In this document: piece by piece, positions 1 to 29,479 of the stretch
Position numbering within the stretch: the first letter of the stretch is position 1
Layout: each line of letters opens with the position of its first letter
From: a virus
Virus record (IMG/VR): IMGVR_UViG_3300035674_000010
Span: 1 to 29,479 of that record
DNA length: 29,479 nt
Reading direction: 5' to 3' (one strand)
Program-made: the position numbers and the translations under genes
Notes under the pieces: model-generated
Told to the model about the DNA's origin: nothing
Databases searched by the model: none
What the model saw: only the letters and a program-made list of their open reading frames with translations

Positions 1-230
1 AGCACCGGGCCCGGCTCGGCCCCGAGCGGTGGGCCGCGCTGCTCGCGTGGCGGCGGGCCCACCGGTTCCACCCCCACCAGTTGCGGCACGCGATCGCCGC
101 CCGGGTCCGCAAGGAGTTCGGCCCCGAGCACGCACAGTCGGTGATGGGCCACAGCAGTTTCAGGATGACCGAACACTACGCCCGCCGGAGCGAGGCGTTG
201 GCCGCCGACGTGGCCAGCCGGATCGGGTAG
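1..230 (+). CDS. Tyrosine recombinase/phage integrase, C-terminal fragment
   Basis: This is the last 75 codons of a site-specific tyrosine recombinase whose start lies left of the window; the first complete codon is at position 3. The visible part holds the end of the catalytic domain: an HQLRHA block (the conserved H-x-x-R), then VMGHSS with the second conserved histidine, and TEHYA with the tyrosine nucleophile about 11 residues later. These are four of the hallmark active-site positions in the usual order and spacing. Enzymes of this family cut and rejoin att sites to integrate or excise a phage. The gene reads into the element and is followed 30 bp later by a strong GC hairpin. The family call is firm; whether it is this prophage's own integrase is inferred from position. 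Confidence 0.93.
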   Translation, partial: HRARLGPERWAALLAWRRAHRFHPHQLRHAIAARVRKEFGPEHAQSVMGHSSFRMTEHYARRSEALAADVASRIG

Positions 231-259
231 GCTCGGGATTGCCGATGACGAATGACGAT

Positions 260-284
260 GGGCCCGGGGTCGCTCCCCGGGCCC
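260..284 (+). terminator. GC-rich hairpin after the recombinase
   Basis: A perfect 10-bp inverted repeat (GGGCCCGGGG, loop TCGCT, CCCCGGGCCC) lies 30 bp after the recombinase stop. There is no clear U-run, only TTCTGCTG, so it may be a GC-hairpin terminator or a transcript-stability element. Similar hairpins follow other genes in the accessory region. Confidence 0.5.
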
Positions 285-312
285 TTCTGCTGCGCTCAGG
301 ATGACGTGGGTG

Positions 313-344
313 GGAACTACCTCCGGAGGGGTGAGGGTAGTTCC
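313..344. repeat. Nested inverted repeat between recombinase and RHH gene
   Basis: GGAACTACC (313-321) and GGTAGTTCC (336-344) form a perfect 9-bp inverted repeat. The interval contains most of a second palindrome, CCTCCGGAGG (320-329). It lies between the convergent recombinase and RHH genes, so it could be a bidirectional terminator, a protein-binding site or part of an att site. The sequence alone does not decide. Confidence 0.45.
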
Positions 345-356
345 TGCAACCGGGGC

Positions 357-563
357 TCAGGATCGCGGCCTCTGGCTTGGCTTGTCCGCAGGCTTCTGTT
401 CGAGCTGCGCGAGCCCAGCCTCCAACCACTCGGTCACGAGCTGTCCGATTTTCTTCCCGGTATTCGCCTTCGCGATCAGCAGGCGACGGTGCAGGTCAGC
501 GGGGATCATCGCGTTCAGATGGCTCATGGCTTGGCCCTCCCGGTCCATCGGCTTCTTCGCCAT
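357..563 (-). CDS. Small ribbon-helix-helix (RHH) DNA-binding protein
   Basis: A 68-aa protein, the only convincing gene on the minus strand. After a short basic N-terminus it has the RHH pattern: a short strand (LNAMIP), helix 1 (ADLHRRLLIAKANTG) and helix 2 (KKIGQLVTEWLEAGL), then a polar tail. RHH proteins of this size (Arc, ParD, CopG types) bind DNA as dimers and often repress their own promoters. I chose ATG 563, which has AGG about 7 nt upstream. A second ATG at 527 sits behind a stronger GGGAGGG and would give 56 aa still covering the fold, so the start is uncertain. It is divergent from the gene at 680, with a palindrome in the shared control region. No partner toxin is seen. Confidence 0.68.
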   Translation of the reverse strand: MAKKPMDREGQAMSHLNAMIPADLHRRLLIAKANTGKKIGQLVTEWLEAGLAQLEQKPADKPSQRPRS

Positions 564-602
564 GAAGAAACCTGTACGCGGACAGAATAACGGAATCCAT
601 CC

Positions 603-631
603 TTGAAGTAAAGACGGAAACACGCTAAGAA
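603..631 (+). promoter_or_regulatory. Weak sigma-70-like promoter candidate
   Basis: TTGAAG (603-608) and TAAGAA (626-631) are 17 nt apart, in a stretch clearly richer in A and T than its surroundings, upstream of the GTG-initiated gene at 680. Each hexamer matches the consensus only in part. The -10 candidate overlaps the left arm of the palindrome at 626-651. Confidence 0.25.
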
Positions 632-651
632 GATTTGAAGGAATCTTCTTA
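626..651. promoter_or_regulatory. Operator-like palindrome in divergent control region
   Basis: TAAGAAGATT (626-635) and AATCTTCTTA (642-651) are a perfect 10-bp inverted repeat around a 6-nt centre (TGAAGG). It sits in the A/T-rich gap between the divergent genes at 563 (minus) and 680 (plus), where a repressor operator is expected. The neighbouring RHH protein is an obvious candidate ligand, by inference only. It has no trailing U-run, so I prefer operator over terminator. Confidence 0.5.
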
Positions 652-679
652 CCCGCTCTAGGCATGGAGGCCGCCCGCC

Positions 680-1189
680 GTGAATCAAGCCCCCCGCATC
701 GCACCGAGCGAGAACGGCAGGATCTACCTTATCAAGCCCCGCGGGTCGGCGTGGGTGGTGAAGGTCGGCTACTCGGCAAACGTCGGACAGCGGCTCGCCG
801 AGCTACAGGTCGGCCACCACGCGACGCTCTACGTTTACGCCGCGTTCCCGGGCGACCGCGAGTTGGAGCGGGGCCTGCACGACCTGCTGCGCCCGCTCAA
901 CGTCCGGGGCGAATGGTTCAGGGATGAGGGGCGGGGGCTCAAGGCGTTCTGCGAAGCGGTCAAGTGTCCGTTCCGTCGCCCCCACCTTCTCCTGATCGCC
1001 AGCGTGGGCGAGCAGGCCATCGCGTCGCTCAAGGCGATCGTCGGGCCGGAAGCCCCGTACTCGGACTTCCTGTTCTGGATCTCCCAGCCGGGCAACAGCA
1101 CGACCGTGGGGAAGCTCATCCGGTCGTGCTCGTTCGCCCGCTCGGAAGGTCGGATAGTGGATCCCTTCATAACGAGGAAGAACCCATGA
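680..1189 (+). CDS. T5orf172 / GIY-YIG-like domain protein
   Basis: A 169-aa protein whose first 85 residues match the T5orf172 (MUG113-like) branch of the GIY-YIG nuclease fold. It has GRIYLIK (13-19), VKVGYS (27-32) in place of Y-I-G, the arginine in GQRLAELQ (R38), the acidic LERGLH block (E63, H67), and the closing RGEWFR (77-81). GIY-YIG enzymes cut DNA by a one-metal mechanism; many T5orf172 members have no tested role. Residues 86-169 are a helical-looking extension I do not recognise. The start is GTG with GGAGG 9 nt upstream; an ATG at 664 is in another frame. Its TGA overlaps the next ATG (ATGA), so the two genes are probably co-translated. Domain confident; activity unproven. Confidence 0.8.
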   Translation: MNQAPRIAPSENGRIYLIKPRGSAWVVKVGYSANVGQRLAELQVGHHATLYVYAAFPGDRELERGLHDLLRPLNVRGEWFRDEGRGLKAFCEAVKCPFRRPHLLLIASVGEQAIASLKAIVGPEAPYSDFLFWISQPGNSTTVGKLIRSCSFARSEGRIVDPFITRKNP

Positions 1190-1521
1190 CCGAGCAACAA
1201 CGAGGGGCCGCCGCGGTTCTCGGCGACGTCGCGGCCGGCGACCGCCTGCTGTCACTTTGCCAAGCCGCCCACCTAGACCTGCTCAAACGGGACGGGAAGG
1301 GACCGAGCGTTGGCACCCTGTACCGGTGGCTCCATTCGGGGCGGCGCGGCGTGACTCTTGAGACGGCACTGACGCCCAGGGGCATCGCAACGACCGAGTC
1401 CGCCGTCGCCCGCTTCCTCGCCCGGATGAACGGACTGGGACCCGAGACTGTGGGAGCCCCGTTGACGGGAAGCCGGGCCCACAAGCAGGCCGTTAAGGAG
1501 TTGGATGAAGCCGGCCTGTGA
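1186..1521 (+). CDS. DUF1580-like small DNA-binding protein (copy 1)
   Basis: A 111-aa protein resembling the planctomycete family DUF1580. It has an N-terminal helix (GDRLLSLCQAAHLDLL), a TLYRWLHSGRRGVTLET helix-turn-helix plus wing, and TTESAVARFLARMNG, which together look like an excisionase/MerR-type winged HTH. The ending ELDEAGL recurs in the protein at 3959 (ELDAAGL), and both share an R-DG-x-x-x-x-x-x-TxxRW core, so they are paralogues. The ATG lies 6 nt after GAGGAAG and overlaps the stop of the T5orf172 gene. Proteins of this type could act as excisionase or regulator; that is inference. A strong hairpin follows at 1577. Confidence 0.7.
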   Translation: MTEQQRGAAAVLGDVAAGDRLLSLCQAAHLDLLKRDGKGPSVGTLYRWLHSGRRGVTLETALTPRGIATTESAVARFLARMNGLGPETVGAPLTGSRAHKQAVKELDEAGL

Positions 1522-1576
1522 ATCGGCCGGCGGTTCCGAGCATGGAGGTGAAATGACGTAGCCCGCCAAAGCGAGA

Positions 1577-1599
1577 GGCCGCGGGGTGTTCCCGCGGCC
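1577..1599 (+). terminator. GC-rich hairpin after DUF1580-like gene
   Basis: GGCCGCGGG (1577-1585) and CCCGCGGCC (1591-1599) make a perfect 9-bp stem with a 5-nt loop, 55 nt after the preceding stop. There is no U-run. It resembles the hairpin after the recombinase and probably closes the 680-1521 transcription unit. Confidence 0.5.
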
Positions 1600-1670
1600 C
1601 GTCATCCAAGCCGTTCGCCCGTGACTTCTTGGCAGATGGTACGGGCGAGCCAACGTGGAGGTGCATCAAT

Positions 1671-2624
1671 ATGCGCCATCGCTCTCCCCATGTCAACAAG
1701 AATCCCGTTCCCACCGCTCCCACCCCCGCCCCGCCGCCGGTCCCGGACCGGCCGCCATCGCCGCCGCCCCCGTGGTGGCTCACCCCGCCGCACCGGCTGG
1801 CCGTGACCGCAGACCCGACGTGGGACCACGCCGCCGCCGCGTCGTACGACGTCCACGTTCGCCGGGGCGATCCGCCCGGGGATCGCCAGGTCGGGCTGCT
1901 CGCCCGCGTGTACGCCGCCCCGCACCGGTCCGAGTCCGAGGCGGCCGACCTGGCCGACCGGATCGCGGCCGACCCGGCGGCCCTGGACGGGCTGCGCCAC
2001 CTGCCGGGGGTCGAGGACCGGCGGGGCGATCCCGCGTCGCCGTTCCCCCCGTCGGCCGCCGCCCCCGACGCGGCCGAGAACGACGAGACGTTCCACGGCG
2101 TGCCCCAGGCGGTCCTGGACCTGAGGGCCCGCGCCGCCAACCTCGCCGACCGGGTGGCCGACGCGCTCGGCCGCGACCACGCGATCGCCCGCCTGTTGGA
2201 TGCCGCGACCCGCCCCGACCCCGAGCACGCCGACCCGGCCCAGTTGAAGAACGCGGTCGATGCGTTCTACGACGTGCTGCCGGTGCGTGACCAGCGGCTC
2301 TGCACGAACGGCTGGCGTCCCGTCCGCGTGTGGGAGCGCGACCGGGCGGCCTTGGTTCGCTCGCAGCACGGGGCGGAACTGTGCCGCGTGCTCAGGCTGA
2401 CACAGGAGGCGTCGGGTTTCGTCCGCGCCCGCGTCGACTTCGTCTTCGACGGATCGCGGGCCCCGGTGCAGGTCGTGATCGGGGAGGCCACGCCGAAGGA
2501 TGAGGTGGTCGCCGCGTTGGTCAAGGTCCTGGGGTTCATCGTTCACGACTGGCCGACGCTGATCGACCGGCCGGACGGGCGGGAGTTCGACGCGGCGGTG
2601 CGGGAGCCGGACGGCCGCTGGTGA
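1671..2624 (+). CDS. Unrecognised 317-aa protein, proline-rich N-terminus
   Basis: I do not recognise this protein. The ATG at 1671 is preceded by GGAGGTG at an ideal 7-nt distance, and it sits downstream of an earlier in-frame ATG at 1629 that has no such site. Residues 10-40 are proline-rich (PPPVPDRPPSPPPP). Around residues 75-100 and 145-190 are Ala/Asp/Arg-rich helical stretches that could be coiled or bundled. The last 110 residues are less biased, with strand-like segments (FVRARVDFVFDG, APVQVVIGE) and a helical segment (EVVAALVKVLGFIVHDW), suggesting a folded C-terminal domain. No signal peptide or membrane segment is seen. A hairpin follows and a non-coding gap separates it from the next gene, so it looks monocistronic. 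It may be a lysogenic-conversion (moron) gene. Confidence 0.7.
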   Translation: MRHRSPHVNKNPVPTAPTPAPPPVPDRPPSPPPPWWLTPPHRLAVTADPTWDHAAAASYDVHVRRGDPPGDRQVGLLARVYAAPHRSESEAADLADRIAADPAALDGLRHLPGVEDRRGDPASPFPPSAAAPDAAENDETFHGVPQAVLDLRARAANLADRVADALGRDHAIARLLDAATRPDPEHADPAQLKNAVDAFYDVLPVRDQRLCTNGWRPVRVWERDRAALVRSQHGAELCRVLRLTQEASGFVRARVDFVFDGSRAPVQVVIGEATPKDEVVAALVKVLGFIVHDWPTLIDRPDGREFDAAVREPDGRW

Positions 2625-2664
2625 CGGACCCCGGCCGCAGGACGCGACGGGCCGTTTATCAACC

Positions 2665-2684
2665 CCCGCCCCCGGGCGGGCGGG
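2665..2684 (+). terminator. GC-rich hairpin after the 317-aa gene
   Basis: CCCGCCC (2665-2671), loop CCGGGC, GGGCGGG (2678-2684): a perfect 7-bp stem 40 nt after the stop at 2624. It has no U-run and is followed by TACAAT, which could be a -10 element but has no good -35 at the right spacing. The rest of the 2625-2806 gap is GC-rich with nothing else I can support. Confidence 0.4.
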
Positions 2685-2806
2685 TACAATCGACCGATCG
2701 GGTAGCCGTCCCGCCGGCCAGCGGGGCGGCTCGCGCGGTGCCCCGGTCTCCCCGCCCGCACCTGCGGAGGGGCCGGGGCCCGCGGCCCGGTACCCAAGGT
2801 GCGAGC

Positions 2807-3622
2807 ATGCAATCGAACGGCAATAGCAAGTTCGGGGCCCGAAGCGGAGACGCGCGGAGGGAACCATCCGAGAGCAAGATCGGGCGGGTGGAGTTCCTGA
2901 TCGAAGTGTGTCGGAAGGTCGACGCCACCATACAACTCGCGGGGTCAACACAGTCGCGGATCGACGTCTTGGCAGACGCGAAGACGAACCTGGGTGCGTT
3001 GAGGAGCCGCCGGTTCTTGAAAACGATGGGTGATCTGGTCGACATCGAGTCGTTGGATTCCCTTGACCGCACCATCACGGCGGTGAAGAGTCAACTCTAC
3101 GAGACACTCGAAGAGGCCCGAGGCGAACTTCACCGGCACGGATTGGTGCTGGCGGCCGGCTTGGAATCCGTGGGGATAGATTCCGCTGGTCTCAGGCAAG
3201 CTTTGGTTTCTCCCAAATCGGAACGCATCCAAGGTCTGTACCCGGCCCTCCGTGCGATCCGCTGTGATCTCGACGTGGCGCACACGAAACATAGGCTTGA
3301 CGCCGGGGAACGCGACGCCGCCAAAGATCTCCCCCCGTGGCCGATCTACGGCAAGATGCTGAACGAGAAAAGACGGGCGGCAAGAGCGAAGAGCAGGCCC
3401 TTGACCGACAAGCAGGTGACCGCCCAACGTCTCATGGGGGAGTGCGACGGGAACATCACGGAGGCGGCCGCCCGCATGGGCTGCAAGCGCCAGACGTTTA
3501 TGGAGCACCTCGCCGCGGGGAATGCCAAGCTCGGGAAACTGGCCGTCAACCGGCCGAAGACGGAGCGGCTCCGGGAGGACCGCCGCGGGCAATTGAGTAC
3601 GTCGGAAGATCTCCGAACTTGA
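2807..3622 (+). CDS. Protein with C-terminal Fis-type helix-turn-helix
   Basis: A 271-aa protein. Near the C-terminus (about 205-236) it has a Fis/NtrC-type HTH pattern, GNITEAAARMGCKRQTFMEHL: helix, turn at MGC, recognition helix. The first 190 residues are mainly helical, with heptad-like stretches (IDSLDRTI-type region 80-110), and do not resemble a sigma-54 AAA domain. It is therefore not a classical NtrC activator but a small regulator or DNA-binding phage protein. The ATG at 2807 follows AAGGTG. Its codon use is less GC-biased than that of the neighbours (more A/T at third positions by eye), suggesting later acquisition. The palindrome and repeat region starts 30 bp after its stop, so it may bind there; this is inference. 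Confidence 0.65.
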   Translation: MQSNGNSKFGARSGDARREPSESKIGRVEFLIEVCRKVDATIQLAGSTQSRIDVLADAKTNLGALRSRRFLKTMGDLVDIESLDSLDRTITAVKSQLYETLEEARGELHRHGLVLAAGLESVGIDSAGLRQALVSPKSERIQGLYPALRAIRCDLDVAHTKHRLDAGERDAAKDLPPWPIYGKMLNEKRRAARAKSRPLTDKQVTAQRLMGECDGNITEAAARMGCKRQTFMEHLAAGNAKLGKLAVNRPKTERLREDRRGQLSTSEDLRT

Positions 3623-3651
3623 GTTCGTGCGCCGCCCGGGGCGCGTACCCG

Positions 3652-3663
3652 CCCATATATGGG
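3652..3663. promoter_or_regulatory. Perfect palindrome CCCATATATGGG
   Basis: A 12-bp perfect palindrome with an AT-only core, 30 bp after the HTH gene, at the entry of the gene-free interval 3623-3958. It has the look of a dimeric repressor site. A shorter TAGGG/CCCTA inverted pair lies further on (3705-3709 and 3720-3724). Confidence 0.4.
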
Positions 3664-3673
3664 GACAGATCAT

Positions 3674-3701
3674 CGCAGGGTCCGCAGGGATCTTCGCAGG
3701 G
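3674..3701. repeat. CGCAGGG iteron cluster (candidate operator or origin)
   Basis: Three direct copies of CGCAGGG start at 3674, 3683 and 3695, with an inverted copy CCCTGCG at 3795-3801. The shorter core CGCAG/CTGCG recurs at 3767, 3804 and 3825. The interval 3623-3958 holds no gene I can support. It is visibly richer in A and T (for example AAGAAAATTA at 3710-3719) than the flanks. It precedes the replication genes, which fits an iteron-type origin or early operator. A 14-codon ORF at 3732 (MKYAAKTGISVPQA) is present but has no good ribosome-binding site. Confidence 0.5.
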
Positions 3702-3800
3702 TGTTAGGGAAGAAAATTACCCTACATACGGAATGAAATACGCTGCAAAAACAGGGATTTCCGTGCCGCAGGCTTGAAACGGCATCGGTGTCAACCCTGC

Positions 3801-3832
3801 GATCTGCGGTAGGGATATGAGGACCGCAGATC
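3801..3832. repeat. 10-bp inverted repeat in the iteron interval
   Basis: GATCTGCGGT (3801-3810) and ACCGCAGATC (3823-3832) are perfectly complementary around a 12-nt centre (AGGGATATGAGG). Both arms contain the CTGCG/CGCAG core of the nearby iterons. It could be a cruciform, an operator or an RNA hairpin in the leader of the replication operon. Confidence 0.5.
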
Positions 3833-3958
3833 CGTCCCCCCAACTAAAGCGAGCATACAGGAGGCTCGCCTATTGGGCCGCCCGCGTCCGAGACCTTCAG
3901 AAAGCGGAGCGGCCCCCAATCCCACGAACATCCAAGTCTCAACGGCGGGAGGTGTCCC

Positions 3959-4336
3959 TTGCCTCCTGACCCCGCCCCCGCGCCCGCACGGAAGCGACCC
4001 TACGACGCGGCCCCGGTGTTGGCGGATATCGCTGACGGCCAACCCGGGTGGAGCATCAAGGAGGCGATCCGGCGGGACCTCCGGCTCAAGCGGGACGGCC
4101 GCGACATGGGGTTGGCAACCGTCCATCGCTGGATCGAGCACGGGGCGAGGGGACCGGACGGCGAGCGGGTGCGCCTCGGGGCCGCCCGAACGCCATCCGG
4201 GCTGGTTACCACCGCCGGCGCGATCGACCGGTTTTTCCGACAGCTGAACGGCCTCGACCTGCCGCCCGCGGGTGCCGCCCAGGCGAGGCGCGAGCACGAA
4301 GCGGCGCAGAGAGAACTGGACGCCGCCGGGCTCTGA
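3959..4336 (+). CDS. DUF1580-like DNA-binding protein (copy 2)
   Basis: A 125-aa paralogue of the protein at 1186. It has IKEAIRRDLRLKRDGRD followed by ATVHRWIEHGARG (HTH helix plus turn), VRLGAARTPSGLVTT (wing), AIDRFFRQLNGL, and the same ending (ELDAAGL). I take TTG 3959 as the start because GGGAGGT lies about 5 nt upstream and no ATG or GTG start near it preserves the domain. It opens the replication block, right after the iteron interval. That placement suggests an early regulator or an excisionase/initiator accessory, by inference. A different-frame TTG at 3873 also has AGGAGG upstream, but its product has no natural-looking composition. Confidence 0.65.
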   Translation: MPPDPAPAPARKRPYDAAPVLADIADGQPGWSIKEAIRRDLRLKRDGRDMGLATVHRWIEHGARGPDGERVRLGAARTPSGLVTTAGAIDRFFRQLNGLDLPPAGAAQARREHEAAQRELDAAGL

Positions 4337-4425
4337 TCCGGGTCCGTCCCGCGGCCAGAGACAACCTTTCGGCGAGCGGTGGCGAACCCGTAAAAGCCGT
4401 TCCTCGGCGGGGTGTTAATAACACA

Positions 4426-4644
4426 GTGGCACAGCGGCGGCGGAAAAACTCGTTGGTGCTGTCGCTGCTGGTCCCCGCCGACCTGCTGGCCGAGATCGGG
4501 GACGCCGTCGCCCGGCAGAACCGCAACACGCGGGGCGTCCCGCTCAACCGGTCCGCGTGGCTCCGCCGGGCGATCCGCTGGGAGTTAGACCGGGCGGCGC
4601 GGTCCCGGGCCAAGCGACGAAAGCGGATGCCACCAAACCCCTAA
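4426..4644 (+). CDS. Ribbon-helix-helix-like protein
   Basis: A 72-aa basic protein starting at GTG 4426. SLVLSLLVPADLLAEIGDAV is a strand followed by helix 1. After a loop containing NTRGVPLNRS comes SAWLRRAIRWELDRAA as helix 2. This is the RHH order found in small DNA-binding regulators, with an Arg/Lys-rich tail. The start is uncertain: the reading frame is open well upstream and the ribosome-binding site is weak (GGGG about 15 nt away). It lies between the DUF1580-like and winged-helix-like genes in the early block, so control of early genes or plasmid-like maintenance is plausible. Confidence 0.55.
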   Translation: MAQRRRKNSLVLSLLVPADLLAEIGDAVARQNRNTRGVPLNRSAWLRRAIRWELDRAARSRAKRRKRMPPNP

Positions 4645-4675
4645 CGCCGGCCGGACGGCCGGGAGAGGCGCGATC

Positions 4676-4996
4676 GTGGGCGACGAGAGCGAAAACGTGG
4701 GCGGGACGAAGGGCCGGGCGGGCAAGCCCCCGGGGCCCGTGGCCCTGGCCCGCATGGAGTCGATCCGCCGGGAGATCGCGCAATTCAAGGAGGGGCGGAC
4801 GCTCGAATCCCTGTGCGAGCTGCACCGGATGCACGGCGACAGGTCGTTCACCCCGGGCAAGATCGAGGCCGCCGTCGACCTGCTCGTAGAGCGGGGGCTC
4901 GCCGTCGTGACCGTGAGGCACCGCGGGGTCTTCGTCCGGTTGACCGATGCCGGCCTCGCGGCCGGGAACCCGACGGGGGAGGGCCCCGCACGGTGA
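4676..4996 (+). CDS. Small winged-helix-like protein upstream of primase
   Basis: A 106-aa protein beginning at GTG 4676 with GGGAGAGG upstream. The C-terminal half reads as a winged helix: helices around ARMESIRREIAQF and TLESLCELHRM, a recognition-like helix (TPGKIEAAVDLLVERG), then the strand-turn-strand wing (LAVVTVRHRGVFVRLT). No catalytic motif is seen. The TGA overlaps the primase GTG (GTGA), so it is translationally coupled to replication genes. It could be an initiator accessory or a regulator; the fold assignment is by eye. Confidence 0.6.
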   Translation: MGDESENVGGTKGRAGKPPGPVALARMESIRREIAQFKEGRTLESLCELHRMHGDRSFTPGKIEAAVDLLVERGLAVVTVRHRGVFVRLTDAGLAAGNPTGEGPAR

Positions 4997-6012
4997 CCGC
5001 CGCCGCACCCCCCACCGCCGACCCGTCCGCCTTCGACGCCATCCCGGCCGAGCTCCGGGAACGCCCGCAGTGGGTGGTGTGGCGGTCCGTCACCAAGGCC
5101 GGGGCGAGGAAGCCGACCAAGGTCCCGTTCGACGCCGTCACCGGCAGGCCCGCCGCCGTGAACGACCCCCGGACGTTCGCCACGTTCGGGCAGGCCCGGG
5201 CCGCATACGCCCGGGACCCGGGCCGGTGGGCGGGCATCGGTTACGTGTTCACGGCCGACGACCCGTACGTCGGGGTCGACCTGGACAACAGCCTCGACGC
5301 CCGGGGGCGGTTCCGGGCGTGGGCGGCGGCCGTGCTGCCGGGGATCGGCCCGACCTACGGGGAAATATCCCCGTCCTTCACGGGGGTGAAGTTCGTCGCC
5401 CGCGGCGCGCTGCCCGGGGACCGAAAGGGCGTCAACCGCAAGGGGTTCGGCCCCGACGGGACGGGCGGGATCGAGGTCTACGACCACGGGCGGTTCTTCG
5501 CCATGACCGGCCGGCGGCACCCCGTGTGCCCGGCCGCGATCGAGGACCGCGGCGACAACGTCGCGGAGCTCTACCTCCAGCTCCGCGAGCTGGACGACAA
5601 GCCGCCGGGGGAGTCGGGGGCGAAACCGCCGCGCCGCCCGACGCCGGCGGCCGGCGACCGCCGGGACGCGGTCCCGCGCGACCGGGAGTCGCGGGCCCTC
5701 GGGTACATCCTCAAGACCCCGGACGCGATCACCGGCCAGCGGGGGCACGACAAGGCCCTGCGGTGGGCGTGCGAGTGCCGGCGGTTCGGGCTCGACCGCG
5801 CCGCGTCCCGGCGGGTGATGCTGGCCGTGAACGACACCAAGACCGGCGGCGAGCCGTGGAACGAGCGGGAGATCGAACACAAGCTCGACAGCGCCGAGAC
5901 GCTCGTCACCGGGGCCGACTTCGGCAGCCGGCTCGGGGCGGGACGACCGCCGGGCGGCCCGTCCCGCCCGTCCCTCTACGTCGAGCCCCTGCGGTGGGAA
6001 GAGGTCGCATGA
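4993..6012 (+). CDS. Phage primase/polymerase (archaeo-eukaryotic primase type)
   Basis: A 339-aa protein typical of phage and plasmid primases of the NrS-1-like AEP group. The opening PAELRERPQWVVWR and KPTKVPFDA blocks are a family signature. The catalytic pair is VGVDLDN (D96, D98). SPSFTGVKF (126-134) fills the motif where classical AEPs have S-x-H, with lysine as is common in this branch. IEVYDHGRFFAMTGR (160-174) is motif III. The C-terminal part carries a PriCT-like region (ITGQRGHDKALRWA, then PWNEREIEHKLDSAE). It should make primers at the phage fork together with the helicase encoded next. The GTG start overlaps the previous stop; the TGA overlaps the helicase ATG. Confidence 0.88.
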   Translation: MTAAAPPTADPSAFDAIPAELRERPQWVVWRSVTKAGARKPTKVPFDAVTGRPAAVNDPRTFATFGQARAAYARDPGRWAGIGYVFTADDPYVGVDLDNSLDARGRFRAWAAAVLPGIGPTYGEISPSFTGVKFVARGALPGDRKGVNRKGFGPDGTGGIEVYDHGRFFAMTGRRHPVCPAAIEDRGDNVAELYLQLRELDDKPPGESGAKPPRRPTPAAGDRRDAVPRDRESRALGYILKTPDAITGQRGHDKALRWACECRRFGLDRAASRRVMLAVNDTKTGGEPWNEREIEHKLDSAETLVTGADFGSRLGAGRPPGGPSRPSLYVEPLRWEEVA

Positions 6013-8111
6013 AGCTTCACCCCCGGTGTATCGATAAACAGGGGCGGACCCGCCTCCTCGTCTCCGCGACCGGGGACGACGGCCAGCCCGTGGAACCGCG
6101 GGAGTTCGACCGGGACGGCATCCCGGACGCGGCCGCCCACTTCGCCGCGGCGGCCGGCGACCCGTCGTCCGCGGACGAATACGCCGCCCTGTTCGCCCGG
6201 CTGCTCGAGCAGGGCGAGGCCCTCGCCCGCGTGCGGCGGGGGGTGAGGGAGGCCGGGGAGAACGGGCGGCCCGCGACCGCGTTCGACCTGGTCCCGGACC
6301 TGGCCCGGCTGCCCGAGGCCGAGTGCGCGAAGGCGAAGGCGGAGCTCAGGGCGGCGATCGGCAGGGCGCTGAACCTGAACGACCTGGCCCGGGCCATCGC
6401 CGACTTCCGGGAACGGGCCCGCCGGGACCTGATCGCCGACCGGACGGCGCGCGGGCCGGACGGGCGGCTCCGCGTGTGCGTGACCGGCCGGCAGTTGCGG
6501 GACGTCTCGGACGACGCCCTCCGCGCGACGGCCGACCGGAACGACCCGCCCGCCCTGTTCGTCCGGTCCGGCGACCTGGTCCGGCTCAAGGTCGACGAGC
6601 AGGGCCGGCGCTCGGTCGCCCCGGTCACCGAGGCCGGGCTCCGCGGGCGGCTGGAGCGGTCGGCCGACTTCTTCGCGATCAAGAAGGACGGCCGGGAGGC
6701 GATCGTCCCGCCCCCGCTGGAGGTGTGCCGCGACCTGCTCGCGCTCAACGTGAACGACGAGATGGGCCGCCTGGGCTTGCCCGCACTGCCGCCGCTGGCG
6801 GGCGTCGTCGAGTCGCCCGTCGTCCGCCCGGACGGGACGATCCTGGCCCGCCCGGGTTACGACCGGGCGACGCGGCTGTACTACGCCCCCGACCCCGCGC
6901 TCCTCGGCGTGCGGGTGCCCGACCGGCCGACCGGGCGGGAGACGGCGGCCGCGGCGGCGCTGGTCGGCGAGATGATCGTCGACTTCCCGTTCGTCGACGA
7001 CGCCAGCCGGGCGAACCTGTGGGCCTACCTCCTCACCCTGTTCGCCCGCCCCGCCGTGGCCGGCAAGGTCCCGCTCGCCCTGTTCGACAAGCCGTCGCCG
7101 GGCACCGGCGGGTCGCTGCTCGCCGAGGCCGTGGTGACGCTCGCCACCGGGCGGGACGTGGCGTTCCACGGGGCCCCGCGGGACGAGGAGGAGTGGCGGA
7201 AGCTCATCACGACGATCCTGCTGACCGGGGCCGCCACGGCGGTGATCGACAACGTGGAACACGTCCTGGAGTCCGACGCGCTCGCCCGGGTGATCACCTG
7301 CGCCGAGTGGGGCGACCGGGTGCTCGGCGAGAGCAGGGGTGTCCGGCTCCCGGCCCGCGCGGTCTGGGCGGCGACGGGGAACAACCTCACGCTCGGCCGC
7401 AACATCGCCCGCCGGTGTTACCAGATCCGGATCGACGCCCGGATGCCCCAGCCCTTCAAGCGGACCGAGTTCCTCCACCCCGAGCTGCTCGCCTGGGTGA
7501 CGGAGAACCGCCCCCGCCTCGTGGCCGCCGCCCTGACCGTCTGCCGGGCGTGGTTCGCCGCCGGCCGCCCGCCGGCCGGCACCCCGGCGATGGGGACGTT
7601 CGAGGAGTGGAGCCGGACCATCGGCGGCATCCTCGCCCACGCCGGCATACCCGGGTTCCTGGGGAACCTCGACCACACGCACGCCGAATCCGACGAGGAG
7701 ACGGCCCCGTGGGAGGCGTTCCTGACCGCCTGGGAGGCCGAGTACGGGCCGAACCCGGTCACCGTCGGCCAGATCGAGAGGGACCTGGCCACCCGTCCCC
7801 GCCTGCGCGACACGCTCCCCGGCGAACTGTCCGTGTTCGTCCAGCGCGAGCCGTCGCGATACGTGACCCCCGAGACGATCCGGGTTGACGCACGCTTCAA
7901 GATCAAGCTCGGGCTGGCTTTGAAGAAGCGGGCCGGGATGCAGTTCGGCGAGGGGATACGCATCGAGCGGGCGGGAGACGACGCTCACAGCAAAGTATCG
8001 TTATGGCGAGTCGTGCGGGGAGTGCGGGTAGTGCGGGGAGTGTCTGAACCCCCTACGTGGGAAGAAGACCCCCTCTATCAACAACAGGGGGGGGCGCATC
8101 AAAGCGCATAG
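6009..8111 (+). CDS. Phage/plasmid AAA-type replicative helicase, degenerate P-loop
   Basis: A 700-aa protein, coupled to the primase by ATGA. The central and C-terminal half is a phage/plasmid helicase-like ATPase. A P-loop region (PSPGTGGSLLAEAV, about 363-376), a Walker-B-like strand (AAVIDNVEHV, about 408-416), an AEWGDRVLGES block, the sensor WAATGNN (about 453-459) and arginines in IARRCYQIRID (about 464-474) occur in the expected order. The usual P-loop lysine is replaced by glycine (G368). The N-terminal 250 residues are less conserved. The last 30 residues contain V-R-G-V repeats encoded by a 9-bp tandem repeat, so this tail may be dictated by the DNA element rather than by protein function. 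Role: fork unwinding, inferred from family and neighbour. Confidence 0.82.
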   Translation: MKLHPRCIDKQGRTRLLVSATGDDGQPVEPREFDRDGIPDAAAHFAAAAGDPSSADEYAALFARLLEQGEALARVRRGVREAGENGRPATAFDLVPDLARLPEAECAKAKAELRAAIGRALNLNDLARAIADFRERARRDLIADRTARGPDGRLRVCVTGRQLRDVSDDALRATADRNDPPALFVRSGDLVRLKVDEQGRRSVAPVTEAGLRGRLERSADFFAIKKDGREAIVPPPLEVCRDLLALNVNDEMGRLGLPALPPLAGVVESPVVRPDGTILARPGYDRATRLYYAPDPALLGVRVPDRPTGRETAAAAALVGEMIVDFPFVDDASRANLWAYLLTLFARPAVAGKVPLALFDKPSPGTGGSLLAEAVVTLATGRDVAFHGAPRDEEEWRKLITTILLTGAATAVIDNVEHVLESDALARVITCAEWGDRVLGESRGVRLPARAVWAATGNNLTLGRNIARRCYQIRIDARMPQPFKRTEFLHPELLAWVTENRPRLVAAALTVCRAWFAAGRPPAGTPAMGTFEEWSRTIGGILAHAGIPGFLGNLDHTHAESDEETAPWEAFLTAWEAEYGPNPVTVGQIERDLATRPRLRDTLPGELSVFVQREPSRYVTPETIRVDARFKIKLGLALKKRAGMQFGEGIRIERAGDDAHSKVSLWRVVRGVRVVRGVSEPPTWEEDPLYQQQGGAHQSA

Positions 8112-8149
8112 GAGGGGCGAACCCCCCGCTACTCCCCGCACTCCCCGCA
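8013..8149. repeat. Inverted iteron cluster at the end of the helicase gene
   Basis: Three tandem 9-mers GTGCGGGGA/GTGCGGGTA/GTGCGGGGA (8013-8039) are mirrored in inverted orientation by ACTCCCCGCACTCCCCGCA (8131-8149). The longest perfect inverted match is TGCGGGGAGTGCGGG (8014-8028) against 8135-8149. The roughly 100 nt between contains further small inverted pairs (CCCCCT/AGGGGG, GCGC/GCGC, GGGG-CGAA-CCCC). It spans the helicase stop at 8111. A replication origin, a termination structure or an RNA regulatory element are all possible. Confidence 0.6.
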
Positions 8150-8170
8150 AGCCCGACCCGGAGAACGGCA

Positions 8171-8467
8171 ATGGCCCAAAGCCCGGCGAACGACGCGGAC
8201 CCGACCGGCCGCCCCGACTGGCGGTTCGACTTCGTCCCCGGCGGGGACGAGCCGGCGGCCGAGCGGCTGGCCGACGTCATCCGCTGTGCCGAGCGGCACG
8301 GGATCACGGTCAAGGCCCTCGCCGTCGTGCTCGACCCCGGCGGGGGGAACGGCGTCCCGGACGCGATCGTGATGCGGAACTTCCTCAAGCGGGTCGGCCG
8401 GGACTGGAACGTGAGGGCCCGGTGGCCGGAGCCGGGCGGCGGCGTGATGTCCGACAAGGGGGTTTGA
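8171..8467 (+). CDS. Unrecognised small protein
   Basis: A 98-aa protein beginning at ATG 8171 with GGAGA 7 nt upstream. I do not recognise it. The middle shows two helices (EPAAERLADVIRCAERHG and ITVKALAVVLD), and the ITVKALA stretch could open an HTH, but no convincing recognition helix follows. The end is Gly/Trp-rich (WPEPGGGVMSDKGV). It lies just after the inverted iteron cluster and before another small gene, in the same orientation as the replication genes. Origin-linked accessory function is possible but not shown. Confidence 0.55.
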   Translation: MAQSPANDADPTGRPDWRFDFVPGGDEPAAERLADVIRCAERHGITVKALAVVLDPGGGNGVPDAIVMRNFLKRVGRDWNVRARWPEPGGGVMSDKGV

Positions 8468-8484
8468 AACCGAAAGGGAGCACC

Positions 8485-8775
8485 ATGAAGCGTAGACCGT
8501 TCACCAAGGCGGAGCACCGGGCCGTCGGGCGGGAGCTGGCCGAGATCCGGAGCCGGCTCCAGACGATCGGGATCGAGATCGCCAACCGGTACGGCGTGAC
8601 GAAGCCGACCGACCGCAAGGCACTGGCGATGGCCGACCTGCTCGACACGGTCCGCAGCCGGATGGACGACGAGGCGTGCCGGGACCTCGGGTCCGAGTTC
8701 GACACCAAGCTCTACTACCCGGACCGGGCGTTCGATCCGTCCCCAGTCCCGGACCCGGAGGCGACGCGGGCATGA
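8485..8775 (+). CDS. Unrecognised small helical protein
   Basis: A 96-aa protein with a good ribosome-binding site (AAGGGAG, 6 nt before ATG 8485). It is charged and mainly helical (KAEHRAVGRELAEIRSRLQTIGIEIA, then a helix over KALAMADLLDTVRSRMDDEA). The ending is proline-rich. No Cys/His metal site, membrane segment or catalytic motif is seen. Its TGA overlaps the ATG of the HTH gene that follows (ATGA), so the two are coupled. Function unknown. Confidence 0.6.
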   Translation: MKRRPFTKAEHRAVGRELAEIRSRLQTIGIEIANRYGVTKPTDRKALAMADLLDTVRSRMDDEACRDLGSEFDTKLYYPDRAFDPSPVPDPEATRA

Positions 8776-9251
8776 TCGCCGTGGCCGACGACGACGACGC
8801 CCCGCCGCCGCCAGGCCCCGGCCGTGCTAAACGGCCGGGAGTAGTGAGGGGCCTGCGCGCGGTCCTGACCGGGCGGGAGATCCGCATCCTGTCGGCCTAC
8901 GTGGTCGACCGGCTCCCGCAGTCGGTCATCGCCCGCCGCGAGCGGATGAGGCAGACGACCGTCTCGGCCCGCATCCGCGCCGCCGTCCGCAAGCTCGCCC
9001 GGGCCGGGATCGTCGTCCCGATGCCCGCCCGCGGGAACCCGAAGGCCCCGCCGTGGCGGCCGGCCAAGGCCCAGATCGTCGTGCTCGACCCGGCCGACGT
9101 CGAGCGGCTCGTCGTGACCGACCGGACGGACGGCGTCACCCGCGGCCGGTGGGTCGACGGTGACGACCGGCACAACGGCACCCGCTCGGCCGAGGACGCG
9201 CCGCCCCGCGGCAACCGGGCCGGACGGAACAATCGTGACCTGGACCCCTGA
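8772..9251 (+). CDS. Sigma-region-4/LuxR-like HTH protein, candidate late regulator
   Basis: A 159-aa protein. LTGREIRILSAYVVDRLPQS, then VIARRERMRQTTVSARIRAA and VRKLARAGIV, has the layout of a sigma region 4 or LuxR-type HTH: LT-x-RE opening, turn, then a TTVSARI recognition helix. The first 25 residues are acidic and Pro-rich with low complexity. The real start may therefore be a later GTG around 8844, just after the TGCTAAACGGCCGG element. The C-terminus is a basic, disordered-looking tail. It is the last DNA-binding gene before packaging genes, a common position for a phage late-gene activator. That role is inference. Confidence 0.6.
   Translation: MIAVADDDDAPPPPGPGRAKRPGVVRGLRAVLTGREIRILSAYVVDRLPQSVIARRERMRQTTVSARIRAAVRKLARAGIVVPMPARGNPKAPPWRPAKAQIVVLDPADVERLVVTDRTDGVTRGRWVDGDDRHNGTRSAEDAPPRGNRAGRNNRDLDP
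8825..8850 (+). repeat. Conserved 26-nt element, copy 1
   Basis: TGCTAAACGGCCGGGAGTAG, followed by TGAGGG, closely matches TGCTAGACGGTCGGCAGTAG followed by TAGAGGG at 14023-14049. They share 18 of the first 21 bases, then GAGGG after a 1-nt gap. This copy lies in the 5' part of the HTH gene. Confidence 0.45.
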
Positions 9252-9287
9252 CCCGAACCCATGACCCTTTGTACGGAGAGAACCGAC

Positions 9288-9530
9288 ATGAGCAGCCCCC
9301 TGATGATCAGCTTCTGGACCGAGAGCCAGCCCCCGACCGTCACCCCGGACGGCCGCGTCATCGCCCCCGTCGCCCAGACCCACGCCCGCGTACACCTGTT
9401 CGGCACCGGCGTCCGCAAGCACCTCGGGCCCGTCGATCAGGCCGGGCTCGACCGGGTGATCGCCGAACTTGGCAAGGTGCCCCCGGACGCGCCGGACGAC
9501 GTGAAGATCGGGGCGATGATGGCGCTGTGA
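9288..9530 (+). CDS. Unrecognised small protein before the packaging operon
   Basis: An 80-aa protein. ATG 9288 has GGAGAG 7 nt upstream, better than the in-frame ATG at 9261. It has a strand-rich N-terminus (LMISFWTES, RVIAPVAQTHARVHLF) and a short C-terminal helix (QAGLDRVIAELGKV), a small alpha/beta layout. No known motif. It is the last gene before the 110-bp gap that separates early genes from packaging genes. Confidence 0.6.
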   Translation: MSSPLMISFWTESQPPTVTPDGRVIAPVAQTHARVHLFGTGVRKHLGPVDQAGLDRVIAELGKVPPDAPDDVKIGAMMAL

Positions 9531-9642
9531 GCCCCGGGGGCGGGTCCGTAGAAAAACGGCCCCGGGGAGCCCCGACCGAACCGCCTCTGTCGCGTTTTTC
9601 GCGGCCCTGTTTTCCGATGGGGATATTCCCCGCGAGCCAGCC
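9531..9642 (+). promoter_or_regulatory. Gap between early and packaging genes
   Basis: It contains a GC-rich imperfect hairpin around 9534-9572 (GCCCCGGGG repeated on both sides of TAGAAAAA). A small CGCG-TTTTT-CGCG hairpin (9591-9603) is followed by CTGTTTTCC. GGGGA-TAT-TCCCC (9619-9631) lies just before the small terminase gene. Together they look like a terminator followed by an operator or promoter for late genes. No clear -35/-10 pair could be assigned. Confidence 0.35.
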
Positions 9643-10008
9643 ATGAGGGCACGTAGCAAGGCCAGGCCGCAGCCGCCCGAGGGGCTTTCCGAGGAGGCCA
9701 CGTTGGAGTTCCACCGCGTCTGCGACGCGCTGGACGACGCCGGCCGGCTCGGGTCGGCCGACCAGTCGCACCTGACCCTCTACGCGCAGACGTGGGACGT
9801 CCACCAGCGGGCGATGGCGCAGGTCGCGGCCGACGGGCCGGTCACGACGTACAGCAACGGCATGAAGGGCCCGTCCCCGTACTGGAAGGTGGCGCGGGAG
9901 GCGGCGACGCAGCTCCGCCGGCTGATGAACGACCTCGGGCTGACGCCCGCCAGCGGCGGCGGCGGCACGGGCCGGGACACGGGCGACGCGGAGCCGCTGG
10001 AGGTGTAG
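9643..10008 (+). CDS. Terminase small subunit, P27 family
   Basis: A 121-aa protein with the P27-type layout. LSEEATLEFHRVCDALDDAG and LGSADQSHLTLYAQTWDVHQRA form two helices. A short basic strand with NGMKGPSPYWKVAREA follows, then AATQLRRLMNDLGLTPAS, the family's characteristic end. The small terminase recognises the packaging site and recruits the large subunit. Length is normal for the family. It is followed by two nuclease genes and terL, the usual packaging order. ATG 9643 has only a weak ribosome-binding site, but no other start gives the full domain. Confidence 0.85.
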   Translation: MRARSKARPQPPEGLSEEATLEFHRVCDALDDAGRLGSADQSHLTLYAQTWDVHQRAMAQVAADGPVTTYSNGMKGPSPYWKVAREAATQLRRLMNDLGLTPASGGGGTGRDTGDAEPLEV

Positions 10009-10018
10009 AGGACCAACC

Positions 10019-10300
10019 ATGAACGTGAAGCTCATCGCCAACCCGGACCACCGCAAGCCGCACAACCGGGACGGGTTCGTCATCGTGGATGCCGACACCG
10101 GGCGGGACCTGACGCGGCACGTCCGCGGGTTCACGCTGACCGTCGCCGCGGGGGAGCTGACGCGGCTGGCGATCGACATCGTGATGCCCGAACTGCTGGT
10201 GTCCGCCACGCTGCCGGCCGACCTCGTCACGACGGGGCCGGACGGGCGGCGGTATCGGCTCGTCCCGGTCGACAAGCCGTTGGACGTGTTGGACGTGTGA
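10019..10300 (+). CDS. Unrecognised small phage protein
   Basis: A 93-aa protein with AGAGGA about 5 nt before ATG 10019. It looks strand-rich: NVKLIANP, DGFVIVDADTGRDLT, GFTLTVAAGEL, LAIDIVMPELLV and RRYRLVPVDK, consistent with a small beta-barrel or sandwich. Proteins of this look often sit between the terminase subunits of siphophages without a known job. Its TGA overlaps the HNH ATG (TGATG). Confidence 0.6.
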   Translation: MNVKLIANPDHRKPHNRDGFVIVDADTGRDLTRHVRGFTLTVAAGELTRLAIDIVMPELLVSATLPADLVTTGPDGRRYRLVPVDKPLDVLDV

Positions 10301-10674
10301 TGCCCGTCTTCCCGTGCCGGTGGCCGACCTGTGCCGCGTACGTCGCCCGCCGCGGCGACTACTGCCCGGCCCACGCGGAGCAGGGCCGGCGGGAGCGGGC
10401 CGACCGGACCCGCTTCTACGACCGGCACGTGAGGGACCGGGACGCCAAGCGGTTCTACGACTCGGCGCGGTGGGCCCGGGCGCGGGCGATCAAGCTGGCC
10501 AACGACCTGGTGTGCGAGCGGTGCCGCCGCGTGTTCGCCGAGCACGTCCACCACCGCAAGCCGCTGAGGCTGTGCAGTCCGGCCGAGCGGACGGACCAGC
10601 GCAACCTGATGAGCCTGTGCAACAGTTGTCATTCGGCGATCGAAGCGGAAGTGAAGTGGGAGCACGGCGAATGA
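10300..10674 (+). CDS. HNH endonuclease
   Basis: A 124-aa protein. The N-terminus carries a small Cys/His site (C6, C11, C22, H25). The FYDSARWARARA helix leads into C72-x-x-C75, a VHH motif (83-85), the conserved N102 in QRNLMSLC, and C107-x-x-C110-H111. This is the beta-beta-alpha metal HNH fold with its structural zinc. In HK97-like phages an HNH protein next to terminase aids DNA cutting during packaging; this gene has the same position. I chose ATG 10300 over the GTG one codon earlier because it overlaps the previous stop as TGATG. Its TGA overlaps the next ATG. Confidence 0.85.
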   Translation: MPVFPCRWPTCAAYVARRGDYCPAHAEQGRRERADRTRFYDRHVRDRDAKRFYDSARWARARAIKLANDLVCERCRRVFAEHVHHRKPLRLCSPAERTDQRNLMSLCNSCHSAIEAEVKWEHGE

Positions 10675-10751
10675 GCAAGCACGTCGGCCCGCACAACGTC
10701 TGTCATGTACCGGGCTGCGGACGCCCCCGCGAGCGGAAAGGGGGCCGCTAG
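10671..10751 (+). CDS. 26-aa micro-gene between two nucleases
   Basis: ATG 10671 overlaps the HNH stop (ATGA), and its TAG shares the G of the GTG that starts the endonuclease VII-like gene. The product (MSKHVGPHN..., then CHVPGCGRPRERKGGR) has a C-x4-C pair and a strongly basic tail. It may be a real Cys-knuckle micropeptide, a translational-coupling bridge, or the remains of a larger zinc protein. The exact overlap at both ends is the main support. Confidence 0.4.
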   Translation: MSKHVGPHNVCHVPGCGRPRERKGGR

Positions 10752-11191
10752 TGGAGGCGACAGAAGCCCATCGCAAGTGCAAGAAGTGTGGGAAGCGAAA
10801 GCCGCTCGGGGACTTCACGAAGCACCCCGGGTGCCGCGACGGCAGGACGTACGAATGCCGCGACTGCTGTGTCGCCCGATCGCAGCGGTGGTTCGAGCAA
10901 AACAAGTCGAGAGCCCTCGACAACCAGAGGCGCAGCCAGCTGCGGCGGTTGTACAGCATCGACCAAGCCGCCTATGAGGCGATGCTTTCCCGTCAGCGTG
11001 GGGTGTGTGCCATCTGTGGGGGGAGGAACCAGCCGCCGACTCGACGGCTCGCCGTCGATCACGACCACGCAACGGGCAAGGTTCGCGGGCTGCTGTGCTA
11101 CCGCTGCAACAGCGCGATCGGGCTGTTCGATGAGGATGCCGAGAGGATGCAGCGGGCCATCGACTACGTTCACGGGGGAGGGCCGGCGTGA
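10751..11191 (+). CDS. Recombination endonuclease VII-like nuclease
   Basis: A 146-aa protein. After an N-terminal zinc knuckle (C10-x-x-C13, C36-x-x-C39) it has the T4 endonuclease VII core: C86-x-x-C89, AVDHDHATGKVRGLLC (D103-H106 region), C116-x-x-C119, and N120 followed by SAIGLFDED. Endonuclease VII cleaves Holliday junctions and branched DNA, which clears replicating DNA before packaging. The GTG start overlaps the micro-gene stop; the TGA overlaps the terL GTG. Codon bias is less GC-extreme than in the structural genes. Confidence 0.88.
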   Translation: MEATEAHRKCKKCGKRKPLGDFTKHPGCRDGRTYECRDCCVARSQRWFEQNKSRALDNQRRSQLRRLYSIDQAAYEAMLSRQRGVCAICGGRNQPPTRRLAVDHDHATGKVRGLLCYRCNSAIGLFDEDAERMQRAIDYVHGGGPA

Positions 11192-12792
11192 CGGGCATGA
11201 TCGTCCCCCAACCCGACGACCTGTTCTGCTTCGATGAAGATGCCGCGGACCGTCCGTGCCGCTTTATCGAAAAGTTCTGCACCCACTTTGAGGGGGCCCA
11301 CGCCGGTTCCCCGTTCGCCCTTCACCCCGTCCAACGCCGGATCGTCCGCGACGTCTACGGGTGGAAGTGGCGACGGGGACCGCAGGCCGGGCTCCGCCGG
11401 TTCACCGACGTCTATTTCGAGGGGGCGGTCGGGTGCGGCAAGTCGCCGCTGCTCGCCGCGCTCGGGCTCTACGGGCTGATCGCCGACGGCGAGCCCGGGG
11501 CGCAGGTCTACAGCCTCGCGAGCACGTACGGGCAGGCCCGCGTGGTGTTCGACGCGGCCAAGCGGTTCGCCCAGACGAACGCCGACCTCGCCCGCCGGCT
11601 CCGCGTCCGCCAGTTCGAGATCCGCCACCCGGCGAGCGGGTCGTTCTGGCGGATCGTCAGCGGCAAGGGACCGGGGGCCGGCGCCCGGCCGTCGACCGTC
11701 CTGGCCGACGAGGTTCACGAGTGGCCGAACGCCGGCGGCTACCAGGCCCTCCGCGACCGGATGTTCAAGCGGCGGCAGCCGCTCCTGTTCGCCGCGACGA
11801 ACGCGGGTGAGTCCCGGGCGTCGTTCTGCTGGCAGTTGCGGGAACGGGCCGTCGCCGCGCTGGCCGGCCGGGGCGAGGCGAGCCTGTACCCGGTCATCTG
11901 GGCCGCGGACGACGAGGCCCCGACGACGGACCCGGCCGCGTGGCGGGCCGCGAACCCGCTGCTCGGGGTGACGATCAGCGAGGCCAAGGTCGCCGCGCTC
12001 GCCGCCGCCGCGGACGCCGACCCGGCCGAGACGCCGGGCTTCAGGCGGTTGTACCTCGGGATCTGGCCCAAGGCCGGGGGCGGCCGCTGGCTCGACCTGT
12101 CCGCGTGGGACGCCTGCACGGCGGACGACGAACCGCCCGCGGACGCCGCCCTCTACGTGGGGCTCGATTTGAGCCAGGGTGACGACCTGTGCGCCGCCGC
12201 CTACGTGTGGGCGACGGCCGAGCGGTACTACGTCGGGGCCGACTTCTGGCTTCCTGAGTCAACCGGTGCCCTTTACCAGCGCAAGGACGGCATCCCGTAC
12301 GGCGAGTGGGCCGAGGCCGGGCATATCACCCTGCTGGACGAGCCGACCATCTCCCCGGCCGTCCGCCGGCGGATCGCCCGCCGGATCATCGCCGTGGCCG
12401 CCACGGGCAGGGTCAGGGCCGTCTGTTACGACCGCTACCGGGCGGATGACACGGTCGCGGAGCTGGAGGCGAAGGGGCTCACCTGTACCCCGGTCGCGCA
12501 GGGCTACACGCTCTCGCCCGGGTGCCACGAGCTCGAACGCCGGCTGAAGGAGGGGTCCGTCACCGTCGCGGCGAACCCGGTGCTCCGGTGGAACGCCGAG
12601 AACTGCGAGGTGAAGACGGACGACCGGGGCAACATCTGGCCGGCCAAGCCGCACGCGAAGGGGCGCTACGCGGGGAAGCGTGGAGCCAAAATCGATGGAA
12701 TCACCGCGCTGGTGACCGCCCTGACCGAAGCCCGCAAGCACACGTTCCCGACCGCCGCCAAGCAGTCGAAGGCGAGGGCCTACAGCATATGA
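11188..12792 (+). CDS. terL: Terminase large subunit (ATPase and nuclease)
   Basis: A 534-aa packaging motor of the HK97/Terminase_1 type. ATPase: Walker A in EGAVGCGKS (78-86, K85), Walker B VLADE (171-175, catalytic E175) and the coupling motif region FAATNAG (201-207). Nuclease: acidic residues at GLDLSQGDD (D327 and following), VCYDRYRAD (412-420) and KIDGITALV (D503), the three places where RNase-H-type terminase nucleases bind metal. Length is typical. It pumps DNA into the prohead through the portal encoded next. It starts at GTG 11188, overlapping the previous stop, and ends overlapping the portal ATG. Confidence 0.95.
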   Translation: MTGMIVPQPDDLFCFDEDAADRPCRFIEKFCTHFEGAHAGSPFALHPVQRRIVRDVYGWKWRRGPQAGLRRFTDVYFEGAVGCGKSPLLAALGLYGLIADGEPGAQVYSLASTYGQARVVFDAAKRFAQTNADLARRLRVRQFEIRHPASGSFWRIVSGKGPGAGARPSTVLADEVHEWPNAGGYQALRDRMFKRRQPLLFAATNAGESRASFCWQLRERAVAALAGRGEASLYPVIWAADDEAPTTDPAAWRAANPLLGVTISEAKVAALAAAADADPAETPGFRRLYLGIWPKAGGGRWLDLSAWDACTADDEPPADAALYVGLDLSQGDDLCAAAYVWATAERYYVGADFWLPESTGALYQRKDGIPYGEWAEAGHITLLDEPTISPAVRRRIARRIIAVAATGRVRAVCYDRYRADDTVAELEAKGLTCTPVAQGYTLSPGCHELERRLKEGSVTVAANPVLRWNAENCEVKTDDRGNIWPAKPHAKGRYAGKRGAKIDGITALVTALTEARKHTFPTAAKQSKARAYSI

Positions 12793-14009
12793 TCCCCGTC
12801 CCCAATACCGTCCGCGTCTACGACGTCTCGAACCAGGTGACCGTGATCGCCCCGTCGGTCATCAGCCCGTACTCCGCGCTGAGCGTGACCGCCTACCGGC
12901 GGGCGATGGTCTTCCTCAGCACGAACCTCGCGAGCTTCTCGCGGGCCGTCCACCGGGACGGCTCCCGGACCGAGCGGCCCCACTTCCTCGACCGGCTGCT
13001 GAAGTGGCAGCCGAACGGCTACCAGAACTCGACCGCGTTCTGGCGGACGTGGTTCTTCCACGCCGCCCACATGGGGAACGGGTACGCCGAGATCGAGTGG
13101 GACGGGTCCGGGTACCGGCCGGCCGCGTTCCACAACCTGCCGCCCGACCGGGTCATCCCGTACCGCTACGCCCGCCGCCCGGCCGACCGCCCCCAGCAGT
13201 ATTACGCGCTGACCGACGGGGCCGGCCGGGTGCTCCGGTCGCTCAAGGGGGCCGACGTGCTCCACCTGTCCGCCCTGTCCTACGACGGCATGGCCGGCAT
13301 GGACCCGATCGCGCTGCACGCCGGGACGTTCCAGCGGGCCCTGACGCTCGACAAGTACCAGACCCGGTATCTGATGAAGGGGACCGTCATCCGGGGGGCG
13401 ATCGAGATCCCGCAGGGGGTGGGCGAGGAGCAGGCCGATCAGATCGTCGCCACGCTCCGCGAGCACTTCCACGGGGCCGAGGCCGAGCGGGACGTGCTCG
13501 TGTTGAGCGACGGGGCGAAGCTGAACAACGCGACGCTCACCCCGCAGCAGAGCCAGCTCGTCGAGCAGGGGACGCAGTCCACGAAGCAGATCGCCCAGCT
13601 CACCGGCGTCCACCCCTTCTACCTCTACGACGACAAGGACGGGAAGTACAACGCGAACCCCGAGCAGGCGGGTATCGAGGTGCTGCGGTACACGTTCCGC
13701 CCGTGGATCGAGCAGGCCGAGGACGAGCTCACCCTGAAGCTGCTGGCCGACCGGGAAATCGAGGACGGCTACCGGGTCCGGCTGAACCCCGACGTGCTGC
13801 TGAGGGGCGACACGAAGGCGGTCAACGAAAGCGCCGCGTCGACCGTGAACGCCGGGCTCCGGACCCGCAACGAGGGCCGGGCGCTGCTCGGCCTGCCGCC
13901 CGATCCCGACCCCGAATCCGACAAGCTGAAGACGCTCGGGGACACCTCGCCCCCGCCCTCTCCCCCGGGGACGGGGAACCCGGGCGAGGGGCCGGAAAAC
14001 GTCCCGTGA
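12789..14009 (+). CDS. Portal protein, HK97 family
   Basis: A 406-aa portal protein. Diagnostic stretches include YRRAMVFLSTNLASF near the N-terminus, FLDRLLKWQPNGYQNSTAFW, GNGYAEIEWDGSG, and RTRNEGRALLGLPPDPDPES at the end; RxNE-x-R-x-x-x-GLPP is typical of the family. The dodecameric portal is the DNA channel at one capsid vertex and docks the terminase. The last 30 residues are a Pro/Gly-rich tail. It overlaps the terL stop as ATGA. A 43-bp gap with the conserved 26-nt element follows. Confidence 0.93.
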   Translation: MIPVPNTVRVYDVSNQVTVIAPSVISPYSALSVTAYRRAMVFLSTNLASFSRAVHRDGSRTERPHFLDRLLKWQPNGYQNSTAFWRTWFFHAAHMGNGYAEIEWDGSGYRPAAFHNLPPDRVIPYRYARRPADRPQQYYALTDGAGRVLRSLKGADVLHLSALSYDGMAGMDPIALHAGTFQRALTLDKYQTRYLMKGTVIRGAIEIPQGVGEEQADQIVATLREHFHGAEAERDVLVLSDGAKLNNATLTPQQSQLVEQGTQSTKQIAQLTGVHPFYLYDDKDGKYNANPEQAGIEVLRYTFRPWIEQAEDELTLKLLADREIEDGYRVRLNPDVLLRGDTKAVNESAASTVNAGLRTRNEGRALLGLPPDPDPESDKLKTLGDTSPPPSPPGTGNPGEGPENVP

Positions 14010-14022
14010 GCCCCCGCGACCT

Positions 14023-14049
14023 TGCTAGACGGTCGGCAGTAGTAGAGGG
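14023..14049 (+). promoter_or_regulatory. Conserved 26-nt element, copy 2, before prohead protease
   Basis: TGCTAGACGGTCGGCAGTAG followed by TAGAGGG ends 3 nt before the protease ATG. A near-identical element lies at 8825-8850. Here it is non-coding, and its GAGGG can serve as the ribosome-binding site. It could be an internal promoter, a protein site or an RNA element; function unknown. Confidence 0.4.
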
Positions 14050-14052
14050 CTC

Positions 14053-14691
14053 ATGCTGCCGCCGACCGACCGCCGCCGGATCATCTTCACCGCCGCCGCC
14101 GACGCCCGGCTCGTATTCGCCGCGGCCGCCGGTGACGGTGCCGCGCCGGCCCCGGACAAGATCGGGACGCTCGCCGGCTACGCCCTCGTGTGGAACGTCC
14201 TGAGCAGCGACCGGGGCGGGTTCAAGGTCCGGCTGCTGCCCGGCTCCGCCCGGTTCGCCGACCCGACCCACGCCCTGTACCACCACGAATACACCGGCGG
14301 CCCGCTGGCCGACACCGGGACGGGGACGCTCCGGCTGTTCCCGGACGACGTCGGGGTGCGGGTGGAGATCGACCTCCCGAACACGACGAACGGCCGGGAC
14401 GTGGCCGAGCTGGTCCGAACCCGTCGCGTCCGCGGGATGTCGTTCGCGATGGTCGGCGACCCGAAGTTCCGCGAGACGACCGAGGGCGGGCAGCCCATCC
14501 TGGAGGCCGAGTCCTACCTCGTCGACGAGGTGACGGTGACGGCCATCCCCGCGTTCCGGCAGACCGACATCGGGGTGAAGGACGCCGCCGCCGCCGGGTA
14601 CGCCGCCCGGACAGCCCAGGCGATCCGACTCCAGCAGTTCAAGCTCGACCTGTACCGGCTGCCGGGGGCGAACCCCCGTCGCGCCGTGTGA
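14053..14691 (+). CDS. Prohead maturation protease (S78, HK97 family)
   Basis: A 212-aa serine protease that trims the capsid protein and digests the scaffold domain during head maturation. The fold markers are GYALVWN, a catalytic-histidine block ALYHHEYT (H77 or H78), the serine in RGMSFAM (S130), and DEVTVTAIPAF (158-168), where the family ends its core. The Ala-rich N-terminus and roughly 40-residue C-terminal tail are not conserved features. It lies directly between portal and capsid genes, the standard HK97 order. Start ATG 14053 follows AGAGGG. Confidence 0.92.
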   Translation: MLPPTDRRRIIFTAAADARLVFAAAAGDGAAPAPDKIGTLAGYALVWNVLSSDRGGFKVRLLPGSARFADPTHALYHHEYTGGPLADTGTGTLRLFPDDVGVRVEIDLPNTTNGRDVAELVRTRRVRGMSFAMVGDPKFRETTEGGQPILEAESYLVDEVTVTAIPAFRQTDIGVKDAAAAGYAARTAQAIRLQQFKLDLYRLPGANPRRAV

Positions 14692-14743
14692 CGCCCGTGA
14701 GGCACGAACGCCCCGCCGACGCCGGGGCAGAGGTTGCACCGCG

Positions 14744-15976
14744 ATGAAGTTCAAGCAGCTCCGCGACGAGTTCGGCCGCCTGCACGGCGAGGCCACCGCG
14801 GTCATCGAGAAGGCGGCCGGCGAGAACCGGGAATTGACGGCCGACGAGAAGTCGGGCAACGAGACCCGGTTCGGCCGCATGAAGCAGATCAAGGATCTGC
14901 TCGACGAGGACGCCCGGTTCGCGGGGCTCGCCCTCGTCGGCGACCCGGCCGCCCCCGCCGGGGGGACCGTCACCACCCCGACCGATGCCCCGGGTCGGAC
15001 CGAGTTCCAGCAGCAGGGCGAGCAGTTCGCCCCCCGCCCCGGCGAGACGCCGGAGGCCGCGCAGTTCCGCCAGCACAAGGCGGCGGTCAACCAGTTCATC
15101 CGGACCGGCCTCGCCCCCCAGGGCCTGAAGTTCACGCTCACGACCGGGAGCGGGTCCGGCGTGCTCCTGCCGACCGCGGTCGGGACGCCGGTCGTCATCA
15201 AGCGGCAGCGGAACCCGTTCCGCGCCGCCCTCATGGCCCGCGGGCTCCAGGTCATCCGCACCGACGGCATGGAGCAGATGACCGTCCCCATTTTCGACGA
15301 CTCGGCCAACGCCGGGTTCACGATCGCGCAGGACAGCACGGCCGAGAACAACGCCGACCCGGCCGTGTCGTCCCTCACGCTCGGGGCCGACCTGCTGGAC
15401 AGCGGCACCGTCTGGAGCAGCAACACGCTGCTCAACTCGCTCACGTACGACCTGCTCGGCTACCTGCAGCCGATGCTGGAGGCCCGGATCGAGAACCGCG
15501 AGGTGGCGGTCTGGACGGCCGCCGTCGTCGCCGGGGCGACGGTCGGGAAGACGACCGCCTCGACGAACGGGGTGACGTACGGCGAGCTGCTCGACTGGCA
15601 GCACAGCATCCCGGCCGAGCGCCGCGGCGACGGCGTGTTCTTCCTGTCGGACGGGCTGTTCCGCGCCATCCGCGGGCTGGTCGACTCGACCGGCCAGCCG
15701 ATCTACCAGGAGAGCCTCCGCGACGACGCCCCGAACACCCTGCTCGGCTGGCCGGTGTTCGTCGCCGCCGCGCTGGCCGCCCCCGCCGCGGCCGCCGTCT
15801 CGGGGATCGCCGCGTCGGCCGAGTCGATGGTCGTCCGCGACGTGAACAACCGCCGGATCGCCCGGTACACGAACATCCCGACCCACCCGGACCAGTTCGG
15901 GCTGCGGATGTTCACGAACGGCGGGTTCGCGTTCCACACGGGCGGGGTCCGGGCCCTGAAGCACGCCGCGTCGTAA
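14744..15976 (+). CDS. Major capsid protein, HK97 fold
   Basis: A 410-aa capsid protein. Residues 1-100 form the coiled-coil delta (scaffolding) domain (MKFKQLRDEFGRLHGEATAV, then LTADEKSGNETRFGRMKQI), normally removed by the protease encoded just upstream. The mature part begins around SGVLLPTAVGTPVVI and contains typical HK97-fold segments: RNPFRAALMARG, an IFDDSANAGFTIAQD loop, LLDSGTVWSSNTLL and the ending FGLRMFTNGGFAFHTG. Length matches the family. ATG 14744 has AGAGG upstream. Confidence 0.92.
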   Translation: MKFKQLRDEFGRLHGEATAVIEKAAGENRELTADEKSGNETRFGRMKQIKDLLDEDARFAGLALVGDPAAPAGGTVTTPTDAPGRTEFQQQGEQFAPRPGETPEAAQFRQHKAAVNQFIRTGLAPQGLKFTLTTGSGSGVLLPTAVGTPVVIKRQRNPFRAALMARGLQVIRTDGMEQMTVPIFDDSANAGFTIAQDSTAENNADPAVSSLTLGADLLDSGTVWSSNTLLNSLTYDLLGYLQPMLEARIENREVAVWTAAVVAGATVGKTTASTNGVTYGELLDWQHSIPAERRGDGVFFLSDGLFRAIRGLVDSTGQPIYQESLRDDAPNTLLGWPVFVAAALAAPAAAAVSGIAASAESMVVRDVNNRRIARYTNIPTHPDQFGLRMFTNGGFAFHTGGVRALKHAAS

Positions 15977-16065
15977 CCCTGACACCCGAAACTGCGGTCG
16001 CCCGGCGGGGCGGGCCCTCACCCAGCCCGCCCCCGCGACCGACCCCCGACCCGGGAGGCGCAGCC

Positions 16066-16473
16066 ATGAAGATCCGGATGCTCCAGGCCCTCGCGACCGT
16101 AACCACCTGCTATCAGCAGGGGCTCGAATACGACGTCGCCGACGACTACGGCCGCCAGCTCATCAAGGGCAAGCTCGCCGTGGCCGTCACCCCGTCGGAG
16201 GCTGCGAAGACGGGCGAGGTCCCGCCGCCGACCGTGCGCCTGACGATGGACGAACCCCAGGGGCAGCCGGTGGAGGAACTGCGGCCGCCGCCGCTGACCG
16301 GGGACGCCCCGCCCGTGGTCACCACGGCCGCCGCCGCCCGCCCCGGCCCGTCGCCCGTCCCCGACGGCCCCGAGGACGCGAACACGGCCGCGAAGACCGA
16401 GGCCAAGGCCGAGGCCGAGCGGGACGACCCGCCGCCGCGGGACCTGCCCCGGACGGCCAAGCGGGGGAGGTAA
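16066..16473 (+). CDS. Small capsid-adjacent protein
   Basis: A 135-aa protein with GGGAGG 9 nt before ATG 16066. The first 40 residues have the pattern of small phage proteins found after capsid genes: KIRMLQALAT, CYQQGLEYDVADDYGRQLIKGKLAVAV. From residue 45 on it is Pro/Ala/Glu-rich and probably disordered, ending in a basic TAKRGR. It may be a head-associated or decoration protein. That is inferred from position and the N-terminal pattern only. Confidence 0.65.
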   Translation: MKIRMLQALATVTTCYQQGLEYDVADDYGRQLIKGKLAVAVTPSEAAKTGEVPPPTVRLTMDEPQGQPVEELRPPPLTGDAPPVVTTAAAARPGPSPVPDGPEDANTAAKTEAKAEAERDDPPPRDLPRTAKRGR

Positions 16474-16526
16474 TCCCGGGAACCGTCAACGGAACGTTCC
16501 CTGTCCTATCGCGAGAGGCGACCGTC

Positions 16527-16751
16527 ATGGTTCAAGCCAAGTGTAAGTGCATCAGCGTCACGGACTACGGGGCGGAGCGGGACGTCACCCTCCGACCGGT
16601 GTACGACTCGAACCCGGGGAGCCCGAATTACCAGTGGAGCAAGTACACCCCGGATGGCGAGATCCGCCTGAAGATCACCAACCCCGGGGCCTTCGAGCAA
16701 TTCGTTCCGGGCGGGACGTACCTCGTGAGCTTCCAGGTGGCCCCGGAATAA
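16527..16751 (+). CDS. Small beta-rich phage protein
   Basis: A 74-aa protein with GAGAGG before ATG 16527. CKCISVTDYG, DVTLRPVYDS, NYQWSKYTPDGEIRLKITNP, and PGGTYLVSFQVAP are consistent with a compact five-strand fold. Similar short proteins with a KYTPxGEI core occur beside capsid genes in many tailed phages; their role is unknown. Decoration or head-stabilising function is possible. Confidence 0.65.
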   Translation: MVQAKCKCISVTDYGAERDVTLRPVYDSNPGSPNYQWSKYTPDGEIRLKITNPGAFEQFVPGGTYLVSFQVAPE

Positions 16752-16796
16752 CCGTCGCCCCCCCGTCCCCGTCCCCCGTCCCCCGAGGTGCCGCCC

Positions 16797-17144
16797 ATGA
16801 TCCGCCGCCGTCTCGCCAAGTTCTACGCCGCCGTCGTGATCGGGGTGATCGCCGGCTGGCTCGCCGCCGGGGCGGGCGGCTGCGCGGCCGACACCTATTC
16901 GGAGGTTGCGGCCCTCAAGAACACCTACTCGGACACGGCCGAGCGGCTGACCGAATTCGCCAAGCGGGGCGACGTCGACAAGGCCCCGGCCGAACTGGAC
17001 CGGATCGCGGCCAACGTCGCCGGGCGGGAGCAGGAGGTGCTCTACCACGCGGAGCAGCTCAACGCCCTGATCGCCGGCACCGCGCCGGCCGTGCCGGTGG
17101 AGCCCGACGCCCCCGAGTTGCCGGACCCGGCCGCCGCCGGGTAA
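16797..17144 (+). CDS. Small lipoprotein or membrane-anchored protein (possible spanin part)
   Basis: A 115-aa protein starting at ATG 16797 with GAGGTG 6 nt upstream. It has a basic N-terminus, a hydrophobic stretch (9-28, FYAAVVIGVIAGWLAAGAG) and Cys29 in AGGC, a lipobox-like but not perfect site. A helical, heptad-like segment follows (about 38-85, LKNTYSDTAERLTEFAK and AANVAGREQEVLYHAEQL), then a Pro-rich tail. A lipoprotein with a coil and Pro-rich end resembles an outer-membrane spanin, but it could equally be a superinfection-exclusion lipoprotein. It is the first of four small membrane-type genes in a row. Confidence 0.6.
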   Translation: MIRRRLAKFYAAVVIGVIAGWLAAGAGGCAADTYSEVAALKNTYSDTAERLTEFAKRGDVDKAPAELDRIAANVAGREQEVLYHAEQLNALIAGTAPAVPVEPDAPELPDPAAAG

Positions 17145-17163
17145 CGCGCGAGGTTGTACCCGG

Positions 17164-17505
17164 ATGGCCCGACACGACTACCTGACCGGCGTCCGCCGCG
17201 TGCTCAACTCGGCCAAGGTGCAGTTCACCGCGGTCGGCGGGGCCGCCGCGTACGTCGCCGCCCGGTTCGCCGCCCCGACGATCCCGCCGGACCAGCGGGC
17301 GTGGCTGTGGCTCGGGTTCCTCGGCGCGCTGGCCGTCATGGTCCGCGAGGTGGTCAACGCATGGGCGGCCGAGGACGTGGCCGCGAAGTCGCAGGCCGCC
17401 CCGCCGGCCGTCCAGGTCAACACCGGGTCGGACGCCGCGAACGTCCAGCAGGCGACGCCCCCGCCGTCACCCCCCACCGCCGGCAACGCCGGGACGGGGG
17501 GATAA
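17164..17505 (+). CDS. Small two-TM protein (holin-like)
   Basis: A 113-aa protein with two hydrophobic segments: about 18-38 (VQFTAVGGAAAYVAARFAA) and 46-63 (AWLWLGFLGALAVMV), joined by a short TIPPDQR turn. A polar tail rich in Pro, Ala and Gln follows. Two short membrane segments, small size and a position among other membrane genes fit a holin, but holins share no sequence signature and there is no endolysin beside it. GAGG precedes ATG 17164. Confidence 0.55.
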   Translation: MARHDYLTGVRRVLNSAKVQFTAVGGAAAYVAARFAAPTIPPDQRAWLWLGFLGALAVMVREVVNAWAAEDVAAKSQAAPPAVQVNTGSDAANVQQATPPPSPPTAGNAGTGG

Positions 17506-17509
17506 CCGC

Positions 17510-17767
17510 ATGTCGGCGACGAGGAATAACGACGGCCCCGAGCGGGAGCGGGCCCTGCACGACCGCGAGGGGTGGCAGGAATACCGCCGGCTCGTGCTGA
17601 AAAAGCTCGACGAGCTCGACGAGGACATCAAGACCGTAAGGGAGGACGTCCAGGGGCTCAAGGTCAAGATCGCGGCGTGGGGGTTCATGGCCGGGCTGGT
17701 CGGGGCCCTCATCACGGCCGTCGTGATCGCGGCCGTCCAGGCGATCGTCCGGGGCGGGAGGGTGTGA
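17510..17767 (+). CDS. Coiled-coil plus C-terminal TM protein (XhlA-like layout)
   Basis: An 85-aa protein. Residues 18-55 form a charged coiled coil (EYRRLVLKKLDELDEDIKTV), followed by a single C-terminal membrane segment (56-80, AAWGFMAGLVGALITAVVIAA) and a short basic end. This is the layout of XhlA-type phage lysis accessory proteins, which work with a holin. The similarity is in layout, not in specific motifs. It starts 4 nt after the previous stop and its TGA overlaps the next ATG (TGATG). Confidence 0.55.
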   Translation: MSATRNNDGPERERALHDREGWQEYRRLVLKKLDELDEDIKTVREDVQGLKVKIAAWGFMAGLVGALITAVVIAAVQAIVRGGRV

Positions 17768-18045
17768 TGGGATGGTGGCGTAAATTCCTGACGCTCGACG
17801 GCGTGTTGCTGATGGGCATGGCCCTCTGCACGATGTTCTTCGGGATCACCACCGTCGCCCTGTGGTGGGGCCTGCGGGCGAACATCGAGGCCGGCCACGT
17901 CGAAATCCTCCGAAACCGGGCCGAGACGATCCGGAACCGCCAGCAGATGAGCCGGCTTGAGCGGAAGGTCGACCGGCTGATGCGGACGGCCGGCGTACCC
18001 GGGACCCAGCCGGCCGAGCCGCGGTCGATGCCGGACGGGGAATAG
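17767..18045 (+). CDS. N-terminal TM plus coiled-coil protein (i-spanin-like layout)
   Basis: A 92-aa protein with one membrane segment at 12-35 (GVLLMGMALCTMFFGITTVA), then a charged helical segment at 40-74 (VEILRNRAETIRNRQQMSRL) and a Pro-rich tail. An N-terminal anchor with a following coiled coil is the layout of inner-membrane spanins. With the lipoprotein at 16797 it could form a two-component spanin pair, but the genes are separated by two others, which is unusual. Coupled to the preceding gene by TGATG. Confidence 0.55.
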   Translation: MGWWRKFLTLDGVLLMGMALCTMFFGITTVALWWGLRANIEAGHVEILRNRAETIRNRQQMSRLERKVDRLMRTAGVPGTQPAEPRSMPDGE

Positions 18046-18049
18046 TGTG

Positions 18050-18487
18050 ATGGCAAAGAACCTGATTATCGCCGTCGATTTCGACGGGACCATCGTCGAG
18101 CACCGCTACCCCGAGGTCGGGAAACCGGTCCCCGGGGCGATCCGGTGGATGAAGGAATTCCGGCGGGCCGGGGCCAAGCTCATCCTGTGGACGATGCGGA
18201 GCCCCGACCGGGTCGACGGCACCGACCCGCTCCGGGACGCGGTCGAATACTGTCGCAAGCAAGGGGTGGAGTTCTTCGGGGTCAACGAGAACCCCGAGCA
18301 ACGGGATTGGACCAGTTCCCCCAAGGCGTACGCCCACGTGTACATCGACGGTGCCGCGTTCGGGTGCCCGCTGCGGGAGTCGCCGCGGGCCGGGGCACGT
18401 CCGTACGTCGATTGGGACGCGGTCGGCCCCGCCGTGCTCAGGATGATCGTCGGCGACAACGTCTGCGAGCCGACGTGTCCGGTCTGA
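18050..18487 (+). CDS. HAD-type phosphatase
   Basis: A 145-aa protein with the HAD motifs: AVDFDGTIV (nucleophile D10, acid D12), LILWTMR (T48), a lysine at SPKAYAH (K92) and the acidic VYID (D100). The GVNENPEQ and SPKAYAHVYID stretches are typical of a small phage/bacterial HAD group with no large cap domain. The usual second aspartate after YID is glycine here (DGAA), so metal binding may differ. The substrate is unknown; phage HAD enzymes may act on nucleotides or DNA/RNA ends. Start ATG 18050 is preferred over GTG 18047. It lies between the membrane cassette and the tailspike gene. Confidence 0.8.
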   Translation: MAKNLIIAVDFDGTIVEHRYPEVGKPVPGAIRWMKEFRRAGAKLILWTMRSPDRVDGTDPLRDAVEYCRKQGVEFFGVNENPEQRDWTSSPKAYAHVYIDGAAFGCPLRESPRAGARPYVDWDAVGPAVLRMIVGDNVCEPTCPV

Positions 18488-18498
18488 CCGAGGCCCCG

Positions 18499-20169
18499 AT
18501 GCCCGACAGCGACAGCCCCATCCTCACGGTCAACGTCGCCGACCCGGCCACCGGCCGGGCGGTCCGCGAGCTACACGAAGGCGATCGGCTCGCCCCGTCC
18601 GAGCTGCCGGCCGGCGCGACCCTGCTGGCCGTCGTCAACGGGGGGAAGGTCGGGAGCGTCCGGTTCGCATTCGATGGTCAGCCCGTCCGCGTCGAAACCT
18701 CCCCGCCGCTGTGCATCAGCGGCGACGCCGACGGGAAGCTCAACCCGTGGGACGGACTCCGCCCCGGTTCCCACGAGCTGATCCTGACCGCGTTCCCCGA
18801 GGCGGGCGGCAATGGCGAGCCGGTCACCACTCTCCCGATCCGCTTCATCGTTCTCGATCCCGCCACGCCCCGCACCGACGCCGACCCCGGCCTTCCCCCG
18901 CTCCCGCCCGGGGCGACCGAAACCCGCGTCCCCGCCGGCCAGCCGATCCGCCCGATGCTCGCCCGGGTTCGCCCCGGGGTGGATATCCGCGTTCTCCTCG
19001 AGCGCGGCGGAACGTGGCACGAGCCAATCCACTGGACGGCCGGCGGCCGCGGCCCCGACGCCCCGGCCGTGCTCGGGTCGTACGGGGACCCGGCCCGGCC
19101 GCCCCCGAGGATCCTCACCCGCACGGACGGGCTCGTGTTCGACCGCCCCCTAGCCGACGTGCTGATCCAGGGCATCGACTTCGAGGCGGTCGACTACCTC
19201 AACCCGGACCGCCCGGACCACGGGGGCATCCGCATCCGCGACCGGGTCGACCGCCTCGCGGTCCGCGACGTCGGGATCACCGGGTTCGCCGACTGCGCGG
19301 CCTACGAGCACGTGATCGGGGACCGCGGCCGGGGGCCGTGCGAGGACCACCTGTGGGATCGGTGCCGGTTCCTCGACGCCTGGGGCCACGGCCGCTACTC
19401 CGGGCAGGGGCTCTACGTCGCGTTCGCCCGCCGGGTGATGGTCCGGGACAGCCTGCTCGCCCGGTGCGGGATGCTCGGGGTGATGCCCGCCAAGCCGCGG
19501 TCCGGGTTCGCCCACGGCAACTACTCGCAGGGTTGGACGATCGCCCACCCGGACAAGGAACGGGCCGAGCGGGGCGAGACGGTCCAGACGTTCACGCGCG
19601 AGGTCCGGTTCGAGCGCGTCGTCGCCGCCGAGTGTGCCTGCTACGGGTTCCAGAACCGGGGCAAAGCCGGGGTGATCGAGGGGTGTTTCGCCATCGACGT
19701 CCCGATCCCGTACCTCGTCAACGGCCCCGACCCGTGCCGCGTGGCCGGCAACGTCGGGCTCACGAGCGGCACCGCCCACGGGTACGAGGGCAGCCCGCCG
19801 TGGGGCGGAGGCGGGATCGACTTCCACGCCCGCGGCGTGCTCGAAAACAACGTGCTGGTGCTGCTGGAGCGGCCGGCGAAGGGTGCCGCGTTCAAGCCGG
19901 CGGTCAACGTCGCCGGCCGGGCGGACCAGCCGTGGTGCCACCGCCGGCCGGTCCACGCGACGGGCACGGGCAACGTGACGGCCGGCTGGCCCAGGGGAAA
20001 GGCCGTGTGGGACGTGGGCCGCGGGCTCGGCCCGGTCCGCCAGCTCGACGCCGTCCCCCCGATCGACCTGGCCGGCATCCGGGCCGCGATCGCCGCCGCC
20101 CGGTCCGGGGCCGGGCTCGCCGGGCTGGCCGGCCGGCTCGGGGCCGTCGTGCGGGGGGCGGTGGGATAA
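18499..20169 (+). CDS. Parallel beta-helix tailspike-like protein
   Basis: A 556-aa protein. Residues 10-125 look like an Ig-like module (LLAVVNGGKVGSVRFAFDG, then GSHELILTAFP and IRFIVLDP). From about 180 to 470 it has short strand-turn repeats typical of right-handed beta-helices: VLIQGIDFEAVDYL, GIRIRDRVDRLAVRDVGITG, RVMVRDSLLARCGM, VRFERVVAAECACYGFQNRG, GVIEGCFAIDV, GVLENNVLVLLE. Such proteins are phage tailspikes or polysaccharide-active enzymes that bind or cut surface glycans. Catalytic residues cannot be assigned. The Ala/Gly-rich C-terminal helix may be for trimerisation. ATG 18499 lies 11 nt after the HAD stop. Confidence 0.65.
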   Translation: MPDSDSPILTVNVADPATGRAVRELHEGDRLAPSELPAGATLLAVVNGGKVGSVRFAFDGQPVRVETSPPLCISGDADGKLNPWDGLRPGSHELILTAFPEAGGNGEPVTTLPIRFIVLDPATPRTDADPGLPPLPPGATETRVPAGQPIRPMLARVRPGVDIRVLLERGGTWHEPIHWTAGGRGPDAPAVLGSYGDPARPPPRILTRTDGLVFDRPLADVLIQGIDFEAVDYLNPDRPDHGGIRIRDRVDRLAVRDVGITGFADCAAYEHVIGDRGRGPCEDHLWDRCRFLDAWGHGRYSGQGLYVAFARRVMVRDSLLARCGMLGVMPAKPRSGFAHGNYSQGWTIAHPDKERAERGETVQTFTREVRFERVVAAECACYGFQNRGKAGVIEGCFAIDVPIPYLVNGPDPCRVAGNVGLTSGTAHGYEGSPPWGGGGIDFHARGVLENNVLVLLERPAKGAAFKPAVNVAGRADQPWCHRRPVHATGTGNVTAGWPRGKAVWDVGRGLGPVRQLDAVPPIDLAGIRAAIAAARSGAGLAGLAGRLGAVVRGAVG

Positions 20170-20171
20170 CG

Positions 20172-21107
20172 ATGTTCGACGCCGACGCGACAAAGACGAA
20201 GCTGCTGACCGACCTGGAGCACGGCCTGGCGACCGGGCACGTGGTCTACGCCGGCGGGTCGGGGAACCCGGCCGGGTCCGCGAACCTCGGGTGGGACCCG
20301 ACGGCCGAGCGGCTCGCGGTCGGACTCCCCCACGCCAGCGCCAAGGGCAAGGTCCACTCGCTCGCCGCCGCCGGGTTCACGACCCACACGGACCCGCGGG
20401 GGAACACGGCCACGAGCGGCAACCTGTTCGAGGTCTCGACGACGGACGGCGGGTTCGGCGGGGCGTTCCAGGCCAACAGTTTCGAGCTGACCGGGAACTT
20501 CGCGTCCGACCCCGGGGCGAAGAACTTCAACGGCCTGTTCGGGTGCGCCGCGATCGCCAGCGGGATGTCGGCCAACTTCTCCGGCACGATCCGGGGGATG
20601 AACTTCTCGGCCGCCCACCGCGGCGCGGGGACGCTCGCCGGGGCGAACGGGGCGCAGGGGTCGGTCGTCAACTCGGGGGCGGGGACGATCACCGCGGCCG
20701 CCGGCGTCTTCGCCGGGGTGAACAACACGGGCGGCGGGACGGTCGGGGCGGCCCGGGCGCTGTGGGCCCAGACGCCGGTCAACAGCGCGGGGACGATCAC
20801 CGACACGTACGGCGTCTACGTCGACGCCCAGGCGGCCGGCACGCAGACCAACCTCCCGTACGGGGTCTACCAGGCCGGGGCCGCCGACCGGAACCACTTC
20901 GCCGGCCCGACCACGTTCGCCGCCGCCGTCCGGGTCGGGGTCTACACGGTGGCCACCCTGCCGACGCCCGGCACCGCCGGCCGGCTGGCGTACGCGAGCA
21001 ACGGCCGCAAGCCGGGCGAGGGGGCCGGGGCCGGGACGGGCGTCCCGGTCACCGACACGAACGGGGCGTGGTACAGCGATTACAGCGGAACGGCGGTGAC
21101 GGCATGA
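20172..21107 (+). CDS. Tail or head fibre-like protein
   Basis: A 311-aa Gly/Ala/Asn-rich protein. Degenerate repeats of the form NSGAGTITAAAGVFAGVNN and SAGTITDTYGVYVDAQAAG, ending in PYGVYQAGAADRNHFAGP, are typical of phage fibre shafts. The C-terminal VATLPTPGTAGRLAYASNG, then GTGVPVTDTNGAW, resembles a domain common at the end of phage fibres and other surface proteins. Host binding is the likely role. It starts 2 nt after the tailspike stop and overlaps the next gene (ATGA). Confidence 0.65.
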   Translation: MFDADATKTKLLTDLEHGLATGHVVYAGGSGNPAGSANLGWDPTAERLAVGLPHASAKGKVHSLAAAGFTTHTDPRGNTATSGNLFEVSTTDGGFGGAFQANSFELTGNFASDPGAKNFNGLFGCAAIASGMSANFSGTIRGMNFSAAHRGAGTLAGANGAQGSVVNSGAGTITAAAGVFAGVNNTGGGTVGAARALWAQTPVNSAGTITDTYGVYVDAQAAGTQTNLPYGVYQAGAADRNHFAGPTTFAAAVRVGVYTVATLPTPGTAGRLAYASNGRKPGEGAGAGTGVPVTDTNGAWYSDYSGTAVTA

Positions 21108-21532
21108 GCGCGGCGCGACTCCAGAAGATCCGGGACACGGTCGCGGCCACGCCCGGGGCGTCGTGGCGGCCCGAGGAGATCCTCTTCCGGTTCGGGGACG
21201 ACCCGGCGACCGGGAAGGCGGTCATCGTCGGCGGGCACGTCACGGTCATCGTCCGGATGCCCGAGGCGGACGGCGATATCCGGTCCAAGGCGTTCGGCCC
21301 GTACCCGATCCCGACCTTGGCCGACGACCCGCTCACGAAATCCCTGCTCGGGGAGGTCCGGCTGGCCCAGCAGCGGACGATCGACCGGCAGGCGGCCCAG
21401 CTGGCGGCCGTGACCGTCGAGCGGGACGCGCTCGCCGGGGAGCTGACGACCGCCCGGGCCGAGCGCGACCGGCTGGCCGAGCGGGTTGCCGCCCTCACCC
21501 CGGGCGGGGAGCCGACCGGCGACCCGCGGTAA
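21104..21532 (+). CDS. Fibre-linked coiled-coil protein
   Basis: A 142-aa protein coupled to the fibre gene by ATGA. The N-terminal 60 residues are strand-like (AVIVGGHVTVIVRMPE). Residues 75-130 are a long coiled coil (LAQQRTIDRQAAQLAAVTVE, then LAGELTTARAERDRLAERVA). This could be a fibre chaperone or attachment protein. Position is the only functional clue. Confidence 0.6.
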   Translation: MSAARLQKIRDTVAATPGASWRPEEILFRFGDDPATGKAVIVGGHVTVIVRMPEADGDIRSKAFGPYPIPTLADDPLTKSLLGEVRLAQQRTIDRQAAQLAAVTVERDALAGELTTARAERDRLAERVAALTPGGEPTGDPR

Positions 21533-21550
21533 CGAGAGAGGGCCCCGACG

Positions 21551-22150
21551 ATGGCGTACCAGCTCGCCCGTGCCGTCCGCTGCCGGAAGTCCGAGACCGG
21601 GCTCGCGGCGACGCTCCGCATGGCCCTGAGCAGCACGTCCGGGGCCGTCCACTCGACGGTCAAGGATATCGCCACCGGGTTCGTCGAGCTGGGCGGCGGG
21701 CACTACTCGCACGACTACGCGGGCTGGCCGGACGGGTACCGCGGGACGGCCGTCTACTACACCGGCACCGTCGGGGCGCACGCGACGATCACCGCCGCCG
21801 TGGCCGCCGCCGCCATCGTGGTCCGGGCGACGGTCGGGGTGAACCCGGGCGACAACCTGTTGGCGAACCCGACCCTCACCGGGACCGGCGACACCGCGAT
21901 GGACGAGGACACGGGCGGGGTGGACAACCTCCGGTACGTGTCGTCGGGCGTCGGCGTGGACGCGGCGACGATCCGGGTCTACCTCAAGAGCGACTACGAC
22001 GCCGGGACGTACACGCTCCGCGGGAAGAGCACGACGAAGGCGGACGGCCGGTGGCTGTACCCGGTCTACGTGACGGCCGGGCTCACGTACACGATCACCT
22101 TCGCCAAGCCCGGGGCGTACCAGGTGAGCGCGAAGGAAGTCACGGTCTGA
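21551..22150 (+). CDS. Putative fibre or adhesion protein
   Basis: A 199-aa protein. The first 75 residues (ETGLAATLRMALSSTSGAVH, GFVELGGGHYSHDYAGWPDG) are followed by strand-rich segments (GTAVYYTGTVG, AAIVVRATVGVNPG, IRVYLKSDY, TYTLRGKST, YTITFAKPGAYQV). It looks like a two-domain beta protein of a tail tip or fibre module. I cannot name a family with certainty. GAGAGGG precedes ATG 21551, and it is the last gene before the connector block. Confidence 0.55.
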   Translation: MAYQLARAVRCRKSETGLAATLRMALSSTSGAVHSTVKDIATGFVELGGGHYSHDYAGWPDGYRGTAVYYTGTVGAHATITAAVAAAAIVVRATVGVNPGDNLLANPTLTGTGDTAMDEDTGGVDNLRYVSSGVGVDAATIRVYLKSDYDAGTYTLRGKSTTKADGRWLYPVYVTAGLTYTITFAKPGAYQVSAKEVTV

Positions 22151-22162
22151 GGATCCCCGACG

Positions 22163-22702
22163 ATGCCGGTGGTGGCCGAAAAGTGGTACGTCTCGACGCC
22201 CCCCGCCGCCCCGCTGTTCGACGCGGCGACGGTGGCGGAGTGGCTCCGCGTCGACCCGGCCGACGCCGCCCAACTGGCCGACGTGATCGCGGCCGCCGTC
22301 GAGTACGCCGAAGAGGCCATGGCCACGAGCCTGATGCCGCGGACGATCACGGCGACGTTCTACGCCGGGGAGCCGGTCCGGCTCCCGCGGGGCCCGGTGC
22401 TGGAGGTCCTGAGCGTGACCGGCCACGGCGGGGCGGTCCTGACCGATTACGACGTGACCCACGTCGGCCGGTCGATCGTGCTGAAGATCAAGCAGGGGTT
22501 CACCCACCCCCTGACCGTGGTCTACCGGGCCGGGTACGCCAGCGCGAGCGCCGTCCCGGCCGACATCCGGCAGGCGGTGAAGGCCCACGTCGGCACCCTC
22601 TGGGAGCACCGCGAGAGCGTGAGCGGGAAGAAGCTGGAAGCCGTCCCGCACCAGTTGGCCGACTTCTACCGGTTGAAGGCCCGGACCGTGGGGGTGAAGT
22701 GA
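22163..22702 (+). CDS. Head-tail connector (HK97 gp6-like)
   Basis: A 179-aa connector. The N-terminal helices VAEWLRVDPADAAQLADVIAAAVEYAEEA (about 24-52, helical pattern) are the phage_connect_1 signature, followed by a beta domain with RGPVLEVLSVTG, TDYDV, LTVVYRAGYASASAVPADIRQAVKAHV and WEHRES. It forms the ring under the portal to which head-closure proteins attach. The typical neighbour order follows. It overlaps the next gene as TGATG. Confidence 0.85.
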   Translation: MPVVAEKWYVSTPPAAPLFDAATVAEWLRVDPADAAQLADVIAAAVEYAEEAMATSLMPRTITATFYAGEPVRLPRGPVLEVLSVTGHGGAVLTDYDVTHVGRSIVLKIKQGFTHPLTVVYRAGYASASAVPADIRQAVKAHVGTLWEHRESVSGKKLEAVPHQLADFYRLKARTVGVK

Positions 22703-23025
22703 TGATCGAGGCCGGACAGCTACGCCATCGGGTCACGATCGAGCGGCCGACCCGGACCGAGCACCCGGCCACGGGCGAGCGGCTGCTCGCGTGGCAGGAC
22801 GTGGCGACCGTGTGGGCCGGGGTCCGGCCGCTGACCGCCCGGGAGGCCGCCGCGAACGCCCAGACCCAGGCGAACGTGACGCACGAGGTGACGATGCGGT
22901 ACACGAGCGCCCTGACCGCCGACTGCCGGCTGCGGTTCGGCGGCCGGGTCCTGGACATCACCGGGATCCGCAACGTTGACGAGCGGAACCGGGAACTGCG
23001 GGTGTCCGCCGTGGAGAAGACGTGA
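22702..23025 (+). CDS. Head-closure/head-tail adaptor protein
   Basis: A 107-aa protein of the SPP1 gp16 / HK97 head-closure type. MIEAGQLRHRVTIERP at the start, WQDVATVWAGVRPLTAREA in the middle, VTHEVTMRY and RVLDITGIRNVDERNRELRV at the end are the standard blocks. It seals the packaged head under the connector ring. Starts at ATG 22702 within TGATG; its TGA overlaps the next ATG. Confidence 0.88.
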   Translation: MIEAGQLRHRVTIERPTRTEHPATGERLLAWQDVATVWAGVRPLTAREAAANAQTQANVTHEVTMRYTSALTADCRLRFGGRVLDITGIRNVDERNRELRVSAVEKT

Positions 23026-23501
23026 TGGCCGCCGCCAAGGGCGACATGAAACTGCTCGGGGCCCGGGAGCTTCAAGCCCTGCTCGCCGCGCTCCCCCGCG
23101 GGGTGGCCAAGCGGGGGTTGCGGGCCGCCGTGACCGCCGGGGCGACCCCGATCACCCGCGCCGCCAAGGCCCGCGCCCCCCGGAAATCCGGGCTGCTCAA
23201 GAAGGCGATCGGGCGGAAGGTGAAGACGTACAAGGAGGCCGGCGTCGGGGCGACCGCCGTCGCGATCGTCGGGGCGAGGCGGGACGTCCGGGGCGAATAC
23301 CGCGGCCGCCCGCGGGTGCCGGCCCGGTACATCCACCTCGTGGAAAAGGGGACGCGGCCGCACGACGGGCACCCGGGCACGCCCGCGACGAACTTCCTCG
23401 AGGACGCGTACCGGGGCAACAAGGCCGCGGCGGAGGCGGCCGCCGCCCGGAAGCTGGCCGAGGTGGTCGAGCGCGAGGCCCGCAAGCTCGGGAAGCGGTG
23501 A
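23025..23501 (+). CDS. Tail-joining protein, HK97 gp10 family
   Basis: A 158-aa protein. LLGARELQALLAALPRGVAK, PITRAAKARAPRKSGLLKKAI, the strand GVGATAVAIVGA, ARYIHLVEKGTRPHDG and FLEDAYRGNKAAAE form the gp10 family pattern (A-P-x-x-S-G-x-L, then H-x-V-E-x-G-T). It acts at the neck or tail completion step. ATG 23025 overlaps the previous stop; an in-frame GTG one codon earlier is less likely. Confidence 0.88.
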   Translation: MAAAKGDMKLLGARELQALLAALPRGVAKRGLRAAVTAGATPITRAAKARAPRKSGLLKKAIGRKVKTYKEAGVGATAVAIVGARRDVRGEYRGRPRVPARYIHLVEKGTRPHDGHPGTPATNFLEDAYRGNKAAAEAAAARKLAEVVEREARKLGKR

Positions 23502-23506
23502 CACGC

Positions 23507-23920
23507 ATGGCGCTGGAGACGGGCATCCGGGACGCGCTGCTCGCCGTGGGCGGGATCACCGCCAAGGTCGGCACCCGCATCCGCCCCGTGGCGATGGCGT
23601 CGGACGACGTCCGCCCGTACCTGACCTATCAGGCGGCCGGGCGGGAGAGCCTGCCGGTGCTGGCCGGCCCGCCGGCGGATTACCGCAAGGCGGATTTTGA
23701 AGTTGGGATCTTCGCCGACACCTATCACGAGGTGATGGAGTTGAGCAACCTCGTGCGCGACCGGCTCGACCAGTTCGGCGACACCGTGTCCGGGGTGGAG
23801 TTCGCCCCGGTCATGTTCGACGGCGAGACGGACATCGAGGCGGCCGTCGCCGAGGGCCAGGAGCTGCCCGTCTACGTCCGGGTTCAGACGTACAAGGTCC
23901 TTTACCGGCTGGTCCCCTGA
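23507..23920 (+). CDS. Tail completion protein (DUF3168-like)
   Basis: A 137-aa protein, LETGIRDALLAVGGITAKVG at the start, IRPVAMASDDVRPYLTYQ, FEVGIFADTYHEVMELSNLV and YVRVQTYKVLYRL at the end: the DUF3168 / SPP1 gp17 pattern. It caps the tail and joins it to the head. The small gp10-gp17-tail tube order is standard. ATG 23507 has a weak ribosome-binding site and probably relies on coupling to the upstream gene. Confidence 0.82.
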   Translation: MALETGIRDALLAVGGITAKVGTRIRPVAMASDDVRPYLTYQAAGRESLPVLAGPPADYRKADFEVGIFADTYHEVMELSNLVRDRLDQFGDTVSGVEFAPVMFDGETDIEAAVAEGQELPVYVRVQTYKVLYRLVP

Positions 23921-23950
23921 CCGGGCCGCCGCACGCGAGGAGAACGACCG

Positions 23951-24376
23951 ATGTCACTCAAGGCTTACGGGGCGGTCCTGGAGTACGGGAACACCGCCGA
24001 CCACGCGACCGCGACCGCCTGGACCGCCGTCGCCCGCGCGAAGAGCATCACGCCGGGCAAGGTGTCCGCGGCCGACATCGACACGACCGTGCTCACCAGC
24101 CCGGACGAGGCCGAGGAGGTGCTCCCCGGGCTGGCCAGCAACGGCGAGTTCGAGGCCACCGTCGAGTACGACAAGACGGCCACGGGCACGCTCTACGGGT
24201 TCTTCCGGACCGTGAAGGCGTGGCGGCTCCGGTACGCGGACGATTCGGGTTGGAAGTTCAACGGGTACATCAACGAGATCGGGGACGACGAGGTGGTCAA
24301 CGGCGAGATCGTGACGACCGCGATCAAGATCAAGCCGACCGGGAAGCCCGTCCACGTCGCCGACTTCACCCCGTAA
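23951..24376 (+). CDS. Major tail tube protein
   Basis: A 141-aa tail tube protein. LEYGNTADHATATAWTAVAR, KSITPGKVSAADIDTTVLTS, EFEATVEYDKTATGTLYGFF, and ITPGK...DTTVL..PD..EE match short tail tube proteins of siphophages. It stacks as hexamer rings around the tape measure. GAGGAG precedes ATG 23951. It is followed by the frameshifted chaperone pair and tape measure gene, the expected order. Confidence 0.87.
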   Translation: MSLKAYGAVLEYGNTADHATATAWTAVARAKSITPGKVSAADIDTTVLTSPDEAEEVLPGLASNGEFEATVEYDKTATGTLYGFFRTVKAWRLRYADDSGWKFNGYINEIGDDEVVNGEIVTTAIKIKPTGKPVHVADFTP

Positions 24377-24429
24377 GCCGCCGCCGGCAGACCTCGGACC
24401 CCTGACCCCCGACCGGAGACACCCCGCCC

Positions 24430-24777
24430 ATGATGAACCGCGAACAGATCCTCGCCACCGACACCGTCCGGACCGAGGCCGTGGCCGTCCCCGAGTGGGG
24501 CGGGACGTTCCACGTCCGCGGGATGAGCGTCGTCGAGATGGCGCGGTTCCACCGCGCGATGGACGCCGAGGACGCGGCCGCGCAGTCCCCCGCCCGCGTG
24601 GGCGTCCGCCTGCTGATCGCCTGCGTGTGCGACGACCAGGGGCGGCCCGTGTTCCGGCCCGAGGACGCCGAGGCGCTGGAGCGGCAGGGCGGGGCCCTGA
24701 TCGACCGGCTGTGCGTCGTCGCCAACCGGGTCAACGGCATCGGGCCCGAGGCGCGCGAGGCCGCCGAAAAAAAGTAG
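24430..24777 (+). CDS. Tail assembly chaperone, short form (G-type)
   Basis: A 115-aa protein beginning at ATG 24430 with GGAGAC upstream. It has the layout of gpG-type chaperones: a strand-rich N-terminus (AVAVPEWGGTFHVRGMSVVE), then helices (MARFHRAMDAEDAAAQ, DAEALERQGGALIDRL). It ends in EAREAAEKK-stop, with the A AAA AAG slippery run over the last codons. The short form coats the tape measure protein during tail assembly. Most ribosomes should stop here; a fraction shift to make the fused form described below. Confidence 0.82.
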   Translation: MMNREQILATDTVRTEAVAVPEWGGTFHVRGMSVVEMARFHRAMDAEDAAAQSPARVGVRLLIACVCDDQGRPVFRPEDAEALERQGGALIDRLCVVANRVNGIGPEAREAAEKK

Positions 24778-25097
24778 CCGACCCGGCGTTCCGGTTCTGG
24801 ATGCTCCTGGCGTGGCAGTGCGGCGAGCCCCACGCCGACCTCCTGCTGGAGCGGCTGACCCCGGAACAGTTCGCCGACGTCGAGGCGTTCGCCGACGTCG
24901 AGCCGCTGCCGTGCCGCCGGGCCGACGTCCGGGCCGCGATGATCGCCCTCGTCACCGCCCGGGCCGGCGGCGCGAAGGGGGTCAAGCTGGCCGACTTCCT
25001 CCCCGACTACGACGCCGCCCGCCGCCGCCGGGAGGAACAGGACCCGGCCGAGATGGACCGGCAGATGATGAAGGTGGCCGCGATGTTCAAGGGCTGA
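24430..25097 (+). CDS. Tail assembly chaperone, -1 frameshift fusion (GT-type)
   Basis: A 222-aa product made by shifting -1 at 24768-24774, reading EKK then VADPAFRFWMLLAW and on to 25097. The T part (24774-25097, 107 aa) has no start codon of its own near its beginning. It keeps clear coding character: a FRFWMLLAWQCGEPHADLLL helix, ALVTARAGGAKGVKLADFLP, and a charged MDRQMMKVAAMFKG end. A conserved frameshift in this place is established for long-tailed phages; here it is read from the sequence. The tape measure gene starts 3 nt after its stop. Confidence 0.82.
24768..24774 (+). promoter_or_regulatory. Programmed -1 frameshift site A AAA AAG
   Basis: Seven A residues (24767-24773) plus G give the heptamer A AAA AAG in the correct phase, immediately before the short form's TAG (24775-24777). 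This is the heptamer of E. coli dnaX. GAGG (24757-24760) lies 7 nt upstream, where an internal Shine-Dalgarno can stimulate shifting. A small CCGG-CGTT-CCGG hairpin may follow at about 24786-24797. Confidence 0.85.
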
Positions 25098-25100
25098 CGC

Positions 25101-27026
25101 ATGGCGACGGACATCTCAAAACTGGCCGTGCTGCTGACCGCGAACGCGGCCGGGTTCTCGGCCGGGCTCCGGACGGCCGCCCGCGGGGTCGACGGGTTCG
25201 CCGCCCACGTCGAGGGGACCGCGTCCCGGATCGGCGGGTTCCTCGCGTCGGCCGCCGCGCTCGGGGGCGGGATCGCCGCCGGGGCGTCCATCGGGCGGGG
25301 CGTCGTCGACTTCGAGCAGGCGATGGCCGACATGCGGGCGGCCGCCAACCCGACCGCCGACCAGGTCGTCGCGCTCGAACGGAGCATCCTCGACCTGAGC
25401 CGGGCGGCCGGGGTCGGCCCGTCCGACGTCGCGACCGCGTTCACCGAGCTGCTCAAGGCCGGCATGTCGGCCGAGCGGGTGATGGGCGGGGCCGGGGCGG
25501 CGGCCGTCCGGTTCGCCCGGGTCGGCCAGATCGACGTCGCCCAGGCCGCGACGGTGATGAACGACGCGCTCAACGTGTTCGCCCGCGAGGGGCTGACCGC
25601 GACCCGGGTCGTCGACACGCTGTCCAAGGCGGCCGACGCGAGCAGCATCAGCATCCACCAGATCACCGAGGCGTTCGCCATGTCGTCGGCCGTGTTCGGG
25701 ACGGCCGGGCTGACGCTCCAGGACCTGACGACCGCGATCGGCATCCTCGGCAACGCCGGGGTCAAGGGGTCGGACGCCGGCACGTCGCTCAAGACGATGC
25801 TCCTGCGGCTGTCCGCCCCGTCGGCCGAGGGGGCGACGGCGATGCGCCGGCTCGGGCTGAGCGTCCGGGACGCGGCCGGGCACATGCGGCCGATGCGGGA
25901 CATCGTCGGGCAGCTCCAGGCGCGGCTGGCCGCGCTCGACCCGGTCGCCCGGGACGCCGCCCTGAAGACGATCTTCGGGGACGACGCGATCCGGGCCGCG
26001 TCGATCCTGTCGACCCAGGGGGTGGCCGGGTGGGACGCCTTCACCGGCAAGCTGCGGGAGTCGCTGAGCGTCGCCCAGAAGTACGGGCAGCAGCAGGCGA
26101 CGTTCCGCGGGGGCTTCGCCGCGACCGGGGCGGCGCTCGAACGGTTCGGGATCGCGCTCGGCGGGCTCGTCAACCAGCCGCTCGCCCGGATGCTCGACGT
26201 GTCCGGCCGGGTGGTCGAGGCCGTGACCCGGTGGACGCGGGAGAACGGCGAGCAGATCAAGACCGTGCTCAAGTGGACGGCCGCCATCGGCGGGGCGATC
26301 TTCGTCGTCAACCGGTTCGTCAAGATCGGCACGTCCATCGTGATGATGTACAAGGCGATCACCAAGTCCCAGATCGCCACGCTCGCGTTCTCCGGCCCGA
26401 AGGGGTGGGCCGCCATCGCGGCCGGGGCCGGGATCACGGCCGCGTCCGTGTACGGGTTGAACCAGCTGTTCGAGCGGCTCGGGAACGAGATGGACCGGGC
26501 CGTCGTCCAGGCCGACCAGGTGGCCGACGCCCACCGGACCGCGGCCGACGCGACGAAGGACGTCGGGGCCGCCGCCGCCGCCGCGGCCGGCCAGCAGGCG
26601 GGGCTCTCGACGGCGATCGGGGACGTGATCCGCAAGCTGGAGGAACAGGTCGTCACGTTCGGGCTATCCCAGCGGGAGGCCGACCTGTGGACGCTCGCCC
26701 AGGAGGGCGCGACGGACGACCAGATCGGGCACGCCCGGGCGCTGGTCGACATGCTCGACGCGATGGAGGCGAAGCAGCGGGCGACCGAGCGGGCCGACCG
26801 GGACCGGAAGAAGGACGCGCCGCGGGCGCCGAAGACCTTCGGCGCCGAGAAGCTGACCGCCCTGGAGCGGCGGTTCACGGCCGGGTTCACGGCCGAGGCG
26901 ATGGGCCCGTTCGACAAGCTGCTGAAAGAGGAACAGCGGTCGGCCAAGGCGAACGAGCGGACGGCCCGGAACACCGACCGCATCGCCCGGGACCGCACCC
27001 GTGACGAGGTGGTGAGGATCGCGTGA
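25101..27026 (+). CDS. Tape measure protein
   Basis: A 641-aa tape measure protein. SKLAVLLTANAAGFSAGLRT starts the usual N-terminal helix. A TP901-type core follows: FEQAMADMRAAANPTADQV, LAAGVGPSDVA-like helices, SISIHQITEAF, VFGTAGLTLQDLTTAIGIL and GVKGSDAGTSLKTML, the last being highly typical. Hydrophobic segments lie at about 43-65 and 385-445; the C-terminus is Lys/Arg/Glu-rich coil. It sets tail length and is ejected with DNA. By the usual rule of about 1.5 angstrom per residue, the tail would be near 95 nm; this is an estimate. It starts 3 nt after the chaperone stop. Confidence 0.92.
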   Translation: MATDISKLAVLLTANAAGFSAGLRTAARGVDGFAAHVEGTASRIGGFLASAAALGGGIAAGASIGRGVVDFEQAMADMRAAANPTADQVVALERSILDLSRAAGVGPSDVATAFTELLKAGMSAERVMGGAGAAAVRFARVGQIDVAQAATVMNDALNVFAREGLTATRVVDTLSKAADASSISIHQITEAFAMSSAVFGTAGLTLQDLTTAIGILGNAGVKGSDAGTSLKTMLLRLSAPSAEGATAMRRLGLSVRDAAGHMRPMRDIVGQLQARLAALDPVARDAALKTIFGDDAIRAASILSTQGVAGWDAFTGKLRESLSVAQKYGQQQATFRGGFAATGAALERFGIALGGLVNQPLARMLDVSGRVVEAVTRWTRENGEQIKTVLKWTAAIGGAIFVVNRFVKIGTSIVMMYKAITKSQIATLAFSGPKGWAAIAAGAGITAASVYGLNQLFERLGNEMDRAVVQADQVADAHRTAADATKDVGAAAAAAAGQQAGLSTAIGDVIRKLEEQVVTFGLSQREADLWTLAQEGATDDQIGHARALVDMLDAMEAKQRATERADRDRKKDAPRAPKTFGAEKLTALERRFTAGFTAEAMGPFDKLLKEEQRSAKANERTARNTDRIARDRTRDEVVRIA

Positions 27027-27041
27027 CCCGGAGGTAAGCCC

Positions 27042-28022
27042 GTGCCCGTCGAAGCCGTCCCCCTGGAGCCGCCGCCCGCGTCCGTCGACTGGGTCCGCCT
27101 GCGCCGCACCCGCCAGTTCGGGGACGACGACGGCCCGGGGAGCACGGCCGAGCGGACCTACCTCGTCAAGTGCGCCACGAAGGACGACGGCCCCGAGGCG
27201 GCGGTCGCCGCGTGCCCCGAGCCGGGGGATTCGTTCTCGGACGACCGCCCGGGGCTGGTGGTCACCGAACGGGTGGCCGAGGAACTGGACCGCAGCGGGA
27301 CGCTGTTCGAGGTCCGCGTCAGCTACGCCACGCGGAGCACGGACGACGACGAGGAGGAGGCCGACCAAGACAAAGATCCGACCGAACGGGCGACCGTGGT
27401 CCGGCTGTCGTTCGACAGTTTCGAGGAGACCGTCTATCAGGCCAAGGCCCCGCCGACCGCCGAAGATGCCGACGGGAACAGCGTCAGCATCCTCACCTCG
27501 TGGCAGTTCGCGAACGCGGTGTGCAACAGCGTGGGGAAGCCGTTCGACCCGTCCATCACGGACACGTTCCGCGACCCCGTCATCACGATCACGCAGAACT
27601 ATGACGCGATCCCGTGGGAGACGGTGGTCGAGTACATCAACACTGTTAATTCGGACACGTTCAGCATCATATACCGCGGGAACACGTACACGATGCAGCC
27701 CGGGCAGGCGTGGCTGTACGACGTCACGACCGAGAGCCGCTACGAGAACGGCGTCGCGTATGAGGAAGTGACCTGGGTCATCAAGGTCCGGAAAGACGGG
27801 TGGCTACGGAAGGTGCTTGACCAATCGCTTGAGCAGGCGAGCGGCGTAGAGAGCGACCCGGACGTTCGCAAGCCAAAGCCGATCCTCGATTCCAACGGCG
27901 ACCCGATCCAGCAGCCCGCGATGCTGAACGGGAAGGGGTGGCCGCTGACCGGGTCGCAGAAGCCGGTGTTCCTCAAGTTCCGACTGAAGGAAACCAAGGC
28001 GTTCGCCAACCTGCCGATCTGA
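27042..28022 (+). CDS. Distal tail or baseplate-type structural protein
   Basis: A 326-aa protein starting at GTG 27042 with GGAGGT 6 nt upstream. It has a TYLVKCATKDDGPEAAVAAC opening and GTLFEVRVSYATRS, then an acidic stretch (DDDEEEADQDKD). The second half has blocks TVVRLSFDSFEETVYQAK, FANAVCNSVGKPFDP, ITQNYDAIPWETVVEYINTV, FRG/YRG-type IIYRGNTYTM and YEEVTWVIKVRKDGW. The layout (a GTxD-type opening, long beta domain, K-x-GW near the end) is seen in proteins encoded after tape measure genes in diverse phages. The exact role is not established. Confidence 0.6.
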   Translation: MPVEAVPLEPPPASVDWVRLRRTRQFGDDDGPGSTAERTYLVKCATKDDGPEAAVAACPEPGDSFSDDRPGLVVTERVAEELDRSGTLFEVRVSYATRSTDDDEEEADQDKDPTERATVVRLSFDSFEETVYQAKAPPTAEDADGNSVSILTSWQFANAVCNSVGKPFDPSITDTFRDPVITITQNYDAIPWETVVEYINTVNSDTFSIIYRGNTYTMQPGQAWLYDVTTESRYENGVAYEEVTWVIKVRKDGWLRKVLDQSLEQASGVESDPDVRKPKPILDSNGDPIQQPAMLNGKGWPLTGSQKPVFLKFRLKETKAFANLPI

Positions 28023-28032
28023 GGATGAGACC

Positions 28033-28689
28033 GTGGCCGACACCGATCCCGTGAAGTTCGACCGCCGGTCCGCCGCCCGCATCGCCGACGCGGTGCGCGG
28101 GTACGAGCGGACGGAAACGGGCCTGACCGGCGAGACGGCCCGGCGGGGACGCCCCCAGGTCGAGACGGTGTTCGCCCGGCTGACCGGGGACGACGGGGGG
28201 TCGCCGCCCGCCGCCTACGACTGGGAGCAGGTGGAGATCGACGCGGACGGGGAGTGGGCGCCCGTCGCGGAGGGACGGACCGGCACCGTCGAGGAGCGCC
28301 CCGCCTACCCGCTCGCCGGCCGGGCGTACGAGGCCGACGCCGCGACGGGTGACGTGGTCCTGATCCGCCGCGCCCCGGTCCGCCAGGACGACGACACGTA
28401 CCTCCCCGGGTGGGTCATCGTCACCGCGGGGGAGCGGCCGGGGACGATGTTCCGCGTGAACCTCGTCCAGACGGGCGGGAGCAACGGGACCAAGACGACG
28501 GCCGCCTCGTGGACGTACACCGCGACCGACCTCGGCGGGGCGACGCTCGGGACGGGGCTCGCGCCCGAGCGGACCCGGGAGAACGGGACCCGGGCGGCCG
28601 CGACGAAGGGCGAGGGGTACTACAACACGGCGGGGACGTTCGTCTTGGCCGAGGCGTGGGAACTGCGGGGGACGGGGGCCTGTACCTGA
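28033..28689 (+). CDS. Tail-end protein of unknown role
   Basis: A 218-aa protein starting at GTG 28033. The N-terminal helix (RRSAARIADAVRGYERTETG) is followed by strands: RPQVETVFARLTGDDG, YDWEQVEIDADGEW, NPAYE-like RPAYPLAGRAYEADA, GDVVLIRRAP and PGWVIVTAGERPG. The last 80 residues are Gly/Thr-rich (SNGTKTTAASWTYTATDLGG). It resembles proteins carried near the tail genes of planctomycete prophages, perhaps part of the tail tip or a fibre anchor. No enzyme motif. Its TGA overlaps the next ATG. Confidence 0.55.
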   Translation: MADTDPVKFDRRSAARIADAVRGYERTETGLTGETARRGRPQVETVFARLTGDDGGSPPAAYDWEQVEIDADGEWAPVAEGRTGTVEERPAYPLAGRAYEADAATGDVVLIRRAPVRQDDDTYLPGWVIVTAGERPGTMFRVNLVQTGGSNGTKTTAASWTYTATDLGGATLGTGLAPERTRENGTRAAATKGEGYYNTAGTFVLAEAWELRGTGACT

Positions 28690-29297
28690 TGGCCAGCGGC
28701 GACGTGATGTTGGACGCGAGCGGCAACGTCATCCTCGACGCCCTGGGGAACGTGTTGCTCGACGACGGGGCCGGGAACGGCTGCTGCTGCGCCCCGCCCC
28801 CGCCCTGCGCGGCCGACTGCCCGGACGGCGGGCCGGCCGCGTACACGGTCACGCTCACCGGCGTGAGCGTCATGTCCGGCTGTTTCGCCTGCACGGGCGG
28901 GGCCACCGGATACCTCTACTGCGACGCGACGATCAACGGGACGTTCACGCTCGACACGTACGAGGACACGCAGTCGTTCTGCGGGTGGTCGACGACGTTC
29001 CCGCTGGACGTCCGCCGGCACTTCTCGCCGGCGACCGACTGCTCGGGGACGCCGAGCCTCGCGTACACGTTCGGGCGGGTCGTGCTCGAACGGCTCCGCG
29101 GGTCGAGCGACAACTTTAACTTGCGGGTCGAGGTGTCGATCGGGTGGCTTTTCTTCCGCGATACCCAGGCGTCCGTGAACTGCCGGAGCGGGCTGCCGAC
29201 GTTCACGAACGACCAGGTCGGCGCGCCCGCCTGTTCGGGCGGGCTGAACGGCCCCCGGCTGGGGTCGGGCGGGACCGCGACCGTCTCGCCCGCGTGA
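28689..29297 (+). CDS. Cys-rich tail-end protein with CCC cluster
   Basis: A 202-aa protein. The start repeats a D-x-x-GNVxLD unit (LDASGNVILDALGNVLLDD). NGCCCAPPPPCAADC follows with five Cys in 14 residues, and further Cys-x-x-Cys sites appear (GCFACTG). The rest is strand-rich and carries more Cys (YLYCDATINGTF, SFCGWSTTF, DCSGTPS, VNCRSGLP, PACSGG), so it is a disulphide- or metal-stabilised beta protein. It overlaps genes on both sides (TGATG and GTGA). A virion tail component exposed outside the cell is plausible; function unknown. Confidence 0.6.
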   Translation: MASGDVMLDASGNVILDALGNVLLDDGAGNGCCCAPPPPCAADCPDGGPAAYTVTLTGVSVMSGCFACTGGATGYLYCDATINGTFTLDTYEDTQSFCGWSTTFPLDVRRHFSPATDCSGTPSLAYTFGRVVLERLRGSSDNFNLRVEVSIGWLFFRDTQASVNCRSGLPTFTNDQVGAPACSGGLNGPRLGSGGTATVSPA

Positions 29298-29479
29298 CGC
29301 CGCCCCCCGCGATGACCGACGCGCTGCACGCCAACATCCGCACCTGCCACGCCTGCCTTCGGGAGCACCGCCGGCGGTGCGCGGGGCCGTGCGCGTGCCC
29401 GGCCGACCCCGCCGGCCGCGACGTCGCCGACCGGGCGGCGGCCGGGGACTGCCCGCTCGGCCGGTTCCGGCCCGCCGGG
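29294..29479 (+). CDS. Small Cys-rich protein, truncated by the window end
   Basis: The first 62 codons of an open frame, GTG 29294 overlapping the previous stop (GTGA); an in-frame ATG at 29312 is an alternative. The visible part has a CHAC pair, then CAGPCACP, and the CPLGRF ending region. This is a zinc-binding type pattern of small Cys-rich proteins associated with planctomycete prophages. The stop lies outside the window. Function unknown. Confidence 0.55.
   Translation, partial: MTPPPAMTDALHANIRTCHACLREHRRRCAGPCACPADPAGRDVADRAAAGDCPLGRFRPAG

Follow-up and report, generated by a model that had tools for sequence, protein, structure and literature searches.

Which part of this viral genome starts replication, and what is the purpose of the repeat-rich, gene-free region that precedes the replication genes (region A, Table 1)? 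The earlier note had read this region as a candidate "origin or master operator". The DNA that was analysed, called the window in the following, comprises the 29,479 bases of a virus record and contains terminase, portal, protease, capsid and tape-measure genes. As claimed before, region A lies ahead of a replication operon: the operon begins at 3959 and encodes, in this order, a DUF1580-like protein (3959), a small protein (4426), another one (4676), a primase (4993) and a helicase (6009). For the product of the gene on the other side of region A (2807-3622) we found no helicase match. The phage carries two paralogues of the DUF1580 family (1186-1521 and 3959-4336), which are 44% identical over their alignment; from the association of this family with planctomycetes, we take the latter to be the likely hosts.

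Table 1. Coordinates of the genes and sequence elements discussed in the text (strand: + or -; a dot marks features without a strand)
Feature	Position in window	Strand	Description
Gene upstream of region A	2807..3622	+	C-terminal helix-turn-helix at weak scores only
Region A	3652..3832	.	Gene-free AT-rich repeat region preceding the replication operon; probable operator/promoter region
Perfect palindrome CCCATATATGGG	3652..3663	.	In region A
Three direct repeats (GATCA)TCGCAGGGT / CCGCAGGGA / (GATCT)TCGCAGGGT	3668..3702	+	Steps of 9 and 12 bp
Most AT-rich 40-mer of the window	3701..3740	.	35% GC; within region A
Inverted copy of ATCGCAGGGT (ACCCTGCGAT)	3794..3803	-	In region A
Hairpin/dyad GATCTGCGGT-N12-ACCGCAGATC	3801..3832	.	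In region A; not followed by a T run
First gene after region A	3959..4336	+	DUF1580-like; putative winged-helix DNA-binding protein
Primase	4993..6012	+	PHROG 13901, 1829
D5/SaPI-type primase-helicase	6009..8111	+	Predicted initiator
Region B	8006..8149	.	Predicted replication origin; overlaps the helicase gene at its 3' end
Left array of region B, GTGCGGGGA / GTGCGGGTA / GTGCGGGGA	8013..8041	+	9-bp period; inside the helicase reading frame
Right array of region B, ACTCCCCGC x2	8131..8149	-	Inverted

Repeats and composition of region A

All elements named in the earlier note are present base for base: CGCAGGG occurs three times in direct orientation (3674, 3683 and 3695) and once inverted (3795-3801), TAGGG (3705) and CCCTA (3720) flank an A-rich centre, and GATCTGCGGT (3801-3810) is paired with its inverted partner ACCGCAGATC (3823-3832). 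The CGCAG core, previously estimated at about seven copies, is found exactly seven times in region A (five on the plus and two on the minus strand). A better description of the repeat unit is GATCWTCGCAGGGT, which is present twice, 21 bp apart; an alternative is YAGGGW, with copies at 3676, 3685, 3697 and 3705 (steps of 9, 12 and 8 bp). The most AT-rich 40-mer (3701-3740) contains TAGGGA (3705) and the inverted ACCCTA (3719). Perfect palindromes of at least 12 bp occur 13 times in the window, so that the 12-bp palindrome of region A is unremarkable alone. The absence of genes is borne out by the GC content at the three codon positions of the interval 3623-3958 (0.60/0.61/0.59; 60% GC overall), which shows no bias, whereas the flanking genes show a clear pattern. 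The description as more A/T-rich holds as well, with 53% GC in region A compared to 72% in the window. A second very AT-rich stretch of the window (584-651) includes the hairpin TAAGAAGATTTGAAGGAATCTTCTTA and has a minus-strand ORF (357-578) on one side and a GIY-YIG-like gene (680) on the other; it may be a divergent promoter.

The repeats of region A are beyond chance. A 7-mer with four copies in 181 bp was obtained in 8 of 2000 dinucleotide shuffles, and the 7-mer pair score of region A (z 6.3) ranks third among 586 overlapping 200-bp windows of a repeat scan. YAGGGW occurs eight times within the 181 bp of region A (24 times in the whole window), a number reached in none of 2000 shuffles, where the maximum was four; this figure is optimistic, as the unit was picked post hoc, after inspection. 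Further copies of CGCAGGG in the window are single and scattered, and the word "master" in the earlier description thus finds no support. A blastn search returned no relatives of region A in phages or in the fetched loci of relatives, and the matches to two collection patterns for region A look like chance or coding tandem repeats. No tRNA was detected, and no sigma-70-like promoter between 3300 and 5100; the latter result speaks against a promoter in region A. Close to the end of the window (28695-28741) there is a coding repeat with a 24-bp period (..ASGNVILDALGNVLLD..).

Opposed iterons at the 3' end of the helicase gene

The strongest repeat array of the window falls into the scan interval 7951-8200 (z 9.7) and constitutes region B. 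Its 9-bp units form a direct arm of three and an inverted arm of two, which are separated by 89 bp. The left arm is helicase coding sequence (..LWRVVRGVRVVRGVS..) and ends 70 bp before the stop codon at 8111; the right arm starts 20 bp after it. The spacer is only moderately AT-rich (63% GC versus 72% in the window), and the single-strand folding of region B reaches a z of -4.5. Its unit, TGCGGGGA, differs from the CGCAGGGT of region A, and neither occurs in the other region.

For comparison, helicase homologues were gathered from contigs of viruses and of genomes and from a sample of 400 genomes. In a uniform test, an inverted-repeat score of 14 was reached by 21 of 37 helicase ends (loci that are not fully independent, as e.g. 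L188 and L179 stem from the same place), compared to 4 of 159 control stretches. The array-bearing ends belong to phages, to genomes labelled Chloroflexi, Acidobacteriales, Hyphomicrobiales and Synergistaceae, and to one archaeal virus. In these relatives, opposed short-period arrays are located at or near the helicase stop codon, with a unit that varies between most groups (e.g. ACGTTCAC, AAACCGAC, ACATTCAC, CCTCACCA and CACCCCC) and is shared by the sub-arrays within each relative. The GC content of the spacer is below that of the locus in 13 of 15 relatives. A covariance model built from nine relatives, with the window excluded, finds 8006-8149 at an E-value of 5.1e-7, and also the elements of L005, L003, L002, L009, L015, L016 and the archaeal virus vir525. 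Likewise, the alignment of region B to the elements of the nine relatives was matched by none of 500 shuffles. As to further features of these loci, a palindrome with 30-bp arms precedes the replication operon of L005, which favours the operator reading of region A, and the helicase homologue of L007 is fused to a Prim-Pol domain. In vir525 (L192, 2990-3340) many TTGCGGGTATT units are found in both orientations past the helicase stop codon; they carry a TGCGGG core, as in the window.

Taken alone, region B is the likely origin of this phage. We propose that the D5/SaPI-type helicase encoded by the operon would bind the two opposed sets of 9-bp units, then melt the spacer between them and load there. 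The predicted origin is hereby moved from 3.7 kb to 8.1 kb. For phages with this D5/SaPI-type helicase a simple rule is suggested: the 3' end of its gene is the place to look for iteron arrays of 9-bp units in opposed orientation. The rule held in most of the relatives tested (several bacterial phyla and one archaeal virus).

The same comparisons speak against the origin claimed for region A. The origin-type element of this family is the one at the helicase 3' end (8006-8149), and region A is unlike such elements: the covariance model yields only 8.6 bits for it, nothing convincing, and 290 of 500 shuffles align as well as region A does to the elements of the nine relatives plus region B. Moreover, none of the relatives with enough upstream sequence has an array of its own iteron before the replication operon. 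An apparent similarity of region A to the loops of relatives, based on the A-rich GAAGAAAATT in its loop and on a REEN-like reading of the ORF 3337-3777, would have made it a copy of the origin element; this idea was dropped, as the alignment scores did not exceed those of shuffles.

Candidate roles of region A

The most probable role of region A is that of an operator/promoter region for the operon that begins at 3959; of the two halves of the earlier proposal, the operator is thus favoured and the origin is not. As a transcriptional control region, it would be contacted by a small winged-helix regulator that binds the repeats side by side, about one DNA turn apart. Most likely, the operon would be turned on or off in this way by its own first product, the DUF1580-like protein encoded at 3959. 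The best clue comes from the position of such repeats in one relative, the phage G001 (L026), whose capsid protein is 65% identical. This phage has a DUF1580 homologue at 5499, but its replication module is of another kind and includes a DnaC-like loader. We scanned for exact 6-mers present three times with steps of 8-12 bp. The first 19 kb of L026 contain one such triple only (GCTACA at 5187-5214, steps of 11 and 11 bp), upstream of the DUF1580 homologue; it is found in the gap before the two-gene stretch that holds this homologue, with another putative HTH gene intervening. The window has such triples at only four places, namely in region A, in each arm of region B and at 17244. In these two phages, helically spaced direct repeats thus accompany the DUF1580 gene rather than the type of initiator. 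L026 also contains repeats of a 23-bp period (GGGTACGCNCAGCG) inside a putative initiator gene (6755-6930), followed by the gene for the DnaC-like loader in a lambda-O-like arrangement, and an array of hairpin-like repeats of roughly 23-24 bp (3304-3460) ahead of the gene 3483-5174.

A low-confidence model of the 3959 product (pLDDT 70) weakly matches BldC (6ama; Z 3.7, rmsd 2.6, 54 residues), a likeness that we regard as a weak lead. Foldseek gave no match for this product at an E-value of 0.001, protein searches with the 3959 and 2807 products returned no close relatives, and a DUF1580 alignment search returned only the record already known. With region A as the operator of the replication operon and region B as the origin, we infer protein binding, promoter activity and origin activity; as a whole, we consider this account reasonably probable. 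It would give the uncharacterised DUF1580-like family a candidate role as a DNA-binding regulator.

Region A is also origin-like, as it combines the most AT-rich DNA of the window with direct repeats and one inverted copy. Hence the phage helicase might bind it as an origin, either the only one or one of two together with region B, and both its location ahead of the replication operon and the spacing of its three direct and one inverted copies, which is like that in region B, would suit this role. However, regions A and B have different units, whereas each relative uses a single unit in its sub-arrays; neither sequence nor model comparison links region A to the elements of the family; the relatives with enough upstream sequence lack an array of their iteron there; and DnaA boxes are at chance level, with no DnaA-box-like site in region A. 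We therefore consider an origin bound by the helicase unlikely here. It is quite unlikely, too, that two functional but unrelated initiation sites flank the operon, with the helicase acting at region B and a filament of the DUF1580-like protein opening the AT-rich tract of region A while controlling the operon; if true, such a dual site would couple the start of replication to the lysogeny switch.

A structured RNA leader or small RNA controlling the operon would be consistent with the folding of region A (z of -2.0 on the plus and -2.8 on the minus strand) and with its hairpin at 3801-3832, whose distance to the start codon at 3959 is 126 bp, but the same repeats account for the fold on both strands, and there is no Rfam match and no terminator-like site, which makes an RNA function very unlikely. 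Little more can be said for an inserted or left-over element, which might be MITE-like or an orphan origin whose replication module has been replaced. Its termini, which form imperfect inverted repeats (GGGGACAGATC/GATCCGTCCCC at 3661-3671/3829-3839), and the low GC content across 2750-4000 point in this direction; with no second copy within the virus record and an alignment to origin elements no better than that of shuffles, we judge it highly improbable. Least probable of all appears an excisionase-like use of the same winged-helix protein, i.e. region A bound by a recombination directionality factor. Winged-helix factors of this type form oligomers on DNA and can also occupy the promoter of their own gene (PMC11963761), but the partial integrase-like gene (1-229; read from the sequence, without a profile match) lies 3.4 kb off and no attachment site was seen near region A. 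The preferred reading, an operator of the replication operon, may have its closest counterpart in the BldC/Xis-type systems.

Comparison with known operators and origins

BldC binds head-to-tail on direct repeats, and its sites contain 9-bp direct repeats (PMC5859096). Region A is like BldC/Xis-type operators, the sites of MerR-like winged-helix proteins, in that its direct repeats are about one DNA turn apart (steps of 9, 12 and 8 bp) and lie beside the gene of a small putative winged-helix protein; it differs in the unit, which is the GC-containing YAGGGW compared to the BldC consensus AATTNNNN(C). In lambda-O-type origins the iterons are found inside the initiator gene, whereas region A is gene-free. 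Phage P4 has two repeat regions, ori and crr, and its alpha protein recognises the same iteron at both. Regions A and B resemble this pair as two repeat regions flanking replication genes, but their units differ.

Region B, in turn, fits the kind of origin known from SaPI/PICI elements and pRN1. The best solved match to the AlphaFold model of the helicase (pLDDT 82) is the SaPI5 primase-helicase (7ola; Z 13.7, rmsd 6.1, 324 residues aligned), tied with the vaccinia/mpox (poxvirus) D5 protein (Z 13.6). The origin of pRN1 includes an inverted repeat 3' of the prim-pol helicase gene that is needed for replication (21-nt stem, 58-nt loop), and the Bordetella phage BIP-1 has a stem-loop downstream of its prim-pol helicase (PMC4234260). 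Both are like region B in placing an inverted repeat downstream of a primase-helicase gene, but they were described as stem-loops without iterons (PMC4234260). In BIP-1 we observed an inverted array with a 9-bp period (TTGCCTCGTTTGCCTCGTTT) at 26607-26710 (L191 108-211), about 470 bp past the end of the rep gene; this array and the loop drawn by the authors may be different elements.

The origins of SaPIs and other PICIs directly follow the 3' end of rep and have an AT-rich region flanked by two iteron sets (PMC6092414, PMC7581432), an organisation described as unique to PICIs (PMC6092414). The helicase gene starts 2.2 kb downstream of region A, which does not resemble the elements of the helicase relatives. 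Region B shares with the SaPI/PICI origins the 3' position, a spacer flanked by two sets of short iterons in opposed orientation, and the adjoining 3' end of a SaPI/D5-type helicase gene; unlike in these origins, its left iterons overlap the helicase coding sequence. SaPIs and PICIs are satellites, whereas region B is part of the genome of a tailed phage with its own terminase, portal and tail genes. Thus an origin layout that has been described as specific to satellite islands occurs here in a tailed-phage genome.

Follow-up and report, generated by a model that had tools for sequence, protein, structure and literature searches.

A probable programmed -1 frameshift of the lambda G/GT type in the tail assembly chaperone genes of a GC-rich virus

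The DNA analysed here, a virus record of 29,479 bases with a GC content of about 72% (the window), very probably carries a programmed -1 ribosomal frameshift of the lambda G/GT type. An earlier note on this DNA had proposed such a frameshift in the tail chaperone genes; because protein families, gene order, and comparative conservation agree, the proposal now appears strongly supported. The site would be a textbook case of recoding in a lineage of viruses that has no near relatives in the collections searched, and one in which annotation would either overlook the downstream T domain or take it for a separate gene.

Anatomy of the G/T junction

Gene order along the window runs from terminase, prohead protease, and capsid genes to head-tail and tail genes. 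The features around the junction, all on the plus strand, are as follows:

23951-24376, +: major tail (tube) protein, the upstream neighbour of G (Pfam Phage_TTP_12, E 2.8e-10; phrog_158, E 6.1e-16)
24430-24777, +: gene G, tail assembly chaperone, 115 codons plus TAG (phrog_344, E 1.7e-27)
24757-24760, +: GAGG, probable internal Shine-Dalgarno sequence, separated from the heptamer by 7 nt
24768-24774, +: slippery heptamer A AAA AAG, in phase, the sole AAAAAAG in the window
24775-24777, +: zero-frame stop TAG, immediately 3' of the heptamer
24774-25097, +: T domain in the -1 frame, 107 codons plus TGA at 25095-25097 (Phage_tail_T, phrog_337, codon usage)
24801-24803, +: in-frame ATG inside T, a possible but unlikely separate start (from the sequence)
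25101-27026, +: tape measure protein, the downstream neighbour of T (Pfam PhageMin_Tail, E 3.7e-40; phrog_1533, E 1.2e-66)

Read directly, the 3' end of G is GAG GCC GCC GAA AAA AAG TAG, and the -1 frame from 24774 starts GTA GCC GAC CCG GCG TTC and ends three bases upstream of the tape measure ATG. The earlier note had described an in-phase heptamer with TAG right after it, a GAGG 7 nt upstream, and an open -1 frame of 107 codons, and each of these is present at the positions listed above.

Four features by which a G/GT module can be recognized in sequence occur here together. A G-type chaperone gene lies between the tube protein and tape measure genes in the classic order, with a lambda-like tube protein; a T-type domain lies in the -1 frame and overlaps the end of G; an in-phase slippery sequence stands near the end of G; and the layout is conserved among relatives. 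The G protein matches PHROG 344, a tail assembly chaperone family, and scores below the cut-offs of the Pfam chaperone models. The -1 extension matches the Pfam model of lambda T (Phage_tail_T, E 2.8e-13; score 50.5 bits, cut-off 25.9) and phrog_337 (E 1.6e-13), and a further family, phrog_14766, matches G with its first half and T with its second half.

The -1 frame also has the coding character that was claimed for it. Third-position GC in the genes of the window is 93-99%, and the -1 frame of T has GC of 0.774, 0.462, and 0.981 at codon positions 1, 2, and 3, like real genes here; its codon log-odds are +0.78 bits per codon, whereas the remaining forward frames score -1.10 and -1.85. The bare presence of AAAAAAG was rejected as evidence: the single copy on both strands compares with 0.26 expected, and 22 of 100 shuffles contain at least one. 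It is the placement of the heptamer, not its presence, that is remarkable. Heptamers of the form XXXYYYZ occur at just 3 of 2,041 in-phase positions of six confident genes, the other two being GGGCCCG and CCCGGGT. Since GAA (12 of 95 for Glu) and AAA (3 of 68 for Lys) are rare codons in the five confident genes of the window other than G, the chance of reading GAA AAA, given Glu-Lys, is about 0.006.

We infer that slippage occurs in the window on the ribosome and at a rate that concerns a minority of ribosomes. Most ribosomes would halt at TAG and yield the chaperone G (115 residues); in the minority, the tRNA-Lys on AAA AAG would slip back one base, re-pair on AAA AAA, and read on from GTA into T, giving a G and T fusion, GT, of 222 residues. 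In a module of this type the two products are expected side by side at a fixed ratio. By analogy with lambda, G would coat the tape measure protein, and recruitment of the tail tube protein would fall to the T part, so that the G:GT ratio would matter for tail assembly. The GAGG probably boosts slippage through base-pairing to the 3' end of the 16S rRNA.

Two other regions of the window drew our attention. A 1,054-codon open reading frame at 4947-8111 matches phrog_10537 (E 3.3e-69, unknown function) and also phrog_19930, DNA polymerase/primase (E 1e-44). At 18145-21107 there are two long overlapping open reading frames, 18145-20169 (674 codons) and 18711-21107 (798 codons), neither of which has a match in Pfam or PHROG, and long chance frames are common at the GC content of the window.

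Relatives and other explanations

The scan for relatives used an alignment of four G proteins as its query, and 80 virus loci were taken of the 540 relatives matched; together with 54 loci from genome contigs they form a first set of 134 loci. The T domain was detected in relatives with a profile built from an alignment of the window T and ten phage T regions. In the first set, the -1 frame encodes a T-type domain in 128 of the 134 loci. The remaining six comprise one locus in which G runs off the contig (L140, left out of later counts), three without a T match (two of these extend only a short way downstream), one in which T scores in frame 0, and one in which it scores at +1. In L122, from a Dethiobacter metagenome-assembled genome, the T domain scores at +1 rather than -1 relative to G (about positions 4300-4400), which would reflect either a +1 shift or a mistake of the assembly.

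Among the 129 sequences with T at -1, the window counted, 108 carry a heptamer in phase within the final 75 nt of G. After dereplication at 70% G identity, it is present in 65 of 77 relatives of the first set with T at -1. The same 77 relatives have heptamers in the two wrong phases in 8 and 23 cases (long A runs contribute to these) and in phase in earlier stretches of G in 5, 4, and 2 cases. A second set of 160 loci, 158 of them with a G stop, lost 59 with a G of 70% or higher identity to the first set, and clustering of the rest gave 62 new representatives; 59 of these have T at -1, and 42 of the 59 have the heptamer. Both sets together hold 144 representatives, 137 with T at -1 and 108 of those with the heptamer (window included). 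The 107 representatives besides the window mostly use AAAAAAC (50) or GGGAAAC (30), and none of them has AAAAAAG, the heptamer used by the phages Bcep176, PHB09, and Evi. In the other 29 of the 137, the last 75 nt of G contain no XXXYYYZ heptamer. In relatives without such a heptamer, G often has CTG GGG GAA TGA or similar as its end (L119, L121, L127, and L134), and G GGG GAA is perhaps a G-run slippery site.

Direct reading of 14 sequences (13 phages and the window) showed a heptamer in phase close to the 3' end of G in 12, the two without being P1312 and Mae-JY09. In Escherichia phage Evi, AAAAAAAAG is followed by TAG, with heptamer and stop as in the window. A joined G-T gene is annotated in 6 of the 13 phage records (Bcep176, KS9, Dubu, phiSASD1, Jflix2, and RcCronus). 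Among 22 additional loci (L150-L171), 14 of the 16 counted have T at -1 and two, L152 and L163, have no T match; six minus-strand matches that had not been re-oriented (L151, L155, L157, L160, L169, and L170) were left out of this count. Further genome groups gave few loci and were left out of the statistics.

Single-protein scans with G, the tape measure protein, T (viral contigs), and the terminase (genome contigs) found no near relatives. The terminase scan of viral contigs gave one 30% relative, in whose record G found no match, and the best G match among the loci compared is 42% identical (L016/L017). The conservation described above is that seen among more distant relatives of this virus.

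These comparisons bear on three other ways to account for the junction. RNA polymerase might add one A on the run of seven A's, so that part of the mRNAs would fuse G and T. Other bacterial genes do exploit slippage on runs of A, for example Thermus dnaX, as a review describes, but the runs described there are of 9 A's or T's (PMC5009743). In addition, 30 of 107 relatives with the same layout have GGGAAAC, which contains no homopolymer of this kind, and the element that is conserved across relatives is the in-phase tandem-codon motif. We consider transcriptional slippage improbable. An extra A in the mRNA would give an EKK-VADP junction and a protein identical to the ribosomal -1 product; thus a junction peptide cannot tell the two routes apart.

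The earlier note had also stated that the -1 frame has no start of its own, which was too strong: ATG 24801 lies in that frame, 27 nt past the slip and 24 nt past TAG. Re-initiation there would make T a separate protein and the heptamer incidental. However, no Shine-Dalgarno sequence is seen upstream of this ATG by eye, and in aligned T domains residues encoded before it (P, R-F) are common to the relatives, whose T they align with; moreover, a separate T leaves the rare codons GAA AAA and the in-phase heptamers of relatives unexplained, and we regard it as very unlikely. Still less credible is that the assembly lost one A from what is truly a single G-T frame with no shift. Such errors do fall in homopolymers and the window is a single contig, but relatives from independent sources show the two-frame layout as a rule, which makes a lost base unlikely. 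A programmed ribosomal -1 shift is by far the most probable reading.

The upstream GAGG

The position examined for GAGG was preset by the earlier claim: GAG, followed by G, three codons ahead of the one that contains the first heptamer base. The window itself was left out of the codon tests. In the first set, GAGG stands at this spacing in 40 of 65 relatives, whereas 401 synonymous recodings gave a mean of 28.9 and a maximum of 37. Elsewhere in the G genes of the same relatives GAGG occupies 2.3% of in-phase positions, and in the window's own genes 41 of 1,969 positions. Where the preset codon encodes Glu, it is GAG in 44 of 47 cases, against 30.7 expected from each gene's usage (z 4.4); control codon -6, which is Glu-rich, showed no effect (GAG in 14 of 20, 12.8 expected). 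Among Glu codons followed by G, the GAG:GAA ratio is 40:3 versus 139:78 (Fisher p 1e-4), and the control codon gave p 0.79.

The second set alone leaned in the same direction without reaching significance (GAG in 25 of 27 against 22.0 expected, z 1.6; 19:1 versus 109:27, p 0.13). In the combined data, 59 of the 107 representatives left after dereplication have GAGG at exactly this 7-nt spacing, GAG is used in 69 of 74 cases against 52.7 expected (z 4.6), and the ratio is 59:4 versus 248:105 (p 3.5e-5). Dereplication is the sole correction for relatedness in these statistics: at 50% the excess is reduced (GAG in 25 of 29, 19.1 expected, z 2.5, p 0.085), and at 40% just 5 relatives remain, too few for any statement. 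In the window GAGG is read as GAG GCC (Glu-Ala), whereas Glu-Glu is commoner in relatives, and GAGG is kept regardless. One more codon departs from expectation: at the codon with the first heptamer base, Glu is GAA more often than expected in L016-L149 (GAG in 7 of 23, expected 15.0); the second set shows this more weakly (9 of 15 against 11.3), and GAA at this place lengthens the A run.

The earlier note had taken the spacing of GAGG to suggest a dnaX-like stimulator. The recurrence of the same spacing and the excess of GAG speak for an upstream stimulator, although the second set alone falls short of significance; taken together, there is moderate support from sequence for a conserved internal Shine-Dalgarno element that may act as a stimulator. 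For the long-tailed phages of PHROG 344, we lean slightly towards the view that GAGG with a fixed 7-nt spacer is a second conserved G/GT element, which would be kept by synonymous selection on one Glu codon and would tune the G:GT ratio. Upstream elements of this type are not new in kind, as Sharma and colleagues describe them: sequences of the GAGG type are counted as stimulatory when they lie 6-17 nt before the second heptamer base, and a conserved element is given for 3 of 13 IS and prophage clusters (PMC4066793). A limited, not exhaustive, literature search found no report of a fixed-spacing GAGG across G/GT phages. Should the recurrent GAGG hold up, the G/GT signal of these phages would include an upstream stimulator at a fixed distance, which would help to find shift sites in unannotated phages.

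Comparison with dnaX and with known G/GT systems

E. coli dnaX has the identical heptamer A AAA AAG and, like the window, a Shine-Dalgarno-like sequence upstream, although the spacer is 10 nt in dnaX and 7 nt in the window. In other respects the two differ. The dnaX site has a downstream stem-loop, shifts at about 50%, and meets a stop one codon later in the shifted frame, according to a review (PMC5009743). In the window, by contrast, stretches of 60, 80, and 120 nt downstream fold no better than shuffles (z 1.69, -0.36, and -0.62), and the shift would lengthen the product. The designation of the signal as dnaX-type in the earlier note is thus apt for the heptamer and perhaps for GAGG; it does not extend to the stem-loop, as judged by the fold z-scores, or to a shortened product, given the 107-codon open frame.

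The G/GT tail assembly chaperone frameshift of lambda and its relatives was reportedly described by Xu, Hendrix and Duda in 2004 and is covered by a review (PMC5009743). The window resembles lambda in gene order, in a G-type chaperone with a T-type domain at -1, in a heptamer at the end of G, and in an extended product. It differs in the heptamer, which is GGGAAAG in lambda, in the zero-frame stop directly after it, and in the upstream GAGG, which the lambda site is not known to have. For the lambda frameshift, the review gives a product ratio of 30:1 (PMC5009743), and in an HK97-like chaperone cluster the measured frameshifting of two genes was 6-7% (PMC3711429).

Also comparable are Bcep176 and KS9 of Burkholderia, PHB09 of Bordetella, and Escherichia phage Evi, all with T at -1 and a T domain about 30-33% identical to that of the window. 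The heptamer is shared with Bcep176, PHB09, and Evi, and the immediate TAG with Evi, whereas in Bcep176, KS9, and PHB09 the stop lies 33-36 nt beyond the heptamer. The closest G family is that of the PHROG 344 chaperones of actinobacterial and proteobacterial phages (e.g., Dubu and phiSASD1), which have T at -1 and in many cases GAGG 7 nt before the heptamer, although their heptamer is mostly AAAAAAC or GGGAAAC. Set beside these systems, the site in the window would be an ordinary further member of the known lambda-type G/GT frameshift class.
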